From the NCBI GenBank assembly GCA_025059775.1, contig JANXCW010000013.1, positions 1 through 59,943 on the forward strand: a stretch of 59,943 bases of DNA, written 5' to 3'. The DNA is from Armatimonadota bacterium (GTDB lineage: Bacteria > Sysuimicrobiota > Sysuimicrobiia > Sysuimicrobiales > Sysuimicrobiaceae). Positions 1 to 59,943 of the stretch are shown here, in pieces; position 1 is the first letter of the stretch, and every line of letters starts with the position of its first letter. The notes beneath the pieces are model-generated. The model saw nothing but the letters and a program-made list of their open reading frames with translations. It had not been told where the DNA came from and made no database searches. The position numbers and the translations under genes were made by a program.

Positions 1-1006
1 AACTGAAGCTGGGCACTTTTAGAGGAAACGAGCTCTACGGTTCAGAGCCTACCTATGAGGGATTGAAACACAAGAGCAGCCAGTTCACATTGCACCCCCG
101 GTCAGCGTTCAGAGCCTACCTATGAGGGATTGAAACAAACAAAACTAGGGGGGCAACCGGGTGCCCCCCAGAAGTTCAGAGCCTACCTATGAGGGATTGA
201 AACAACTTCCGGGACTCTAGCTCCGAAGGAGTCCACCCAGGTTCAGAGCCTACCTATGAGGGATTGAAACGTGGTACAGACAAAGAAAGACCGCAGCCGG
301 CATGGGCGTTCAGAGCCTACCTATGAGGGATTGAAACTTGCTTGAATGTGTGCCCGTTGAACATATTCCCACCGGTTCAGAGCCTACCTATGAGGGATTG
401 AAACCCTACCCATACGGCACCCATGCCATACACCTGGCACCCAGTTCAGAGCCTACCTATGAGGGATTGAAACAAGGAGTCCACCCAAGTCCACCCAGAG
501 AAGAAGAAGAAGTTCAGAGCCTACCTATGAGGGATTGAAACACCAGAGGGGGCGTGGACCAGCTCCCACAGACCCCTGCGTTCAGAGCCTACCTATGAGG
601 GATTGAAACCCGGCTAGGGTCCCGGAAGTAGGTCAAAATCTGACAGGTTCAGAGCCTACCTATGAGGGATTGAAACGAGCTCGGACGAGGTCGGCGAGCC
701 CCTTCGAGGAGTCGTTCAGAGCCTACCTATGAGGGATTGAAACACCAGGTGGCGGTGGTGGAGTACGTGTACCCCGGACGTTCAGAGCCTACCTATGAGG
801 GATTGAAACGCAGCAGGGGTGGGAATGAACCGTCCTGCCACGGAGTTCAGAGCCTACCTATGAGGGATTGAAACGTCAGCTGGTGCACACGTGGGCTGCG
901 ATCGCAATCAGTTCAGAGCCTACCTATGAGGGATTGAAACGTATTTGAACGCGCTCGCCCGGTGGCTGTACAGTCGGTTCAGAGCCTACCTATGAGGGAT
1001 TGAAAG
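1..1006 (+). CRISPR. CRISPR array, distal end, 15 repeats visible
   Basis: Fifteen copies of a 30-bp repeat that begins GTTCAGAGCC and ends GGGATTGAAAC start at 40, 107, 174, 241, 308, 375, 444, 512, 580, 647, 714, 780, 845, 911 and 977. They are separated by unique spacers of 35-39 bp. The last copy (977-1006) ends in G instead of C, the usual degenerate terminal repeat. The 8-nt end ATTGAAAC matches the 5' handle of type I-B/III crRNAs, so transcription should run left to right with the leader before position 1. Bases 1-39 have the length of a spacer, so the array probably continues to the left. No cas gene is in the window. Bases 1007-1206 contain no gene I can support. Confidence 0.98.
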
Positions 1007-1206
1007 GGCTCGTGGTAGGGGGGCATCAAGGCAGGGCGCTGGAGTTCGGTGGGCTTGTCCGGGAATGCTAAGGAGAGGTGGGAGGAACGGAGCTGGACGC
1101 GGGATCCCGCAGCGGGGCTTGTAACCGCGGGACGGTGAGAGGGGATGCCAGTTGCCCCAGGCGTTCGAGAGGGGATGGCCCGCGGATCCTAGACCCGGAT
1201 TCCCAG

Positions 1207-2742
1207 CTACCGCCGCTCCATCCATGCCTCCGCGGGCTTCCAGAACGGCCAGGTGGCCCCCTGGAGGTGTCCGGTATCGTGGATCCCTCTCCGGATTACC
1301 ACCTGGGTTCCAGGGTGGGTGTAGACAGGGATCACCGTGTGGTCCTGGAGGAGCAACCGGTGGAGTTGCTGGAGCTTATGACGCTGTGGGGTGAGAGTCC
1401 CCGCGGACTCCTCCAGAAGCTTCTGGAGTGCTTCGGGGCGCTTCACGCTGGCCCATACCTCCGCCGCGGTATCCCCCAGGTAGAACGCCACGTAGTTGTT
1501 GAAGTTCGGGAAGTAGCCGAAGCGGTGCACCAGAAGCCCCCGCCACCCCTTCCTCTGATACTCCACGTAGCGGCCGATCTGTGGCAGCTCCAGCTCTGCC
1601 CGGATCCCCACCTGGGCTAGAGCCTGCTGCAGAGCCACCCCCACGTCCCGGTCCAGGTACCACGCAGGGATGAGCCGGGTGCTGAAGCCGTTGGGGTAGC
1701 CGGCTTGGGCCAGCAGCTCCTTTGCCCGTTGCGGGTTGTACGTGGGTCCCCGGTAGTCCTGGAGGACCGCGGGGCTACCCGGAACCGCGATCTGGTTCCA
1801 GGGTTCCGGTGCGCCCCCTTCCAGGGCCCGTGCCAAGGCCTCCCGGTTCAAGGCGTACCCCACGGCCTCCCGGGCACGCGGATCCGCAAAGGGGGAATCG
1901 GAGTTGGCGCTGTCGGGGATCAGCATGAGCACGGAGCGGGAGGGAAGTCCGGCGACGATCTCAAACCTGCCGGTCTGCCGCAGCTGGTCGAGGATCTGAC
2001 GATCCCGGATCCGGGCGATGTCCAACTGCCCCGCCAGCAGTGCCGCCTGTAGGACCAGGGGCTGCTCGGTGGGGAAGAACCGAAGCTCAATGCGGTCCAG
2101 ATACGGCTTAGGCTGATCCCAGTACTGGGCAAACCGGACGTAGTCCGCATGCGCGCTGGGGTCGTAGCGGACGAGCCGGAAAGGGCCCGTGCCCACCGGC
2201 TGCCACTGGGCCCGCTCCGGACCCAGTCGCCGGATGTTGGTGGGGGAGACGATGAAGGCCCCACTTCCCGAGAGGGCCAGGTAGATCCCGTTGTCCCACC
2301 GGGAAAGGTTTAGGCGCACAGTGTGGGAATCCAGGGCGTCTACGGATTCGATGTAGGTAGGTAAGCGGCGGGCCCGGAGGCCCTCCTCCAGGCTGAACTT
2401 GACCGCCGCCGCGTCCATGAGCGTCCCGTCGTGGAACCGCACTCCCCTCCGCAGCCGCAGGACCAGACTCTTCCGATCCGGGCTAAGCTCCCATCGCTCC
2501 GCCAGCCTGGGATGCACCCGGTTCCAGGCATCTACCCACACCAGCGTCTCGTAGATCGGAATAGAGGCGAGGACCCCGAAGACAGGCATGTTCCAGGGCG
2601 TGCCGATGGGGCCTCCGGGGGCGAGCTCCGCCACCCGGATCACTCCTCCCCGGGGTTTCTGCGCCACGGGGCCCGCAAAACCGGCTAGGCTCAGGGCCAG
2701 GACAAGGAGGACCCCCAGGAACCCTCTCGTGTACCGATCCAT
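1207..2742 (-). CDS. Peptide/nickel-type ABC transporter solute-binding protein (SBP_bac_5)
   Basis: Extracytoplasmic ligand-binding subunit of a dipeptide/oligopeptide/nickel-type ABC importer. The N-terminus (MDRYTRGFLGVLLVLALSLAG) is a signal peptide. It is followed by family signatures including LVWVDAWNRVHPRLAERWE, the region around FHDGTLMDAAAVKFSLEE and the late RAREAVGYALNREAL segment; about 511 residues is a normal length. I chose the ATG at 2742 because a G-rich ribosome-binding site (GGGGGGAG) precedes it; an upstream in-frame start would lack both this site and the signal peptide position. It is an orphan: no permease or ATPase gene is adjacent, and it reads away from the next gene. 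A good promoter lies directly upstream. Substrate cannot be told from sequence. Confidence 0.93.
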   Translation of the reverse strand: MDRYTRGFLGVLLVLALSLAGFAGPVAQKPRGGVIRVAELAPGGPIGTPWNMPVFGVLASIPIYETLVWVDAWNRVHPRLAERWELSPDRKSLVLRLRRGVRFHDGTLMDAAAVKFSLEEGLRARRLPTYIESVDALDSHTVRLNLSRWDNGIYLALSGSGAFIVSPTNIRRLGPERAQWQPVGTGPFRLVRYDPSAHADYVRFAQYWDQPKPYLDRIELRFFPTEQPLVLQAALLAGQLDIARIRDRQILDQLRQTGRFEIVAGLPSRSVLMLIPDSANSDSPFADPRAREAVGYALNREALARALEGGAPEPWNQIAVPGSPAVLQDYRGPTYNPQRAKELLAQAGYPNGFSTRLIPAWYLDRDVGVALQQALAQVGIRAELELPQIGRYVEYQRKGWRGLLVHRFGYFPNFNNYVAFYLGDTAAEVWASVKRPEALQKLLEESAGTLTPQRHKLQQLHRLLLQDHTVIPVYTHPGTQVVIRRGIHDTGHLQGATWPFWKPAEAWMERR

Positions 2743-2783
2743 GCCGCTCCCCCCCCCCACGCTGCATGATCGAAAGCAGCTCA

Positions 2784-2812
2784 AGTAAACTTGGCCGACG
2801 TCGTCCTGTCAA
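2784..2812 (-). promoter_or_regulatory. Sigma-70-type promoter for the solute-binding protein gene
   Basis: On the minus strand TTGACA (2807-2812) and TTTACT (2784-2789) are separated by 17 bp and lie about 40 bp upstream of the start at 2742. The -35 is a perfect consensus. Confidence 0.7.
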
Positions 2813-2914
2813 GGTATGCTCTCCACCTGTCGCCCTGTAAATCCCCAGAGGGCCCCAGGTGGACCACCCGGCCTCCGGGATGGATACCATGGAAAGAGGC
2901 TGAGGAATGGCGGG

Positions 2915-3772
2915 ATGCCGCTTGTAACTCTCCTCACGGACTTCGGGGACGACAGTCCCTATCCCGCGGAGGTGCGGGCGGTACTGTGTGCTCCCACCTT
3001 TGGCCCACCCATCCGGGTGGTGGATATCACGCACCGCATCCGCCGCCACGACGTGCGCCAGGGAGCCTACCTCCTCCGGGCCGCCTGTACAACCTTCCCG
3101 GAGGGCACCGTGCACGTGGCGGTGGTGGATCCGGGGGTGGGGACCGGACGCCGGGCCCTCGCCATCCGGTCTGGGGGAATGGTGTTTGTGGGACCGGATA
3201 ACGGCCTGCTGTTGCCCGCGGCCCGGGCCGTGGGATCACCGGAGATCCGGCAGCTTCTGCACCCAGACCTCCGTCGGCTGCACGTTTCCCCCACCTTCCA
3301 CGGCCGGGATCTGTTCGCACCCGCGGCCCGATGGCTGGCCCTGGGGTTTCCGTTTGAGGCGGTGGGCCCCAGGGTGGAAGACCCCGTCGAACTTCCCCTG
3401 GGCCCCCCAGACCGGGGGGAAGGGGTTCTCCGGGGGGAGGTGCTTGTCTCAGACCCGTTCGGCAACCTCGCCACAAACCTGCCCGGCACCTGGTTGGTGG
3501 ACCTTCCGGAAAGGGTAGAGGTGGTGGTGGCCGGCCGGAGGTCTCCGGCGAGGCAGGTGCGGACGTACGGGGAGGCGGAGCGGGGGGAGCTGGTGGTGCT
3601 CGTGGGGAGCGACGGGTTCGTAGAACTCGCGGTGCGGGAGGGAAGCGCCCTGGAACAGTTGGGAGCGCAACCGGGAGATCCCGTGGTCCTTCGCCCGGCG
3701 GAGGATCATCCACGAGATCGTGACGATGGAGTGCTTTCGGGGAAGCAGGGACACGGGAGGGAGGAAGGCTGA
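2915..3772 (+). CDS. SAM hydroxide adenosyltransferase (DUF62 / SAM hydrolase family)
   Basis: Member of the SAM-dependent chlorinase/fluorinase fold family. Its non-halogenating members hydrolyse S-adenosylmethionine to adenosine and methionine. The N-terminus MPLVTLLTDFGDDSPY carries the family TDFG motif. It is followed by VVDITHRI, the VHVAVVDPGVGTGRRALA segment, the FVGPDNGLL motif and FHGRDLFAPAA. A C-terminal domain contains the VSDPFGNLATNL motif. The ATG at 2915 is used because homologues start with this strand; the longer open frame upstream is low-complexity. About 285 residues fits the family. The stop is followed at once by the start of the S41 protease gene, so the two are probably co-transcribed. 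Confidence 0.9.
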   Translation: MPLVTLLTDFGDDSPYPAEVRAVLCAPTFGPPIRVVDITHRIRRHDVRQGAYLLRAACTTFPEGTVHVAVVDPGVGTGRRALAIRSGGMVFVGPDNGLLLPAARAVGSPEIRQLLHPDLRRLHVSPTFHGRDLFAPAARWLALGFPFEAVGPRVEDPVELPLGPPDRGEGVLRGEVLVSDPFGNLATNLPGTWLVDLPERVEVVVAGRRSPARQVRTYGEAERGELVVLVGSDGFVELAVREGSALEQLGAQPGDPVVLRPAEDHPRDRDDGVLSGKQGHGREEG

Positions 3773-3773
3773 G

Positions 3774-5117
3774 ATGCGAGGCTGGGGGATGCGGGTCAGA
3801 TGGATGGGGCTGGGGCTTGCGGTGATGGTGGTCCTGGCATGGGCTTCGGCCCACACGCCGGCCCGGGCCGCGGATGCCTCACTGGTTTTCGCCACGCTCA
3901 ACGCGCTGGTGCAGCGCCATGTGGGCGAACCCGATCCCGTACAGTTGCTGCGCGCGGCCCTGGAGGGAGTACGGGAGGCCCTGCGGAAGGCCGGAATCTC
4001 CGCGGAGATTCCGGACCTCAGGGCCACGGACTTCCTTCTGGCCCGGCAGGAGTTCCAGCAGCGGTTCGACGAGGCCGCGGCCCGGGCCAGCGGCCGGATT
4101 TCGGAGGAGGAGCTGCAGTACGCCGCGGCCCGGGCCATGGCCTCCAGCCTCGGCGACTCCCATACGGGCTTCCTCGCTCCGCACGAAATGGAGGAGCGCA
4201 GACGCCAGCAGCTGAACGAGGCGGGGTACACGGGCATCGGGATCCTCCTTCTCTCGAAATCCGGGCGGTTCTACATCCGGCGGGTCTTCCCGGGGAGTCC
4301 CGCGGAGCGCGCAGGGCTCCGGGAGTTCGACCGCATTCTGGCCATTGACGGGCAGTCCACGGAGGGGATGACAACCGAGGACGTCTCGGGGCGCATCCGA
4401 GGCCCCGGAGGCACGATGGTAACCCTCACCGTGCAGCGTCCCGGGCATCCCACGCACCTCACCCTCCCCGTGGTGCGGGCCCCCATTGTGGTGCCCACGG
4501 TGGAGACCCGGGTGCTTCCAGGGCAGGTGGGCTACCTCCGGTTCAGCCAGTTCACACAGGGAAGCAGCTTCCAGCTGCGGCAGGCGCTCCAGGAACTCCT
4601 GCGGGAAGGGATCCGGGGCCTGGCGCTGGATCTCCGCGGTAATCCAGGGGGGTTTGTGGCGGAGCTCAACCGGGTGGCGGACTACCTGTTGGGGCCGGGG
4701 CTTCCCCTCTACACCACGGAGTCCCGGGCGGAGGGTCGCACTACCCAGTTTACCCGCGGGCCTCGGGTTCTTCCCGCGGACCTGCCGCTCGTGGTACTGG
4801 TGGACGAGGATACGGCCTCCGCCGCGGAGCTGCTGAGCGCGGCCATCCAAGAGCACGGACGAGGGCTTCTCGTGGGCACCCGCACCTCCGGAGCGGTGCT
4901 CATCAGCATCACGGTACCCCTCCCAGGGGGCGCGGGAGTCACGGTGGCCATCGCGCGGCTGTACACCCCCCGCGGGGTCGTCCTGGAGAAGAATGGGCTG
5001 CAGCCAGACGTAGCCGTGGACCTCACCTTGGAGGACCTAGACCGCGGGGTGGATGCGCAGCTCGTGCGTGCCCAACTGGAGCTGCTCCGGCGGCTCGCTA
5101 CGGGCCCTGTGCAGTAG
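3774..5117 (+). CDS. Secreted S41-family (C-terminal processing) protease with PDZ domain, atypical active site
   Basis: Exported protease-like protein. A signal peptide (MGLGLAVMVVLAWASAHTPARA) is followed by a helical N-terminal region, a PDZ domain (GYTGIGILLLSKSGRFYIRR to about residue 200) and a tail-specific protease domain. The ATG at 3774 follows a strong GGAGGAAGG site. The putative nucleophile is Ser349 in DEDTASAAE. In CtpA/Prc enzymes the catalytic Lys lies 25 residues after the Ser and a Gln four residues further on. Here those positions are Ala374 (TSGAVLIS) and Ser378. The protein is therefore either a variant class that uses other residues or catalytically inactive. About 447 residues, normal for the family. 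Confidence 0.88.
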   Translation: MRGWGMRVRWMGLGLAVMVVLAWASAHTPARAADASLVFATLNALVQRHVGEPDPVQLLRAALEGVREALRKAGISAEIPDLRATDFLLARQEFQQRFDEAAARASGRISEEELQYAAARAMASSLGDSHTGFLAPHEMEERRRQQLNEAGYTGIGILLLSKSGRFYIRRVFPGSPAERAGLREFDRILAIDGQSTEGMTTEDVSGRIRGPGGTMVTLTVQRPGHPTHLTLPVVRAPIVVPTVETRVLPGQVGYLRFSQFTQGSSFQLRQALQELLREGIRGLALDLRGNPGGFVAELNRVADYLLGPGLPLYTTESRAEGRTTQFTRGPRVLPADLPLVVLVDEDTASAAELLSAAIQEHGRGLLVGTRTSGAVLISITVPLPGGAGVTVAIARLYTPRGVVLEKNGLQPDVAVDLTLEDLDRGVDAQLVRAQLELLRRLATGPVQ

Positions 5118-5127
5118 GTCGAGACCC

Positions 5128-5766
5128 GTGGACCGGTTCGAGCTGGAGGTCCGGTTCCCGGTTCCGGATCCCCGTCCGTTCGCCCGGCGGGCCGGGCGGC
5201 TGGGCGCGGTGGTGGCCGGCCGCTACGCCTTCACCGATCAGATCTACCGCCCCCGGATCGGCCCGTGGGATCTGTCGACCCACACCCTGCGGTTGCGGGC
5301 GCACCACAGGCCTGAAGTGGCGTGGGAGGTGCTGTTCAGCCGCGTGGAGGTGGTGTACAGGGGTATCTTCGGGCTCAAACGCTCGGTGTTTCCAGGGGGC
5401 AAGGTGCGCCTGTATGCGGGGGGCCGGGAGGCGTGTGAGCAGCTACTGGAGGGACTGGGGTTCGTGCCGTGGTTCCCGGTGGTGAAAACCCAGGGCACCA
5501 GGTGGGCCCTGGCAGGCGCCACGACGCTAGCCCTGGAGCATGTGGAGGGCCTGGGGTGGATGGGTGAGCTGGAGGTGGAAGGCACGGTGGACGAGGCCAT
5601 CGGGCGGATGTATGGAATTCTGGATCAACTGGAGATCTCCCGGGAATCCGTCACGCCGCTTCCCCTGCCGGTCCTCGTGGCCCGGACGCGGGGATTGCTT
5701 CCGCCCTACGAGGAATCCAGTCCCCTGCTGTCGAATCCCCCCTCAAACTCCGGAGGTGGGCCATGA
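5128..5766 (+). CDS. CYTH-domain protein (class IV adenylate cyclase / triphosphatase-like)
   Basis: The N-terminus reads [13 protein letters not shown], close to the ExExK signature of the CYTH superfamily but with Arg in place of the Lys. Further matches are the [11 protein letters not shown] segment, the paired-acid/basic strand pattern around VAWEVLFSR and the late GELEVEG strand. CYTH proteins bind triphosphate substrates; members act as CyaB-type adenylate cyclases or thiamine/tri-polyphosphatases, and I cannot choose between them. A GTG start at 5128 is inferred because it directly precedes the conserved N-terminal strand. The C-terminus overlaps the next gene by ATGA, indicating translational coupling to trpB2. 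About 212 residues. Confidence 0.75.
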
Positions 5767-7124
5767 AGGACGCGACGCGGGTGGTACTTCCGCCGAGTGA
5801 GATCCCGCAGGCGTGGTACAACATCATCCCGGATCTCCCCGAGCCTCCTCCACCCGTGCTGCACCCCGCCACCAAGCAGCCCGTGGGCCCCGCGGACCTG
5901 GAGCCTATCTTCCCCCAGGATATCATCCTCCAGGAGGTGAGCACGGAGCGGTGGGTGGAGATCCCGCAGCCCGTGCGGGAGATCTACGCCCTGTACCGAC
6001 CCACCCCGCTCTATCGGGCCCGCCGGCTGGAGCAGGCGCTGAGGACGCCGGCCCGCATCTACTACAAGTACGAGGGCGTGAGCCCGCCGGGGAGCCACAA
6101 GCCCAACACCGCCATCGCCCAGGCTTACTACGCGAAGCAAAGCGGTGTACGTCGCCTCACTACGGAGACGGGCGCGGGGCAGTGGGGCTCGGCCCTGGCG
6201 TGGGCGTGCCGGATGTTCGATCTCGAGTGCACGGTGTACATGGTGCGGGTGAGCTACGAGCAGAAGCCGTACCGTCGGGTGCTCATGGAGACCTGGGGTG
6301 CGGAGGTGCTCCCCAGCCCCAGCCGCCGAACCCAAGCGGGCCGGGCGATCCTGGAGCGGGACCCGAATTCCCCCGGCAGCCTCGGCATCGCCATCAGCGA
6401 GGCGGTGGAGGACGCGGCTACGCACGACGATGCAAAGTACTCCCTGGGAAGCGTGCTGAACCACGTGCTCATGCACCAGACGGTAATCGGGCTGGAGGCG
6501 AAGCGGCAGCTGGAGTTCCTGGATGAGTACCCGGACGTGGTGGTGGGATGCATCGGGGGCGGGAGCAACTTCGCGGGGCTGTCGTTCCCTTTTATGGCGG
6601 ACAAGCTGCGGGGCCGGGAGGTGCGCATCGTGGCGGTGGAGCCCACCGCCTGCCCCACCCTGACCAAGGGGAGGTACCTCTATGACTTTGGGGACACGGC
6701 CCGCACCACGCCGCTGTTGAAGATGTACACCCTGGGGCACACCTTCATCCCCGCGCCTATCCACGCGGGCGGGCTTCGGTACCATGGAGACGCGCCGCTC
6801 GTTTGCCTGCTGTACGACCGGGGCTTCATCGAGGCGTACGCCTACCCGCAGAATCCGGTGTTCGAGGCCGCGGTGCTGTTCGCGCGGACCGAGGGGATCG
6901 TTCCGGGACCGGAACCCGCGCACGCCGTCCGGCACGTCATCGAGGAGGCCATCCGGTGCCGGGAGGCGGGGGAGTCCAAGGTGATCCTCTTCAACCTCAG
7001 CGGCCACGGACACTTCGACCTCGCGGCGTACGAGCAGTACCTGGCGGGCAAGCTCCCGGACTTCGAGTATCCGGAGGAGGAGGTCCAGCGGGCCATCGCG
7101 GAGCTCGCCCCGCTCCAGCCGTAG
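5763..7124 (+). CDS. trpB2: Tryptophan synthase beta chain, TrpB2 type
   Basis: PLP enzyme of the TrpB2 branch (TIGR01415 type), which condenses indole with serine to give tryptophan. It resembles archaeal and thermophile enzymes that often occur without a dedicated TrpA. Evidence: the N-terminal [17 protein letters not shown] block typical of TrpB2; PLP lysine K113 in the PPGSHKPNT motif; the [10 protein letters not shown] substrate loop; and the phosphate-binding CIGGGSNF motif. Length 453 residues fits. The start ATG overlaps the CYTH gene stop (ATGA) and has a GGAGGTG site. No trpA or other trp gene is nearby, so a role in indole salvage or as a second synthase is possible. Confidence 0.95.
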
Positions 7125-7176
7125 CAACGCCCTCGTCCCACCGCAGCCCGTGCTATTGTTGCGGTGAGGGGGAGCC

Positions 7177-7845
7177 GTGACCACGCACGACATCGCGAAG
7201 ACCGAGCGGATGGAGATGTACCTGAAGGCGGTGTTCTCCATCCAGCAGACCGCTCCGCCCGCAACGGTCTCCAAGGTGGCGGAGTTCATGGGGGTCTCGG
7301 TGCCCTCCGCCAGCGAGATGCTCAAGCGGCTGGAGCAACAGGGGTACGTGCGGGGTACGGAGGACGGGGTCGTGCTCACCCCGGAGGGGCGGGAGGTAGC
7401 GGTCCGGGTGGTGCGGCGTCTGCGGCTCGCGGAGCGGCTGCTTACGGACATCCTGGGCCTGGAACTCCCCCGGGTCTACGAGGAGGCCTGCAAGATGGAG
7501 CACGTCATCAGCCCCGAGGTGGAAGCCCGACTGGAACAGGTGCTTCGCCACCCCACCCACTGCCCTCACGGCCAGCCCATCCCCCAGCCCGACGGCACCC
7601 TAGAGGAGATGCCGACCACCACCCTCGGGGACCTGCGCCCCGGGGACCGGGCCGAGGTGGCGGCGATTCCGGAGGAGGACGCGCAGCTGGTGGGATACCT
7701 GGCCTCCCTGGAACTGGTGCCCGGGAAGCAGATCCTCGTGAATGAGATCGCCCCCTACAGCGGCCCCATCTTCTTCGAGGTAAATGGGGTCCGGAGGGCC
7801 ATCGGTCCCCTAGCCGCCTCCAGGGTCCGGGTGCGCCCGCTCTGA
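7177..7845 (+). CDS. DtxR/IdeR-family iron-dependent transcriptional repressor
   Basis: An N-terminal winged helix (about residues 9-70, with VSVPSASEMLKRLEQQGYV as recognition region) is followed by a metal-binding/dimerisation domain and a C-terminal FeoA/SH3-like domain (about 145-222). Metal ligands match the iron-type DtxR/IdeR set: Met14, Cys105, Glu108 and His109 (ACKMEHV). MntR would have Glu in place of the Cys. The ancillary-site His of DtxR appears to be Leu. Start is GTG with a GGGGGAG site. It lies directly upstream of the iron importer genes, whose two promoters carry DtxR-like palindromes, so it probably represses them when Fe(II) is plentiful. Confidence 0.92.
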   Translation: MTTHDIAKTERMEMYLKAVFSIQQTAPPATVSKVAEFMGVSVPSASEMLKRLEQQGYVRGTEDGVVLTPEGREVAVRVVRRLRLAERLLTDILGLELPRVYEEACKMEHVISPEVEARLEQVLRHPTHCPHGQPIPQPDGTLEEMPTTTLGDLRPGDRAEVAAIPEEDAQLVGYLASLELVPGKQILVNEIAPYSGPIFFEVNGVRRAIGPLAASRVRVRPL

Positions 7846-7875
7846 GTTCTGATCCCCAATAGGCTCCCAAAAGGA

Positions 7876-7906
7876 TTGACAATCTATATAAGTAAGGCTA
7901 GCCTAA
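7876..7906 (+). promoter_or_regulatory. Promoter with overlapping DtxR/IdeR-type operator, upstream of iron-binding protein gene
   Basis: TTGACA (7876-7881), a 17-bp spacer and TAGCCT (7899-7904) form a promoter. The -10 lies inside the palindrome TAAGGCTAGCCTAA (7893-7906), a close match to the DtxR/IdeR box (TTAGGNTANCCTAA). Repressor bound here would block RNA polymerase. Confidence 0.8.
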
Positions 7907-7952
7907 AAATGTTCCTGAGTGAATTGCTCAACTTTCTCTGCGGAGGTGTACC

Positions 7953-8942
7953 GTGCGGCGGGCAGTTCTCGTGGCGTTTGCCGTCCTCCTCCTCGGGGCA
8001 GGGGGTTGGGGGCAGCCCCCGACCCTCACGGTGTACACGGGGAGGGGGCAGGCGTTCGTGGAACCTGCAGTCCGGGAGTTCGAGGGGGACACCGGTATCC
8101 GGGTGCAGGTCCGGTTTGGCCGGGACGCGGAGCTGCTGGCAGCCCTTCAAGAGGAGGGTGCCCGGAGCCCCGCGGATATCTACTGGGCGAATACGTCTGG
8201 GGCTCTAGGAGCCGCGGTCCAGGCGGGGCTGCTGGCTCCCCTGCCCGAGGCCTTGAGCCGTAGACCCGTGGCGTTCGTTCCCCGGCACCGTCGTTGGGTC
8301 CCCCTCACGGTGCGGCTCCGGGTCTTAGCCTACAGCCCGGCCCGGGTGAAGCCGGAGGATCTTCCCGCAAGCGTGATGCAGCTCCCGCACAATCCCCGGT
8401 GGCGGGACCGGATCGGCTGGACCCCTCCCTACTCCAGTTTCCAGGACTTCATCACCGCCATGCGGGTGGTGCATGGGGAAGCGCGGACCCGGGCGTGGCT
8501 GGAGGCCGTGAAGGCCCTGGAGCCGAGAGCGTACACCTCTAACCCGCCCATGATCGAGGCCATCCGGGCTGGGGAGATCGACCTGGCCCTCACCAACCAC
8601 TACTACGTGGCGCGCTTCGTGCGCCTGGGGTATCCGGTGGCCACGCATCACTTCGCGTCTGGGGATGTGGGGAGTCTCGCGCTCGTAACCGGGGCTGGGG
8701 TCCTGCGGACCAGCCGGAACCCCGCGGCCGCCGTGCGGTTTCTCGAGTACCTCCTCGGGCAGAAGATCCAGCAGTTCTGGGCCAGCGAGCACCTGGAGTA
8801 CCCCGTGGTGCGCGGCGTCATCCTCTCACCCGCACTTCTGCCCTTTGACCAGGCCATCCGCCGCAGTCCCCGCCTGGACTTCGAGGCCCTGCGGGACCTG
8901 GAAGGGACCCTGCGGTTGCTGCGGGAAGCGGGAGTGCTGTAG
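7953..8942 (+). CDS. Iron(III) ABC transporter substrate-binding protein (FutA/SfuA type)
   Basis: Secreted ferric-iron-binding subunit. It has a signal peptide (MRRAVLVAFAVLLLGAGGWG) followed by the family start PTLTVYTGRGQAFVEPAV, the ADIYWANTSGAL block, the RIGWTPPYSSFQDFI segment and the Tyr-containing LTNHYYVARF motif near the iron site. GTG start at 7953 with a CGGAGGTG ribosome-binding site. About 329 residues, normal for the family. First gene after the DtxR-type operator; the permease follows six bases later. Ligand specificity for iron rests on family resemblance and the operator. Confidence 0.92.
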   Translation: MRRAVLVAFAVLLLGAGGWGQPPTLTVYTGRGQAFVEPAVREFEGDTGIRVQVRFGRDAELLAALQEEGARSPADIYWANTSGALGAAVQAGLLAPLPEALSRRPVAFVPRHRRWVPLTVRLRVLAYSPARVKPEDLPASVMQLPHNPRWRDRIGWTPPYSSFQDFITAMRVVHGEARTRAWLEAVKALEPRAYTSNPPMIEAIRAGEIDLALTNHYYVARFVRLGYPVATHHFASGDVGSLALVTGAGVLRTSRNPAAAVRFLEYLLGQKIQQFWASEHLEYPVVRGVILSPALLPFDQAIRRSPRLDFEALRDLEGTLRLLREAGVL

Positions 8943-8948
8943 GCGCGG

Positions 8949-10520
8949 ATGCAGGTCGCGGCGCGGGAGGTCTCCGCCCGCAAGCCTCTTCCCTGGCTGT
9001 TGCCAGCCCCGGCCATCTTGGTCGGGGCGGGGATTTTGATTCCCCTCGTCTACCTGCTCCTCCGGGCCCTGGAGGCGGATCCTTCTGCCCTACGGGAGGT
9101 GGTGCTCTCCCCACGTAGCGCCCTCCTCCTGCGCAACACCCTCCTCCTGGCCGCGGGGGCCGTGATCGGCACCCTCCTCCTAGCCCTCCCTCTCGCGCTC
9201 CTCGACGTCCGTTCGGGTCTCCCTCCGCTTCTCACCGCGCTAGTGGGAACCCTTCCGCTGGCCATCCCCGAGTACGTGGGGGCGTACGCGTTCCTGGCGG
9301 CCACGGGCCCTGGGGGAACCCTGGAGACGCTGCTGGGCATCCGGGTGCCGAGGCCGAGCGGGTACTGGGGGGCGGTGTGCATCCTCTCCCTCTTCCTGTA
9401 CCCCTACGCGTTCCTGAACCTGCGCACCGCCCTCCGCGGGGTGGATCCCAACCTCGAGGAATCCGCCCGGAGCCTGGGATACGGGCCGTGGGCGGCGTTT
9501 GCCCGGTCAGTGGGGCCTCAGCTGAAGCCCGCGCTCTCCGCGGGAGGGCTGTTGGTGACGATCCACGTGCTGGCGGACTTCGCCACCGTAGGGCTGCTGC
9601 GGTACGAGACCTTCAGTTACGCGATTTACCTGCAGTACAGCGCGGCCTTCGACCGCACGGTCGCGGCCTGGCTTGCCCTCCTGCTCATCGGACTCGTGGC
9701 GAGCATGCTGTGGGCAGAGGCCCGGGTGGTGCGGGGGCTGCGGGTGGCGCGCACGGGCGCCGGAACCCAACGAACGCTCCCTAGGGCATCCCTCGGTCCC
9801 TGGTGGTGGGCCGCGTACGGGTACGTGCTGGTCCTGGGCCTGGCCAGCACCGGAGTGCCGGTTGTGGTGCTCGCCCACTGGATGCTGCGGAATCCCGAGG
9901 GAGAAGCGGGGGTGTTGAGAGCGCTCGCGGGCACATTGCAGCTCGCAGCCCCCGCGGCCCTGGTGGCGGTGGTCCTGGCGCTTCCCATCGCCTACTGGAG
10001 CGTCCGGTACCCTTCTCCCGTAAGCGCCGCCGCGGAGCGGGTCACATACTTCGGGTACGCCACGCCTCCCCTCGCCTTTGCCCTCGCGTTGATCTTCTTC
10101 ACCCTCCGAACTGCGCCCGGGGTGTACCAGACCTTGCTCCTCCTCGTCGGGGCCGCGAGCCTTCACTTCCTCAGCGAAGCCATCGGTCCTATCCGGACCG
10201 GACTGTACCAAGCCCCTCCTCAACTGGAAGAGGCCGCCCGGTCCCTGGGCTACGGCCCGGTCTCCGCGTTCCTCCGGGTCACTTTCCCCCTCCTCCGCGC
10301 CGGGCTCCTGGCAGGCTTCGCCTTGGTGTTCCTCTCGGTCGCTAAGGACCTGGCCCTTACCACCCTCCTCTCCCCTCCCGGGTACACCACCCTAGCGGTG
10401 CGGGTGTGGGGATATGCGAGCGACGCGATGTTCGAGCGAGCCGCGCCCCATGGTCTCGCCATAGTCGGGTTGGGGGTCGCGGCGGTAGGGATCCTGATCC
10501 GAACCGATCGGTGGAGATAA
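8949..10520 (+). CDS. Iron(III) ABC transporter permease (FbpB/SfuB type, two fused transmembrane domains)
   Basis: Inner-membrane permease of the iron importer with two BPD_transp_1 domains in one chain. Each half carries an EAA-type loop: NLEESARSLGYGPWAAF in the first half and QLEEAARSLGYGPVSAF in the second. These loops contact the ATPase. About 12 hydrophobic segments and 523 residues fit the FbpB/SfuB family. The ATG lies six bases after the binding-protein stop. The ATPase gene downstream has its own promoter/operator, so the three genes form two linked transcription units. Confidence 0.93.
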   Translation: MQVAAREVSARKPLPWLLPAPAILVGAGILIPLVYLLLRALEADPSALREVVLSPRSALLLRNTLLLAAGAVIGTLLLALPLALLDVRSGLPPLLTALVGTLPLAIPEYVGAYAFLAATGPGGTLETLLGIRVPRPSGYWGAVCILSLFLYPYAFLNLRTALRGVDPNLEESARSLGYGPWAAFARSVGPQLKPALSAGGLLVTIHVLADFATVGLLRYETFSYAIYLQYSAAFDRTVAAWLALLLIGLVASMLWAEARVVRGLRVARTGAGTQRTLPRASLGPWWWAAYGYVLVLGLASTGVPVVVLAHWMLRNPEGEAGVLRALAGTLQLAAPAALVAVVLALPIAYWSVRYPSPVSAAAERVTYFGYATPPLAFALALIFFTLRTAPGVYQTLLLLVGAASLHFLSEAIGPIRTGLYQAPPQLEEAARSLGYGPVSAFLRVTFPLLRAGLLAGFALVFLSVAKDLALTTLLSPPGYTTLAVRVWGYASDAMFERAAPHGLAIVGLGVAAVGILIRTDRWR

Positions 10521-10546
10521 GGAGCTCCCGTAGGGTGCGAATAGGA

Positions 10547-10577
10547 TTGACGGCCGAGGAGTATTAGACTACCCTAA
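10547..10577 (+). promoter_or_regulatory. Second promoter with DtxR/IdeR-type operator, upstream of the iron importer ATPase gene
   Basis: TTGACG (10547-10552), a 17-bp spacer and TACCCT (10570-10575), with the -10 inside TTAGACTACCCTAA (10564-10577). This matches 12 of 14 positions of the ideal box TTAGGCTAGCCTAA. Spacing and even the preceding AGGATTGAC are the same as at 7872-7881, so both promoters look co-regulated. Confidence 0.72.
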
Positions 10578-10609
10578 ATTTGCCCTCCTAGAGGGGGCTG
10601 AGGGAGGCT

Positions 10610-11644
10610 GTGGTGGCCGTTGGGGTCCGGCTGCAGGATGTGACGAAGCGCTACGGTTTGGTGGAGGCTGTCCGGAACCTCACCCTGGAGGTCTATGAGG
10701 GAGAGCTCTTCGTCCTGCTGGGGCCCAGCGGGTGCGGGAAGACCACTACCCTGCGGCTCATCGCGGGGCTCGAGCGGCCGGATGCGGGAGAGATCGAACT
10801 GTTCGGGCAGGTGGTGTCGGGGTCCCGGTGGGTGCCGCCCGAGGGGCGGGGGATCGGACTGGTCTTCCAGGACTACGCCCTCTTCCCGCACCTCCGGGTG
10901 GCGGAAAATGTGGCGTTCGGGCTGCGGGGTTGGAGGCGACGGCAGGCCACCGAGCGGGTGGCGGAGGTCCTGGAACTCGTGGGTCTGTCGGAATGTGCGG
11001 ACCGGTATCCGCACGAGCTCTCAGGCGGCGAACAGCAGCGGGTGGCCCTGGCCCGGGCGCTGGCGCCCCGGCCAAGGCTGTTGCTCCTGGACGAACCCCT
11101 GAGCAACCTGGATGCGGAGCTCCGCAAGCGCATGCGGGCGGAGTTGCGGCGCATCGTGAAGGAGTCACAGATCACCGCCCTCTTCGTCACCCACGACCAG
11201 CAGGAAGCCTTCGCCCTCGCGGACCGCATCGGAGTGCTGAGTCGGGGTCGCCTGTGGCAGGTGGGAATTCCGGAGGAGATCTACCACGCGCCCGCGTGTC
11301 GATTCGTTGCGGACTTCATCGGGGAGGCCACGTTCCTTCCGGGCCGGGTGGAGGCCCACGCCGTCCTCACGGAGCTGGGCCAGTTCCCCGGCAATGGTCT
11401 TCCGGAAGGCACCCGGGTGGAGCTGATGCTCCGGCCCACGGACCTGCGCCTGGTACCGGACCCGGAGGGTCCCGGCGTGGTGGTGGATCGGCACTTCCGC
11501 GGGTCCGACAGCCTCTACGACGTGCGGTTGCCCTCCGGTACCCTCGTGCGCGCGAGTCTGGGGGAGCCCCGAGTGCTTGCGTCCGGCACCCGGGTACGAC
11601 TCGAGCCCGTCTCCCACCGGGCCGTGGTCTTCCCGGTAGAATGA
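10610..11644 (+). CDS. Iron(III) ABC transporter ATP-binding protein (FbpC/FutC type)
   Basis: Cytoplasmic ATPase that drives the iron permease. Walker A is GPSGCGKTT, the ABC signature is [15 protein letters not shown], and Walker B is LLLLDEPLSNLDA followed by the switch His in FVTHDQQEA. A C-terminal TOBE-like regulatory domain spans about residues 240-344. GTG start at 10610 after an AGGGAGG site. Transcribed from its own operator-bearing promoter, 90 bases after the permease stop. Confidence 0.93.
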   Translation: MVAVGVRLQDVTKRYGLVEAVRNLTLEVYEGELFVLLGPSGCGKTTTLRLIAGLERPDAGEIELFGQVVSGSRWVPPEGRGIGLVFQDYALFPHLRVAENVAFGLRGWRRRQATERVAEVLELVGLSECADRYPHELSGGEQQRVALARALAPRPRLLLLDEPLSNLDAELRKRMRAELRRIVKESQITALFVTHDQQEAFALADRIGVLSRGRLWQVGIPEEIYHAPACRFVADFIGEATFLPGRVEAHAVLTELGQFPGNGLPEGTRVELMLRPTDLRLVPDPEGPGVVVDRHFRGSDSLYDVRLPSGTLVRASLGEPRVLASGTRVRLEPVSHRAVVFPVE

Positions 11645-11710
11645 GGCCGTGGTGCACACCGAAGACGCCCTACCGGGCCTCCGGATTCCGGTGGAGGACC
11701 TGATTCCGGA

Positions 11711-12442
11711 ATGTTCCGCGTGGTCTGGCGGATAGATCTCCCCGGGATCGCGGATTATGCCTTCACCTGGGCGCTCCAACGGGAACTCGTACGCCTCCGT
11801 CAGCAGGGAGAGATCCCGGACGTGCTCCTGCTCCTCGAGCACCTGCCCGTCATCACCTGCGGTCGGGCCACCAGGCCAGAGCACCTACTGACTCCTCGGA
11901 AGACGCTCGAGCGCATGGGGTTCCGCGTGTTTGAGGTGGAGCGAGGCGGGAGCGTTACCTACCACGGGCCCGGCCAGCTGGTGGGCTATCCGATTGTGGA
12001 CCTGCGGACCTACGGGGAGAACGTGGTGGGCTACGTGCGCATGTTGGAGGAGTCTGTGATCCGCGCCCTCCAGGGCTTCGGGATCCAGGCGGCACGGCGT
12101 CCAGGGTTTCCCGGCGTGTGGGTAGGAGAGGAGAAGATCGCGGCCGTGGGGGTGGCGGTGAAGCGGCGGGTGACGATGCACGGGTTTGCCTTGAACGTGA
12201 ACACGGACCTCGATCGCTTCCGGGTCATCAACCCTTGCGGCATCGGCTACGTCCCCACCTCCATGGAGAAGGTCCTGGGACGGGCCGTGCCTCTGGATGA
12301 GGTGCGGGACGTGTATGCCCGGAGCTTCGAAGAGGTCTTCAGGGTAAGCCTGGAGCCGGTCCCCGGGGACCGGCTCCAGGCTTACCTGACCGCCTCCCGT
12401 ATACTCCTTCTGCGGGGTGGGCGCGGCCACATCAGGGAGTAG
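11711..12442 (+). CDS. lipB: Octanoyl-[acyl-carrier-protein]:protein N-octanoyltransferase (LipB)
   Basis: Transfers octanoyl from ACP to lipoyl domains, the first step of lipoate synthesis. Motifs: RGGSVTYHGPGQ, the active-site Lys142 in KIAAVG, the HGFALNVNTDL block and the acyl-thioester Cys176 in NPCG. The core ends near residue 211. The remaining 32 codons run through a perfect 44-bp palindrome (12343-12386), which gives the unusual C-terminal stretch VSLEPVPGDRLQAYL. This tail has no clear counterpart in the family. No lipA is in view. Confidence 0.93.
   Translation: MFRVVWRIDLPGIADYAFTWALQRELVRLRQQGEIPDVLLLLEHLPVITCGRATRPEHLLTPRKTLERMGFRVFEVERGGSVTYHGPGQLVGYPIVDLRTYGENVVGYVRMLEESVIRALQGFGIQAARRPGFPGVWVGEEKIAAVGVAVKRRVTMHGFALNVNTDLDRFRVINPCGIGYVPTSMEKVLGRAVPLDEVRDVYARSFEEVFRVSLEPVPGDRLQAYLTASRILLLRGGRGHIRE
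12343..12386. repeat. Perfect 44-bp palindrome within the 3' end of lipB
   Basis: The left arm 12343-12364 begins GGTAAGCCTG and the right arm 12365-12386 ends CAGGCTTACC. The arms are exact reverse complements with no spacer. It lies in the coding frame, so both strands encode the same peptide there. No T-run follows, so it is not a classical intrinsic terminator, though it would form a very strong hairpin in the lipB transcript. Confidence 0.97.
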
Positions 12443-12976
12443 CCGCGCTGCCCGTCGCCGACCGGGGATACGCAGACCTGGCCGTTCTCGCCCGCCTCAG
12501 GGCGCAGCCGCGCGAGCGCCCGTTTCCCGGCCTCGAGGGTGGCCCGTTGCTCCTCCCGGGCTTGGCGGAGTACTCCCGCCGGATCCCGGGGGAGTCTTGT
12601 GCTCTGGGGGTGGACCCGCACCACGCCCGACGTGGCCGGACCGTGCACGATTCGGTCCTCCCGGGGGGACACCGGAGTTCCGGTAGCTCTGCCCCTCGTA
12701 CTCCGCGGGGCCCGCGGGAAAGGCCACCTGCGGGTTCATGTACGCGGCCTTGCCCTCCGTCACGATCAGGGGGAAGCTTCCCCCCGCCCGCGAAGGCCAC
12801 GTTGTGGAAGCCCGCAAACCGTCACTCCACCACGTCGCCCACCGTGATGTCCACCACTCGCGGGTGGAAGAAGTTGGACCACACGCCGCCGTCCTGCGTC
12901 ATCCCGCCCGCGGCCGGGCCACGAGCACCAGGGCCGCTACGGCGGCTCCCGCGAGAACACGGTTCCATCGATGCAT
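12433..12976 (-). pseudogene. Decayed cupredoxin/plastocyanin-like secreted protein gene
   Basis: Read on the minus strand from an ATG at 12976 (GGGGTGAAGGGG before it), the frame starts with a signal-like segment MHRWNRVLAGAAVAALVLVA and then shifts. The next frame reads VWSNFFHPRVVDITVGDVVE, then an in-frame TGA where cupredoxins have Trp, then RFAGFHNVAF. After another shift it reads KAAYMNPQVAFPAGPAEYEG and SYRNSG. After a third it has a helical tail DPAGVLRQAREEQRATLEAG. The order matches cupredoxin proteins (THNVAF copper-ligand region, NPxVAFPAG, NSG). Multiple frameshifts plus a nonsense codon mark it as a pseudogene. Endpoints are approximate; it converges on lipB. Confidence 0.72.
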
Positions 12977-13021
12977 CCCCTTCACCCCTCGTTTCCGTTT
13001 GCAGGGATCCGGAGGATCCCC

Positions 13022-13121
13022 GTTCACCCAGGGTAGAGCTCAGATCTCCTCGTGCCATCCTTGTTTTCACTCGCACGATGTGAACTGCGTCACAGATCCG
13101 AGTTCACCCAGGGTAGAGCTC
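13022..13121. repeat. 20-bp direct repeat, copies 80 bp apart
   Basis: GTTCACCCAGGGTAGAGCTC occurs at 13022-13041 and again at 13102-13121, upstream of the cysteine operon and downstream of the dead cupredoxin gene's promoter side. The flanks differ, so it is not one larger duplication. Function is unknown. Confidence 0.9.
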
Positions 13122-13265
13122 GGACGGCCTGGGGGGTGCGCGGTGCGGAGCATCAGGATGGATGCCTCCTCCAAGGAGGGAGGGGAGCTGACTCCTGCCG
13201 CCCCGCACGGAAATCGGGGGTCCGTGGTAGACTGCTTCCGGAGCGTTGGAACCGGAGGTGAAGAG

Positions 13266-13544
13266 ATGCCGACCGTCTACCTTCCCACGCCCCTGCGCCG
13301 GCTCACGAACGGGCAGGCCCGGGTGCAGGTGCCGCCCGGCACCGTGGAGGAGGTTCTCGACGCCCTGGACGCCCAGTTCCCCGGGCTGCGGGCCCAGATC
13401 TGCGACGAGCAGGGAGAGGTGAAGGCCTTCATCAACGTGTTCGTGAACGGCACCGAGATCCGGGCGCTTGAGGGCCGTAAGACCCCGGTGGGCCCGGAGG
13501 ACGAGGTGTCCATCATCCCCGCCATGGCGGGAGGCTGGCGGTGA
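13266..13544 (+). CDS. CysO/MoaD/ThiS-type ubiquitin-like sulfur carrier
   Basis: A 92-residue beta-grasp sulfur carrier with the fold signature FINVFVNGTEIRALEG and the C-terminal DEVSIIPAMAGG typical of CysO/MoaD. Sulfur is carried as a thiocarboxylate on the terminal Gly. Here the diglycine (Gly89-Gly90) is followed by Trp-Arg, so two residues must be removed before activation. A JAMM protease is encoded in the same operon. The start ATG at 13266 has a near-perfect GGAGGTGA site. The stop overlaps the next gene by GTGA. Context with a CysM-like synthase points to cysteine rather than molybdopterin synthesis. Confidence 0.88.
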   Translation: MPTVYLPTPLRRLTNGQARVQVPPGTVEEVLDALDAQFPGLRAQICDEQGEVKAFINVFVNGTEIRALEGRKTPVGPEDEVSIIPAMAGGWR

Positions 13545-14392
13545 AGGACGAGGGGAGTGCCGCGGGGCTGCTTCCCGCACTCCACCAAGCCCTGCCGGAC
13601 CTCGCCTTCGTATCCGCGGAGGACGTCCTGCTCCACGAGGAGTGCGACCCGGAACGTGTTGCCCGCCTGCGCCAACGTCTGCGGCAGGAGGGGGTCCTTA
13701 AGAATCCGCCCGTGGCCGCCCGGCTTGGCCCCCGGGCGGTGGTCCTGGATGGTGCCAACCGGACGGAGGCACTGCGGGCCCTCGGAGCCCACACCGTCCT
13801 CCTGCAGCGGGTGAACTACGAGGATCCTGGGGTGGAACTCCAAACCTGGCGGCACCTGGTGACGGATGCTCCCCCGGATCTCGGGCGCCGCATCGGGGAG
13901 CTCCTCCCGGTGGAGGAGATGGGACACCGGGAGGCGGTGCAGGCCCTCCAGGAGGGGCGGATCCTCGCGTATGTGCGGCGATCCGAGGGCACCCTGGTGG
14001 TGCCGCGCGGGGCGAACCTCCTGGAGGACGTGGCGCGGCTGCGGGAGCTGGTGGCCGCCTACAGGGGTGCTGGCCGGATCCACCGGGTCCTGGGCGAGGA
14101 CCCGGAGCAACTGGCCGGCGAGTACGGGGAAGCGGGCATGCTGGTGGTCTTCCCCACGTTTACCAAGCGGGAGATCCTGGAGATGGCGTATAACGGCCTG
14201 AAGCTGCCCACGGGAATCACGCGACACGTGATCCCGGGACGGGCCCTGCGGGTGAACATGCCTCTCGAGCGGATGCTGCGGGAGGAGTCCTCGCAGGTCC
14301 TCCAGGCGTGGCTGCAGGCCTGGATGCGGGAAAAGCTGCGCAACCACGAGGTGCGGTACTACGCGGAACCCACATTCCTGTTTGACGAGTGA
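13541..14392 (+). CDS. ParB/Srx-fold protein, SerK/SbnI-like (putative serine kinase)
   Basis: The N-terminal part has a ParB/sulfiredoxin-fold nucleotide-binding domain: ECDPERVARLRQRLRQEGVL followed by NPPVAARLGPRAVVLDGANR. The DGANR matches the DGxHR-type motif of the family. The ParB DNA-binding helix-turn-helix is absent. Instead there is a C-terminal domain with HVIPGRALRVNMPLERM, as in SbnI and the archaeal ADP-dependent serine kinase SerK, which makes O-phosphoserine for cysteine synthesis. Placement between a CysO-like carrier and a CysM-like synthase supports that role. GTG start overlaps the upstream stop (GTGA). Function is inferred, not shown. Confidence 0.72.
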   Translation: MKDEGSAAGLLPALHQALPDLAFVSAEDVLLHEECDPERVARLRQRLRQEGVLKNPPVAARLGPRAVVLDGANRTEALRALGAHTVLLQRVNYEDPGVELQTWRHLVTDAPPDLGRRIGELLPVEEMGHREAVQALQEGRILAYVRRSEGTLVVPRGANLLEDVARLRELVAAYRGAGRIHRVLGEDPEQLAGEYGEAGMLVVFPTFTKREILEMAYNGLKLPTGITRHVIPGRALRVNMPLERMLREESSQVLQAWLQAWMREKLRNHEVRYYAEPTFLFDE

Positions 14393-14396
14393 GGCC

Positions 14397-15335
14397 ATGG
14401 CGTACCGGTTTGCCTCCGCGAAGCCCCAGATCGGTGAGGATCTGCTGAGCCGTATTGGCAATACGCCGCTGCTGCGCCTGCGCCGGATCCCCCGGGATCT
14501 TCCCCCGGGTGTGGAGATCTACATCAAGGCGGAATGGTTCAATCCCGGGGGATCCGTAAAGGACCGGCCCGTGCTCCGCATGATCGAGGAGGCGGAGCGG
14601 GCGGGGCTGCTCACCCCCGAGAAGATCATCCTGGACTCCACCAGTGGCAACGCGGGCATCGCCTATGCCATGATCGGGGCCGTGAAAGGCTACCGGGTCA
14701 AGCTGGTGATGCCCGCCAATGCCAGCGAGGAGCGCAAGCGCCGCATCCGGGCGTACGGTGCGGAGATCGTCTTTTCGGACCCGCTCGAAGGCTCGGACGG
14801 CGCCATCCTGCTGGCCCGGGAGATCTACGCCCGGGATCCCGACCGGTACTACAAGCCAGACCAGTACAACAACCCCGCCAACTGGCGGGCCCACTACGAC
14901 ACTACGGGCCCGGAGATCATCGCGCAGACAGAGGGGCGCATCACCCACTTCGTGGGCACCCTGGGGACCACGGGGACCGTTACCGGGGTGGGCCGGCGGC
15001 TGCGGGAGTTCTCCCTGGACGTGGAGATCATTGCCGTGGAGCCCGATAGCCCTCTCCACGCCATCGAGGGGCTCAAGCACATCGAGAGTTCCATCCGGCC
15101 CGGCATCTACGACCCCACGGTCCACCATCGGAAGATCGGGGTGAGCACGGAGGCCGCGTACGAGATGGCCCGACGGCTGGCCCGGGAGGAGGCCCTGTTC
15201 GTGGGGCCCTCCACGGGGGCGGCCATGGCCGCGGCGCTGCGGGTGGCCCGGGAGCTGGAGGAGGCGGTGATGGTGGTCCTGGCCCCGGACGGGGGAGACC
15301 GGTACCTCACCACCCCGCTCTGGCGGGATCTGTGA
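14397..15335 (+). CDS. cysM: CysM/CysK-family PLP-dependent cysteine synthase
   Basis: Fold-type II PLP enzyme that replaces the beta-substituent of (O-activated) serine with sulfide or a carrier thiocarboxylate. PLP lysine is K55 in PGGSVKDRP. The substrate loop is STSGNAGIA and the phosphate loop is GTLGTTGT. It aligns well with mycobacterial CysM (for example DPTVHHRKIGVSTEAAY). At the place of the Arg that in Mycobacterium CysM recognises O-phosphoserine (AEPR), this protein has Asp (VEPDS), so the serine donor is uncertain. ATG at 14397 chosen over an upstream TTG because GTGAGG sits before it. 312 residues. Confidence 0.9.
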   Translation: MAYRFASAKPQIGEDLLSRIGNTPLLRLRRIPRDLPPGVEIYIKAEWFNPGGSVKDRPVLRMIEEAERAGLLTPEKIILDSTSGNAGIAYAMIGAVKGYRVKLVMPANASEERKRRIRAYGAEIVFSDPLEGSDGAILLAREIYARDPDRYYKPDQYNNPANWRAHYDTTGPEIIAQTEGRITHFVGTLGTTGTVTGVGRRLREFSLDVEIIAVEPDSPLHAIEGLKHIESSIRPGIYDPTVHHRKIGVSTEAAYEMARRLAREEALFVGPSTGAAMAAALRVARELEEAVMVVLAPDGGDRYLTTPLWRDL

Positions 15336-15350
15336 GAGGGGAGTAAAGTG

Positions 15351-15746
15351 ATGCTGAGGATCCGAGCCGAGCACCTGGAGGAGATGGTGGCCCACGCCCG
15401 GTCGGAGGCACCGAACGAGTGCGTGGGACTGCTTCTGGGCCGGGATGGACGGGTGGAGCGGATTTGGCGGGGGACGAACGTGCACCGGAGCCCCTTTTCC
15501 TACCAGATGGACCCCACGGAGATGCTACGGGCCTTCCGGGAGATGGAGGCCGCGGGCCTGGAGCTGGTGGGAATCTACCACTCGCATCCCGCATCTCCCG
15601 CCTACCCCTCCAAGACGGACGTGGCCCGGGCATACTATCCGGAGGCGGTGTACGTCATCGTCTCCCTCCAGGAGGATCCTCCGGTGGTGCGGGCGTTCCG
15701 GATCCAGGATGGCCGGGTTACGGAGGAGGATGTGAGGGTAGAATGA
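15351..15746 (+). CDS. Mec-type JAMM/MPN+ zinc metalloprotease
   Basis: A 131-residue JAB1/MPN domain with a complete JAMM motif: Glu23 in NECVG, His77 and His79 in YHSHP, and Ser87/Asp90 in SKTD. Such proteins (Mec in Mycobacterium) release cysteine from the CysO-cysteine adduct, and others trim extensions after the Gly-Gly of sulfur carriers. Both activities would fit this operon. A GTG lies immediately before the chosen ATG and could also serve as start. The stop overlaps the Rrf2 gene (ATGA). Confidence 0.92.
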   Translation: MLRIRAEHLEEMVAHARSEAPNECVGLLLGRDGRVERIWRGTNVHRSPFSYQMDPTEMLRAFREMEAAGLELVGIYHSHPASPAYPSKTDVARAYYPEAVYVIVSLQEDPPVVRAFRIQDGRVTEEDVRVE

Positions 15747-16201
15747 GGGTTTCCACACGGGCGGAGTACGGCATCCGGGCCCTGATCGACCTCGCGATGT
15801 TCGAGGCCCTGGGTCCGGTGCAGACCCACGACATCGCCCGCCGCCAGGGGCTCCCGGAACCCTACCTCAACCAGATCCTCAGCGCCCTGCGCCGGGCGGG
15901 GCTCGTGGTGAGCAAGCGGGGACCGGGCGGGGGGCACCTGCTGAGCCGGCCACCCGAGGAGATCTACCTGGCGGACGTCTTCCTAGCCCTGGAGGGGACT
16001 CCTTCACCCTGGGAGTGCGTGGACACCTCGGAGGCCAACTGCGCCTTTGCGCTCGGCTGCGGTCTGCGGCCCCTCTGGCAGCGGATCAAGGAGGCCACGG
16101 AGCACGTCCTCCGTACCACCACTCTCGCCGACCTCCTACCACGTCCAGCCTTCCCGGTCGGACCAAGCCGAGATAGAAACCGGCACTCCACCCGCGCCTG
16201 A
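15743..16201 (+). CDS. Rrf2-family transcriptional regulator (CymR/IscR-like)
   Basis: The N-terminal winged helix STRAEYGIRALIDLAMF to GLVVSKRGPGGGHLLS is the Rrf2 signature, as in CymR and IscR. Cys92, Cys100 and Cys106 (ECVDTSEANCAFALGC) have Cx7Cx5C spacing and could bind an iron-sulfur cluster, unlike CymR, which lacks one. It is the last gene of the cysteine operon and overlaps the protease gene, so it probably senses sulfur or cluster status and regulates the operon. 152 residues. Confidence 0.88.
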   Translation: MRVSTRAEYGIRALIDLAMFEALGPVQTHDIARRQGLPEPYLNQILSALRRAGLVVSKRGPGGGHLLSRPPEEIYLADVFLALEGTPSPWECVDTSEANCAFALGCGLRPLWQRIKEATEHVLRTTTLADLLPRPAFPVGPSRDRNRHSTRA

Positions 16202-16250
16202 CCTCCGGGCGGAGCCGGAGCTGGTCCATGTCCCCGGAGGATGCGTGGGG

Positions 16251-16256
16251 TATAAT
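16251..16256 (+). promoter_or_regulatory. -10 element upstream of the sigma factor gene
   Basis: A perfect TATAAT lies 28 bases before the ATG at 16285. No good -35 is seen 16-18 bp upstream, so the gene may use an activator or another sigma factor. Confidence 0.45.
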
Positions 16257-16284
16257 GATACTGAAGGGGCATGGAATACGGAGC

Positions 16285-16944
16285 ATGGGGAAGCCGTTGA
16301 CGAAACCAGAGCAGGGGTGCTGGACGGCTTCGCAGGGTGCAGGCACACCGGAACCCGGAGATGCGGCCCTCCGGCGTAAGCGGTTCGAGGAAATGGTGTC
16401 CCAGCACCTGGACGCCCTCTACGCGGCAGCCCTCCGGCTCACACGGAACCGCCAGGACGCGGAGGATTTGCTGCAGGAGACCCTGCTGAAGGCGTGGCGG
16501 TCCTATCACACCTTCGAGGAGGGCACCAACGCCCGGGCGTGGCTGTTCCGCATCCTGATGAACGCCCACATCGACCGGTACCGCAAGGCCACCCGGGAAC
16601 CAGAACTGAGCGATGTGGAGGATGTGGGGGAGTTCTACCTGTACACCAAGGTGCAGGAATCCGAGCAGCTGCGGGGCATTGGGGATCCGGAGAGGCTGTT
16701 GGAGCGCATCATGGAGCACGAGGTACGGGAGGCCCTGGAGAGCCTTCCCGAGCACTTCCGCAGCGTGGTGATCCTCGCGGACCTGCAGGGGTTCTCGTAT
16801 AAGGAAATCGCAGACATCCTGGGAATCCCCGTGGGAACCGTTATGTCCCGCCTCTTCCGGGGCCGGAGGTTGCTGCAGAAGAGGCTCTGGGACTACGTGC
16901 GGACGCACCATCGCATCTCGGAGGCAGGCACGGCGAAGGGGTAG
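16285..16944 (+). CDS. ECF RNA polymerase sigma factor (SigR/SigH-like)
   Basis: The sigma-2 region FEEMVSQHLDALYAAALRLT leads to AEDLLQETLLKAWRSYHTFE and ARAWLFRILMNAHID. The sigma-4 region ALESLPEHFRSVVILADLQG contains the helix-turn-helix YKEIADILGIPVGTVMSRLF. The spacing and sequence resemble the SigR/SigH oxidative-stress group. The next gene encodes a zinc-type anti-sigma factor overlapping by the stop codon, the standard arrangement. The ATG at 16285 is taken as start because TATAAT lies between it and the earlier in-frame ATG. Confidence 0.92.
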   Translation: MGKPLTKPEQGCWTASQGAGTPEPGDAALRRKRFEEMVSQHLDALYAAALRLTRNRQDAEDLLQETLLKAWRSYHTFEEGTNARAWLFRILMNAHIDRYRKATREPELSDVEDVGEFYLYTKVQESEQLRGIGDPERLLERIMEHEVREALESLPEHFRSVVILADLQGFSYKEIADILGIPVGTVMSRLFRGRRLLQKRLWDYVRTHHRISEAGTAKG

Positions 16945-17195
16945 TGGGGGCGAGCGCCTTGGACTGCCGGGAGTTCGCGCAGCGGCTCTGGACGTTTCTG
17001 GACGGAGAACTCGATGATGGAATCTGTCGCGAGCTGCGGGCGCACCTGGAGAACTGCGTGGAGTGCTGGGAGCACTACCGGTTTGAGGGGAAGCTGCGCG
17101 CCTTCGTCCGCCGATGCTGCCAGGAACCCGCTCCGGAGATCGTCCGCCGCCGCGTGATCCGCTTCATCGCCCGGCTCACTGCACGCGAAGGGTAG
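16944..17195 (+). CDS. Zinc-binding anti-sigma factor (RsrA-like)
   Basis: Small cytoplasmic anti-sigma factor of the ZAS family. The motif His34-x3-Cys38-x2-Cys41 (HLENCVEC) is complete, and Cys8 lies where RsrA has the extra cysteine that forms the redox-switch disulfide. Additional cysteines are at 28, 58 and 59. 83 residues. GTG start overlaps the sigma factor stop (TAGTG). It probably holds the partner sigma factor inactive until oxidation releases zinc. Confidence 0.87.
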   Translation: MGASALDCREFAQRLWTFLDGELDDGICRELRAHLENCVECWEHYRFEGKLRAFVRRCCQEPAPEIVRRRVIRFIARLTAREG

Positions 17196-17232
17196 GTGCA
17201 CGCCGTTCTGGGGGCGGTGTTACAATCCCGCC

Positions 17233-18129
17233 GTGCGGCGGGCCGCGATCGACATCGGGACCAACTCCGTCCGCCTGCTGGTGGCGGAGGTGGAGAACGG
17301 CCGCATCACCCCGCTCACACAGCGCATGGAGATCACCCGGCTCGGAGAAGGCCTCGCTCATAGCCCCGTGCTGGCCCCTCAGGCTATTGGCCGTACCGTC
17401 CGGGCAGTACGGGAGTTCGCGGAGATGGCACGGGCCCTGGGCGCTGAATCCCTGGTGGTGTTCGGCACCAGCGCCCTCCGGGAGGCCCACAATCGCGCCA
17501 CCCTGGAGCGGGACCTCAAACCCCTGCGGGTCCGGATCCTCACGGGGGAGCAGGAGGCGGAGCTCTCGTTCTTCGGTGCCCTGGTCGGGCTCCCCGACCT
17601 GCGGGGACGCATCCTCGTCCTGGACGTGGGTGGGGGGAGCACGGAGCTCACCGTGGGAACCCGGGAGCGGATCGAGAGTCGGGTGAGCCTGCCGCTTGGG
17701 GCCGTCCGCATGACGGAGCGGTTCATCCGCAGCGATCCCGCGGCAGAGGTGGAGCTGGAGGCCTTAAGCCGCACCGCCGCCAGCCTCCTGAGCCCGTACC
17801 GCAGGACCTTCTTGCGCCCGGACGTGGCCGTGGGCGTGGGCGGAACGGCTACTACCCTTGTGGCCGTGGACCAGGCCCTCGAGCCCTACGACCCCGCGCG
17901 GGTGCACGGAACCCGGCTGACGCAGCAGAAGGTGAGCTCCATGGCGCGGGGCCTGTGCGCCATGCCCCTCGCCCTGCGCCGACGGCTTCCGGGACTCCAG
18001 CCGCAGCGGGCGGACGTCATCTGCGCGGGCGCGGTCCTCTTGGCTACCCTGCTCCGGGAACTGGAGATCCCGGAGCTCCTGGTGAGCGAGAGCGACCTGT
18101 TGTGGGGGGCCCTCCTCCGGCTGCGGTAA
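17233..18129 (+). CDS. Ppx/GppA-family exopolyphosphatase / pppGpp phosphohydrolase
   Basis: ASKHA-fold phosphatase with AAIDIGTNSVRLLVAEV (phosphate-1 motif), FGTSALREAHN, the VLDVGGGSTELTV block (phosphate-2) and the GVGGTATTLVAVD motif. 298 residues corresponds to the short, single-lobe-pair form without the C-terminal HD region, so it is the Ppx/GppA core only. Start is GTG at 17233. TACAAT at 17221-17226 lies only six bases upstream and no ribosome-binding site fits, so the mRNA may be leaderless. Confidence 0.9.
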   Translation: MRRAAIDIGTNSVRLLVAEVENGRITPLTQRMEITRLGEGLAHSPVLAPQAIGRTVRAVREFAEMARALGAESLVVFGTSALREAHNRATLERDLKPLRVRILTGEQEAELSFFGALVGLPDLRGRILVLDVGGGSTELTVGTRERIESRVSLPLGAVRMTERFIRSDPAAEVELEALSRTAASLLSPYRRTFLRPDVAVGVGGTATTLVAVDQALEPYDPARVHGTRLTQQKVSSMARGLCAMPLALRRRLPGLQPQRADVICAGAVLLATLLRELEIPELLVSESDLLWGALLRLR

Positions 18130-18139
18130 GCAAGGTCCT

Positions 18140-19705
18140 ATGAGGTACCGGATCGGATTCCTCGTTCTGTTGGTGGCCGCGGCCACGGCAGGGATCTTGT
18201 GGTCCACGGGGGTGGGGTTTCGCCCAACTGCCCAGGAGGTGGATGCGGCGCGGGTGCGGCGCGGCACCTTAGAGGTGACGCTCCCCGCGGAGGGGGTGTT
18301 CGAGGCTCCTACGGTTGACCTCTCGTTTGAAGTCCCGGGCCGACTCCACCACGTCCTCGTCCACGAGGGCTCATCTGTCCAACAGGGAGCACTCCTGGCG
18401 GTGCTGGAGGAGGCGGAGCTGCAGGCCTCTGCGGTGGAGGCCGCCTTCGCGGCCCGCTCCGCCCTACACGAGGCGGAGCGGGCCGAAGGGATCTGGCGGG
18501 CGGCGGTGGAGGAGGTCCACAGGGCAACCGTGGCGGTGCGCATCGCCCGGGAGGAGGTGAAGCGGGCGGACGCAGCGGTGGGGGCTGCCCGTGCTCAGGC
18601 ACAGCAGGCCCTTGCGACGTACCGGGCGGCCCAGGTCCACCTCGCCCAGCTCCGCGCGGGAGCGCGGCCCGAGGAGCTGCGGCAGGCGGAGGCCGCGGTG
18701 GAGGTGGCCCGGGTCAGCGTGGAGCAGGCCCGGCGACAGGTCGAGGTTCAGGAGCAGCTGTATCGGGAGGGCGCGGTGGCGAAGATCCAACTGGAGGCAG
18801 CCTGGGCCCAGTACAAGGCAGCCATCGCCCAGCTCCGGCAGGCTGAGGCGCAGCGGGATCTCGTGCGGGCGGGGACCCGCCGGGAGGCAGTGGCGGCCGC
18901 AGAGCAACAGGTGCGGCAGGCCCAGGCCGCGTGGCGAGCCACCCTGGAGGCGTTGAAGCAGGCGGAGATCGCCCGGGCCACAGCCCGGGCGACCTTGACC
19001 CAGGCGGAGGCGGGCGAGCGGGCAAGCCGGGCGAACGCGGCCCAGGCGCACTCCGGGCTGCAGGCCGCCCGCTCCCGGGCGGAGCAGGCCCTCGCCGCGG
19101 CCCGGGCGGCCCGCGTACGGCTGGAGAGATCCCGTCTGCGGGCGCCCTTCGCCGGCACCGTCATCAGGGTGCTGCTGAACCCGGGAGCCGCGGTGAGTCC
19201 GGGGGTACCCGTGCTCCGCCTCGCGGCGCGGGGGGGCTGGATCACCGCGGAGGTGGACGAGGCGGACATCGGTCGGATCCGCCTCGGACAACCCGTGCGG
19301 ATCCGTGCGGATGCGTACCCCGGACGGCTCTACCGGGGGCGGGTGGCCTGGATCGCGCCCTCCGTGGAGACACGACTGCAGGACCGGATCGTGCGCGTGC
19401 GCGTGGAAGTGACGGATCCGGTGCGGATGCGGGTAGGCACCGCGGTGGATGTGGAGTTCGTGCTGGACCGTGTCCCCCAGGCCCTGCTGGTCCCCGCAGA
19501 GGCCGTGGTGGAAGCGGGGGATGGGAGCGCACACGTCTACTTGGTGGAGGACGGGGTATTGCGCAGGAGGCCCGTGGTCCTGGGGCAACGCAACGAGGCC
19601 CAGGCGGTGGTCCGGCAGGGACTCCGGGAGGGGGAGCTCGTGGCCCTGGCCGATCCCCAGGTGCTGCGGGAGGGACTCCGAGTCCGGGTTCGCACGGTTC
19701 TATGA
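18140..19705 (+). CDS. HlyD/MacA-family periplasmic adaptor with long coiled coil
   Basis: Membrane-fusion protein of a tripartite or MacAB-like efflux system. An N-terminal anchor ([17 protein letters not shown]) is followed by a biotinyl-lipoyl half ([20 protein letters not shown]). A very long Ala/Glu/Arg/Gln-rich coiled-coil hairpin covers about residues 90-330. The second lipoyl half is [20 protein letters not shown], then beta-barrel and proximal domains. 521 residues is longer than MacA because the hairpin is extended. The stop overlaps the ATPase start (ATGA). Confidence 0.9.
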
Positions 19706-20418
19706 CGCCCGTGGTCTCCCTCCGGGACGTGCACAAGGTGTACCGCACGGGGAAGGTGACGGTTCATGCCCTCCGTGGCGTCAGCCTGGATGTCCTTTCG
19801 GGAGAGTTCGTGGCCATCATGGGTCGCTCTGGATCAGGAAAGTCCACGCTCATGCACCTCATGGGGTGCCTGGATCGTCCTACCTCCGGTGAGGTGTTCC
19901 TCGAGGGAGTGGATGTACGTGGGCTCACGGACGATGCCCTGGCGTACATCCGGAACCGGCGGGTGGGGTTCGTGTTCCAGACCTTCAACCTCCTGCCCCG
20001 CCTGTCCGCCCTGCGGAACGTGGAGCTTCCCATGGTGTATGCGGGCATCCCCAGGTCCGAACGTCGCCGCCGCGCCCTGGAAGCTCTGGAGCGGGTAGGT
20101 CTGCTGGATCGGGTCCACCACACTCCCCAGGAGCTCTCGGGCGGAGAGCAGCAGCGGGTGGCCATCGCCCGGGCTGTGGTGAACCGCCCGAGCCTGGTGC
20201 TGGCGGATGAACCTACCGGCAATCTCGACACCCGATCCGGCGAGGAGGTCCTCGCCCTGTTCCGGCTCCTGAACGCATCCGGGGTCACCATCGTACTGGT
20301 CACCCACGAGCCAGATGTGGCCCGGCACGCCCGCCGCGTGGTCGTGCTGCAGGACGGACAGATCGTGCGGGACGAGCCCGTGCCTCACCCCGGCCGGGTC
20401 CTCCCGGAGGCGAGGTGA
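19702..20418 (+). CDS. MacB/LolD-type ABC transporter ATP-binding protein
   Basis: Walker A is [10 protein letters not shown]-loop [17 protein letters not shown] signature [14 protein letters not shown], Walker [13 protein letters not shown] and switch LVTHEPDVA. The [22 protein letters not shown] segment is typical of MacB/LolD/SalX ATPases. 238 residues. Translationally coupled to the adaptor gene upstream and six bases from the permease gene downstream, so the three form one export system. Confidence 0.93.
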
Positions 20419-20424
20419 GCGGAC

Positions 20425-21633
20425 GTGGATCTGTGGGAAGCCGTCGGTCTCGCCCTGGAGGCCCTCCGCACCCACCGGCTCCGCTCCCTCCTCACCACCT
20501 TGGGGGTGGCCATCGGGGTCACCGCGGTCATTGCCCTGGTGACCATCGGACAACAGGCCCGCTCGAGCGTGGTGGGGGAACTCGCGAACCTGGGACCGGA
20601 CCTTCTGTGGGTGCTTCCGGGAAAGGCCAAGGAAGGGCAGCAGGCTCCCACGGAGGAGGGACGCCTCACTCTCACCTACGAGGATGCTCTGGCCATTCAG
20701 GAGGAGGGAACCGCGGCCCGGGAAGCGGCCCCCATCCTCCAGACCACCGCGGACGTCTCCGGGGGGAGCCGCACCACGACCACCACCGTTATCGGCACCA
20801 CCCCCAACCTCCTGCGCATCCGCAACCTCCAGCTGGCGTACGGACGGTTCCTCTCCCCCTCTGACTTCGCCCGGCGCCGCCGGACGGTGGTCCTGGGAGA
20901 CGCCCTCGCGCGGGAACTGTACCGGACGCCGCAGGCGGCGGTGGGCCGCCGCTTCATCCTCCTGGGCCGGGCCTTCGAGGTGATCGGCGTCCTACGGCCG
21001 GAAGGACAGCTGTTGGGTGTGAACCTAGACGACCGTGCCTACATCCCCTTCTCCACCGCCCAGCAGCTCTTCCGGGTGGAGCACGCCTCGTGGCTGTTCG
21101 TGCGGGCCCATGACACCACCTCCGTCGCCCGGGCCCGCCACGAGGTGGAGCGCATCCTCCTCCGGCGACACCGGGTGAAGGACTTCACAGTCCTCACCCA
21201 GAGTCAGCTCCTCAGTTCCCTGGACGCCATCCTGCGGATCCTGACCCTGGCGCTGGGGGCCATCGCGGCCATCTCCCTGGTGGTGGGCGGCATCGGAATC
21301 ATGAACATCATGCTGGTCTCCGTCACCGAGCGCACCCGGGAGATCGGCATCCGGAAAGCGGTGGGTGCCCGCTTCGCGGACATCCTCCTGCAGTTCCTGG
21401 TGGAGGCCATGGCCATCAGCCTTCTGGGAGGTCTCGCGGGCATGGCCCTGGGGATCGGCATCTCCTGGGGTGTCACGAACCGCCTGTTCAGTAGCCCGCC
21501 CACCGCGGCCACCCTGATCCCCACCGTGGTGCTGGCCACGAGCTTCTCCATCCTGGTGGGGCTGGGGTTTGGGGTATATCCGGCCTGGCGGGCCGCACGT
21601 CTCGATCCCATCCAGGCGCTCCGGTATGAATGA
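20425..21633 (+). CDS. MacB-type ABC transporter permease (FtsX-like)
   Basis: Four transmembrane segments in MacB order: an N-terminal one (LLTTLGVAIGVTAVIALVTI), a large extracytoplasmic MacB_PCD domain (about residues 40-245), then three C-terminal segments. These include ISLVVGGIGIMNIMLVSVTE and the TREIGIRKAVGAR motif of FtsX-family permeases. 402 residues. GTG start at 20425. Completes the adaptor-ATPase-permease operon, probably for export of a peptide, lipid or drug. Confidence 0.93.
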   Translation: MDLWEAVGLALEALRTHRLRSLLTTLGVAIGVTAVIALVTIGQQARSSVVGELANLGPDLLWVLPGKAKEGQQAPTEEGRLTLTYEDALAIQEEGTAAREAAPILQTTADVSGGSRTTTTTVIGTTPNLLRIRNLQLAYGRFLSPSDFARRRRTVVLGDALARELYRTPQAAVGRRFILLGRAFEVIGVLRPEGQLLGVNLDDRAYIPFSTAQQLFRVEHASWLFVRAHDTTSVARARHEVERILLRRHRVKDFTVLTQSQLLSSLDAILRILTLALGAIAAISLVVGGIGIMNIMLVSVTERTREIGIRKAVGARFADILLQFLVEAMAISLLGGLAGMALGIGISWGVTNRLFSSPPTAATLIPTVVLATSFSILVGLGFGVYPAWRAARLDPIQALRYE

Positions 21634-21636
21634 GAG

Positions 21637-21716
21637 GCCGGCGGGCCGCTCCCGGGACTGAGCCATCGCCCTTGGGGGGCGCCTCCCTGTCACCTCGGTG
21701 CCGCGTGCCCGCCGGC
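21637..21716. other. Long inverted repeat in the intergenic region after the permease gene
   Basis: GCCGGCGGGC (21637-21646) and its exact reverse complement GCCCGCCGGC (21707-21716) enclose 60 bases that contain smaller complementary pieces. It starts three bases after the permease stop and is followed by ATGATTATTG, a poor U-tract. It could be a terminator-like structure or a small structured RNA. I do not recognise a known riboswitch class in either strand. The rest of the intergenic region up to the tRNA promoter shows no gene. Confidence 0.6.
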
Positions 21717-21816
21717 ATGATTATTGTATCCCGTCAGAGATGGGAACTCCTTCCGCGGAATCCTCTGAACATTTTGGAGGAGCTCGGATAGGGTCTGGGG
21801 GAGCCGGACTTCCACG

Positions 21817-21844
21817 TTGCTGGAGTTGGAGGGCGTGGTATACT
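21817..21844 (+). promoter_or_regulatory. Promoter of the initiator tRNA gene
   Basis: TTGCTG (21817-21822) and TATACT (21839-21844), spacer 16 bp, lie 11 bases upstream of the mature tRNA 5' end. Confidence 0.6.
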
Positions 21845-21855
21845 AAGGACGGCGA

Positions 21856-21932
21856 CGCGGGGTGGAGCAGTCTGGTAGCTCGCCGGGCTCATAACCCGGA
21901 GGTCGCAGGTTCAAATCCTGCCCCCGCTACCA
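21856..21932 (+). tRNA. Initiator tRNA-fMet (CAT anticodon)
   Basis: A 77-base cloverleaf with encoded CCA (21930-21932). The anticodon arm CCGGG-CTCATAA-CCCGG has the three consecutive G:C pairs typical of initiator tRNA, and the T arm is GCAGG-TTCAAAT-CCTGC. Position 1 is C and position 72 is T, so the 1:72 pair is mismatched as required for formylation. Most bacteria have C:A there. A GC-TTTTTT run follows at 21933-21940 and probably terminates transcription. Confidence 0.97.
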
Positions 21933-21938
21933 GCTTTT

Positions 21939-22085
21939 TTACCCAGCCGGTGGGAGACCGGGAGTTTGGTTTCGGGTGCGCTTAGCCTCCCGGCGGGCCT
22001 GTCTGCGGGCGGCTTTCTGCTCCCGCTTCATCTGTTTGCGCAGCTCCCGCTGCCGCTTCAGCGCACTGTACCGGGGTCTACCCAT
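21939..22085 (-). CDS. Small very basic protein, 48 residues, function unknown
   Basis: Translation from the ATG at 22085 starts MGRPRYSALKRQRELRKQMK and continues as an Arg/Lys/Ala-rich helix up to the Gly/Pro-rich end. AGGAGTCGAG before the ATG is a good ribosome-binding site, and the DUF89 gene ends 33 bases upstream on the same strand. Small RPRYSxLKRQRE-like proteins occur in other bacteria, but I know no function. Nucleic-acid or ribosome binding is a guess from charge. It converges on the tRNA gene, and its stop codon lies in the tRNA's T-run. Confidence 0.7.
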   Translation of the reverse strand: MGRPRYSALKRQRELRKQMKREQKAARRQARREAKRTRNQTPGLPPAG

Positions 22086-22118
22086 CTCGACTCCTGAGGA
22101 AGGATTTCCTCCATCCTC

Positions 22119-23354
22119 TCACGAATCCGCCCGGGGCGCCAGGGGAGGCGCAAGTCGAGCCTGGATCAGGCCCCATCGTCCTCCCACCTGCCATTTCGGA
22201 TCCAGTTGACGGGCCCGCTCTACCACCGCTGCTTCCAGCCCCACCACCACCTCGGACTTGAGGGTCCGGAGGGCCACGAAGGGGGCCGGGAAGTACGCGG
22301 CGGCAAACCCGAGAGGGGTGGTCGGGGACCACCACACGTCCCCCACGAGGCGCCGGTAGTTGGCGTCTCCCTTCAGGATCACCAGCTGGCAGGCGGCAAG
22401 GTCAGCTTCCAGCTCGGGGGGCATCTCGTAGTACACCAGGCTCGTGACGAAGAACCAGTGGGCCGCGAGCCGCACCCGCCCGCTCCGGAGAAACCCCCGC
22501 AGCCGCTCCCCCAAGGTCCTCACCCTCCCTCGACCCCCGGCCAGGGCCGTCAGGGTGGCGAGCACGTCGTGGGGAGTGGCGTCCGAGACGAAAAAGGGGT
22601 GCCACTTCACGTGCAGGACCACCTCCTGCGCGATCCCCAGCTCGAGCAGGAAGTCCACCAGGGCGAGGTCCGCGAGGAGCTCGGATCCCGCGTTGTCCAG
22701 GACCACCGCGATGCGAAGATCTCGGGAACGGGCCAAAAGCGCCCACACGGAGTCCGTGTCGTCCGCGAGCAACCGCCCGCACAGATCGGGGGCAGACCGG
22801 GCCTCCTCCACCGCCTCTGGCAAGCTCAGGTCGAAGCGGTTGCCCCACAGGCTCGCGGACAGAAGGGTCCGGAAGCGGCCCGCGGGATCTCCAGGGAGCG
22901 ATTGCAGGAGTGCCGCAACCTCCCTCACGCCCGCCGCCAGCTCGGCCCGTTTCATCTCCCAGAACGGATCCACACCGTACCACGGGCCGATCTGGAAGTA
23001 CCGGGTGGCCTCCAGGAGTCGTCGGTAGAAGAAGGCCTCCGCCCAGTACCACGGCACGTCCTGCCAACTGCGGCCCAGATGAGGGGCGGACAGCACATCC
23101 CACAGCGGCCGGTCCGGGGCGGGTTCCGCGAGCGGCCGGATGGCCACGTGCAGGATCTCCTCTCGGAGGCGCGCGAGCTCCGCCTGGATCTCCGGGGGGA
23201 ACGGGTTCCGGGTGACTACCTCCTCCACGATCCGGGGAATCCGGACCCGGAAGGTGCGCTGGGCTAGGGAGCCCGGATCCGAGGTCCGCAGGGGAGGCGG
23301 AAGGGATCGGAGGTCGACGCGGGGTCGCGGGAGATGGAAGGGACCGACTTTCAT
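22119..23354 (-). CDS. DUF89/ARMT1-family metal-dependent phosphatase
   Basis: Damage-control phosphatase family, which removes phosphate from over-phosphorylated or aberrant metabolites. Signature blocks are VVLDNAGSELLADLALVDFLL, then HVKWHPFFVSDATPHD, and LVILKGDANYRRLVGD; the Asp/Asn residues in these form the metal site. An N-terminal helical subdomain contains WYWAEAFFYRRLLEATRYF. 411 residues fits the ARMT1-like class. The ATG at 23354 has no clear ribosome-binding site; it is preceded by an AT-rich stretch, so either a leaderless mRNA or a start further in is possible. Confidence 0.88.
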   Translation of the reverse strand: MKVGPFHLPRPRVDLRSLPPPLRTSDPGSLAQRTFRVRIPRIVEEVVTRNPFPPEIQAELARLREEILHVAIRPLAEPAPDRPLWDVLSAPHLGRSWQDVPWYWAEAFFYRRLLEATRYFQIGPWYGVDPFWEMKRAELAAGVREVAALLQSLPGDPAGRFRTLLSASLWGNRFDLSLPEAVEEARSAPDLCGRLLADDTDSVWALLARSRDLRIAVVLDNAGSELLADLALVDFLLELGIAQEVVLHVKWHPFFVSDATPHDVLATLTALAGGRGRVRTLGERLRGFLRSGRVRLAAHWFFVTSLVYYEMPPELEADLAACQLVILKGDANYRRLVGDVWWSPTTPLGFAAAYFPAPFVALRTLKSEVVVGLEAAVVERARQLDPKWQVGGRWGLIQARLAPPLAPRADS

Positions 23355-23464
23355 AATTTACTACTTTGACGGAAGCCGGCGGAGGTCCTCGATCTCCGCG
23401 AGAGGAAGGAGCGGCCTGTTGCGCGAATTCCGCGAGAGGGCAACTCTAGAGAGCGGAGGGGACG

Positions 23465-23668
23465 ATGGCGGAACGGGAGCCGACCTTTGCCAGCCCAGAG
23501 GAGGAGCGGGCGTACCTGCAGCAGGTGAAGGAGGAACTGGATGCCGCCCGGACCAAGGAGGACGTGATCGCGGTCTGGAAGCGGCATTACCTCAAGATCG
23601 GCCACCGCAAGCTCGGCCGTCTGCTGCTCGGGCGGCCTGTCGAGGAACTCATCCGGTCGAGGGGGTAG
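23465..23668 (+). CDS. Small acidic/basic helical protein, 67 residues, unknown
   Basis: Starts MAEREPTFASPEEERAYLQQ and ends RLLLGRPVEELIRSRG; likely two or three helices with no cysteines or membrane segment. GGAGGGGACG before the ATG is a good ribosome-binding site. The aminotransferase start lies two bases after its stop, so the two are coupled. I do not recognise the family. The position suggests an accessory to the aminotransferase or a leader gene of that operon. Confidence 0.7.
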   Translation: MAEREPTFASPEEERAYLQQVKEELDAARTKEDVIAVWKRHYLKIGHRKLGRLLLGRPVEELIRSRG

Positions 23669-23670
23669 CC

Positions 23671-25017
23671 GTGGAGACTCCGGAGAATCTCTTGCGGGTG
23701 GACCGCGAGCACTTCATCCATCCCCTGCACCATCCCGTGGAACACGACGAGCCCATTCTCTTCGTGGAAGGGCAGGGCGCGATCCTGCGGGACGCGGCGG
23801 GAAGGGAGTACATTGACGGTCTTGCATCCCTCTGGAACGTGAACGTGGGGCACGGACGGACAGAGCTCGCGGAAGCCGCGTCCGTCCAGATGCAGCGGTT
23901 GGCCTACACCAGCGCGTACGTGGGCTTCACCAACGAGCCCGCCATCCGGCTGGTGGACCGGCTGCTCCGACTCGCGTATCCCAACCTCTCCGGGGTCTAC
24001 TTCACCACCTCCGGCGCGGAGTCCAACGAGACCGCCTTCAAGATCGCCCGCTATTACTGGAAACGGCGAGGGATTCCCACCAAGACCAAGATCATCACCC
24101 GGGTGCATGCCTACCACGGGGTCACCCTGGGCGCCATGAGTGCCACGGGGATCCCCGCCTACCAGAGGATGTTCGAGCCGCTCGTCCCCGGATTCGTGCA
24201 CATTCTCCCCTCCTACCCGTACCGGTACCCGGGCTCCATGGCGGAGGCCCTGGAGGAAGCCATCCTGCGGGAGGGGCCCGAGAACGTGGCCGCCTTCATC
24301 GCGGAGCCCGTGATCGGAGCGGGTGGCCTGATCCCGCCCACCCCGGATTACTTCCCTAAGATCCGGACCATCTGCGACAAGTACGAGGTGCTGTTCATCG
24401 CGGACGAGGTGATCACGGGATTCGGGCGCACGGGGAAGTGGTTCGCCCTGGAACACTGGGGCGTGCTCCCGGACATGGTGACGTTTGCCAAAGGGGTCAC
24501 CAGCGCCTACCTGCCCCTGGGTGGGGTTATGGTCTCCCAAAAGATCCACGAGACCATCCTGGAAGCTCCCCTGGAGCAGCGGTTCATGCACGCGGCCACC
24601 TACTCCGCGCACGCCACCTGTTGCGCGGTGGCGTGCGCGAACCTGGACATCCTGGAACGGGAGAACCTCGTGGAGCGGGCGGCGTCCATGGGCGAACGCC
24701 TGCTGGAGGGGCTCCAGACCCTGCGTGACCTCCCGGTGGTGGGGGACGTACGGGGATTGGGCCTGATGGGCGGGGTGGAGTTCGTGGAGGATCCCAAGAC
24801 CAAGGAGCCCTCGGTGGGCATCGGCGCACGGGTGCTGCGGGAGGCCAGGCAGCGCGGGCTACTGGCCCGGCTGCGGGTGGGCCAGCGGGGAGAACACCCC
24901 ATCGGGGATGTGATCTGCCTCGCGCCGCCCTTTGTGATCACCCAGGAGCAGGTGGACCGGGCGGTGGAGATCCTCCGGGACGCCATCCGCGCGGCCATGG
25001 GACGGGTGACCGAGTAA
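23671..25017 (+). CDS. Class III PLP-dependent aminotransferase (omega-amino acid type)
   Basis: Catalyses transamination of an omega- or beta-amino compound, probably with pyruvate or a keto acid. Motifs: YIDGLASLWNVNVGHG, the PLP-phosphate loop TTSGAESNETAFK, the AFIAEPVIGAGG strand, FIADEVITGFGRTGK and the PLP-lysine K274 in TFAKGVTSAYLPLGG. 448 residues, full length. GTG start at 23671 after GAGGGGG. Exact substrate (beta-alanine, putrescine, taurine-like) is not determinable here. Confidence 0.94.
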   Translation: METPENLLRVDREHFIHPLHHPVEHDEPILFVEGQGAILRDAAGREYIDGLASLWNVNVGHGRTELAEAASVQMQRLAYTSAYVGFTNEPAIRLVDRLLRLAYPNLSGVYFTTSGAESNETAFKIARYYWKRRGIPTKTKIITRVHAYHGVTLGAMSATGIPAYQRMFEPLVPGFVHILPSYPYRYPGSMAEALEEAILREGPENVAAFIAEPVIGAGGLIPPTPDYFPKIRTICDKYEVLFIADEVITGFGRTGKWFALEHWGVLPDMVTFAKGVTSAYLPLGGVMVSQKIHETILEAPLEQRFMHAATYSAHATCCAVACANLDILERENLVERAASMGERLLEGLQTLRDLPVVGDVRGLGLMGGVEFVEDPKTKEPSVGIGARVLREARQRGLLARLRVGQRGEHPIGDVICLAPPFVITQEQVDRAVEILRDAIRAAMGRVTE

Positions 25018-25048
25018 ACTGCTCTTCCCGGTGCTCAGGATACGCGCA

Positions 25049-25804
25049 TCACGGCCGCCAGTCCATGACCGCCACCCGGGTAGGCGGCGGCAACCGGTCC
25101 CTGCGGATCTCGTAACTCCCTCCCACGCGCACCACGTCCCGCTTGCCCACGACGAACGGCCCCTCGTCTGTACCCGGCCAGTCCGGCCGCGCGGTGGTCC
25201 TGTAGTGCATGGGGATGACCACCGCGGGCCGGAGCTGCTCGGTGATCCAGGTGGCCTCGGCGGCGCCGATGGTGAAGGGTCCATTGCCCACGGGGATCAT
25301 GAGGACGTCCAGCCGGCCCAGCGCCCGCAGCTGCCCCTCCGTCAGGGTGCTCTGGCCCAGGTCCCCCAGGTGCGCGAGCCGCAGGTCTCCCACCTCCAGC
25401 AGGAAGATGGTGTTCAGACCCCGAGGGCTTGTGCCTCCCTGGCCGTCGTGGAAGGAGGGAATCGCGCTCACCGTGGTCAGGCCCACCCGTTCGCGGATTC
25501 GGTTCCAGCCCCGGCCGTCGGGGGTGAGGCCTCGGAGGATGCGGCGCGCGCCCCGCACGAGCCCCACGTTGTTGTGGTCCCGGTGTTCATGCGTGACGAG
25601 CACGATCTCCGCGTTGACCTGGGGCATAGGATAGCCGATCTCGCCGTAGGGATCGATGGCGAACCGGATCCCGTCCGGCGCGGTGACCACGAAGAAGGCA
25701 TGACCGTAGTAGCGGATCGCCACACCCCCGGCGCGGGAGGGATCTTGCGCCCCCAGGGCGGTACCCGTGACCGCAAGGATCACCGCGGCGACCAGCCATC
25801 GCAT
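25049..25804 (-). CDS. Secreted metallo-beta-lactamase-fold hydrolase (UlaG-like)
   Basis: Signal peptide MRWLVAAVILAVTGTALGA, then a beta-lactamase-fold domain. It has IRYYGHAFFVVTAPDG, the THEHRDHNN metal motif, HLGDLGQSTLTEGQ and the late VIPMHYRTT. This architecture is that of UlaG-like/YycJ-like hydrolases (L-ascorbate-6-P lactonase relatives), here exported. ATG at 25804 follows GGGAGGTGAG. About 251 residues. Convergent with the aminotransferase gene. Confidence 0.88.
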   Translation of the reverse strand: MRWLVAAVILAVTGTALGAQDPSRAGGVAIRYYGHAFFVVTAPDGIRFAIDPYGEIGYPMPQVNAEIVLVTHEHRDHNNVGLVRGARRILRGLTPDGRGWNRIRERVGLTTVSAIPSFHDGQGGTSPRGLNTIFLLEVGDLRLAHLGDLGQSTLTEGQLRALGRLDVLMIPVGNGPFTIGAAEATWITEQLRPAVVIPMHYRTTARPDWPGTDEGPFVVGKRDVVRVGGSYEIRRDRLPPPTRVAVMDWRP

Positions 25805-25845
25805 CCTCTCACCTCCCATCCGACTGTGCCACAAGAGGAGGATCG

Positions 25846-26559
25846 TTAGCCGGTCGCCGCGATCTCCCGCAGGCGCCGGGCCGCGCCGGGACCGAAGACC
25901 CCGCCGTGGTAGCACACCACCACATCCGGCTCCAAGTCCGCCAATTTGCGCACGGAGGCCATGGCGGTAGCAAGATCCGGGGTGAACTCCGGAATAGGCC
26001 CCCGCAGCTGGCCGTCCATGACCACCAGGGCGTCCCCGGAAAGGAGGATGCGGTGGGCCTCCAGATACAGGCTCAGGTGCCCCGGCGTGTGACCGGGGGT
26101 GTGCACCACCTGGATGCCGCCGCACAGGGGCAGGCGCTCGCCGTCCAGGAGGGGACGGGTCACCCGGACCTTGGGGCGATCCCGCAACACGGATTCGAGG
26201 GCCTGGCGCTGCTCAGGCGGGAGGTGCTCGGGGTTGAACTTGAGCAACGTCCGGGCACCCTCGATGTAGGGTACCTCCTCCACGTGGGCCCACACCTCAG
26301 CCCCGCTCTCCTGCACGACCGTGGGCGCGTTCCCGATGTGGTCCAGGTCCTGGTGGGTCAGGAGGACCGCTCGGATCTGGGCGAACTCCACCCCGCACGT
26401 GCGGAGGGCTTGCCGTAGGGATTCCGCCTGCCCGGGGAATGCGGTATCTACCAGGAGAACTTGGTCGCCTTCCCGGAGGAGCACTGGGTGGACGCGCATG
26501 GAATTCCCACGCCACACCCCGTCCACCGAGAGGACCTCGACACCCTCCGCGATTCGCAT
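25846..26559 (-). CDS. Metallo-beta-lactamase-fold hydrolase (glyoxalase II / lactonase-like)
   Basis: Cytoplasmic MBL-fold protein with the zinc motif LTHQDLDHIG (HxxDLDH variant of HxHxDH), the second His in HTPGHTPGHLSLY, the bridging Asp in LLSGDALV and the last His in VVCYHGGVFGPG. The HQDLDH form is common in AHL-lactonase/SdsA-like members. ATG at 26559 is chosen because TATACT (26569-26574) lies nine bases upstream, making the longer open frame unlikely. About 237 residues. Confidence 0.88.
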   Translation of the reverse strand: MRIAEGVEVLSVDGVWRGNSMRVHPVLLREGDQVLLVDTAFPGQAESLRQALRTCGVEFAQIRAVLLTHQDLDHIGNAPTVVQESGAEVWAHVEEVPYIEGARTLLKFNPEHLPPEQRQALESVLRDRPKVRVTRPLLDGERLPLCGGIQVVHTPGHTPGHLSLYLEAHRILLSGDALVVMDGQLRGPIPEFTPDLATAMASVRKLADLEPDVVVCYHGGVFGPGAARRLREIAATG

Positions 26560-26625
26560 GCTGGGGGTAGTATACCACGGGCACAAGCTCCACACCTTCC
26601 GCGTGGGGAATACAGAGACGTGGGG

Positions 26626-28236
26626 CTACGAGCGCACCGCCGGCACACTGGACGGACCGAAGATCCGGCGGTAGACATCCTCCCCGTGACTGGTGGGAAG
26701 TGGTTCTGCCGGGAGAATCCGGTAGGTCCGCCGTCCGTCCGCAAGGCGCTCCGCGCGCAGGAAGAGCACGGACTTGGGCCGCTGATCGAGAAAGGAGCGG
26801 GTGAGGTCGTAGAAGTGGGTGACGAAGTATACGCGGACCCCAGCCTCTGTGAGCGCCTGGATCACCTGGGGGGCGATCTCGGAGCCTTCCCGTTCGTTGG
26901 TGGCGGAGAAAGACTCGTTGCAGAGGAGTACCGCACCGGGCTGCATCTGGTCCACGAGGGCACTCATGCGGGCGAGCTCCTCGTCGAGCTTCCCCAGTTC
27001 GAGGGCTTTGTCCTCCTCCCGCTTGAAGTGCGTGAAGAGCCCGGTGCACAGACTTGCCACAAAGGACTAGGCAGGGACGAACATCCCGGACTGCATCAAA
27101 AGCAGCGCGATTCCGAGGGCGCGGAGGAAGGTGGACTTTCCACCGGAATTGGGTCCCGTGATGAACACGAGGCGCTTACCGTCTGCCTCCAGGTCGTTGG
27201 GGACGACGGGGCGGTCCAGGGTCAGCGCAAGTCCCACGTCGTATAGGCCCCGCAAGGACAGCCGTGCCTCCGCCTCGGGGACGGGCTGAGGAAAGCAGAG
27301 GGCGTAGCCCCGGCCGGTGAGGGCTTCGTGGGAGTTCAGGCAACCCACGTAGAAGGCGAGCTCCGCCCGCAGCATGCAGAAGAAACCCCGCACGTGGTCT
27401 GCGGCCCGACCCAAGGCATCCGCGACAGGGGCGATGGCCATACTCCGAAGCTCTCCCAGGGCCCGCGCTCCGGCCTCATCCCGAGGGGAGAGCTCGAACC
27501 GATAGACGGCCGGCTCCTTGCGGAAGAAGATCCTCCATCGATCCCACAAGGTTCGGCGCTCGTCTCCAAGGCGGTGGAGGCGGTAGCGGACGCCCTTATT
27601 GGCCGCTCCCAGCTCCGCACTCAGGCGCACGCCGTGCGGAAATCGAAGCTGGCGGAGGTGATCTCCCACCGCGTTCAGGTACTCCTCGCTCAGGTTCTCC
27701 CTGAGGGTGGCAAAGAGCTGAGTCCATCCCTCTGCTCGGAATCGAGGCCCGTACTCTTCCGCCGTCTCCCGCAGCTCGCGCAGCAGGGGAAGAAACCGTT
27801 CCAGGGTTTCCGCAGCCTCACGGAGGACCCAGTCGGGGTAGCGGGAAAGCACCCCGAGGGAATATCCTTTGGTTCGCTCCACGCCTTCTGTGGCAAGCGA
27901 ATAGAGCCGGCGCACCACCTGGGGGAAGAGCAGGCAGTCGCGTAAGATGCCCTGACGGTAGCGTAGGACCGTGAGATCTCCTCGCATGCTCTCCAGGACA
28001 ACCCGTCGGCTCACCTCGTGGATCCAATCGTCGTTCTGCGCCATGGCGGCAAAGAGGGGCTTGAGGTCCAGATCTCGCTCCAACGCCTCCGCGTTCAGGG
28101 GGAGGCCGGCACAGGGGTCGAACTCCGGAAACCGGGGAGAGCGGTATCCGGTGCGCCGAGCGGCACGCTCCGCCGCTGCCCGCTGGGCCCACGCCCAGTC
28201 GAAGTCTGCGTGAGGGAAAAGCAATCGGGCTTTCAT
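26626..28236 (-). pseudogene. MutS-like ATPase gene interrupted by one in-frame TAG
   Basis: Reading from ATG 28236, the frame encodes a MutS-family clamp/ATPase region without the mismatch-recognition domain. Walker A is FITGPNSGGKSTFLRALG. At 27067-27069 a TAG interrupts ...SGMFVPA. The same frame then continues SFVASLCTGLFTHFKREEDK, the Walker B region GAVLLCNESFSATNEREG and VYFVTHFYDLTRSF to the stop at 26626. Nothing else is disrupted. It may be a nonsense mutation, a split protein restarted at the GTG at 27060, or a readthrough site. Start overlaps the upstream MutS-like gene by ATGA. Transcribed from the fluoride-riboswitch promoter at 29.9 kb. Confidence 0.82.
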
Positions 28237-29816
28237 GGCCGGAGGCGTTCCCGGACCTGTTCGTAGGTCAGGCGATGCTTCCGGGCCAGGGCCAGGGCGT
28301 AGGCAAGGCCGTCCGCGGGCCTCCGCTCGATGCGGTAGGTACGGGCTTCCGGGTTTTGGGGATCCACTTCGGCCACCATGCTCACCGTCCGCTCGTTGAG
28401 GGAACCGAGCTCGTCTACGAAGGTAACCCACACGCAGAAGGCGTCCCGCTCCAGGACGGCCTCGGCGATCTGCCTGCTCAGAAACAGGGCGTCGTGCAGG
28501 GAGGTACTGGAGAAGACCTCGTTGAGGATGAGGAAGCTGCGGGAGGTGGCCTGGTGCAGGATCTCGCGGATTCGGAGGAGATCGTGTTCCAGCTTGCCCA
28601 CGAGTCCTTCTGGGTCCTCCCCTTGCTCGAAGTGGGTAAAGATCGCATCGGGAAGGAGCAATCGGGCCTCCGTGCCGGGAACCGGGCATCCCAGGGACGC
28701 GAGATAGTGGAGCTGCCCCAGGCTCCGGGCGAAGGTGGTTTTCCCACCCTGATTGGGGCCGGTGACCACCACCAGGCGCTCGGGGGCGGTGAGCTCGAGG
28801 TCGTTGCAAACCGGAAGGTTACCCTCCCGGACGAGCCTGTGAGCGAGGGCCAGATCGAAACAACGGCGCGCGTAGACCCGCCTAGGGGTCTCAGCGACCT
28901 GAGGGTAACAGAACGGGAGGCCCACCCGCTTCAGGGGAGCGATGTGCTCGAGGTAGGCTAAGTAGAACTGTACCTCCCGGTCGAAGGAGGCAATCGTGGG
29001 GTCGAGGAAGGTTCTGTGGTCGTGGCGGAAGGCTGTAAGGCGCGAGAACACCTCGGGATAGAGAGAAGCCACACCGTCCAGGATCTGAGCCTCCACGTGG
29101 TTCATCTCCAGGGAGTCCCGGAAGGTAAAGGTGTAGCCAGGGGCGTCCAGCTGCCGGAAGCGCTCGAACGTGCGCACGATCTCCGCGCTGTAGTCCTCCC
29201 CCCCGGCATAGGGGTGGACTTCCACCCGTAGCCCCTGGATGAGAACGGTGTACCGGATGGCCGAGAGTTCCTGGAGGAGCCGCTCGGATTCCGCTTGGAG
29301 ACGTCGGAATGGCACCGAGGCGGTGTAGTGGAGTAAGTGGTCGCGGAAGGAGGTCAGGCCCGCGGACCGGATCTCTGCTCCGGCAAGGTCCTCCGCGAGT
29401 CGCAGGACGGCCTCGCAGTACTTAAAGACGGCGTCTAAGAACCAACGTTCCTGTTGCCGCGTGTAGTACGTCGTCTCCGCATGCGCGAGGGATTCCCGGA
29501 CGGTGCGCATGGCTTCGGCGAAGGCACTGACCCGGGTGTACAGCCCGGGATCCTGCAGATCCTGCATGACCCGCTGACGGTACACCACCGCGGGAACGCT
29601 CTGAAGCGGGGTGTAGAAGAACGGGTTGAGGTCGTACGTATCCCGGCCTGCGGTGATGGCTTCCACGATCCGGTCCAGGAGGAGGTCAGAGAAAAAGGGA
29701 GGAGGAGCGGACCGTAAGGTAGGCGGGGTCCCATCAGGAGGGAAGAGGAGGCTGACGGGGCCCGCGACAGCCGAGCCTGGAGAAGGGCTCCACAAACCTG
29801 CCATAGCCACGGACAC
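28233..29816 (-). CDS. MutS-like ATPase (domain-V type, no mismatch-recognition domain)
   Basis: 527 residues. A helical lever/clamp-like N-terminal part (about 40-330) is followed by the MutS ATPase: Walker A VVVTGPNQGGKTTFARSLGQ, the TEARLLLPDAIFTHFEQGED loop, Walker B SFLILNEVFSSTS and the WVTFVDELGSL segment. It lacks the MutS mismatch-binding domains I and the MutS2 Smr domain, so its substrate is unknown. It is paralogous to the next gene and overlaps it. GTG start with GGAGGAG, immediately downstream of a fluoride riboswitch terminator. Confidence 0.88.
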   Translation of the reverse strand: MSVAMAGLWSPSPGSAVAGPVSLLFPPDGTPPTLRSAPPPFFSDLLLDRIVEAITAGRDTYDLNPFFYTPLQSVPAVVYRQRVMQDLQDPGLYTRVSAFAEAMRTVRESLAHAETTYYTRQQERWFLDAVFKYCEAVLRLAEDLAGAEIRSAGLTSFRDHLLHYTASVPFRRLQAESERLLQELSAIRYTVLIQGLRVEVHPYAGGEDYSAEIVRTFERFRQLDAPGYTFTFRDSLEMNHVEAQILDGVASLYPEVFSRLTAFRHDHRTFLDPTIASFDREVQFYLAYLEHIAPLKRVGLPFCYPQVAETPRRVYARRCFDLALAHRLVREGNLPVCNDLELTAPERLVVVTGPNQGGKTTFARSLGQLHYLASLGCPVPGTEARLLLPDAIFTHFEQGEDPEGLVGKLEHDLLRIREILHQATSRSFLILNEVFSSTSLHDALFLSRQIAEAVLERDAFCVWVTFVDELGSLNERTVSMVAEVDPQNPEARTYRIERRPADGLAYALALARKHRLTYEQVRERLRP

Positions 29817-29844
29817 TCCCTCTCCTCCGGGCAGGGGCCAAACA

Positions 29845-29922
29845 GAAAAAGCCCCTACCCACCAGCTGGGTAGGAGCCATCAGCCTCTTCCCGAGGCGGT
29901 TTGGGCGGGCTCCATCGCCCTC
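29845..29922 (-). promoter_or_regulatory. Fluoride riboswitch (crcB motif) with intrinsic terminator, upstream of MutS-like genes
   Basis: On the minus strand GGGCGATGGAGCCCGCCC (29903-29920) is followed by AAACCGCC, a short loop, GGCTGATGGCTCCTACCC and then a terminator. This matches the crcB consensus GGCGAUGG...CGCC-AAACCGCC...CUGAUGNCUCCUAC. The CTCCTACCC strand (29868-29876) can pair instead with GGGTAGGGGC (29852-29861), followed by TTTTT (29846-29850). This is the typical ligand-controlled antiterminator/terminator switch. Fluoride binding should allow readthrough into the MutS-like genes. Confidence 0.9.
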
Positions 29923-29928
29923 CACATC

Positions 29929-29957
29929 ATTCTGGGGAATTCTGGACCTGCTGTCAA
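29929..29957 (-). promoter_or_regulatory. Promoter for the MutS-like pair
   Basis: Minus strand TTGACA (29952-29957), 17-bp spacer, CAGAAT (29929-29934). The predicted start near 29922 coincides with the 5' end of the fluoride aptamer. The -35 overlaps the end of the MFS gene. Confidence 0.68.
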
Positions 29958-31138
29958 CCGCGGCGGGGAGCTAGGGCCTGGCCCGCGGCCGCAAAGAACG
30001 GGAGCGCGGCCAGCTGGCAGGTTACGGAAAAGGCCACGAGCGCGACGGGGTTCCACCCGTAGAGCATCCCCATGAGGGCGCTTCCCGCAAACCAGCAAGT
30101 GCCGAAGACCGCGTGGAACAGCCCGAAGGCGGAGGCCCTGCGAGCCGGCGACACCAACCCGGCCACCGCGGCCCGCAGCAGGGACTCCTGCACCCCGATC
30201 CCCACGCCCCACAGGATGCTTGCCACCGCCGCCGCTTCCCGTCCGCCGAGGAATCCCAAGGGTGGGGCGGGGACGGCGAGCAGCGCGAGCACTAGAAGAA
30301 CCCGCACGCCTGCTCGGTCAAACCAGCGGCCCCCGAGGAGTGCTGCCAGGGCATCCGAGGCCTGTGCCAGCGCATACAGAGCGGCGATGGCGGCGGGAGC
30401 GACGGTCTCCGCCCGCACAAGGTGGTAACTCAGGAGCGGAAAATCCGCGTATCCCGCGGCAAGAAGACCTACGCCGACCATATACCACCGGAGCTCCCGG
30501 GGAAGGGGAGCGGCCGAGGGAGCCTGAAGCGCGGCCTCGAAGATCCGGGGTTGGGGGAAAGCGGCGCGGGCGGTCACAAGGAAGGCGAGAGAGACCAACG
30601 CAGGTACTAGAAGGGCCGCCAAGGCGGTCCGATACCCGCTGCCCGCCGCCAGCATCCCCGCCACCAGCAGCGGGCCCGCCACCGCGCCAGCCTGATCCAG
30701 GGCCTCGTGGACCCCGAACCCCCATCCGTGGCCCACCTGCGAGGTGGCGTGGGAGAGCATGGCATCACGGGGCGGGGTGCGGAGGGCCTTCCCGATCCGC
30801 TCGGCTACGACGAGCACTGCGGCCGCCTCCCACCCGCCCGCGAGGGCCAGGGCGGGCACTGCGCCCAGGTTTACCGCATAACCGAGGAAGGTGAGGAGCC
30901 AATACTGACGGGTGCGGTCCGCGAGTGCGCCGCTTGCTAAGCGCAACGCGTAGCCCACAAGCTCCCCCAACCCAGCCACGAATCCCACCGCCGCTGCGGA
31001 GGCGCCCAGGACGGCGAGGTACGGCCCCGTGATCCCGCGGGCGCCCTCATAGGTGGCGTCCGCAAAGAGGCTCACGGCTCCCATGAGGAGCACGAACCGG
31101 AAGGCGAGCTGCTGGACTGTGGGGATCCTGGCCGTCAT
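29954..31138 (-). CDS. MFS transporter in fluoride-riboswitch operon
   Basis: 394 residues, about 12 transmembrane segments. MFS signatures: the A-type loop ASGALADRTRQYWLL between helices 2 and 3 (GxLaDRxxRr-like) and its counterpart LLGGRWFDRAGVRVLLV between helices 8 and 9. Charged residues inside the membrane region include FADATYEGARGI in helix 1. The start overlaps the preceding small gene (ATGA). As third gene behind a fluoride riboswitch, it is a candidate fluoride or toxic-anion exporter. No CrcB/Fluc or CLC-F gene is in view. The substrate is an inference from context only. Confidence 0.88.
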   Translation of the reverse strand: MTARIPTVQQLAFRFVLLMGAVSLFADATYEGARGITGPYLAVLGASAAAVGFVAGLGELVGYALRLASGALADRTRQYWLLTFLGYAVNLGAVPALALAGGWEAAAVLVVAERIGKALRTPPRDAMLSHATSQVGHGWGFGVHEALDQAGAVAGPLLVAGMLAAGSGYRTALAALLVPALVSLAFLVTARAAFPQPRIFEAALQAPSAAPLPRELRWYMVGVGLLAAGYADFPLLSYHLVRAETVAPAAIAALYALAQASDALAALLGGRWFDRAGVRVLLVLALLAVPAPPLGFLGGREAAAVASILWGVGIGVQESLLRAAVAGLVSPARRASAFGLFHAVFGTCWFAGSALMGMLYGWNPVALVAFSVTCQLAALPFFAAAGQALAPRRG

Positions 31139-31578
31139 GGCACTTCGGGACGTCCGAAGAGTGCCCGCAGCTTATTGCGCAGCTCGTCAGGGCCCGGGGG
31201 AGGAGAGGGCTTCGGCACGGAGACTCCCTTCTCTCGAGCGCGCTCCCGCAGCGTGCGAAGCTCCTGCTCGAGCCGCTCCAACGATTGCCGGGCCTGACGG
31301 ACGGCGGCCAGGAGGCCCGTGAGGTTCATCCGCAGTCCCCGCACGGCCTCGTCCGCGAGGTAGGCCCGGCGCCGGAGGGTCGCCAGCTCCGCGCGGGCAG
31401 CCCCCCAGGCCCGAAGGGGATCCTCGGGGGACGCATCCAGGTATACGGCAGCGCCGTAGCCCAACAGGATCCGCAGCCCCTCCTCCTCCCCCCATCCCTC
31501 TGCTCGGAGCACTGCCTCCAGCCGGGTCCAGGTCTCCTCGTCCAGGGTCACGTGCACGGTGGCCAGCACGTCCGTCAT
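31135..31578 (-). CDS. Small coiled-coil protein B of the fluoride operon, unknown family
   Basis: 147 residues. N-terminal strand-helix-helix ATVHVTLDEETWTRLEAVLR and GWGEEEGLRILLGYGAAVYL, then a heptad-rich coiled coil (about residues 57-115) and a Pro-rich linker to a basic end LRNKLRALFGRP. The first 45 residues resemble the N-terminus of the gene just upstream (TLTLAGEDLSRLAEGL...), so the two look paralogous. The beta-helix-helix start is reminiscent of ribbon-helix-helix DNA-binding folds, but that is speculative. Overlaps both neighbours by ATGA. Confidence 0.78.
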   Translation of the reverse strand: MTDVLATVHVTLDEETWTRLEAVLRAEGWGEEEGLRILLGYGAAVYLDASPEDPLRAWGAARAELATLRRRAYLADEAVRGLRMNLTGLLAAVRQARQSLERLEQELRTLRERAREKGVSVPKPSPPPGPDELRNKLRALFGRPEVP

Positions 31579-31976
31579 GGCGTGCTTTCCCGTTCCCGCA
31601 ACGCCTCCCGCAGTACCTGGCGCTCCCGCTGCAGGGCCAAGAGGCGTTCCCGAAGCACACGGTATTCCTCCTCCAGGGCAGCCACCTGCGCCCGCAGCGT
31701 GTCCCGTTCCAGTTCGGTTCGGAGCACGCGGGCGCGCATGGAGAGGAGGTGCGCGGCGGCCTCCCGCCGCTGGAGTTCCAGCCGCTCGGGAAGATGAGGG
31801 GTCGCCGGTGCCGCCATGCGTTCGAAGCGTCGTTGGTCAAGGACGTAGTGTCGCGCTCCCTCCGCGAGGAGCCATGCGAGTCCCGCTTCCACCGGCCAGT
31901 AGCCCCGTCGGGTCAGGCCTTCGGCCAGGCGGCTCAGGTCCTCTCCGGCCAGGGTGAGCGTCAGGATCCGGTCCAT
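31575..31976 (-). CDS. Small coiled-coil protein A of the fluoride operon, unknown family
   Basis: 133 residues. N-terminal strand plus two helices (MDRILTLTLAGEDLSRLAEG, then GYWPVEAGLAWLLAEGARHY), followed by a long Arg/Glu/Leu coiled coil to the C-terminus. First gene after the fluoride riboswitch at 32 kb. The ATG at 31976 is only nine bases after the terminator's T-run and has no clear ribosome-binding site. Paralogous to the next gene. No membrane segment or signal peptide. Confidence 0.78.
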   Translation of the reverse strand: MDRILTLTLAGEDLSRLAEGLTRRGYWPVEAGLAWLLAEGARHYVLDQRRFERMAAPATPHLPERLELQRREAAAHLLSMRARVLRTELERDTLRAQVAALEEEYRVLRERLLALQRERQVLREALRERESTP

Positions 31977-31984
31977 GGTCGAAA

Positions 31985-32068
31985 CAAAAAACGGCTCCCA
32001 TCGGATCCTCCGCAGGAGCCATCACCCCGGCAGCTGCCGGGTCTCTAGGGCGAGCTCCATCGCCCGGT
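31985..32068 (-). promoter_or_regulatory. Fluoride riboswitch (crcB motif) with intrinsic terminator, upstream of the MFS operon
   Basis: Minus strand GGGCGATGGAGCTCGCCC (32048-32065), then a linker, a CCGGCAGCTGCCGG hairpin and GGTGATGGCTCCTGC (32014-32028) reproduce the crcB aptamer. GGCTCC can pair with GGGAGCC (31993-31999), followed by GTTTTTTG (31985-31992), giving a terminator that competes with the aptamer. It differs from the first copy in the AAACCGCC linker, which here is TAGAGACC. Confidence 0.85.
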
Positions 32069-32085
32069 GTTCGGTTTGCTCCAGC

Positions 32086-32114
32086 AGCATACAACGCCGC
32101 GTGGACTCCGTCAA
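32086..32114 (-). promoter_or_regulatory. Promoter for the fluoride-riboswitch MFS operon
   Basis: Minus strand TTGACG (32109-32114), 17-bp spacer, TATGCT (32086-32091); transcription would start near 32079, just before the aptamer. Confidence 0.7.
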
Positions 32115-32157
32115 CCGCACTTGCGGCCTTCGCTCCTTCGATACATACAATAAAAGC

Positions 32158-32643
32158 ATGGAGCTCAAACTGGTTCCCGTTGAGAAGCCGGATCCGCTGA
32201 ACGTTATCCTCGGGCAGGCCCACTTCATCAAGACCGTGGAGGACCTGCACGAGGCCCTGGTGACCGCGGTGCCGGGGATCAGATTCGGCCTCGCCTTCTC
32301 CGAGGCCTCCGGCAAGCGTCTGGTGCGCCGAAGCGGGACGGACCCGGAGCTGGTGGAGCTGGCGGTGCGCAACGTGCTCGCCATCGGCGCAGGGCACACC
32401 TTCCTCATCGTACTGGGAGAGGGCTACTATCCTATCAACGTGCTGCCCGCGGTGAGGGCGTGCCCGGAGGTGGTCCGCATCTTTGCCGCCACCGCCAACC
32501 CCCTCCTCGTGGTGGTGGCGGAGGAGGGGGAACGGCGGGGGATTCTGGGTGTGATGGACGGGTTCAGCCCCCTCGGGGTGGAGGACGAGGCGGAAGTGGC
32601 CTGGCGCAAGGACCTCCTGCGGCGGTTCGGGTACAAGTTGTAG
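32158..32643 (+). CDS. Adenosine-specific kinase family protein (PF04008)
   Basis: 161 residues. The sequence matches the small adenosine-specific kinase family first described in archaea: MELKLVPVEKPDPLNVILGQ, HFIKTVEDLHEALVTAVPGI, FGLAFSEASGKRLVR, and the LGEGYYPINVLPAV block. The C-terminal RRGILGVMDGFSPLGVE is also conserved. The ATG at 32158 is used; TACAAT (32146-32151) lies six bases upstream with no ribosome-binding site, so the mRNA is probably leaderless. Divergent from the fluoride operon, sharing a 50-bp promoter region. Confidence 0.88.
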   Translation: MELKLVPVEKPDPLNVILGQAHFIKTVEDLHEALVTAVPGIRFGLAFSEASGKRLVRRSGTDPELVELAVRNVLAIGAGHTFLIVLGEGYYPINVLPAVRACPEVVRIFAATANPLLVVVAEEGERRGILGVMDGFSPLGVEDEAEVAWRKDLLRRFGYKL

Positions 32644-32665
32644 AGAATTCTCGGAAGAGGTCGAG

Positions 32666-33565
32666 ATGGAGATCATTGACGCGCACGTGCACCTGGTCAC
32701 GCCCCGGATGGTGGAACGCGCCACCCGGTGGACCGCGGGGGTCCGGGCCCGGGCCCTGGAGGCCGCGGTCCAAGCCCGGCAGCGCCGGATGCGGGAGCTT
32801 CCCGGACAGACCCTGGAGGAGATCGCCGCGTGGTGGGAGCGGCAGCTTGATGCCCACGGGGTGGCGGCTGCCTTCTTCATCGCGGTGGGGGAGGCCAACG
32901 AGGAGCTGGCGGAGTTCTGCGCCCTCAACCCCCGGCGCTTCTACGGTTGGGGGAGCCTCCCGGACCCCCTGCACCCGGACGCTCCACGCATCGTGGAGCG
33001 GTTTAAGGAGTGGAGACTGCGGGGCCTCAAGCTGTATCCTCCCACCCAGCGGTTCCACGCGGGTGATCGAGCGGTGTTCCCCGTCTACGAGAAGGCCGCG
33101 GAACTGGGGATCCCCGTGCTGTTCCACTTCGGGATCACGGTGGCTCCCCTTTACGACCTTACCTACGCGAATCCCCTGAACCTCTCCGCGGTCCTCAAAC
33201 AGTTCCCAGAGGTAACCTTCGGGATCGCGCACTTCGGGGCAGGATTTCTGCGGGAAACCCTGTTTCTGGCCTACCACACGGAGAACGTGTTCGTGGACAC
33301 TTCCGGCACCAACAACTGGCGGCTGTACCACCCTGGCAATCCCTCCCTGGAGTCCGTGTTCGCGGATACGCTTCGGGCCTTCGGCCCACACCGGGTGGTG
33401 TTCGGGACCGACACCGCCACAGGTCCGTACCGGGGGCAGGTTTTGCGGGAGCAACTCGAGATCCTGGAACGCCTGGGGCTATCGGAGGAGGAGCGGGCCG
33501 CGGTCATGGGCGGAAACGCCCGGAGGCTGTTCCAGATGGAGTCGCCCGCGCCCACAGGACGGTAA
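32666..33565 (+). CDS. Amidohydrolase-2 family TIM-barrel metal-dependent hydrolase
   Basis: The N-terminal metal motif is MEIIDAHVHLVTP (DxHxH). Further metal/active-site elements are VLFHFGIT, FGIAHFGAGFL and the C-terminal Asp in VVFGTDTATGP. About 299 residues, typical of PF04909 amidohydrolases or decarboxylases. Follows the adenosine kinase gene by 22 bases. Substrate unknown. Confidence 0.88.
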   Translation: MEIIDAHVHLVTPRMVERATRWTAGVRARALEAAVQARQRRMRELPGQTLEEIAAWWERQLDAHGVAAAFFIAVGEANEELAEFCALNPRRFYGWGSLPDPLHPDAPRIVERFKEWRLRGLKLYPPTQRFHAGDRAVFPVYEKAAELGIPVLFHFGITVAPLYDLTYANPLNLSAVLKQFPEVTFGIAHFGAGFLRETLFLAYHTENVFVDTSGTNNWRLYHPGNPSLESVFADTLRAFGPHRVVFGTDTATGPYRGQVLREQLEILERLGLSEEERAAVMGGNARRLFQMESPAPTGR

Positions 33566-33567
33566 GG

Positions 33568-34269
33568 GTGGCAGAGGTCCTCGTGGTCCAGCACGCGGAG
33601 GTGGAAGCCCCGGGGCTCCTTGGGGAGGTCCTCCGAGCGCGTGGCCACGGCCTGCGCGTGCTCCATCCGTACCGGGGGGATCCGATCCCCAAGCCGCCTC
33701 TAATGGCCGCGGGACTCGTGCTCCTGGGCGGTCCCATGGGGGTGTACGAGCAGGACCGCTACCCGTTCCTGCGGGCGGAGCTGCAACTGCTCGAGGATGC
33801 CGTAAGTCAGGGGAAGCCCGTCCTCGGGGTGTGCCTGGGAAGCCAGCTCCTGGCGGCGGCGCTGGGGGCGCAGGTGCGACCGGGCCCGGGGTTGGAACTG
33901 GGATGGCACCCGGTCAGGCTGGAGGCGGCGGCGGCCGAAGATCCTCTGTTCGCCGGGCTTCCGCGGTCCTTCTGGGCCTTCCACTGGCACGGGGACGTCT
34001 TCGACCTCCCGGACGGGGCCATCTGGCTTGCCCGCAGCGAACGGACCCTCTACCAGGCGTTTCGGTACGGAGAGGGCGCGTATGGGCTCCTGTTCCACCT
34101 GGAGGTCACCGAAGCCATGGTGCGGGCCATGGTGCGGGCCTTCCCTCAGGATCTGGAGCGGGCCGGGATAGATCCGGAGGCGGTGAGTTCCGAAGCAGAG
34201 CGGTATGCGCCCGCGCTGCGGGACCTGGGGTTGCGGGTGTTCGGGCGGTGGGCAGAGCACCTGGCATGA
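33568..34269 (+). CDS. Class I glutamine amidotransferase (GMP-synthase-like)
   Basis: Triad glutamine amidotransferase fold with nucleophile Cys in PVLGVCLGSQLLAAALGA, the oxyanion strand VLLGGPMGVYE, the FHWHGDVFDLP segment and the catalytic His-Glu in LLFHLEVTEAM. 233 residues as a free-standing domain of the type that transfers to unknown acceptors or hydrolyses gamma-glutamyl compounds. GTG start two bases after the amidohydrolase stop; stop overlaps the DUF3054 gene by ATGA. Confidence 0.9.
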   Translation: MAEVLVVQHAEVEAPGLLGEVLRARGHGLRVLHPYRGDPIPKPPLMAAGLVLLGGPMGVYEQDRYPFLRAELQLLEDAVSQGKPVLGVCLGSQLLAAALGAQVRPGPGLELGWHPVRLEAAAAEDPLFAGLPRSFWAFHWHGDVFDLPDGAIWLARSERTLYQAFRYGEGAYGLLFHLEVTEAMVRAMVRAFPQDLERAGIDPEAVSSEAERYAPALRDLGLRVFGRWAEHLA

Positions 34270-34637
34270 GCCGTTGGACACTGGCGCTCGGGGACGGGCT
34301 CGTGTTGGTGGTCTTCACCCTTCTCGGCGTGCGGGCCCACGGCGGGATCCCGGACCTGGATGCCCTCCTGCGCACCGCACTCCCCTTTTTGCTTTCCTGG
34401 GCCGCGACGAGCGGGGTGCTGGGTACCTACCGGCGCCCGGTGCGCGCGGGATGGCTTGGGGCGTGGCCTCTGGGGATCCTGCTGGGGGTGCTGGCCCGGC
34501 AGGCCCTCCTGGGGCGGCCCCTTTGGAGCTCCAGTACTGCCACCTTCGCCCTCGTGAGCCTGGTGGTGACGGGCGTGCTGCTGTTCGCGTGGCGGTCCGT
34601 GGCGGCGACCTGGGAAGCCCGGCAGGCAGTCCGCTAG
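34266..34637 (+). CDS. DUF3054-family small membrane protein
   Basis: 123 residues with four predicted transmembrane segments (LALGDGLVLVVFTLLGVRAH, ALPFLLSWAATSGVLG, LGAWPLGILLGVLARQALL, FALVSLVVTGVLLFAWRSV). The composition and length fit DUF3054; function unknown. Translationally coupled to the amidotransferase gene and overlapping the convergent hydrolase gene by four bases. Confidence 0.8.
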   Translation: MSRWTLALGDGLVLVVFTLLGVRAHGGIPDLDALLRTALPFLLSWAATSGVLGTYRRPVRAGWLGAWPLGILLGVLARQALLGRPLWSSSTATFALVSLVVTGVLLFAWRSVAATWEARQAVR

Positions 34638-35302
34638 GAGGCAACCAGGTACCTTTTGAACCACTCGGCCGCGAGCCGCGCTACTTCCGCGAGGGCACCG
34701 GGCTCCTCGAAGAGGTGTCCTGCCCCCGGGACCACCGCAAGCCGCTTCTCGCATCGGAGACGCTGCAGGGCCTCCTCGTTCAGCCGGAGTACGGGGAGGT
34801 CTGCGCTCCCTACGATGAGGAGGGTAGGAGCCCGTACCCGGTCCAACACATGCGCGGCGAGATCGGGCCTCCCGCCCCTGGAGACCACCGCGCGGACGGC
34901 CTCCGGCCGCTCCGCGGCCGCGATCAAGGCCCCCGCGGCCCCCGTGCTGGCACCAAAGAGCCCGATGCGGAGCGCCTTCGTCTGCGGGTTCTCCGCAAGC
35001 CAGTCCACGAGCCCCACGAGCCGCCGGCCCAGCAGCCCGATGTCAAACCGATACTGGGCGGTTCGCAGGTCTGCGGCTTCTTCCTCTGGAGTGAGGAGAT
35101 CGATGAGAAGGGTGGCGAGTCCGTTTCGCTGCAGTTCCCGAGCCACGAACCGGTTGCGGGAGCTCAGGCGGCTGCTGCCACTCCCGTGAGCGAAGAGCAC
35201 GATTCCACGGGCACCCGAGGGAATCGAGAGGTCGCCATTGAGGACCACGCCTCCGGTAGGAGCCCGAACAGGGGTCTCTGGGACTTCCGTAGGGTCCATC
35301 AT
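34634..35302 (-). CDS. Alpha/beta hydrolase, dienelactone-hydrolase-like
   Basis: About 222 residues. Oxyanion region LFAHGSGSSRLSSRNRFVA, nucleophile Ser in GLFGASTGAAGAL (GxSxG), acid in LLIVGSADLPVL and catalytic His in VPGAGHLFEEPG. Related proteins are often fused to phosphoribosyltransferase domains, but here it stands alone. ATG at 35302 after GGGAGGGG. Confidence 0.87.
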   Translation of the reverse strand: MMDPTEVPETPVRAPTGGVVLNGDLSIPSGARGIVLFAHGSGSSRLSSRNRFVARELQRNGLATLLIDLLTPEEEAADLRTAQYRFDIGLLGRRLVGLVDWLAENPQTKALRIGLFGASTGAAGALIAAAERPEAVRAVVSRGGRPDLAAHVLDRVRAPTLLIVGSADLPVLRLNEEALQRLRCEKRLAVVPGAGHLFEEPGALAEVARLAAEWFKRYLVAS

Positions 35303-35343
35303 GAGTTCCCCTCCCCCCAGTCTGCCCCTTTTTTGCCCGGACG

Positions 35344-35359
35344 TTAAGCGGGTCTTAAG
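35344..35359. promoter_or_regulatory. TTAAG-N6-TTAAG direct repeat (candidate SARP box)
   Basis: TTAAG at 35344-35348 and 35355-35359, an 11-bp period, between divergent genes. No -10 at the 10-nt distance seen at other copies, so it is a weaker candidate or uses a different promoter geometry. Confidence 0.4.
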
Positions 35360-35367
35360 GACGGAGC

Positions 35368-35937
35368 GTGTCCGATCAAAGACGGGCCATGCGCGGTGCG
35401 CTCCTCGTGATCCTGCTGACAGCCCTCCCCCCAAGGCTGGTGGCCCGGGCCTACGAGATCCGGACCGTGGGCGGGTGGGAGCGGGAGCTGCGGGCGGGAG
35501 CCGTTGTGAGGACGGCACCGCCAAAGCCCGTGTTCTTCCGCCTGGCCCGTACTCCAGAGGGACGTTACCGGAACCCGAGGGAAGGCCTGCTCTTAAACGA
35601 GCGTTGCGAGGTGCTGGATGCCCGCGGAAAGCCCACGGGATTCGACGCGGGGCTATGTCCGGTGGATCCTGACAAGCCTCTGCTGCGGGTTCCTCTGCGG
35701 CGGGACGACCCGAAAGCCGTACTCCCGCTCCGGCGAGGGACGGTGGACGTGGACCTGGACGGGGATGGGGTCACCAACGAGCGAGGCTACATGATAGTGA
35801 CCGAGACCACCATCGTCGTGGTGGCCTACAGCCCTCACACGCGGATGCTCAAGTTCGATTTCACCCGCCTGGGCGATCCCCAGAAGGTCCGGGTCCTGCA
35901 GACCCTCCGGCGGTACCAGGTCCAGACCTTGCCTTAG
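35368..35937 (+). CDS. Secreted protein of unknown function
   Basis: 189 residues. A signal peptide lies in the first 30 (RGALLVILLTALPPRLVARA). The mature part is mostly beta, with LLLNERCEVLDARGKPTGFD, DPKAVLPLRRGTVDVDLDGD and a C-terminal strand TTIVVVAYSPHTRML. The DVDLDGDGVTNERG segment looks like an acidic Ca-binding loop (DxDxDGxxN). Two cysteines could form a disulfide. GTG start at 35368 with GGACGGAG; an ATG at 35389 is the alternative. No family recognised. A TTAAG repeat lies just upstream. Confidence 0.7.
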   Translation: MSDQRRAMRGALLVILLTALPPRLVARAYEIRTVGGWERELRAGAVVRTAPPKPVFFRLARTPEGRYRNPREGLLLNERCEVLDARGKPTGFDAGLCPVDPDKPLLRVPLRRDDPKAVLPLRRGTVDVDLDGDGVTNERGYMIVTETTIVVVAYSPHTRMLKFDFTRLGDPQKVRVLQTLRRYQVQTLP

Positions 35938-35943
35938 GGGGTG

Positions 35944-37674
35944 CTACCGCCACGTCCCGGGTAAGCCGCTCAACGATTCCTCCAACCTTCGCCATCCCTG
36001 TGTTTGGAGCATCTCTTCCAGCCGTCCACCACGCTCTACCCCACCGACGATGCCACCGAACACGGGATCCCGCCAGAACGTCCCCGTGTCGAAGGACTGC
36101 TTGTAGGTCCGGAAGACCTCTCCGGTGGCCGGATCCCGAACATAGGTCTGGTCGCTTAGAAGGTTGGTCCAGGAGCGGGACATCCAGGTGTTGAACTCCT
36201 GGCTTTGACGCGTCATCTCCAGAACCATCCGGGTCTGCTCTCGACTCATGGCTCGGGATCGTTCAGCTTCCCGCAGCGCCCACTCCGGGTTACCCTGCGT
36301 CCCGAGCAAGACTCCTGCAAAGATCCCCATGTCATGGTCGAAGGTGTTTGCCCGTGCCTGCATCACCGTGGCTTGCAAGTAGGCGTGACAGCTGAAGTGT
36401 GCCGCCGCGAAACTCTGCGTCCGCGAGCCAAGACTCCGGATCTCTACGTAGGCCTTCCGCAGCAGTCCGCCTGAGGAGGCGGAGACGAAGAAGCGGGCGG
36501 AAAAGTCAAAAGCCTGCGTGCCTGGCTGTTGGGGGAGAGCGGTCAATCTGGGGCCCATGGCGCGCTTTAGTTGGTTCAGGAACTGGCTGACTCGGCTCCG
36601 CTCCGCGATTGGGCGAGCCTCCCGGAGCGTCCAGGAAGCGCCCGTTTCCATCCCCCACAGCTGCAGCAGGAACTGAGGGGTCTGGCTCTGCTGGGTGAGA
36701 CAAAGGCCGCCGGCCCGGGTGGCTGGGCTCCCGTTCCACGTGAGGCGGGTTTGGGCGTTTGCCGCAAACCGCGTCTGAACTCCTTCGGAGTTCACGTAGA
36801 TCACGTCAAAACGCATCACGCTCGGGCTTCTGATGAGGGCGAAGGCGGGCCAGCGAAGGCCTGCCTGGGGGACCACCCCTCCCTGAAACGCATACCCATC
36901 CGGTACCGGGACGTACCCTGCAACCATGCCCAAGAGCGTGTCGTAGACAGGCTGCATGCGGTACGCGACCCGCTGCCCCGGGGGGAGAAAGGTCAGCGAC
37001 CGAAGCACACTCAGAGCTCTCGCTCGCGTATTCGCATGGGCGTCCCGGGGAAGGTAGACGCTCACCGCGAGCACTGCGCTTTGCCCAGGGATGAGCAGGT
37101 GGGCTGCTTCATAGGAGAGCTTTGCGAGTCGGGCACGGGCCCGTGCGGAGGAGAGAACGAAGTTGTATTCCCCAATCTGTCCAGCAAGTTCCCAGGGGTA
37201 GCGGAGTCCCTGGGCCACGAGGAGGAGCCCTCCTGGAATCTCCTTGAAATGCAGAGGAGCCCCTGTCTTGGAGAGCCGCCGGGTCTCTTCGGCGAAAGGC
37301 GCTACCACCCGGATGGGGGACGTCTTTGGAGCACCTCGGACAAGGAGGAACGCCTCGAAGTCGCTGAATAAAAGTCCGTAAGGCCGGATGCGGACGTGCC
37401 AGCCGTCCGGGAGGGTAGCGGCAAATCCATGTAGCCGGTTCGTAGCCCGCTCTGCAGCATTCACCGGAAGACTGCCAGCCAGGGCCAAACTCACAAGTAG
37501 AACGAAAAGCCATCCACCGCGCTTGCCAAGAGCACGTCTCGGAATTCGTTGATTCCAAGCCTTCTCGCGAATCCCCTCGCTCCTTTCGGTCCGTTTACCC
37601 ATTCCAGGCCATCTGACGCGGAGCAGTACAGACCTCATGACGCGCTTACCCCATACACATCCCCGCTCAGCCAT
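35944..37674 (-). CDS. Large secreted protein of unknown function
   Basis: About 576 residues. A long basic N-terminus precedes an export segment GGWLFVLLVSLALAGSLPVNA. The mature protein starts with a PsbP-like beta domain (HGFAATLPDGWHVRIRPYGL) similar to those in two other genes of this cluster. A second similar domain follows near GGLCLTQQSQTPQFLLQLWG. The Gln/Arg-rich C-terminus (MSREQTRMVLEMTRQSQEFN) has FRTYKQSFDTGTFWRDP. ATG 37674 has GGGGAG before it; other Met codons up to 37600 are possible. A TTAAG repeat lies 125 bp upstream. Last gene of the minus-strand cluster. Confidence 0.7.
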   Translation of the reverse strand: MAERGCVWGKRVMRSVLLRVRWPGMGKRTERSEGIREKAWNQRIPRRALGKRGGWLFVLLVSLALAGSLPVNAAERATNRLHGFAATLPDGWHVRIRPYGLLFSDFEAFLLVRGAPKTSPIRVVAPFAEETRRLSKTGAPLHFKEIPGGLLLVAQGLRYPWELAGQIGEYNFVLSSARARARLAKLSYEAAHLLIPGQSAVLAVSVYLPRDAHANTRARALSVLRSLTFLPPGQRVAYRMQPVYDTLLGMVAGYVPVPDGYAFQGGVVPQAGLRWPAFALIRSPSVMRFDVIYVNSEGVQTRFAANAQTRLTWNGSPATRAGGLCLTQQSQTPQFLLQLWGMETGASWTLREARPIAERSRVSQFLNQLKRAMGPRLTALPQQPGTQAFDFSARFFVSASSGGLLRKAYVEIRSLGSRTQSFAAAHFSCHAYLQATVMQARANTFDHDMGIFAGVLLGTQGNPEWALREAERSRAMSREQTRMVLEMTRQSQEFNTWMSRSWTNLLSDQTYVRDPATGEVFRTYKQSFDTGTFWRDPVFGGIVGGVERGGRLEEMLQTQGWRRLEESLSGLPGTWR

Positions 37675-37798
37675 TGACCGCTCCCCGGCCACCTCCGGCA
37701 CCTCCCTTCGCCGTCCCTTTCGGGATACGGACTCGATATCCCTTTCTCTCTAGCTTTCTCTAACTACAATTACATCACAGAAAGAATCCGGCATCCGG

Positions 37799-37814
37799 CT
37801 TAACGTCGACTTAA
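37799..37814 (-). promoter_or_regulatory. TTAAG-N6-TTAAG direct repeat (candidate SARP box)
   Basis: Minus-strand TTAAG at 37810-37814 and 37799-37803, overlapping the stop codon of the DUF3137-like gene and 125 bp upstream of the secreted-protein gene. GATTCT lies 10 nt downstream where a -10 is expected; a poor match. Confidence 0.5.
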
Positions 37815-38642
37815 CTGCTCCAGGGCCTCCGCTGCAGCCCAGAGCCATCTACGAAGATTGTCAAGCCCTTTCTGGGGCAGGGACTCAGCTGCGTCAGGAT
37901 GGAGGAGGTCGACTTCGCACGGCACAAACGCGTACACGCAGTCAGCCCTACGGATGACCAGAGGGCCATCCATCCCGGGAGAGGGCAAGATTTCCTCGAT
38001 GGCCGGATCCATGCGGGGGATACGGGTCACTGCGACAAGGCCCTGGAAGACCGTGCTGCGGGCCCCCCGAGTACGGTACAGAAGCTGCATCTGGGCGATA
38101 GCAAGGGAGGATCGCGCCTTGCGCGGGGTCAGTAGGACTTGCCACACGACGTGGTTTGCAGGGAAACGCGCACGGACGAGGCTCAGGAAATCCGCGGCGG
38201 ATCCGAAAAGGTCGGGGGAGTAGTCTTTTGTGAGCTCCTGGTACTCCAGGCCCAAGCCCTCTAGGATCCTGGGGAGGAGTTCCCGGCGGTATCGGACGTA
38301 GAAGGATGTCCGATGGAGGATGGCTTCGAGAATCCACACCAAGAGGAACATCGGGATCCCGAGAATCGCCAAGGCGCCCGCGGCGGTGAAGAGCAGGTCT
38401 TCCCACCGGGGGTAGAGGAAGCCGACCAGGAAGGCGAGGAGGCCTGCGACGATACCCATGAGCACGGCCGAGGTGGCTAGCATCCCGAGGAGGGACGCGA
38501 CGCGCGCGGTGGGTGCGATCCGGAGTCGTTCCAGCTCCAGCTGCTCCAAAAGCGGGCTGAGGGCAGAAAGAATGGGTTCGACTCGCGTCCGGAGGTCTCG
38601 GGACAATGCCTCGAGGTCCTCGCTCAGATGGTGGAACGCCAA
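37800..38642 (-). CDS. DUF3137-like membrane protein
   Basis: 280 residues. An N-terminal cytoplasmic helix (SEDLEALSRDLRTRVEPILS) is followed by two transmembrane segments (LLGMLATSAVLMGIVAGLLA and LLFTAAGALAILGIPMFLLV). A cytoplasmic domain has VRYRRELLPRILEGLGLEYQ, then STVFQGLVAVTRIPRMDPAI. This YKREllP...FkGl order is reminiscent of DUF3137; the assignment is tentative. Overlaps the upstream gene, which encodes a paralogous membrane protein. Function unknown. Confidence 0.72.
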   Translation of the reverse strand: MAFHHLSEDLEALSRDLRTRVEPILSALSPLLEQLELERLRIAPTARVASLLGMLATSAVLMGIVAGLLAFLVGFLYPRWEDLLFTAAGALAILGIPMFLLVWILEAILHRTSFYVRYRRELLPRILEGLGLEYQELTKDYSPDLFGSAADFLSLVRARFPANHVVWQVLLTPRKARSSLAIAQMQLLYRTRGARSTVFQGLVAVTRIPRMDPAIEEILPSPGMDGPLVIRRADCVYAFVPCEVDLLHPDAAESLPQKGLDNLRRWLWAAAEALEQLSRR

Positions 38643-39898
38643 TTCGCCCTCCCTCGGACGAAGTCCAGCAATCGCTCAGCGGGCAACCCTGCCGTCAGGC
38701 CGGCCAAGTAGACCACTCTGAGGAGAGCCCGGAGGTCTCGGGTGCACTTTTCTAGGGCCCAGCGGCCGTCGATGCGCCGCAGGGGGCTGGGTTCCAGAAA
38801 CCCTGCCCAGGGAAGCAAGGCGTAGGTGTAGCCCTCGCGGATCTTCGGATGGAGGATACGCTGTACCTGGGTGCTTTCGCGGATGAACACCTGGAAATGG
38901 CGGTCGAACTCCGAGTCTCCGATGGGGACCTGAAGCATCCGTTTGAGATCCGTCCGGAGCCCGGGTTCCCACTCGTCGAAGCGGCCGAGCAAGCTGGACA
39001 CGGGGGCCACAGCCACCTCAGAGCCGTAGACGGTTCCCTGTCCCACTCCCACCAGACCGTAGAACTGTCTCTCACTCCGACCGGGAGGCCCTGGCTGGCC
39101 AAGCCCGCGACGTTTCGGAATCCTCGGCAGAACGTCGGCCTTCGCCAGGACCATCCGGCATCCCTCGATCCGAGCCTCCAGAGCCAGCCGCACGTTCGGT
39201 GGCCGGCCCCCTACGGAGAAGTATAGAATCCAGCCGATGAGGAGGAATAGCGCGTAGGCGGGCAGCAGGGGACCACCTGTGAGCACGGCTGCGAGGAGGG
39301 TACCTCCGAGGGCTGCGAACGTCCTTCCGATCGCCGGGCTGAGGAGAGACAGTACGAGCCCGACGATCAGCAATCCGGCTGCGAGCCCAGCCACCAAGAC
39401 GCCAGCGATGAGAGGAGCCGTAACGACCCACACAGGGAAGCTCAGCCTCTGCCGGTCTGCCTCCAGGGAGGAGAACCCTGGTTGAGCCGCTGTCGGAGTT
39501 CCTCTGTCCGCGCGGGGACCTCCCGATCCAGAGTCTGTAGAATTCTTCCCGAGTTCACCATATCTCTGACCGTCCTCACTCAGGAAGCTAAGCGAGAGGG
39601 ACAGGCAGAACACCTCCTGGGCCTTCCATAAAGCCCCGGGACATGGTCTCAACCGGGGTAGTGGGAAGATGGCTACACCGAGGTCGCGCGATCCCTGGGG
39701 GATCCGAAGTCGGCGCATGGGGTCACCGACGGGTACCCGCTGTCTTCGCAGTCGGCTCCAGAGCCGCACATGCAGATCCGGTACACAGATGGTCTCCTGG
39801 AGTGGGCCCGACCCTGAATACTCGCGGAAGTGCCGGTCTGCATCCCGCCAAGCGACACCTGCTCGCCGGAAAGACCGCACCTCGTAGTGGGCCAGCAT
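38624..39898 (-). CDS. Membrane protein with C-terminal DUF3137-like half; possibly a fusion or frameshifted gene
   Basis: The open frame is 424 residues. The C-terminal 270 parallel the next gene: two or three membrane segments (VVTAPLIAGVLVAGLAAGLL to YALFLLIGWILYFSVG), then GLVGVGQGTVYGSEVAVAPV and a helical end. The N-terminal 145 residues (MLAHYEVRSFRRAGVAWRDA...) are unlike the paralogue. In another frame an ATG at 39561 gives MVNSGRILQTLDREVPARTE, which does resemble the paralogue's N-terminus and would join this frame after a shift near 39480. Either the N-terminal part is a separate upstream domain or a frameshift exists. The start 39898 is supported by a SARP-box promoter. Confidence 0.6.
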   Translation of the reverse strand: MLAHYEVRSFRRAGVAWRDADRHFREYSGSGPLQETICVPDLHVRLWSRLRRQRVPVGDPMRRLRIPQGSRDLGVAIFPLPRLRPCPGALWKAQEVFCLSLSLSFLSEDGQRYGELGKNSTDSGSGGPRADRGTPTAAQPGFSSLEADRQRLSFPVWVVTAPLIAGVLVAGLAAGLLIVGLVLSLLSPAIGRTFAALGGTLLAAVLTGGPLLPAYALFLLIGWILYFSVGGRPPNVRLALEARIEGCRMVLAKADVLPRIPKRRGLGQPGPPGRSERQFYGLVGVGQGTVYGSEVAVAPVSSLLGRFDEWEPGLRTDLKRMLQVPIGDSEFDRHFQVFIRESTQVQRILHPKIREGYTYALLPWAGFLEPSPLRRIDGRWALEKCTRDLRALLRVVYLAGLTAGLPAERLLDFVRGRANWRSTI

Positions 39899-39915
39899 CC
39901 CTTATTCAGGTTAAG

Positions 39916-39947
39916 AGCATAGGCTCCCGGGCTTAACTGTCGCTTAA
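39916..39947 (-). promoter_or_regulatory. SARP-type promoter: TTAAG-N6-TTAAG-N10-TATGCT
   Basis: Minus-strand TTAAG at 39943-39947 and 39932-39936, followed after exactly 10 nt by TATGCT (39916-39921). The gene start at 39898 lies 17 nt further. No -35 hexamer is present, as expected for an activator-dependent promoter. Confidence 0.68.
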
Positions 39948-40034
39948 CCTTGCGGATCTGGAAGGGGATTCAGTCCGCCTTCGGGGGTTGGGGCCAGGGT
40001 TAAAGGAGTCAGACACCTCCACTGCGTCTACACT

Positions 40035-40056
40035 CTTCCCTCAGGCTTCTCTCAGG
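40035..40056 (-). repeat. 11-bp tandem repeat CCTGAGRGAAG, two copies
   Basis: Minus strand CCTGAGAGAAG (40046-40056) and CCTGAGGGAAG (40035-40045). Ten nt after the second CCTGA comes TAGACG (40025-40030), the same geometry as the TTAAR boxes. It sits between the secreted-protein pseudogene and the membrane-protein gene. Confidence 0.6.
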
Positions 40057-40579
40057 TTACGGGGAGCAGGATACATAGGAGGTTCGCATTCTCCGGAACA
40101 GCAGTACAAGATCCGGAAACTCCGGGGCCGGCACTTCGCCCGCGAGGAACGCCACACGCATGGCCTGAGCCTCAGGGTGGAGGATTCAGACCCAGAACAC
40201 CATCCAGGTTTGGGAACCTGAGCTCCCCCAACGCGCCTCACCTTCCGTGATAGACCCGCGGTGCCCAGTCAGACGCCACTGCAGGCCCGGCACTCGGCGG
40301 AGGCCGAGGAGATCCTGCAGGATTTCCTGAGCGGCCCGCTGCGGGCTTAGGTTTCCCCGGATGGCGAGATCAGGCAGGACGAGGAACCGCGGAGTCTGGA
40401 ATGGGCCTTCCCGGTGGAAGATCACTAGGCCTATGTCTTGTGCCCAATGTACCCGCTAGGAAGCCGGGTGCAGGATCCGAAAGTGTCCGCCGGGGTCGCG
40501 ATAGGGGATGAGGGGTGGTATGTCATTAGGAAGATGCCGCCAGCCAGAGGAGAGAACTCACCGCCCACGCGACCATCAT
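40057..40579 (-). pseudogene. Decayed secreted PsbP-like domain protein gene
   Basis: Starting at ATG 40579 (overlapping the PrsW stop) the frame gives a signal peptide MMVAWAVSSLLWLAAS and stops. The neighbouring frame continues PPLIPYRDPGGHFRILHPAS, then TAG where Trp is expected, then RVHWAQDIGLVIFHREGPFQ and TPRFLVLPDLAIRG. Further on there is an in-frame TGA after TWMVFWV, then MRVAFLAGEVPAPEFPDLVL up to the TAA at 40057. The Y-RDP-x-x-HFRILHPASW pattern parallels YIDPDAEFAVDYPETW in the gene at 42 kb. One frameshift and two nonsense codons mark it as dead. Confidence 0.72.
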
Positions 40580-41727
40580 GTCCGCGAGATCTCCAAGGAG
40601 TCCAGTTGCGATCGGAGGTAGACGATCCGTTCCTGGAGGACTTCCTCCGGGGCACCCGGCGGTCGACCCCGGGATATCCGCCACCGGGCGAAGGCGAGTT
40701 CGGCTACCGTGTCGTAGAACTGTCGCAACGCCATCCAGCCTCCCGGTCCCTTCCGGGTGAAGGCGTCCCATAGACGCCGGGACTTGATCCCGGGGGTGGC
40801 CACCGCCCGCAGCTCGTCTTCTGACAGGACCCCTGAGGAGACGAAATCCACCAAGTAGGTGCGGACCAGCTGTCGCTCTCTCTTTTCGGCTAGAAAGGCG
40901 AGCACACCCAGGATCAGAACGGCAGGGAGCAGGAGGATGCCAAAGAGAACAGGGGCCAGGAGCAGAGAGGCTCCGCTTCCGACCGTGGCCTCCGTAGCCA
41001 ATGCGCTGGAGTTCCACAGGGCGTGGAAGAGGACCGCGGCCAGATAGCCGGTGGGAGGGACGATGAACTGCGCAATCCCTCCTCGTTCCCGCGCATACCC
41101 CAGGGCCGCGCCCGTGCACCCGGTCCAGACCGAGTGCATGAGTCCGAGGAGGATCACCCGTAACAGGAAGAGGACCGTGAGCCCTGCAAACCCGCCGGCT
41201 GCAAATGCACGGCCCAGGTACAAGACGTTTTCCGCAACACCGAACCCGAGCCCGACCAGGGCACCGTAGACGAGGCCGTCAGTCAGATTGTCGAACTCCT
41301 GGCGGAGGAAAGCCGCCATCCCGAGCAGTGCCACGCCTTTCGCAGTTTCCTCCACCAAAGGCGCCACAAGTCCGACGGTGATCCGGAGGGCCCAGAGGGG
41401 ACCCAAGACCGCCTGGAGGATGGCCCGCCAGAGCTCGTTGAAAACCAGCGCGAGGAGGATGGAGACGGTGGATCCCCAGAAGAAGGCCGCCAGCAGCAGC
41501 CATCCTGGCTCCTTCTCGTGGCGGTCAATCCAGAGGATGAGGCCTGCGTAAAGGGGCACGGGGAGCACCGAGGTCAGGGCTCCCACGAGGAATGGAACGA
41601 CGCCACGGGTTTCCGCGAGAAGAAGGAACAGGACCAGCAGGCCCACGAGGGAGAACAGCCCTGCAAGGGTTAGCTGCAGGAACAGGTAGGGATTCGCTGA
41701 GCGCCTCACCACTTGAGGGGGCTGCAC
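40576..41727 (-). CDS. PrsW-family intramembrane metalloprotease, copy 1
   Basis: 383 residues, about nine transmembrane segments. PrsW motifs: YAGLILWIDRHEKEPGWLLL, the EExxK motif in LVAPLVEETAKGVALLG, the E in LVYGALVGLGFGVAENVLY, and two His in LLGLMHSVWTGCTG and VLFHALWNSSA. A C-terminal cytoplasmic domain of about 100 residues (LWDAFTRKGPGGWMALRQFY, LAFARWRISRG) is shared by the other PrsW copies here. Family members such as B. subtilis PrsW cleave anti-sigma factors. GTG start with a strong GGAGGTGA site. Its stop overlaps a dead secreted-protein gene. Confidence 0.93.
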   Translation of the reverse strand: MQPPQVVRRSANPYLFLQLTLAGLFSLVGLLVLFLLLAETRGVVPFLVGALTSVLPVPLYAGLILWIDRHEKEPGWLLLAAFFWGSTVSILLALVFNELWRAILQAVLGPLWALRITVGLVAPLVEETAKGVALLGMAAFLRQEFDNLTDGLVYGALVGLGFGVAENVLYLGRAFAAGGFAGLTVLFLLRVILLGLMHSVWTGCTGAALGYARERGGIAQFIVPPTGYLAAVLFHALWNSSALATEATVGSGASLLLAPVLFGILLLPAVLILGVLAFLAEKRERQLVRTYLVDFVSSGVLSEDELRAVATPGIKSRRLWDAFTRKGPGGWMALRQFYDTVAELAFARWRISRGRPPGAPEEVLQERIVYLRSQLDSLEISRT

Positions 41728-41770
41728 AACTCACCTCCTATCCACTGGTTCGGCATCCTCACGTCCTCGA

Positions 41771-42520
41771 TCACGGTGTGGGAGTGGGGCTTGGAGTTGA
41801 CCATGGCCCTGGTGCAGCACCCATCAGCTGGTAGCTCTGCAGCATGTGCTGGAATACCGGGAAGAGGCTTGGCCATACGGCCTCCTGACTCCTGTAGGCC
41901 CTCATGTACCACATGGAGGTCTGCACCGTGAAGGAGTGCAGGATCGTGAAGTGCACGGCACCCCGCATCCGCTCTCCCCTGGTATTCGTCCACACGGCCT
42001 CCAAATACGCTTCCTCCGTCCCCGGGGACGGACCGGGTCGCACCCATTGCTGCACAACCTGGTAGTCGGGGTACCGAGTCTGCTCTCCTCGGACGACATG
42101 GTCCAGAAGCTGTGAGCCGGGAAGAAGCCTTCCGGTTCCGGCTCCCAGGGCCCTACTGAAGAAAGCCTGAGTACCGTGACGTGGATCTTCACCGGGCGGG
42201 TAGAAGAGCACACCCTGACGATGCGGAGAGACCCTCCAGGTCTCCGGGTAGTCCACTGCGAATTCTGCGTCCGGGTCGATGTAGCGAGCGTAACGAACGG
42301 GTCCGGTTGGTGGGAAGGGTACTGGTGAGGACTCAGATGGTCTTGGAGGTGAGGGCTGGGAGGGGGACCAGGGGGGAGCAGGAGTGGGGCGAGGGAGGAA
42401 CAGATACCACACCACTCCGCCGATCCCCAACAGCATGAAGAACCCCACTACGAGGACCGCCAAAACTGCTACTACAGCCCATGGACTCAGGCCATCTTGC
42501 CCCCTCAGAATCCGGTTCAT
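41771..42520 (-). CDS. Membrane-anchored protein with extracytoplasmic PsbP-like domain
   Basis: About 249 residues. A short cytoplasmic N-terminus (MNRILRGQDGLSPW), one transmembrane segment (AVVAVLAVLVVGFFMLLGIG), a Pro/Ser-rich linker (TPAPPWSPSQPSPPRPSESS) and a beta domain starting VRYARYIDPDAEFAVDYPET. It starts one base after the stop of PrsW copy 2, so it is coupled to it. Single-pass topology makes it a plausible substrate or partner of the protease. No specific family assigned. Confidence 0.78.
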   Translation of the reverse strand: MNRILRGQDGLSPWAVVAVLAVLVVGFFMLLGIGGVVWYLFLPRPTPAPPWSPSQPSPPRPSESSPVPFPPTGPVRYARYIDPDAEFAVDYPETWRVSPHRQGVLFYPPGEDPRHGTQAFFSRALGAGTGRLLPGSQLLDHVVRGEQTRYPDYQVVQQWVRPGPSPGTEEAYLEAVWTNTRGERMRGAVHFTILHSFTVQTSMWYMRAYRSQEAVWPSLFPVFQHMLQSYQLMGAAPGPWSTPSPTPTP

Positions 42521-42521
42521 G

Positions 42522-43682
42522 TCACACCAGCCCCAGGGCCTCAACTCGTTCACGCAGGGCGTGCACTCGCTCCCGCAACGCCTGAACGTCCCGCCCTCCT
42601 TCTCCACGCTCCTGCCGCCACAGAGCAAAGGCCAAGTCTACCTCGGCATCGTACAGCTGCCGCAAGAGGTTCCAGGCTCCGGGTCCTCGTGTCGTCAAAG
42701 CCGACCACAGGCGACGTCCGCGCTCCCGTGGCCGCGTCAGCAGCGCCACATGCTCGGCCGCCATGCGTCCCGCTTCTATCTCTTCTCGGAGGCCTTCCTG
42801 GATAGCAGCAACCTCCCGTCTCCATGCGAAGTATGCAAGGACCACCAGGAAAAGCAGCGGGATACCTTCGATGACGAAGGCCATCAGAGGAACAAGGAGG
42901 AGGCCGGCGTCTCCGACAGAGCGGACGGCGGCGGGCAGGGCGAAACTGGCAAGGAGGTTCCACAGGAAGTGTAGGAACACGGCGCAGAAATAGCCGGCGA
43001 CTGGGGCGACGTAACGCGCAGGGCCCATTGTCTCTCGAGCGTACCCGAGCCCGGCACCCGTACAGGCGGTGTAGACCGAGTGGCCCAGACCTCCCACCAC
43101 GGCCCGGAGTACGAACCCGAGGGTGAGACCGGTCAATCCGCCTTCGCGTATCGCCTTAGCGAAGTACAGGATGTTCTCCGTGGCGGCGAAACCGAGTCCT
43201 GCTAAGGCGCCGTAGACCAGACCGTCCACGGTATTCGTGAATTCCCGGCGCCAGAGGAAAAAGATCAGCAGAACCGCAAACCCTTTGCTCGTCTCCTCCG
43301 TCAGCGGGGCCAGGAAAGGGGCGCTGAGCTGCCGACCCAGCTGGGGACCGAACAGGAGCTGCAAGAACACACTCCCCACGGTGTTGAATACTAGGCTGAA
43401 GAAAGTAGCTACCACCCCTCCCCACAGAAGGGCTCCCAGAAGTAGCCATCCAGGCTCTTTCTCGTGCCGGTCTAACAGCAGGATCAGCCCCGCATAGAAC
43501 GGGACTACCGACAGCGCTGCGAAGGAGGCCATGAGGAATCGAGCGAACCCTCCTGCGGCCTGATAGAACAACGCCATCTGCAGGAAGGCGAGCACAAACA
43601 GGATGAGTCCGCTCCCGACGAGCCCCAGGGCTTTTACGAAGGTGTCGGGCCCCAGAGTGAGGCGGGCTCCCGTGACCTCCAC
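42522..43682 (-). CDS. PrsW-family intramembrane metalloprotease, copy 2
   Basis: 386 residues. LILLLDRHEKEPGWLLLGAL, APLTEETSKGFAVLLIF (EExxK), LVYGALAGLGFAATENILYF, GGLGHSVYTACTGAG and AVFLHFLWNLLA carry the PrsW catalytic glutamates and histidines. C-terminal domain LWSALTTRGPGAWNLLRQLY and DLAFALWRQERGE matches copy 1. GTG start after GGGAGC, 11 bases after the preceding gene. All putative active-site residues are present. Confidence 0.93.
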   Translation of the reverse strand: MEVTGARLTLGPDTFVKALGLVGSGLILFVLAFLQMALFYQAAGGFARFLMASFAALSVVPFYAGLILLLDRHEKEPGWLLLGALLWGGVVATFFSLVFNTVGSVFLQLLFGPQLGRQLSAPFLAPLTEETSKGFAVLLIFFLWRREFTNTVDGLVYGALAGLGFAATENILYFAKAIREGGLTGLTLGFVLRAVVGGLGHSVYTACTGAGLGYARETMGPARYVAPVAGYFCAVFLHFLWNLLASFALPAAVRSVGDAGLLLVPLMAFVIEGIPLLFLVVLAYFAWRREVAAIQEGLREEIEAGRMAAEHVALLTRPRERGRRLWSALTTRGPGAWNLLRQLYDAEVDLAFALWRQERGEGGRDVQALRERVHALRERVEALGLV

Positions 43683-43693
43683 AGCCTAGCTCC

Positions 43694-44326
43694 CTACTGC
43701 AGGGCAAACGGCACGAGCAGGACCACCGCCGGCTGACCGCCCTGAGGGACGGCGAGCACGAACGCGTACAGGCCCGGAGAGCCCTGGCTCGTATCGAGGC
43801 TATACAAATGCCGGCCTGGGCCTTCCAGGGGTTCGGGGTTCACCACCGGGATCACCCGTTCCTGGGACTCGATGCGGACAAACAGCCGGACGACCTGTGT
43901 ATCCATGCGTGTCACGCGATAGTCCACTCCCACCTTCTCCCCCACGCGGAACACCCCCGCGGGCTCGGTGGGCATACCATCCGGCCCTAGTCGCACCGTT
44001 CTTCCACCCTCCACCTCTACCCCCGGTACCTGTTGAGGGCACACACCTTTCCCGAGGGCTTCTGGCCCTTGAAGCGGTGTCTGCGGACATGGTTCGGTCT
44101 GTCCCCTCTCTTCAGGGCCAGGGGGTGGAGGAGGTGTGGGGACTACGGGCGAGGGTTGTGGCCCCAGCCCGGTAGGTTGAGGTGCGGGCTGGGGAGGGAC
44201 GGGGGCCGGGGTTGGTGCAGGCGGCCTCGGCCAGGGGAACACAAACGCTGCCACCACGGCCACTACAGCGAGGAAGGTCAGGCAGCCACAGCCAAGCCCG
44301 CCGCCGATGAGCAAGTTCCGGTTCAT
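43694..44326 (-). CDS. Membrane-anchored Pro-rich protein, partner gene of PrsW copy 3
   Basis: 210 residues. MNRNLLIGGGLGCGCLTF leads into one membrane segment (LAVVAVVAAFVFPW), a long Pro-rich linker (about residues 33-90) and a small beta domain (EPAGVFRVGEKVGVDYRVTR, QVVRLFVRIESQERVIPVVN). The start MNRxLLxG resembles the gene at 42.5 kb. Start overlaps the PrsW copy 3 stop (ATGA). Exported domain of unknown function; likely substrate or partner of the adjacent protease. Confidence 0.78.
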   Translation of the reverse strand: MNRNLLIGGGLGCGCLTFLAVVAVVAAFVFPWPRPPAPTPAPVPPQPAPQPTGLGPQPSPVVPTPPPPPGPEERGQTEPCPQTPLQGPEALGKGVCPQQVPGVEVEGGRTVRLGPDGMPTEPAGVFRVGEKVGVDYRVTRMDTQVVRLFVRIESQERVIPVVNPEPLEGPGRHLYSLDTSQGSPGLYAFVLAVPQGGQPAVVLLVPFALQ

Positions 44327-45270
44327 CGTTCCGCCTCCCGGATCCGGTTCCGGTAGAGCTGCAGTTCCGCCTCACTCGCGAGTCCTCGTTCTAGACGCCG
44401 TCGGGCGAAGGCGAGCTCGGCGAGGGGTTGCCGGATCGCCTTAGGCACGTCCGACCACCGATTCCGTAGCACTGCCTCTACATACTCTTGCGGAATATGT
44501 CCTTCTCGAGCCTCCACTGGAAGGTAGCGGTGAATCACGTTCCGCTCATGACGCAGAGCCCAAACCACAATCCCCCCCAGGGCCATGACTCCTGCCCAGT
44601 CCGCGACGTTCCGGGCGAAGACCAGGAATGCGGAAGGTCCTGTTCTCGAGACGATCAGAGCCGCGAGGGCATCATACGCCGCGTGGTACAGGGCAGTCAC
44701 TGCGAACCCACCGACCGGCAGCCACCACGCAGCGGAGCCAGTAAGCCCGAACTCGCGCACCGCTCCCAGGGATGCCCCGAAGAGAGCGCCAAAGGCGCTG
44801 TGGGTGAGACCGGTCAGGAGAATACCGAACGCCTCCCCTGCGCCGATGCCTCCTCCAAACCCGGCTCTCGAGAGGTCCCAAAGATACACCACAGACTCCG
44901 CCAAGGCGAACCCCGCCCCCACGATTCCGCCGTACACAACTCCGTCCAGAGTCCCGTCAAACTCCCGGGGGAGCAGCCGGAATAGAACCAGCATCACCAG
45001 GGCTTTCATCCCCTCCTCCACGACCGCTCCCGCGGGATTGGGCCCGAAGAATGCCGCGTTCAGGGCGTGGAAGGCGGCTGGATAGACGGACATGCGGATT
45101 CCCGCCAAGCGCTCCACGATTATGGTCAGCACGGGAGCTGCGATGGCGCCACCGAACAGGGCTGCACCCAGCACGCTTCCGGGTTCCTTCTCGTGGCGGT
45201 CCGCCCAGTACAGGATGACTACGTACAGGACGGTGAGGATCAGAACGATCAGGGCCGCACTCAATACCAT
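44323..45270 (-). CDS. PrsW-family intramembrane metalloprotease, copy 3
   Basis: 315 residues, shorter at the N-terminus than the other copies. VILYWADRHEKEPGSVLGAA, AGAVVEEGMKALVML (EExxK), VVYGGIVGAGFALAESVVYL, LLTGLTHSAFGALFG and ALYHAAYDALAAL carry the PrsW motifs. The C-terminal LAELAFARRRLERGLASEAE matches the other copies. TTAGGAGACG before the ATG is a fair ribosome-binding site. An 11-bp tandem repeat lies 45 bp upstream. Confidence 0.92.
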   Translation of the reverse strand: MVLSAALIVLILTVLYVVILYWADRHEKEPGSVLGAALFGGAIAAPVLTIIVERLAGIRMSVYPAAFHALNAAFFGPNPAGAVVEEGMKALVMLVLFRLLPREFDGTLDGVVYGGIVGAGFALAESVVYLWDLSRAGFGGGIGAGEAFGILLTGLTHSAFGALFGASLGAVREFGLTGSAAWWLPVGGFAVTALYHAAYDALAALIVSRTGPSAFLVFARNVADWAGVMALGGIVVWALRHERNVIHRYLPVEAREGHIPQEYVEAVLRNRWSDVPKAIRQPLAELAFARRRLERGLASEAELQLYRNRIREAER

Positions 45271-45314
45271 GGTCGTCTCCTAACTCCGTGAGCTTCTAGG
45301 GTTTTTCATGCAGT

Positions 45315-45336
45315 CTTTCAGGAAGCTTTCAGGAAG
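45315..45336 (-). repeat. 11-bp perfect tandem repeat CTTCCTGAAAG, two copies
   Basis: Minus strand CTTCCTGAAAG twice in direct succession (45326-45336 and 45315-45325), overlapping the stop of the small membrane-protein gene and upstream of PrsW copy 3. Shares CCTGARRG and the 11-bp period with the repeat at 40035-40056; may be a regulator site. Confidence 0.75.
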
Positions 45337-45709
45337 TCGGATTGTCTTTCTCGTCGCGGAGCCATGGCCCTTTACCCTGCAGGAAGGCGTATGTGTTCAC
45401 TGCGGCTGCTGCAAGCCAGAGGAGGAATCCCAGTAAGTTCCACCCGATCCCCCCCAGGGTCACGATTCCCGCGACGGTTCGGTTGCCGGTGGCCCCCGCA
45501 ATCAGTAGGAACACCAACGGCAGGAACCCGAACAGCACCGACAGCAAAACTCCCCAGCCCAAGGCCCAGAGCGCGTGACGGCGGACAAGGGGATGCGGGG
45601 ACTTGAGGAAGAAGTTCCCGATGGCGATCCACCACAGCCACCACCCACCGATGGCCACGATCCGTTGTATCGGGGTGAGCTCCACGAGAGGTTGAGATCC
45701 GGTTTGCAT
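45329..45709 (-). CDS. Small polytopic membrane protein, unknown
   Basis: 126 residues with three or four membrane segments (IVAIGGWWLWWIAIGNFFL, ALGWGVLLSVLFGFLPLVFLL, LGGIGWNLLGFLLWLAAAAV). The motif SPHPLVRRHALWALGWG between the first two resembles the conserved loop of DUF4870-like small membrane proteins, but I would not name it firmly. First gene after the SARP-type promoter at 45.76 kb; the PrsW operon follows on the same strand. Confidence 0.72.
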   Translation of the reverse strand: MQTGSQPLVELTPIQRIVAIGGWWLWWIAIGNFFLKSPHPLVRRHALWALGWGVLLSVLFGFLPLVFLLIAGATGNRTVAGIVTLGGIGWNLLGFLLWLAAAAVNTYAFLQGKGPWLRDEKDNPTS

Positions 45710-45755
45710 GCCCCACTCCCGTATGGCGTTCAGACCCGCGGCCGCGGGCTCCCCC

Positions 45756-45787
45756 ACACTATCCGGAGGGCCTTAAAACTTGCTTAA
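45756..45787 (-). promoter_or_regulatory. SARP-type promoter: TTAAG-N6-TTAAG-N10-TAGTGT
   Basis: Minus-strand TTAAG at 45783-45787 and 45772-45776, then exactly 10 nt and TAGTGT (45756-45761). Drives the small membrane protein and probably the whole PrsW operon. It partly overlaps the end of the SARP regulator gene. Confidence 0.7.
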
Positions 45788-48504
45788 CGCCTGCGTCCGT
45801 AACGCGGTGAACGATCCGAGAGGCCCTGGAGGAGGGCACGGGTCTCCGGTATAGGGTCCACCCCGATCTCATCCTGCAGACGCGCTTCGAAGTTCTGGTA
45901 GATCCGCAGGGCAGCCTGCCGGTGGCCCAGGGAGAGCAGATGGCGGAGGAGGGCCTGGACGGCCGGTTCATGGAGGGGATCCAGGTCCAGGACTCGTTCC
46001 AGGAATCGAATCCCCGGTTCCGGAGCCGCGTGGCAGCCCGCGTGGTAGAGGCAGTCCACCACCCGCCGTCGGAGGGCATACCGGAAGTCGTCCACCCCGC
46101 GTAGGTCTACCCCCGGTGCCACCGGCTCCCGATACAGGTCCAGCACGGCCTCCGCGTCTCCCCGGTTCAGGGCCTCCTCCAGGTTCCAGAGATCCACCCG
46201 GGCGTTGTGGAGTCTCCCCGCGGTCAGGTAGGTGGGAACCCGCCACGGCTGGAGGGCCCTGCGCAGGTGGTGCATCTGGACGTGGAGGTTGTTGCGGGCC
46301 TGCTCGGGATGCGCCTCCGGCCAGAGCTGGTCCGCGATGGACTCCGGATCCCGCCGCAGGACCAGAAGCACAAGGAGGGCACGGGCGGTGGGTGAGAGCA
46401 AAACCTCCTCCCCCAGCCGCGCCACGCGGAAACTCCCCAGGACCTCCACCTCTAGAGGTGGGACCATCTCCCTCCGGCGCTCGATGGCCTCCTTCCACCC
46501 GGCCCGAAGCACTTCTTCGATGGGGTAGACGTCCGCGAGCTCGGGGCGGTGCCTGGGGAGTTCGGAGAGGGGCAACAGTGCCGATAGGACCGCAGGGCCC
46601 AGGGAGGTGAGCTTCAGCAACGCCTCCAGATCCTCTTCCCGCCGGAGGATCCGGAAGCGGGCCGCGTGGAAATACGCCTGCTCCTCCCGATCGTGTGGCG
46701 GTGGGGGGAGACGGGATGCAGCTTCCTCGTGGCGCCCCAGCATCCACAGGCTGAGGGCGGATTCCAGCCGGGTCCAGAACCCGCGCACCGGCTGCGCCAC
46801 CCGGAGGGATTCCTCAAGAAGGCCCCGTTCCCGCAGGGTGCGGATCCACAACCCCCGGACTGTATCTTCCAGCTCCGGGTTCTCCGCGGTCTCCGCGAGA
46901 ACCACCAAGCGCTCGAAGGGAGCGGGATCCCGCTCCAGGGCCGCCTGCCAGGCGCCCGCCAGGGCCTCGGCCCAGAAGTTCCACCCCGGGCAGGCCTGTG
47001 CCCTGCGGAAACATGCGAGCGCCTCCTCCCGCTGGCCCGCGAGCAGCAGGAGGCGGCCGGTCTGCAGGAGGGTGAGGGGCAGGTTGTGGGAACGCTCGCG
47101 TTCCTGGACTTCCGCGGTGCGGCGGTTATAGGCGAGGTAGTGGTCGAGGTCTCCGTCCCGCTGCCACCGAAGGAATGCCATGTTGTAGCCGATGGGGTGG
47201 AAGACGTAGGGGTCGTCGGGTGGGAGGAGTCTACGTGCCTCTTCCAGGACCGCCTCGAACCGGTCCAGCTGTCGAGCCTTCCACAAGGGCCAGCACGTCC
47301 AGTTCCAGAACCGGGCGGCGGCGCGTGGATCCCCCCGTGCCACCAGCCGCGATCCTTCCTCCACCGCCCGCAGGGCGAGCGGGAGGTCCACCTCCGGGGC
47401 GTTGTATGCCACGAGTCCCCAGGCCCGGATCGCCACCTCCGGGTGTGAATCCCCCGTGTCCCGGGCGAGGGCCTCCAGACGGGGAAGTGCCTCCCGGAGT
47501 CGGCCCACCAGACACAGAGCCATGCCGTACGCAAGCCTCCGCCAGGGGCCACCCATCCCCGGCAGCGCCCGACACCACCGGATCAGGGAGGAGGGGACAG
47601 TTGAAGCGAGGTCGAGGGCTGTGGGGGAGTCGAGTAGATCCCCCAGTTCCATCCACAGTCCCGCCCGGAAGTAAGCTTCCGCCCGTAGCTCCGGGGGAAG
47701 CTCAGGGGCTCGCAGACGGACCGCCTCCTGAACCGCGGGCCGTAGGGAATCGTGCAGGGCCTCCGTGAGCAAGGCGTGCAGGCGGAGGCCTTGGGCGGTG
47801 CGTTGGACGAACCCGCTGCTGACGAGCTGCTGCAGGGCATAGTCCCCCGGGGAATCCGGAAGCGCAGGGAGGGCAGAGAGGAGCAGCAGGAGCTCCCACG
47901 CCTCCTGTCCCAGGGATTCCCGGACCCCCCGTACCAGGGCGTTCCGGAAATCCAGGGTTCCCGTGAGGGCTGCGATGTGCACCGCAATGGGCCATCCCCC
48001 GGAGCTCTCCCAGATCTCATAGGCCCTGCGGTCATCGGCCACCAGCTGGCGGACCTCAAGAAGAGAGAACCGGAGGTCCTCCGCGGTCAGGTGCACCAGA
48101 CGGCCCCAAGCTCGGATCCGCGGGAGCTCGGGCCAAGGGAGCTCCGTGCGGCTGGCAAGGCCCAGGATCAGGGTATCCAAAGGCGCTCGGAGATTCGGGA
48201 CGTCGTCCGACACGAGGTCGTCCAGCACGAGAAGCGTGGGCCGATCGCTCAGGAGGGTCTGGAGAAACCTCCAGGAAGGGTTCTTCCCGATCCCCAGAGC
48301 ACGGCCGAGCTGCTCGAGAAGGGGGCCTGCCGCGGCGCTGCCCCACACCACCCGCCACCCGTTCGCCTGCAGCCGCTCCGCCCACTGCCGCAGCAGCACG
48401 GTCTTCCCATAGCCGTACGGCGCCTGCAGCCAGGCCACGTACCCACCCTGCTGCGGGAGGCGGTCCAGAAGCCGAGCCCGGGGAATCCACCGCGCGCCGT
48501 CCAT
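45784..48504 (-). CDS. STAND-like ATPase/SARP-BTAD transcriptional regulator, 906 residues
   Basis: The N-terminal NTPase has Walker A AWLQAPYGYGKTVLLRQWAE and Walker B PTLLVLDDLVSDD, followed by a MalT/AfsR-like arm and a long alpha-helical repeat region (about 270-650, TPR-like). The C-terminal OmpR-type winged helix (VEVLGSFRVARLGEEVLLSP, PTARALLVLLVLRRD, EQARNNLHVQMHHLRRAL) and bacterial transcriptional activator domain (FRYALRRRVVDCLYHAGCHA to EDEIGVDP-like end) are the SARP signature. SARPs bind direct repeats with 11-bp period upstream of -10. Such repeats occur at its own promoter and at neighbours, so it likely activates itself and the PrsW cluster. Confidence 0.9.
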   Translation of the reverse strand: MDGARWIPRARLLDRLPQQGGYVAWLQAPYGYGKTVLLRQWAERLQANGWRVVWGSAAAGPLLEQLGRALGIGKNPSWRFLQTLLSDRPTLLVLDDLVSDDVPNLRAPLDTLILGLASRTELPWPELPRIRAWGRLVHLTAEDLRFSLLEVRQLVADDRRAYEIWESSGGWPIAVHIAALTGTLDFRNALVRGVRESLGQEAWELLLLLSALPALPDSPGDYALQQLVSSGFVQRTAQGLRLHALLTEALHDSLRPAVQEAVRLRAPELPPELRAEAYFRAGLWMELGDLLDSPTALDLASTVPSSLIRWCRALPGMGGPWRRLAYGMALCLVGRLREALPRLEALARDTGDSHPEVAIRAWGLVAYNAPEVDLPLALRAVEEGSRLVARGDPRAAARFWNWTCWPLWKARQLDRFEAVLEEARRLLPPDDPYVFHPIGYNMAFLRWQRDGDLDHYLAYNRRTAEVQERERSHNLPLTLLQTGRLLLLAGQREEALACFRRAQACPGWNFWAEALAGAWQAALERDPAPFERLVVLAETAENPELEDTVRGLWIRTLRERGLLEESLRVAQPVRGFWTRLESALSLWMLGRHEEAASRLPPPPHDREEQAYFHAARFRILRREEDLEALLKLTSLGPAVLSALLPLSELPRHRPELADVYPIEEVLRAGWKEAIERRREMVPPLEVEVLGSFRVARLGEEVLLSPTARALLVLLVLRRDPESIADQLWPEAHPEQARNNLHVQMHHLRRALQPWRVPTYLTAGRLHNARVDLWNLEEALNRGDAEAVLDLYREPVAPGVDLRGVDDFRYALRRRVVDCLYHAGCHAAPEPGIRFLERVLDLDPLHEPAVQALLRHLLSLGHRQAALRIYQNFEARLQDEIGVDPIPETRALLQGLSDRSPRYGRRR

Positions 48505-48512
48505 CCGTTCTC

Positions 48513-48544
48513 CGCATACACGCCCGGTTTTAACGGAATTTTAA
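48513..48544 (-). promoter_or_regulatory. SARP-type promoter of the regulator gene: TTAAA-N6-TTAAA-N10-TATGCG
   Basis: Minus-strand TTAAA at 48540-48544 and 48529-48533, exactly 10 nt, then TATGCG (48513-48518). The ATG at 48504 is only eight bases beyond the -10, so the transcript would be nearly leaderless. Suggests autoregulation. Confidence 0.68.
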
Positions 48545-48562
48545 GCCGGTTCATTCGGGAGA

Positions 48563-49494
48563 ATGAACAGGATGGTTGCCGAAGGGATCCTGCTTCCGCT
48601 CTCCGTTTTCGGGTGCCTCTGGATTGCGTGGCGGGGCGTGCGGTACGAGCAGGACCTGCGCTATGCCCTCCTGGCCGTAGCGGCGGGAGCGGTAGGGGTA
48701 CCTGGGATCCTATGGGTGCTGGGGGCTGTCCTGCCCCCTTTCGAGGGACGCTGGCCGGCGTTCGTTGTGGTCTGGAGCACGGCACCTCCGCCCGCCTGGC
48801 GGGGAATGGTCGAGGAGCTGGCCAAAGCCGCGATGCTGCTGGGGGTTTCCCGGGGTTGGCCCGAGGGCATGCGGATCCCTTCGACGGGTTCCTTCGGGGG
48901 CTCTTCGTGGGGCTTGGGTACGCGCTTTCGGGCTTCTGGGGTCTCCTCGGAGGATCCTGGCCTTCCAGGAATCCGGGATCCCTGCTGCACCTGCTGGGCG
49001 GCGGCCTGGCGCAGGGAGCGTTGCTCGCGATCCTGGGAGCCACGGTAGGGTGGGCCCGGGCGCGGCAACCCGGCCTGCTGGTGCATGGTGCGGCGACGGT
49101 GGCAGGCCTTGTGGCGGCGGGGGGCGCGCACACCGCGTATCTGGCGCTCGTGGAAGCATTCCGCCAGGGAGGGCCCCTCCAGCCGCTGGTGGCCGCGGGG
49201 CTGCTGGCCTTCGAGTGGAGCGGGGTGGGGTTGCTTGCCGCCGGGAGGGTGTGGAGTGCGCGGCGGCAGCGGGAGCTCCTCAGGTGGTGCCTTTGGGAGG
49301 AGGTGGCCGCGGGCGTGGTCCGGGAGGAGGAGTACCACGCCCTGGCGGCGGACGGACGGGGCATGCCAGGGCCGGTGCGATCCGCCCTCGTGCGCCTGGC
49401 TTTTGCGAAGCGGCGGGTGGTGCGGGGGGTAGGACGGGCGGAGGAGGTGGAGGTCTGGCGGAAACGGGTGATGGAACTGCGGCGCGGACGGTGA
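48563..49494 (+). pseudogene. PrsW-like intramembrane protease gene, copy 4, frameshifted
   Basis: From ATG 48563 the frame encodes membrane segments and WRGMVEELAKAAMLLGVSRG (EExxK-like motif), then degenerates. The frame shifted by one base continues DPFDGFLRGLFVGLGYALSG, membrane segments and the C-terminal VRLAFAKRRVVRGVGRAEEV shared with the other PrsW copies, to the stop at 49494. The switch lies between about 48840 and 48880, near runs of G and C. The AEN glutamate of the second motif is replaced (YALSGFW), so the protein would be degenerate even without the shift. It reads divergently from the SARP gene. Confidence 0.72.
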
Positions 49495-51335
49495 GGTTCC
49501 TCCGCCGGGCCCTCGGGTGGGCGATCCGCGGGCTGGACGCCGGGGCTCAGTACCTGGGGCTCCCCGTGCGGTGGAAGGACCTGCAGGAGAGCGCGGGAGG
49601 GCTCTTCGGGCTGCTCCGGCTGGGTCCCTGGGGAATCCTGGCGTTCGCCCTCCTGACAGGTACCTTGGGCGGGTTCGCGGCTGTGCTCTCCGTGTCTACC
49701 CCGGAGCGATCGCGCCTGCTGGGAACCTCGCTCGCGCTCGTCATGCTGGGCGCCATCGTCGCCTTTGCCTTCGCGCTTTTCCTCTCCGAGATCCGCGGAC
49801 TGCATCCCGTCCTGCGGTTCGCAGGCGGGATGTATGCCCTCTGGTACCTGCTGCTCCCGCCCGTGCTCGCGCTACCGCGGTGGGGTGCGCTGTTGCCCGC
49901 CTGGACCCTGTACGCCATCGAAGTCGGCCGTCTTGCGGCCGACCGCAGGAGTCCTCTCTGGCTTGTTCCCTGGGTTCTGCTCCTGGGACGCCTCAGCCCC
50001 GTGTTGGTGGAGCCCCTGTGGGCTTCGGTGGCCGCGTGGGCTATGGTGTACGGGTTCCTCGGGCTGGTGCTCTTCCGGGTAGCCCGCTCCGATCTTCCCG
50101 CGCCGCGGGCGGTGCTCTTCTGGAGCATGGCGGCGGTCTACGCCTGGGGCATTGTGCAAAGCCCTGCCCGGTTCGGAGAGGCCCTGCGGATGGGCTACGA
50201 CGCCCTGTTCATGTTCCTCGGGCTCTTCTGGATGTGGCTCGCCGCAGACCTGGTGGACGACGCCTCCGAGGTAGCGGAACGGGCGGTGCGCCGATTGCGG
50301 GGCGCGTTCCAGCACCGGGCCGTAGTGTGCGGGATTGCGTGCGGCTTGCTGGGGATCGGAGGGATGGGGATCCTAGTCACCGTGATGCCCGCGGCGGTGC
50401 TGGACGCCGTCCCGCAGGCTGCGGCCGTCCCCCTCATGGTCCTGCTCCGGGATCAGTGGCACGAGGGCACCCTTCTGTGCGGCCTCCTGCTGGCCGCGAC
50501 AGGCGCGGTAACCCTGTGGAGGGCCTGGAGGAGGGAGGATCCCGTGTCCGCGGCCTCCGACGCGGTGGCCTCCGCGGTTGTGGTAGGGCTGGTGTACCTC
50601 GGGGCCCGCCAGGCGTGGTCCGCGCTGTCGGAGGTGCAGGCGCCGGAGGGTTGGTGGCCGCTTTTGCTCGCTTCGGTGCCGGTGGTGGTGGAGGAGCTGA
50701 AGCAGACCTCCAAGGGCGTGCGGGAAAGCTCCGCGGCTCTCCTGACAGGCGGGGTGGCACTTCTGGGGATCGCTGCCACCGCCTTCCGGTTTGCCCAGGA
50801 ACCTCCGGCAGCTCTCCGGACCACCACCCTGTATCCCTTTCTGGGCATGGTGCTCTGGGGACTTCCGCACCTCGTGGCCCGGCTTGGAGCAGGATGGCAG
50901 GCGGAGATCCGATCCACCGCCTTCTTCCTCACGGGGTACCTCACCGCCCTGCCCGCCGCCCTCCTGCTGCCGCATCTGCGGACGGGCTCTCCGGCCCTCG
51001 CGGTGCTCCTGTGGCCGTGGGCGCTGCGGGCGGCCCGTCTGCGGCTGCCTCCCGCGTCCGGAGGGCAGGTGGCGGCGGGACTCCTGTTGGCGAGCGGTAC
51101 CCTGGCGTTCTACTACGAGCCCCTGTTCCTCCCCGTTCCCTTCGTCCCGTGGACGCAGGCGGTCCTCCAGCGACTCGGGGAGGTGCGGGCTACGGAGATG
51201 TTGGACTGGACCCAGCTCGTGGCGTGGACAGGAGCCGCCCTGAGCGGGGTGACCTTCGGTCTCGGTGGCAGGAGGGCGACGTGGGTAGCTGCCGCCGTCC
51301 TGTGGGCGGGCTGGAACCTGCTGCTCCTCCGGTGA
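49491..51335 (+). CDS. Large polytopic membrane protein, unknown
   Basis: 614 residues with about 16 predicted membrane segments and few charged loops. It starts MRFLRRALGWAIRGLDAGAQ on a GTG that overlaps the PrsW-like stop (GTGA). One loop, ASVPVVVEELKQTSKG, recalls the EExxK region of PrsW, but no matching second motif or histidines are evident, so I do not call it a protease. No family recognised. Context suggests an envelope function with the SARP/PrsW cluster. Confidence 0.75.
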   Translation: MRFLRRALGWAIRGLDAGAQYLGLPVRWKDLQESAGGLFGLLRLGPWGILAFALLTGTLGGFAAVLSVSTPERSRLLGTSLALVMLGAIVAFAFALFLSEIRGLHPVLRFAGGMYALWYLLLPPVLALPRWGALLPAWTLYAIEVGRLAADRRSPLWLVPWVLLLGRLSPVLVEPLWASVAAWAMVYGFLGLVLFRVARSDLPAPRAVLFWSMAAVYAWGIVQSPARFGEALRMGYDALFMFLGLFWMWLAADLVDDASEVAERAVRRLRGAFQHRAVVCGIACGLLGIGGMGILVTVMPAAVLDAVPQAAAVPLMVLLRDQWHEGTLLCGLLLAATGAVTLWRAWRREDPVSAASDAVASAVVVGLVYLGARQAWSALSEVQAPEGWWPLLLASVPVVVEELKQTSKGVRESSAALLTGGVALLGIAATAFRFAQEPPAALRTTTLYPFLGMVLWGLPHLVARLGAGWQAEIRSTAFFLTGYLTALPAALLLPHLRTGSPALAVLLWPWALRAARLRLPPASGGQVAAGLLLASGTLAFYYEPLFLPVPFVPWTQAVLQRLGEVRATEMLDWTQLVAWTGAALSGVTFGLGGRRATWVAAAVLWAGWNLLLLR

Positions 51336-51854
51336 CTACCGCCTGGGCCGGAACACGAGGATGAAGCTCACCTCCGCGCCGTTCTGGCCCTGTCGGACGC
51401 CTACGAGCAGTCCCCGGGAGGGCCACTCGAACAACACCTCCCCGGGTCCCGTGAACAGGAACTCAGGGTTCGCGTCCACCATCCGCAGCAGGTCCATCAG
51501 CGGACTTCCCACGCCCGCTCCGTTGGAGAACTTGAACCGGGGATCGTCCGTGGCCACGGCCAGGACCTGCCCCGGCGTCTTCACCGCCTCCGTCTCCTCC
51601 CCGTACTGGTAGTAGTCGAAGATGCAGAACCCCACCTTGGCTTCGGTGTTGCACACCCGCCGGCCGTCCTCGTTGTTCTCGTCCCGGCTGGCTCCCAGGG
51701 ACTGCACCAACTGGGCGGCGGCGTCCATGGACATCCCGATGCGGATGGGGCCGATAGCCTCCCCGGGGACGATGGCGGTGGGAACGGGCTGACTCCACAG
51801 GGGCACTCCGAGCCCCAGGCAGAACAGGATCAGGAAAACCACACCCCTTCTCAT
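51336..51854 (-). CDS. Secreted protein of unknown function
   Basis: 172 residues: signal peptide MRRGVVFLILFCLGLGVPLWS, then IGPIRIGMSMDAAAQLVQSLG, a pattern seen in small secreted proteins whose mature domain begins with I-x-L/I-G-M-S/T. Two cysteines (RVCNTEAKVGFCIFDYYQYG) probably form a disulfide. The C-terminal strand VSFILVFRPRR ends the domain. Convergent with the polytopic membrane protein gene, with adjacent stops. Confidence 0.75.
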   Translation of the reverse strand: MRRGVVFLILFCLGLGVPLWSQPVPTAIVPGEAIGPIRIGMSMDAAAQLVQSLGASRDENNEDGRRVCNTEAKVGFCIFDYYQYGEETEAVKTPGQVLAVATDDPRFKFSNGAGVGSPLMDLLRMVDANPEFLFTGPGEVLFEWPSRGLLVGVRQGQNGAEVSFILVFRPRR

Positions 51855-51963
51855 CGAGAGAACCCCCTCTGCCCAGGGCCCGGGTCTGAGGCCCGCGCGG
51901 ACTGGGCTAAGGTTTCCATTTAGGATACCACACAGGGTACGTCCGGCCTAGAAGCATCCCGCG

Positions 51964-52602
51964 CTACCTCCGGAGGAGCCGGACTGCCAACTGCCCTCCG
52001 AACACCGCGACTCCGATCCCGCAAAACACGGCCAGCAGGGCACCCACGAGTCTGTCTGTGGGGCTGTCCGCGAGGAGGAGCATGGCGAGGCCTCCGAGGG
52101 TGAAGAGCCCGCTGCCCAAAAGGTACAGGGTGAGCTTCCAGACGGGTGTCGTGCCGGCGCCTGCGCGGAAGCGTTCGAACGCGGCCTGTTGCCAGGAATG
52201 CAGGGGTGGGACCTCTGGCCAGCTGGCGACCATCCTGGACAGCTGTCCCTGATAGCTGAGGCCCACAGCTACGATCACGGCCGAGAGGAACACCACGAGG
52301 GCCAGGGCGACCACCCCCGTGATGGCCAGGGACGCCCACTCCCCGACCTCCCTTTCCAGGAACCGCTTCAGCGCCAGCAGCAGGAAAACCGACGGGAGGG
52401 TGACGCTCGTGGCGATGGCAACGAGGACCCTCCTTCGCCGATCCAGCAGGCCGCGGACGTCTCGCTCCGCGGCCTCGTCGGGGACCACCCGCCCGGGGCG
52501 GTCTGTCCCGTGGGGGAAGAACAGCCGGCGGCCGGAGCTGTCCGTGCGGAAGAGCAGGTCGTCCGCAGCCTTCACTTCCCGCTCGAGCTCGGCCGATCCC
52601 AT
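51964..52602 (-). CDS. Membrane protein, unknown
   Basis: 212 residues. A cytoplasmic N-terminus (ELEREVKAADDLLFRTDSSG) contains a short beta stretch RRLFFPHGTDRPGRVVPDEA. Four membrane segments follow in two pairs (VLVAIATSVTLPSVFLLLAL, ITGVVALALVVFLSAVIVAV; LYLLGSGLFTLGGLAMLLLA, LLAVFCGIGVAVFGGQLAV). The DxxxRRLFFPxG pattern is found in uncharacterised membrane proteins. It follows the amine oxidase gene by six bases. Confidence 0.75.
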   Translation of the reverse strand: MGSAELEREVKAADDLLFRTDSSGRRLFFPHGTDRPGRVVPDEAAERDVRGLLDRRRRVLVAIATSVTLPSVFLLLALKRFLEREVGEWASLAITGVVALALVVFLSAVIVAVGLSYQGQLSRMVASWPEVPPLHSWQQAAFERFRAGAGTTPVWKLTLYLLGSGLFTLGGLAMLLLADSPTDRLVGALLAVFCGIGVAVFGGQLAVRLLRR

Positions 52603-52608
52603 CGCCCG

Positions 52609-54198
52609 TTACCGACGCACCAGGGCCCGGATCATCCGGGCCGCCCGCCGGCCCGTCTCTGCAGCCCCGTTCATGTAGCCCTGGTAGTCGAGGCTGGTGT
52701 GCTCGCCCGCGAACAGCAGCCGCCCCACGGGTTCGAACTCCGCACCGGCGATGGTGGTGTACTGCCCCACCTTCCAGCAGGCGTAGCTCGCCCGCACGGA
52801 GGGATCCGAGGGCCAGTGCCACCGCGCCACCCGGCCTGTGTAGGCGTCGCGGGCTCCGGGAAAGACGCGTTCGAGGTCGGGCAGAGCCCTGTCTGCCTGG
52901 TCCCGGGCGAGCCCCTGCCCCACGTCCACCCCGGCTTTGCCGCCGAGGAAGATGGTGTAGGTACCGGCTCGGCCGGGCCGGCCACGGCTGCTGTCCCACC
53001 CGCTCTGGATCGGGAGATCGGTGAACAGCTCGCCCGACCCACCCCCCTTGCGCCACACCCGCTCCCGGAAGCCCAGGATAAGCTTGCTGTTGGTCCCGTA
53101 CCCCAGCTCCCGGATCGCCTTTCGCTTCACCGCAGGCAGATCCACCTGGAGCTCCACCTCCCGAAGGAGGGTGAACGGGACGGTGAGGATCACGAAGTCC
53201 GCGCGTACTTCCGCGGTGCCCGCCCCCCGGCGTTCGAAGGTGAGGCGGTAACCGCTTCCTTGCTGCCGCACCGCCACCAGGCGGTGGTCCAGCTGCAGGG
53301 AGGGCTCCAGGAGCCGGGCGAGGTGGGCGGTGATCTGCTGGTTCCCGCCCCGGACGCTGTAGCGCTCGTCGCTCTCCCCGTAGACCTCGAAGCTGGACGC
53401 GGGCTCCGTGCCGATCAGGAGGACCAGGTTGAGGGCGGACTGCTCCCCCGCGTCCAGCCCGTACTCCCCCACGTACGCCACCTCCAGCAGCTCCTTCACC
53501 CAGCCGGAGGCGCCGACACGGTCCAGGTACTCGGAGATGGACATGCGGTCCAGCTCCCGGGCCCGCGGGGTGTGCCGGCGGTAGGTGACGGTGTCACCCA
53601 CGGCGGCCTGGTCCTGCCGGATGCGGCTCGCGATCGGCCGGAACGCCCGGACCACCTCCGCCTCTCGTAGATGACGGCCCTGGAAGTAGAAGGTGGGCCG
53701 CCGGTGTGCCTCTGGACCTGCCTGGAGGTCAAGGAGCTGCAGTCCGAACAGACGCACGAGCCGGTGCATGTCCTCGTGCCCGGTGTCGATGAACTCCCCG
53801 CCGAACTCCGTGACGAGCCCCGGGACCACCGCGTCCCGCACGGACAGCATCCGGCCTCCGGTGCGGGTGCTGGCCTCGTAGATCAGGGGGCGAATCCCCG
53901 CCTGCCGCAGGTAGTACCCGGCGGTCAGCCCCGCCAGCCCGGCTCCCACGATGACCACCCTCGGAGCCTGGGGCCCCGCCAGAACCTCAAGGGGTCGGAG
54001 GAGCTGCCCGGCCGCGGCGGCCAGGGCCGCGGACCCCGCCGTCCGCAGGAACTCCCGGCGGCTTTGGCGCCGCTCCCAGCGCATGTCCACCAGCTCCTCC
54101 ACGGGCGGAGCTCCGGGCTGGTTGGCGAGGTCCGCCAGTCGCATCCACCGACGGATCCACGAGAAGGTAATGGTCCGACCGCTTCCCGTCTGCCCCAC
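52609..54198 (-). CDS. Flavin monoamine oxidase-family FAD enzyme with Tat signal
   Basis: 529 residues. A twin-arginine signal (SRREFLRTAGSAALAAAAGQ) implies export by the Tat system; tatC is 3 kb away. The FAD-binding dinucleotide motif VVIVGAGLAGLTAGYYLRQAG and the GG-R motif ASTRTGGRMLSVRD follow. The C-terminal FAD motif is GRLLFAGEHTSLDYQGYMNG with the YMNGAAETGRRAA helix. Family members oxidise amines or amino acids; substrate unknown. GTG start after GGAGGGGG. About 45 residues precede the Arg pair, longer than usual, so a later start is possible. Confidence 0.92.
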   Translation of the reverse strand: MGQTGSGRTITFSWIRRWMRLADLANQPGAPPVEELVDMRWERRQSRREFLRTAGSAALAAAAGQLLRPLEVLAGPQAPRVVIVGAGLAGLTAGYYLRQAGIRPLIYEASTRTGGRMLSVRDAVVPGLVTEFGGEFIDTGHEDMHRLVRLFGLQLLDLQAGPEAHRRPTFYFQGRHLREAEVVRAFRPIASRIRQDQAAVGDTVTYRRHTPRARELDRMSISEYLDRVGASGWVKELLEVAYVGEYGLDAGEQSALNLVLLIGTEPASSFEVYGESDERYSVRGGNQQITAHLARLLEPSLQLDHRLVAVRQQGSGYRLTFERRGAGTAEVRADFVILTVPFTLLREVELQVDLPAVKRKAIRELGYGTNSKLILGFRERVWRKGGGSGELFTDLPIQSGWDSSRGRPGRAGTYTIFLGGKAGVDVGQGLARDQADRALPDLERVFPGARDAYTGRVARWHWPSDPSVRASYACWKVGQYTTIAGAEFEPVGRLLFAGEHTSLDYQGYMNGAAETGRRAARMIRALVRR

Positions 54199-54315
54199 GG
54201 CGCCCCCTCCTCACAGGACCTGGGGTCTTTCGCCCCCGGAAGGTGCGGAGCCGGACCGGATGGCGTCCCGTACCTCCGGGGAGAGCGTCTCCTCGGGAAA
54301 CCTTGCCTGCGCCTG

Positions 54316-54331
54316 ATTAAAATGCGCTTAA
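54316..54331 (-). promoter_or_regulatory. TTAAG-N6-TTAAT direct repeat (weak candidate SARP box)
   Basis: Minus-strand TTAAG (54327-54331) and TTAAT (54316-54320), with CAAGGT 10 nt downstream. About 118 bp upstream of the amine oxidase gene; the -10 is poor. Confidence 0.35.
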
Positions 54332-54336
54332 CGTGC

Positions 54337-55005
54337 CTAGCGCTTCCGGAAGTGTCCGTGGAGGTTGTGCCACCACCCCCCCTCCTCCGTGGGTCGGGTG
54401 GCCAGGCGCACGGGGGTTTCCGGGTACAGGCGGTGCTGGCCCATCCAGGCGTTGAGGGTCGCCTCGTCCAGCAGCACGAACCGGCGGACCTCTCCGTCCG
54501 GGCCCTCGGTCTCAAATACGAAGGGCGCCACCTCCCGGAGAGGCTCCCTCCAGGGCCGGGACCCCACCGCGAAGTGCTGCACAAGGAGGTGCCCTCCCGG
54601 TCGGAGGACCCGGGTGGTCTCCTCCACGGCCCGGTGCCATTCCTCCGCACTCTCCGCCTGCTGGTAGATGCCCAGGGCCACCACCACGTCGAAGAAGGCG
54701 TCGGGAAAGGCGGAGAGGTCGTCCATGCGGCACCGGATCACCCGTCGCTCCACCTCCTCACCCGGCAGATAAGGGCGGAGCCGGTTCCGGGTATAGGCCA
54801 CCATGGCATGGGAGGCGTCGCACGCGTACACGTCAAACCCCTCCCGGGCCAACCACTCCGTGTTCCGGCCCGCGGCGCACCCCAGGTCCAAAACCCGGGT
54901 GGTGCGGGGCAGGGAGGACAGCAGGGCCACCATACGGTCGTCCGGCGGGCGGGCGGCGAACCGCTCCACCACCTCGGTCCGTTCCCAGAACGGTACCCTG
55001 CCCAT
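54337..55005 (-). CDS. Class I SAM-dependent methyltransferase
   Basis: 222 residues. Rossmann SAM motif I is TRVLDLGCAAGRNTEWLARE, acidic loop FDVYACDASHAMV, motif for adenine RCRMDDLSAFPDAFFDVVVA and post-II VLRPGGHLLVQHF. Small-molecule type (UbiE/COQ5-like), acceptor unknown. The C-terminal part (EEGGWWHNLHGHFRKR) is Trp/His-rich. ATG at 55005. Confidence 0.9.
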   Translation of the reverse strand: MGRVPFWERTEVVERFAARPPDDRMVALLSSLPRTTRVLDLGCAAGRNTEWLAREGFDVYACDASHAMVAYTRNRLRPYLPGEEVERRVIRCRMDDLSAFPDAFFDVVVALGIYQQAESAEEWHRAVEETTRVLRPGGHLLVQHFAVGSRPWREPLREVAPFVFETEGPDGEVRRFVLLDEATLNAWMGQHRLYPETPVRLATRPTEEGGWWHNLHGHFRKR

Positions 55006-55091
55006 GCCGTGCTCCCATTTTACCGGGTTCGGACACCGACCACGGCCGCTTCCGACCTCCTGTGGTAAGATCCTGGCGGAGGTGTGCGGCT

Positions 55092-55307
55092 ATGCCCATC
55101 TACGAGTATGTGTGCAGGGCGTGCGGGGAGCGGTTTGAGGAGCTCGTCCTCGGGGGCGGTCCGGAGGACGTGGTCTGCGCCAGCTGCGGATCTGGGGATG
55201 TTCGGCGTGTGCTCTCCGTGTTCGCCGTGGGGCGGGCGGAAGGGAACGGCGGTCTGGTCCCCTGCGGGCCGGACTGCTGCCGGCTGCGGGCCGCGCCGGA
55301 GGCGTGA
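55092..55307 (+). CDS. FmdB-family zinc-ribbon protein
   Basis: 71 residues. MPIYEYVCRACGERFEELVL and VVCASCGSGDVRRVLSVFAV supply two CxxC pairs of an FmdB-type zinc ribbon. A further CGPDCC lies near the C-terminus. GCGGAGGTG precedes the ATG at an acceptable distance. Twenty-five bases upstream of phoU, probably co-transcribed. Regulatory role is inferred from the family name only. Confidence 0.88.
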   Translation: MPIYEYVCRACGERFEELVLGGGPEDVVCASCGSGDVRRVLSVFAVGRAEGNGGLVPCGPDCCRLRAAPEA

Positions 55308-55331
55308 GCCCAGGGGGTCGGGGGTGGGGCC

Positions 55332-56003
55332 ATGGGGACCATGCGGCACATCCGGGAGGCGTTTGACGAAGCGCTCCAGTCCCTGGAGGAGGACATCTTG
55401 CGGATGGGCAGCCTCGCGGGGGATCTCATCCACCGGTCCGTGGAGGCCCTGCGCCGTCAGGACGCACAGGCCGCGGAGGCGGTCATCGCGGAGGACGATG
55501 TGGTGGATCGCCTGCATCTCCAGATCGAGGACCGGGTGGTCAAGCTGCTGGCCACCCAGCAGCCCATGGCCGGGGATCTGCGGGTGCTCACCTCGGCCCT
55601 GGCCATCTCCATCGATCTGGAGCGCTTGGCGGATCACGCGGAGGGGATCGCAAAGGCGGTTCGGCGCTTGGCCGACCAGCCTCCGGTGAAGCCACTTGTG
55701 GACATCCCCCGCATGGAGCAGCTGGTGCAGGAGATGTTGCAGGAAGCCCTACAGGCCTTCGCGCAGCGGGACCCAGAGCGGGCGGAGGCCCTGGCGGCGA
55801 AGGACGATCAGGTGGACGATCTGCGTAGCCAGGTGTTCCGGGAGCTCATCACCTACATGATGGAGGATCCCCGTACCATCTCCCGGGCTCTGGATCTCCT
55901 GCTGGTGGCCCAGCATCTGGAGCGGGCTGCGGACCACGTCACGAACATCGCGGAGCGGGTCATCTACATGGTCACGGGCGAGCTCCGGGAGCTGAACGTC
56001 TAA
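55332..56003 (+). CDS. phoU: Phosphate transport regulator PhoU
   Basis: 223 residues forming two similar three-helix bundles. Each contains the PhoU metal/phosphate motif: EAVIAEDDVVDRLHLQIEDR with DLERLADHAEGIAK in the first half, and LAAKDDQVDDLRSQVFRELI with HLERAADHVTNIAERVIY in the second. It acts in the cytoplasm to silence the PhoR/PhoB system and Pst transport. No pst or phoRB genes are in the window. Confidence 0.95.
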   Translation: MGTMRHIREAFDEALQSLEEDILRMGSLAGDLIHRSVEALRRQDAQAAEAVIAEDDVVDRLHLQIEDRVVKLLATQQPMAGDLRVLTSALAISIDLERLADHAEGIAKAVRRLADQPPVKPLVDIPRMEQLVQEMLQEALQAFAQRDPERAEALAAKDDQVDDLRSQVFRELITYMMEDPRTISRALDLLLVAQHLERAADHVTNIAERVIYMVTGELRELNV

Positions 56004-56037
56004 GCAAGCCGAGTCCGGTCAAGCGGGAGGGAAACGG

Positions 56038-56676
56038 ATGGAGCGGGTTCACCTTGTGGCGGAGGTCCGTCGCAAGCTCGGAAAGGAGGCGGCCCGCAAG
56101 CTACGGGCTGCGGGCAAGGTACCCGCCATCCTCTATGGCCGGGGGATTGAACCGATCCCCCTGGCCGTGGATGCGAAGGCCCTGGAGGCGGTTCTGCGCA
56201 CCGCCGCGGGTGTGAACGTTCTCCTGGACGTGGTCATCCGGGAGAACGGTGCCGAGCGCAGCGAGCTCGCCATGATCGCGGAGGTCCAGCGGCACCTGCT
56301 GCGCCGGGATCTCCTCCACGTGGACCTGCACCGCGTGAGCCTCGAGGAACGGGTGCGGGCCCGGGTGCCCTTGGTCCTGCGGGGGGAGGCCGTGGGCGTG
56401 CGGGCGGGCGGGGTGCTGGAGCAGCACCTGCGGGAGGTGGAGATCGAGGCCCTGCCGACGGAACTGCCCGCCCATCTGGAGGTGGACGTCGGCGGCCTCG
56501 AGGTGGGAGAGACATTGCACGTCCGGGATATCCGGGTACCGGCCGGAGTCACCGTGCTCACCTCGGGGGAGGAGACCGTGGTGACGGTGGTAGCCGCGGA
56601 GGAAGCGGAGGAAGCGGCTCCGGCCGAGGGAACCGCCCAGCCCGAGGTCATCCGCCGGGGGCGGGCGGAGGAGTAG
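56038..56676 (+). CDS. rplY: 50S ribosomal protein L25 / general stress protein Ctc
   Basis: 212 residues, the long Ctc (TL5) form. N-terminal 5S-rRNA-binding L25 domain (GKEAARKLRAAGKVPAILYG, then RSELAMIAEVQRHLLRRDLL with HVDLHRVS). The C-terminal beta domain (about 100-185; VPLVLRGEAVGVRAGGVLEQ) ends in an acidic tail. ATG with GGGAGGGAAACGG. Directly followed by pth with no gap, a common bacterial pair. Confidence 0.96.
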   Translation: MERVHLVAEVRRKLGKEAARKLRAAGKVPAILYGRGIEPIPLAVDAKALEAVLRTAAGVNVLLDVVIRENGAERSELAMIAEVQRHLLRRDLLHVDLHRVSLEERVRARVPLVLRGEAVGVRAGGVLEQHLREVEIEALPTELPAHLEVDVGGLEVGETLHVRDIRVPAGVTVLTSGEETVVTVVAAEEAEEAAPAEGTAQPEVIRRGRAEE

Positions 56677-57258
56677 ATGCGGCTTGTGGTGGGCCTGGGC
56701 AATCCCGGCCGCCGGTACCGGGGAACCCGCCACAACGTGGGGTGGGAGGTGGTGGACCGCCTGGGGGCACGGTGGGACGTGGAGATCTCCCGGGAGGAAG
56801 GGGAAGCCCTGGTGGGGAGGGGGGAGATCGGAGGGGTAGGGGTGCTGCTCGTGAAGCCTCTCACGTACATGAACCGGAGCGGGGAAGCGGTGCGGTGGCT
56901 TATGCATCGCTACGGGCTGCGGCCGCAGGAGATCGTGGTGGTCTACGACGACGTGGATCTCCCGATGGGATCGATCCGCGTCCGTGCCCGGGGCGGTGCG
57001 GGCGGTCATCACGGCATGGCCTCCGTCCTGGAGGCCCTGGGAACCCAGGAGATTCCCAGGGTGCGGGTGGGCATCGGGCGACCCCGCGGCGACGCCGCGG
57101 AGTACGTGCTCTCCCGGTTCGCACCCGGGGAGCGGCCAGCGATGGAAGAGGCGATGGAGCGGGCCGCGGATGCGGTGGAGACGATCCTGCGGGAGGGGAT
57201 TGAGGTGGCCATGAACCGCTACAACCGCCGGGCCCCGGTCCCCCAGGAACGGGTATAG
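56677..57258 (+). CDS. pth: Peptidyl-tRNA hydrolase
   Basis: 193 residues. Signatures GLGNPGRRYRGTRHNVGWEV with the catalytic His in TRHNVG, the VLLVKPLTYMNRSGEAV loop with the conserved Asn, the catalytic Asp in VVYDDVDLPMG and GGAGGHHGMASVLEALGT. Recycles peptidyl-tRNA released during translation. Start codon directly follows the rplY stop. Confidence 0.97.
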   Translation: MRLVVGLGNPGRRYRGTRHNVGWEVVDRLGARWDVEISREEGEALVGRGEIGGVGVLLVKPLTYMNRSGEAVRWLMHRYGLRPQEIVVVYDDVDLPMGSIRVRARGGAGGHHGMASVLEALGTQEIPRVRVGIGRPRGDAAEYVLSRFAPGERPAMEEAMERAADAVETILREGIEVAMNRYNRRAPVPQERV

Positions 57259-57270
57259 TAGGATGAAGCC

Positions 57271-58008
57271 GTGGGCGCGCCCATGACCTGGATCGAGCAC
57301 CTGGAGGAGCTGCGCCAGCGGCTCCTGTGGAGTGTGGTGGGCCTTGCCCTCGGAACGGCCATCTCCTGGACGTTTTCGGATGCCCTGTTGCGCCTCCTCC
57401 TGAGGCCCAGCGGGGGGATTCAGCTCCACGCCATCGGCATGCTGGAGCCCTTTCTGGCCCGGTTCCGGGTGGCGGTCACGGGCGGCCTTGCGCTCTCCAT
57501 GCCCTGGATCGTGTACCACGTCTTCCGGTTCATCGACCCCGCCCTGGAGCCGCACGAGCGGCGAGTGCTCATCCCTGTCTCCCTCGCCGCCGGGTTGCTG
57601 TTCGCCTTCGGGGTGGTCTTCGGATACTTCTTCCTGCTGCCTTCCGCGAGCCGGTGGCTGTTGGCTCAGGCAGGCGAGGTGATCCGGGTCCAGATCACTG
57701 CCCTGAATTACCTCTCCTTCGTCACGTGGTTTCTGGTGGCCACGGGGCTGGGGTTTGAGACACCGCTGCTGGTGGTGGCCGCGTGCGCCCTCGGCATCGT
57801 GACGCCCCAGCGACTGCAGCGGGAGTGGCGTACCGCGGTGCTGGCCATCCTGGTGCTCTCCGCGGCCGTCACCCCCGACTGGAGCCCCGTGACCATGTTC
57901 CTCCTGGCCCTCCCCATGATCGTGCTCTATGAGGGAGCGGTGCTCGTCTCCTTCCTTATCGTGCGCCGACGGGCGCAGAAAGCCCAGGACGCGGCCCTGG
58001 AGGTGTGA
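57271..58008 (+). CDS. tatC: Sec-independent protein translocase subunit TatC
   Basis: 245 residues with six membrane segments. The N-terminal MTWIEHLEELRQRLLWSVVG carries the Glu-containing signal-recognition motif (HLxELRxRL). FRFIDPALEPHERRVLIPVS and the TALNYLSFVTWFLVATGLGFETPL segment are typical. GTG at 57271 (ATG four codons later also possible); TAGGAT lies six bases upstream, so the gene may have its own leaderless promoter. No tatA in the window. A Tat-signal amine oxidase and a molybdoenzyme are nearby. Confidence 0.93.
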   Translation: MGAPMTWIEHLEELRQRLLWSVVGLALGTAISWTFSDALLRLLLRPSGGIQLHAIGMLEPFLARFRVAVTGGLALSMPWIVYHVFRFIDPALEPHERRVLIPVSLAAGLLFAFGVVFGYFFLLPSASRWLLAQAGEVIRVQITALNYLSFVTWFLVATGLGFETPLLVVAACALGIVTPQRLQREWRTAVLAILVLSAAVTPDWSPVTMFLLALPMIVLYEGAVLVSFLIVRRRAQKAQDAALEV

Positions 58009-58009
58009 G

Positions 58010-58594
58010 GTGGATTCCCGAAGCGCGACGAAGAGCCGTATTCCGCCGGGACAGTACGTGACGGAGAAGTGGCCGGTGCTGCACTACGGCTCCGTGCCCC
58101 AGGTGGATCTCGCGAGGTGGACCTTCCGGGTCTTCGGGGCCGTGGAGGAGGAGCGAACCTGGACGTACGAGGAGTTCCTGCGGCTGGGGCACGCCGTGGT
58201 GCGGTGCGACGTGCACTGTGTGACCCACTGGAGCCGGCTGGACAACGTCTTCGAGGGAGTCCCGGCCCGGGCGGTGCTCCGGCAGGTGCGTTGCAGGCCC
58301 GGGGCGGACTGGGTGATGGTGCACGCGGAGCAGGGCTACACCACTAACCTCCACGTCACAGATCTGGACCGGGACGATGTGCTCTTCGCCTACAAGCACG
58401 ACGGGGAGCCCCTCACCCCGGAACACGGCTGGCCCCTGCGGCTGGTGGTCCCGCACCTGTACTTCTGGAAGAGCGCCAAGTGGGTGCGGGGACTGGAGTT
58501 TCTGATGGAGGACCGGCCCGGGTTCTGGGAACGGGCGGGCTACCACATGCGGGGGGATCCCTGGCGGGAGCAACGGTTCTGGGAGGACGGGTAA
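58010..58594 (+). CDS. Sulfite-oxidase-family molybdopterin-dependent protein (MsrP/YedY-like core)
   Basis: 194 residues. IPPGQYVTEKWPVLHYGSVP, the molybdenum-ligand Cys in VRCDVHCVTHWSRLDNVFEG and VMVHAEQGYTTNLHVTDL belong to the oxidoreductase molybdopterin-binding domain. The late PLRLVVPHLYFWKSAKWVRG is also typical. It lacks a signal peptide and heme or dimerisation domains, so it is a cytoplasmic single-domain version; reaction unknown. GTG at 58010, one base after the tatC stop, with GGAGGTGTG as ribosome-binding site. Confidence 0.88.
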   Translation: MDSRSATKSRIPPGQYVTEKWPVLHYGSVPQVDLARWTFRVFGAVEEERTWTYEEFLRLGHAVVRCDVHCVTHWSRLDNVFEGVPARAVLRQVRCRPGADWVMVHAEQGYTTNLHVTDLDRDDVLFAYKHDGEPLTPEHGWPLRLVVPHLYFWKSAKWVRGLEFLMEDRPGFWERAGYHMRGDPWREQRFWEDG

Positions 58595-58693
58595 AAGCTG
58601 GGGAGCTCTCCAGAACCGAACACAGCCCAACAGCGGGAGAGGTTCCCCTGGCCTGCATCCGATTCCTGCCGTGACTCGGGAGTCGCCGTGCGA

Positions 58694-59293
58694 CTACCGG
58701 AGCTGGCAGGGCGGCAGCTCGATGCGGAGGGGAGCGTTGAAGTCTCCGTAGTCCATGGTGGTCTGCACCCGGCCCTGCTCATCCAGGACCTGCATCCGCC
58801 GTGGGAGTCCTGTACGCACCGACACATACAGCTGGAATACCGCTTCCCGCCGTGGACCGAACCAGTACCGGTACGTCCGGGTCTCCTCGCCCCCCACCTT
58901 GGCGTTGGGTCCGCGCTCCACCGTCACCTCCATCACCCCCTCGGGGAGTGTTGCGGAGGGCACTTGCGGCGCAGTTGTCACCCCCCCGCGCGGGCACTGC
59001 CAGGGTCCTCCCGCCATCCGGAGCCGCTGCTCTCGCCCGACCTGGATCATCTCCATCTGTCCACCTGCCATCACCATCCGCATCCGGTCCGGATTTACGA
59101 ACTCGATGACCATACGATCTCCTTGAGGCGATCTAGAGTGGATCCGATAGCTCCGCACCGATGCGAGACGTGCCAGGGCTTGGGCGGCCTCCCGCCACGC
59201 CTGCGCGTCTCCGTTGATCCTCAAGCCTGGTGCTCCGGCACCCACCGCGGCGAGTCCCAGGACCATGGCCCCTACTGCGAGCGCTCTCCACAT
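58694..59293 (-). CDS. Secreted LolA/LppX-like protein, unknown
   Basis: 199 residues. Signal peptide MWRALAVGAMVLGLAAVGAG, then a half-barrel-type pattern: LARLASVRSYRIHSRSPQGD, VIEFVNPDRMRMVMAGGQME and a C-terminal VSVRTGLPRRMQVLDEQGRV with TTMDYGDFNAPLRIELP. The alternating strands ending in a Y-x-D-F-N-x-P segment are typical of LolA/LppX-fold lipid-carrier-like proteins. No lipobox Cys. The 98 bases between it and the molybdoenzyme gene show nothing I can name. Confidence 0.75.
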   Translation of the reverse strand: MWRALAVGAMVLGLAAVGAGAPGLRINGDAQAWREAAQALARLASVRSYRIHSRSPQGDRMVIEFVNPDRMRMVMAGGQMEMIQVGREQRLRMAGGPWQCPRGGVTTAPQVPSATLPEGVMEVTVERGPNAKVGGEETRTYRYWFGPRREAVFQLYVSVRTGLPRRMQVLDEQGRVQTTMDYGDFNAPLRIELPPCQLR

Positions 59294-59394
59294 GCGGCAC
59301 CCCCGTCTTGGATCTCGAGGCTAGAGTCTTTCTATCCCTGTTTACCACGCCGCTCCGCGATCGTATAGCAGAAAGATCCGCAGGATACGGGCCC

Positions 59395-59943
59395 CTACTC
59401 CTGCTCGAACCCGTGGCTCTTGAACTTCAGGGTGCGGGCGTTCTCCGTGACGGTGCGTCTGACGTCCTCCGGTATGCCTTCCGGTGCGGTGGCCTCGATC
59501 TCCAGGGTCACCTCCACCCGGGCCCCGGGGACGTTGACGAGGTGCGTGATGACCTCCTCCGCGACCCTGCCGGCCTCCGCACCGACCCGGACCGGGTCCA
59601 GCACGACCGTCCCGTGGAAACGTGTGGGGACGGCCTTCTCGGGCGCCGGAGCCTCCAGGCCCTGCCCAGGACCGCCGGGGTTAGCCACGGCGGCCGCGCC
59701 TCTGCCGGCCGCCGTACCTGCAGGTTCGCGGATCCCCGGGGAGGCCTCGGCCTCCAGCTGCTTCAGCGCCACTTCCGGCTTCACGAGGAGCCCTCGGGGG
59801 TCCTGGTCGGAGACTGGCACCCGCTGGGCGACCCGTAGCCCGCGGTACCGCCGCGTCCCTTCGTCGTAGTCGTCCGCGTAGGCGAAGGAGTCCTTGTCCC
59901 ACGTCAGGAGCCCCGTGCCCTCCTGGACCGCCTCGACCAGGAC
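59395..59943 (-). CDS. DUF499-type ATPase, C-terminal fragment (runs off the window)
   Basis: The frame is open from the window edge to TAG at 59395. It reads LVEAVQEGTGLLTWDKDSFA, a low-complexity Ala/Gly/Pro linker and a C-terminal domain VVLDPVRVGAEAGRVAEEVI, then VTLEIEATAPEGIPEDVRRT and ENARTLKFKSHGFEQE. This end is characteristic of DUF499 AAA ATPases, which are found in phage-defence islands (PglY-like, and next to DUF1156 methyltransferases). The ATPase domain itself lies outside. Confidence 0.8.
   Translation of the reverse strand, partial: VLVEAVQEGTGLLTWDKDSFAYADDYDEGTRRYRGLRVAQRVPVSDQDPRGLLVKPEVALKQLEAEASPGIREPAGTAAGRGAAAVANPGGPGQGLEAPAPEKAVPTRFHGTVVLDPVRVGAEAGRVAEEVITHLVNVPGARVEVTLEIEATAPEGIPEDVRRTVTENARTLKFKSHGFEQE

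Follow-up and report, generated by a model that had tools for sequence, protein, structure and literature searches.

PrsW proteases are widespread, occurring in many bacterial phyla and in archaea, and to our knowledge few of their physiological targets are known, RsiW being the standard one. PrsW acts as the site-1 protease of RsiW (reviewed in PMC10202637), and Zhang et al. (2012, PMC3482391) proposed it as the release peptidase and conduit for toxins that carry N-terminal PrsW domains. In the available portions of PMC10202637 and PMC3482391, anchored PsbP-like or beta-sandwich partners encoded together with PrsW are not described.

Here we analyse a PrsW gene cluster in a stretch of 59,943 nucleotides from an Armatimonadota bacterium (contig JANXCW010000013.1 of assembly GCA_025059775.1), referred to below as the window. 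A first-pass annotation of this DNA knew of no described system of this kind, and we likewise found none in the open-access literature; the same literature yielded nothing linking PrsW to SARP regulators, apart from a paper on royal jelly protein in which each term occurs once, and nothing on PrsW in Armatimonadota.

Organization of the PrsW cluster

The source genome, which is 99% complete, has three PF13367 genes, all of them intact, located in the window and arranged head to tail on the minus strand. The features of the cluster are listed below; numbers of transmembrane (TM) helices and signal peptides come from hydropathy and from reading of the sequence.

49491–51335, plus strand: 614-aa protein with nine TM helices, adjoining PrsW0; 55–61% identical in G001, G002, G004 and G005
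48563–49494, plus strand: PrsW0, a divergent PrsW-like gene, beyond the SARP gene as seen from PrsW1; frameshifted in the window
45784–48504, minus strand: STAND-type regulator with C-terminal winged helix and BTAD, SARP-like (Pfam BTAD 8.9e-11, nSTAND_NTPase5 1.5e-8)
45329–45757, minus strand: small protein with three TM helices, between the SARP gene and PrsW1; 51–76% identical in G001, G004 and G005, fragmentary in G002; no Pfam family
44323–45270, minus strand: PrsW1, predicted intramembrane protease (PF13367 7e-24; all catalytic motifs; PrsW1 clade, support 93/94)
43694–44326, minus strand: P1, single-pass, with N-terminal TM helix bearing a GCGCL motif, Pro-rich stalk and C-terminal beta-sandwich (alignments, AF2 model); ATGA overlap with PrsW1
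42522–43682, minus strand: PrsW2, predicted intramembrane protease (PF13367 3.9e-47; all catalytic motifs)
41771–42520, minus strand: P2, single-pass, with N-terminal TM helix, Pro-rich stalk and predicted PsbP/Mog1-fold domain (AF2, Foldseek)
40576–41727, minus strand: PrsW3, predicted intramembrane protease (PF13367 3e-44; all catalytic motifs; PrsW3 clade, support 100/100)
40063–40579, minus strand: pseudogene of P3, the exported PsbP-like protein paired with PrsW3 (HMM E 4.5e-32; tblastn)
38624–39898, minus strand: membrane protein, possibly DUF3137-like (weak Pfam match, E 0.02); homologues in the same place in G001 and G002, fragments in G005; start uncertain
37800–38642, minus strand: membrane protein with two TM helices, a downstream member; 41% identical in G002, fragment in G005
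35944–37701, minus strand: exported protein of 516–585 aa with a tentative, very weak N-terminal PsbP-like stretch (A2 HMM, 2.0 bits); start uncertain

By profile and motifs, PrsW1, PrsW2 and PrsW3 are members of the PrsW family, with predicted proteolytic activity. Their PF13367 matches lie above the gathering score in the Pfam profile search, the EExxK motif is kept in all three (EEGMK, EETSK and EETAK), and GFxxxE, the His of GLxHS and the later H motif are present, in agreement with the earlier statement that the catalytic Glu and His motifs are retained. Against NF033739, the equivalog model of Bacillus subtilis PrsW, the three proteins score 40.5–49.3 bits, under the curated cut-off of 225. 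A sequence search for a solved PrsW structure found none. The C-terminal domain ending in LAFAxxR, which the first-pass annotation had picked out as shared by the three proteases, is indeed present, but it is not special to them: it occurs in 77 of 78 PrsW loci, spread over several phyla. We therefore rejected it as a distinguishing mark, since it is general to this branch of PrsW.

Each PrsW gene is followed by a gene for an exported protein, as had been described, and the start of the partner lies at −4 nt (P1), +1 nt (P2) and −4 nt (P3) relative to the PrsW end. Taking the window and its relatives together, the overlap is exactly 4 nt in 16 of 18 PrsW–partner pairs (PrsW1–P1, 8/8; PrsW2–P2, 4/6; PrsW3–P3, 4/4), these being pairs from related genomes and not independent observations. 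The background, obtained with our own gene caller, is 8 such overlaps among 46 same-strand gene pairs in the window. Unlike the overlap within pairs, the spacing from P1 to PrsW2 consists of gaps of 9–26 nt. Co-production of matched PrsW–partner pairs is well supported, and the pairs are probably translationally coupled at the 4-nt overlap.

The gene at the head of the cluster encodes, on its domain content, a SARP regulator with winged helix and BTAD; the BTAD match is above its cut-off and that to Trans_reg_C (1.4e-4) below its own. Orthologues that are 66–72% identical lie at the same position in G001, G002, G004 and G005. The first-pass annotation suggested that this regulator controls the modules. 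The gene is on the same strand as PrsW1, with one small gene between them (gaps of 26 and 58 nt), and the PrsW transcription unit appears to begin with it. The proposal of SARP control draws on position, and no SARP gene adjoins PrsW1–P1 in G011 or in the Gemmatimonadetes locus. A second possible PrsW–SARP linkage was seen in Chloroflexota (L108:7971-12410), where the gene 60 nt after a PrsW gene encodes a protein of 1133 aa whose sequence resembles that of a SARP regulator.

PrsW0 is a fourth PrsW-like ORF of the window, overlooked in the first-pass annotation. It is intact in G001 and G004, where EExxK is kept, and is likely to be a pseudoenzyme because the motif-2 Glu and motif-3 His are missing there. 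Most of the genomes are metagenome-assembled (MAGs), and single frameshifts, such as that of PrsW0 in the window, may be assembly errors. Elsewhere in the window (16396–17195, plus strand), an ECF sigma factor gene overlaps a short zf-HC2 anti-sigma gene lacking a TM helix. A toxin or defence reading of the locus was also tried with PADLOC and rejected: no family was convincing, and the single marginal match was to the regulator (E 0.0098).

Features of the partner proteins

Judged by hydropathy and sequence reading, P1 and P2 both appear to cross the membrane once, N-in, and to have a Pro-rich stalk, which fits the earlier description of two partners; the cytosolic tail of each is short and devoid of any regulatory domain. 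The AF2 model of P2 (pLDDT 84) matched PsbP (2xb3) in Foldseek with an E-value of 1.8e-7 and a probability of 1.00; further matches were LpqN (6e5d) and two Pro-rich antigens of mycobacteria, MTC28 (4ol4) and Apa. As modelled, P2 has the PsbP/Mog1 alpha/beta fold, and P2b and P3 share this predicted fold by homology in the P2 alignment. P2 itself has no significant Pfam match to the PsbP or DcrB profiles, and the NCBIfam PsbP match of P3 (E 0.0069) is below the cut-off. No open-access literature was found that treats LpqN together with PsbP. Where the TM helix of P2 begins, at the N-terminus, a Gly is conserved and precedes a hydrophobic residue and Ser/Thr, an arrangement resembling a prepilin-type cleavage site without the usual Glu. 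The AF2 model of P1 is a beta-sandwich with only weak matches to other beta-sandwich folds; as none fell below E 0.001, no family is claimed. A Pfam match of P1 to Cloacin (E 0.064, below cut-off) was taken as chance and rejected.

Among G001, G002, G004 and G005, P2b (after P2) and P3 (after PrsW3) are optional members of the cluster. The third partner of the window had been called a pseudogene, and this proved correct: it has no open reading in any frame, and the segment 40069–40527 contains two in-frame stops (one TGA and one TAG), with the N-terminus in another frame. In tblastn this segment matches the intact P3 genes of G002 (E 8e-45) and G005 (E 2e-39), and also P3 of G004, which runs off the contig end; identity to P3 of the relatives is 45–55%. 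Both P2b and intact P3 have a signal-peptide-like start and no Pro-rich stalk. On this account intact P3 is probably secreted rather than anchored. The earlier claim of partners with an export or anchor segment holds as regards export, but no membrane anchor is visible in the P3 relatives. In G001, a P3-like exported gene (L032:14261-14788) overlaps by 4 nt the possibly DUF3137-like membrane gene, not PrsW3.

Conservation of the protease–partner pairs

The order SARP, small TM protein, PrsW1, P1, PrsW2, P2, PrsW3 is kept in G001, G002, G004 and G005. The clusters of G002 and G005 also carry a PrsW4; in G004 a different contig has part of a PrsW4 gene, with a P1-type gene after it. In G017, from another family of the order, a different SARP gene is followed by PrsW1–P1–PrsW2–P2. 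P1 adjoins PrsW1 in all eight genomes that carry it (G000, G001, G002, G004, G005, G017, G011 and the Gemmatimonadetes MAG, L087), and in the tree the PrsW1 clade consists of exactly these eight P1-bearing genomes. The nearest PrsW outside the clade, that of G021, has no P1-type partner. The genes flanking PrsW1–P1 in G011 are unrelated, so the pair stands alone there, in a junction read across two contigs (L159 reversed, and L187) on the basis of their common end sequence. The PrsW1–P1 pair is the minimal module. A search of 295 genomes from the class to which the Gemmatimonadetes MAG belongs found P1 in that MAG alone.

A second clade brings together PrsW2, PrsW3 and PrsW4 from the window's family. 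Its outgroup is the PrsW2 of G017 together with a PrsW2-like gene of L087, which is consistent with duplication inside that family. The distances of P1 and PrsW1 correlate (r = 0.97), a result that vertical descent alone could also give. In the PrsW, P1 and P2 genes pN is well below pS, indicating purifying selection. G003, a 100% complete genome of the same family, has no PrsW, P1, P2 or SARP match, and the locus is therefore dispensable in the family.

The pairing claimed in the first-pass annotation was searched for in relatives, a check set beforehand, and was found: it is one-to-one, and for PrsW1–P1 the 4-nt overlap recurs in 8/8 genomes. As read from the genomes, the protease–partner pairing is real and is conserved in a lineage of uncultured bacteria.

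Fused, degenerate and unpaired forms

In G017 and G026, degenerate PrsW-like domains without EExxK carry a PsbP-like domain fused at their C-terminal side; in G011 the two are encoded by adjacent genes. The PsbP-like call on the fused domain is tentative, given its weak HMM scores (DcrB, E 0.0065; A2, 8.3 bits). Because these fused or adjacent PrsW domains lack EExxK, the association between PrsW and partner may persist without catalysis. Fusions of a degenerate PrsW-like membrane domain to a PsbP/DcrB-like exported domain were located at L036:12407-13804 and L166:7200-8618; that of L036 adjoins a gene for an exported Trypsin_2 protein (PF13365), and that of L166 has an exported neighbour as well. 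In L160, PrsW-like and PsbP/DcrB-like domains are separate adjacent genes, again beside a Trypsin_2 gene. There are also P2-like domains at sites without a neighbouring PrsW, in G011 (C210), G016 (C1) and G026 (C1).

Discussion

We propose that the locus is a lineage-specific tandem set of two-gene modules, each of a PrsW and an exported partner, in which P1 and P2 are cleaved by PrsW. The probability that we attach to this putative cleavage is about 45%. We infer that PrsW encounters its partner in the membrane and that the two act together as one functional unit. Each module would make one PrsW and one exported partner, probably through translational coupling at the 4-nt overlap. PrsW would then cut anchored P1 or P2 near the outer face of the TM helix, as in the site-1 cleavage of RsiW, and so shed or switch the extracytoplasmic domain. 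Because the cytosolic tails of P1 and P2 are short and without regulatory domain, the output is expected outside the cell or at the membrane, and not in the form of an anti-sigma factor set free in the cytosol. The SARP-like regulator, whose gene appears to head the unit in the window's family, is probably linked to expression of the whole set. In favour of this reading are the conserved order and overlap, the presence of P1 with all eight members of the PrsW1 clade, the standalone pair of G011, the purifying selection, the intact motifs of the three proteases and the stalked anchors of P1 and P2. P3 and P2b speak against it: with a signal peptide each and without a stalk, neither should depend on PrsW for release. 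Also against it are the fusions without EExxK in G017 and G026, the P3-like gene of G001 that comes after a different membrane protein gene, the P2-like domains found apart from PrsW, and the lack of the locus in G003. A more ambitious and more tentative version is that these are tandemly duplicated, dedicated and diversified protease–client pairs, each PrsW shedding a single surface protein translated along with it, with a SARP-type regulator governing the set. If true, this would be a form of site-1 proteolysis whose output is extracytoplasmic and in which no sigma factor takes part.

The apparently unanchored P3 and the degenerate PrsW–PsbP fusions mean that the partner may be an accessory or sensing subunit, instead of or besides a substrate. 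Such a subunit would bind something outside the cell and gate or recruit PrsW, with the substrates lying elsewhere. This is possible, if on the doubtful side: PsbP-like domains joined to PrsW-like domains without EExxK (G017 and G026, adjacent in G011), the secreted look of P3 and P2b, and a conserved overlap that fits subunits made in step all point this way, whereas the anchor and long Pro-rich stalk that P1 and P2 each possess are a layout suiting release, and the fused proteins, whose PsbP-like call depends on weak HMM scores, may be repurposed relatives. It is unlikely that the PrsWs and exported proteins are simply co-regulated parts of an envelope-maintenance operon that do not act directly on each other. 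The other membrane proteins and the exported protein of the cluster would suit such an operon, as would P2-like domains without PrsW in G016 and others, but the 4-nt overlap is retained in a pair-specific way across families and in the Gemmatimonadetes MAG, and PrsW1–P1 is standalone in G011.

Classical regulated intramembrane proteolysis, in which the PrsWs would cleave a membrane-anchored anti-sigma factor as PrsW does RsiW, we consider very unlikely. Whilst the genome does contain genes for M50 site-2-type proteases and zf-HC2 anti-sigma-like proteins, the cluster itself has neither a sigma nor an anti-sigma gene, the window's ECF/anti-sigma pair, which covers one of the genome's four zf-HC2 genes, has no TM helix, and an anti-sigma domain would not fit into the short cytosolic tails of the partners. 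More improbable still is the scheme that Zhang et al. (2012, PMC3482391) put forward, PrsW-dependent export and release of toxins. Here the partners have genes and export signals of their own, and predicted PsbP-like and beta-sandwich folds; no toxin domain was found in them or fused C-terminally to PrsW, no toxin family reached a curated cut-off in Pfam or NCBIfam, and no immunity gene was recognised.

The PrsW1 clade, with an overlapping gene for an exported partner in every member found, offers candidate substrates or subunits of PrsW, and the fused degenerate forms are a means of asking whether that partner is cleaved or serves as a subunit.

Comparison with known systems

The system of B. 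subtilis PrsW and RsiW resembles the present one in its PF13367 domain with EExxK, GFxxxE and His motifs, and in having single-pass proteins with extracytoplasmic domains as candidate targets. In contrast, the PrsWs of the window have an extra C-terminal domain and score far under the equivalog cut-off, the partner is encoded next door and has no anti-sigma domain, and there are several protease copies per operon. With the polymorphic toxins of PMC3482391 the locus shares a PrsW membrane domain tied to an exported domain, including the fusions of G017 and G026; here, however, partner and protease are mostly encoded separately, the partner brings its own TM helix or signal peptide, and it is PsbP-like or a beta-sandwich with no recognised toxin. 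The predicted PsbP/Mog1 fold of P2 is common to mycobacterial LpqN, MTC28 (according to its PDB entry, a secreted proline-rich antigen) and Apa and to plant and cyanobacterial PsbP, from which P2 differs in being ∼10–16% identical, in its N-terminal TM anchor and in its coupling to a PrsW gene. Finally, the regulator combines BTAD, winged helix and NTPase in one protein, as do other SARP/BTAD–STAND regulators, but here it appears to be the first gene of a PrsW operon.
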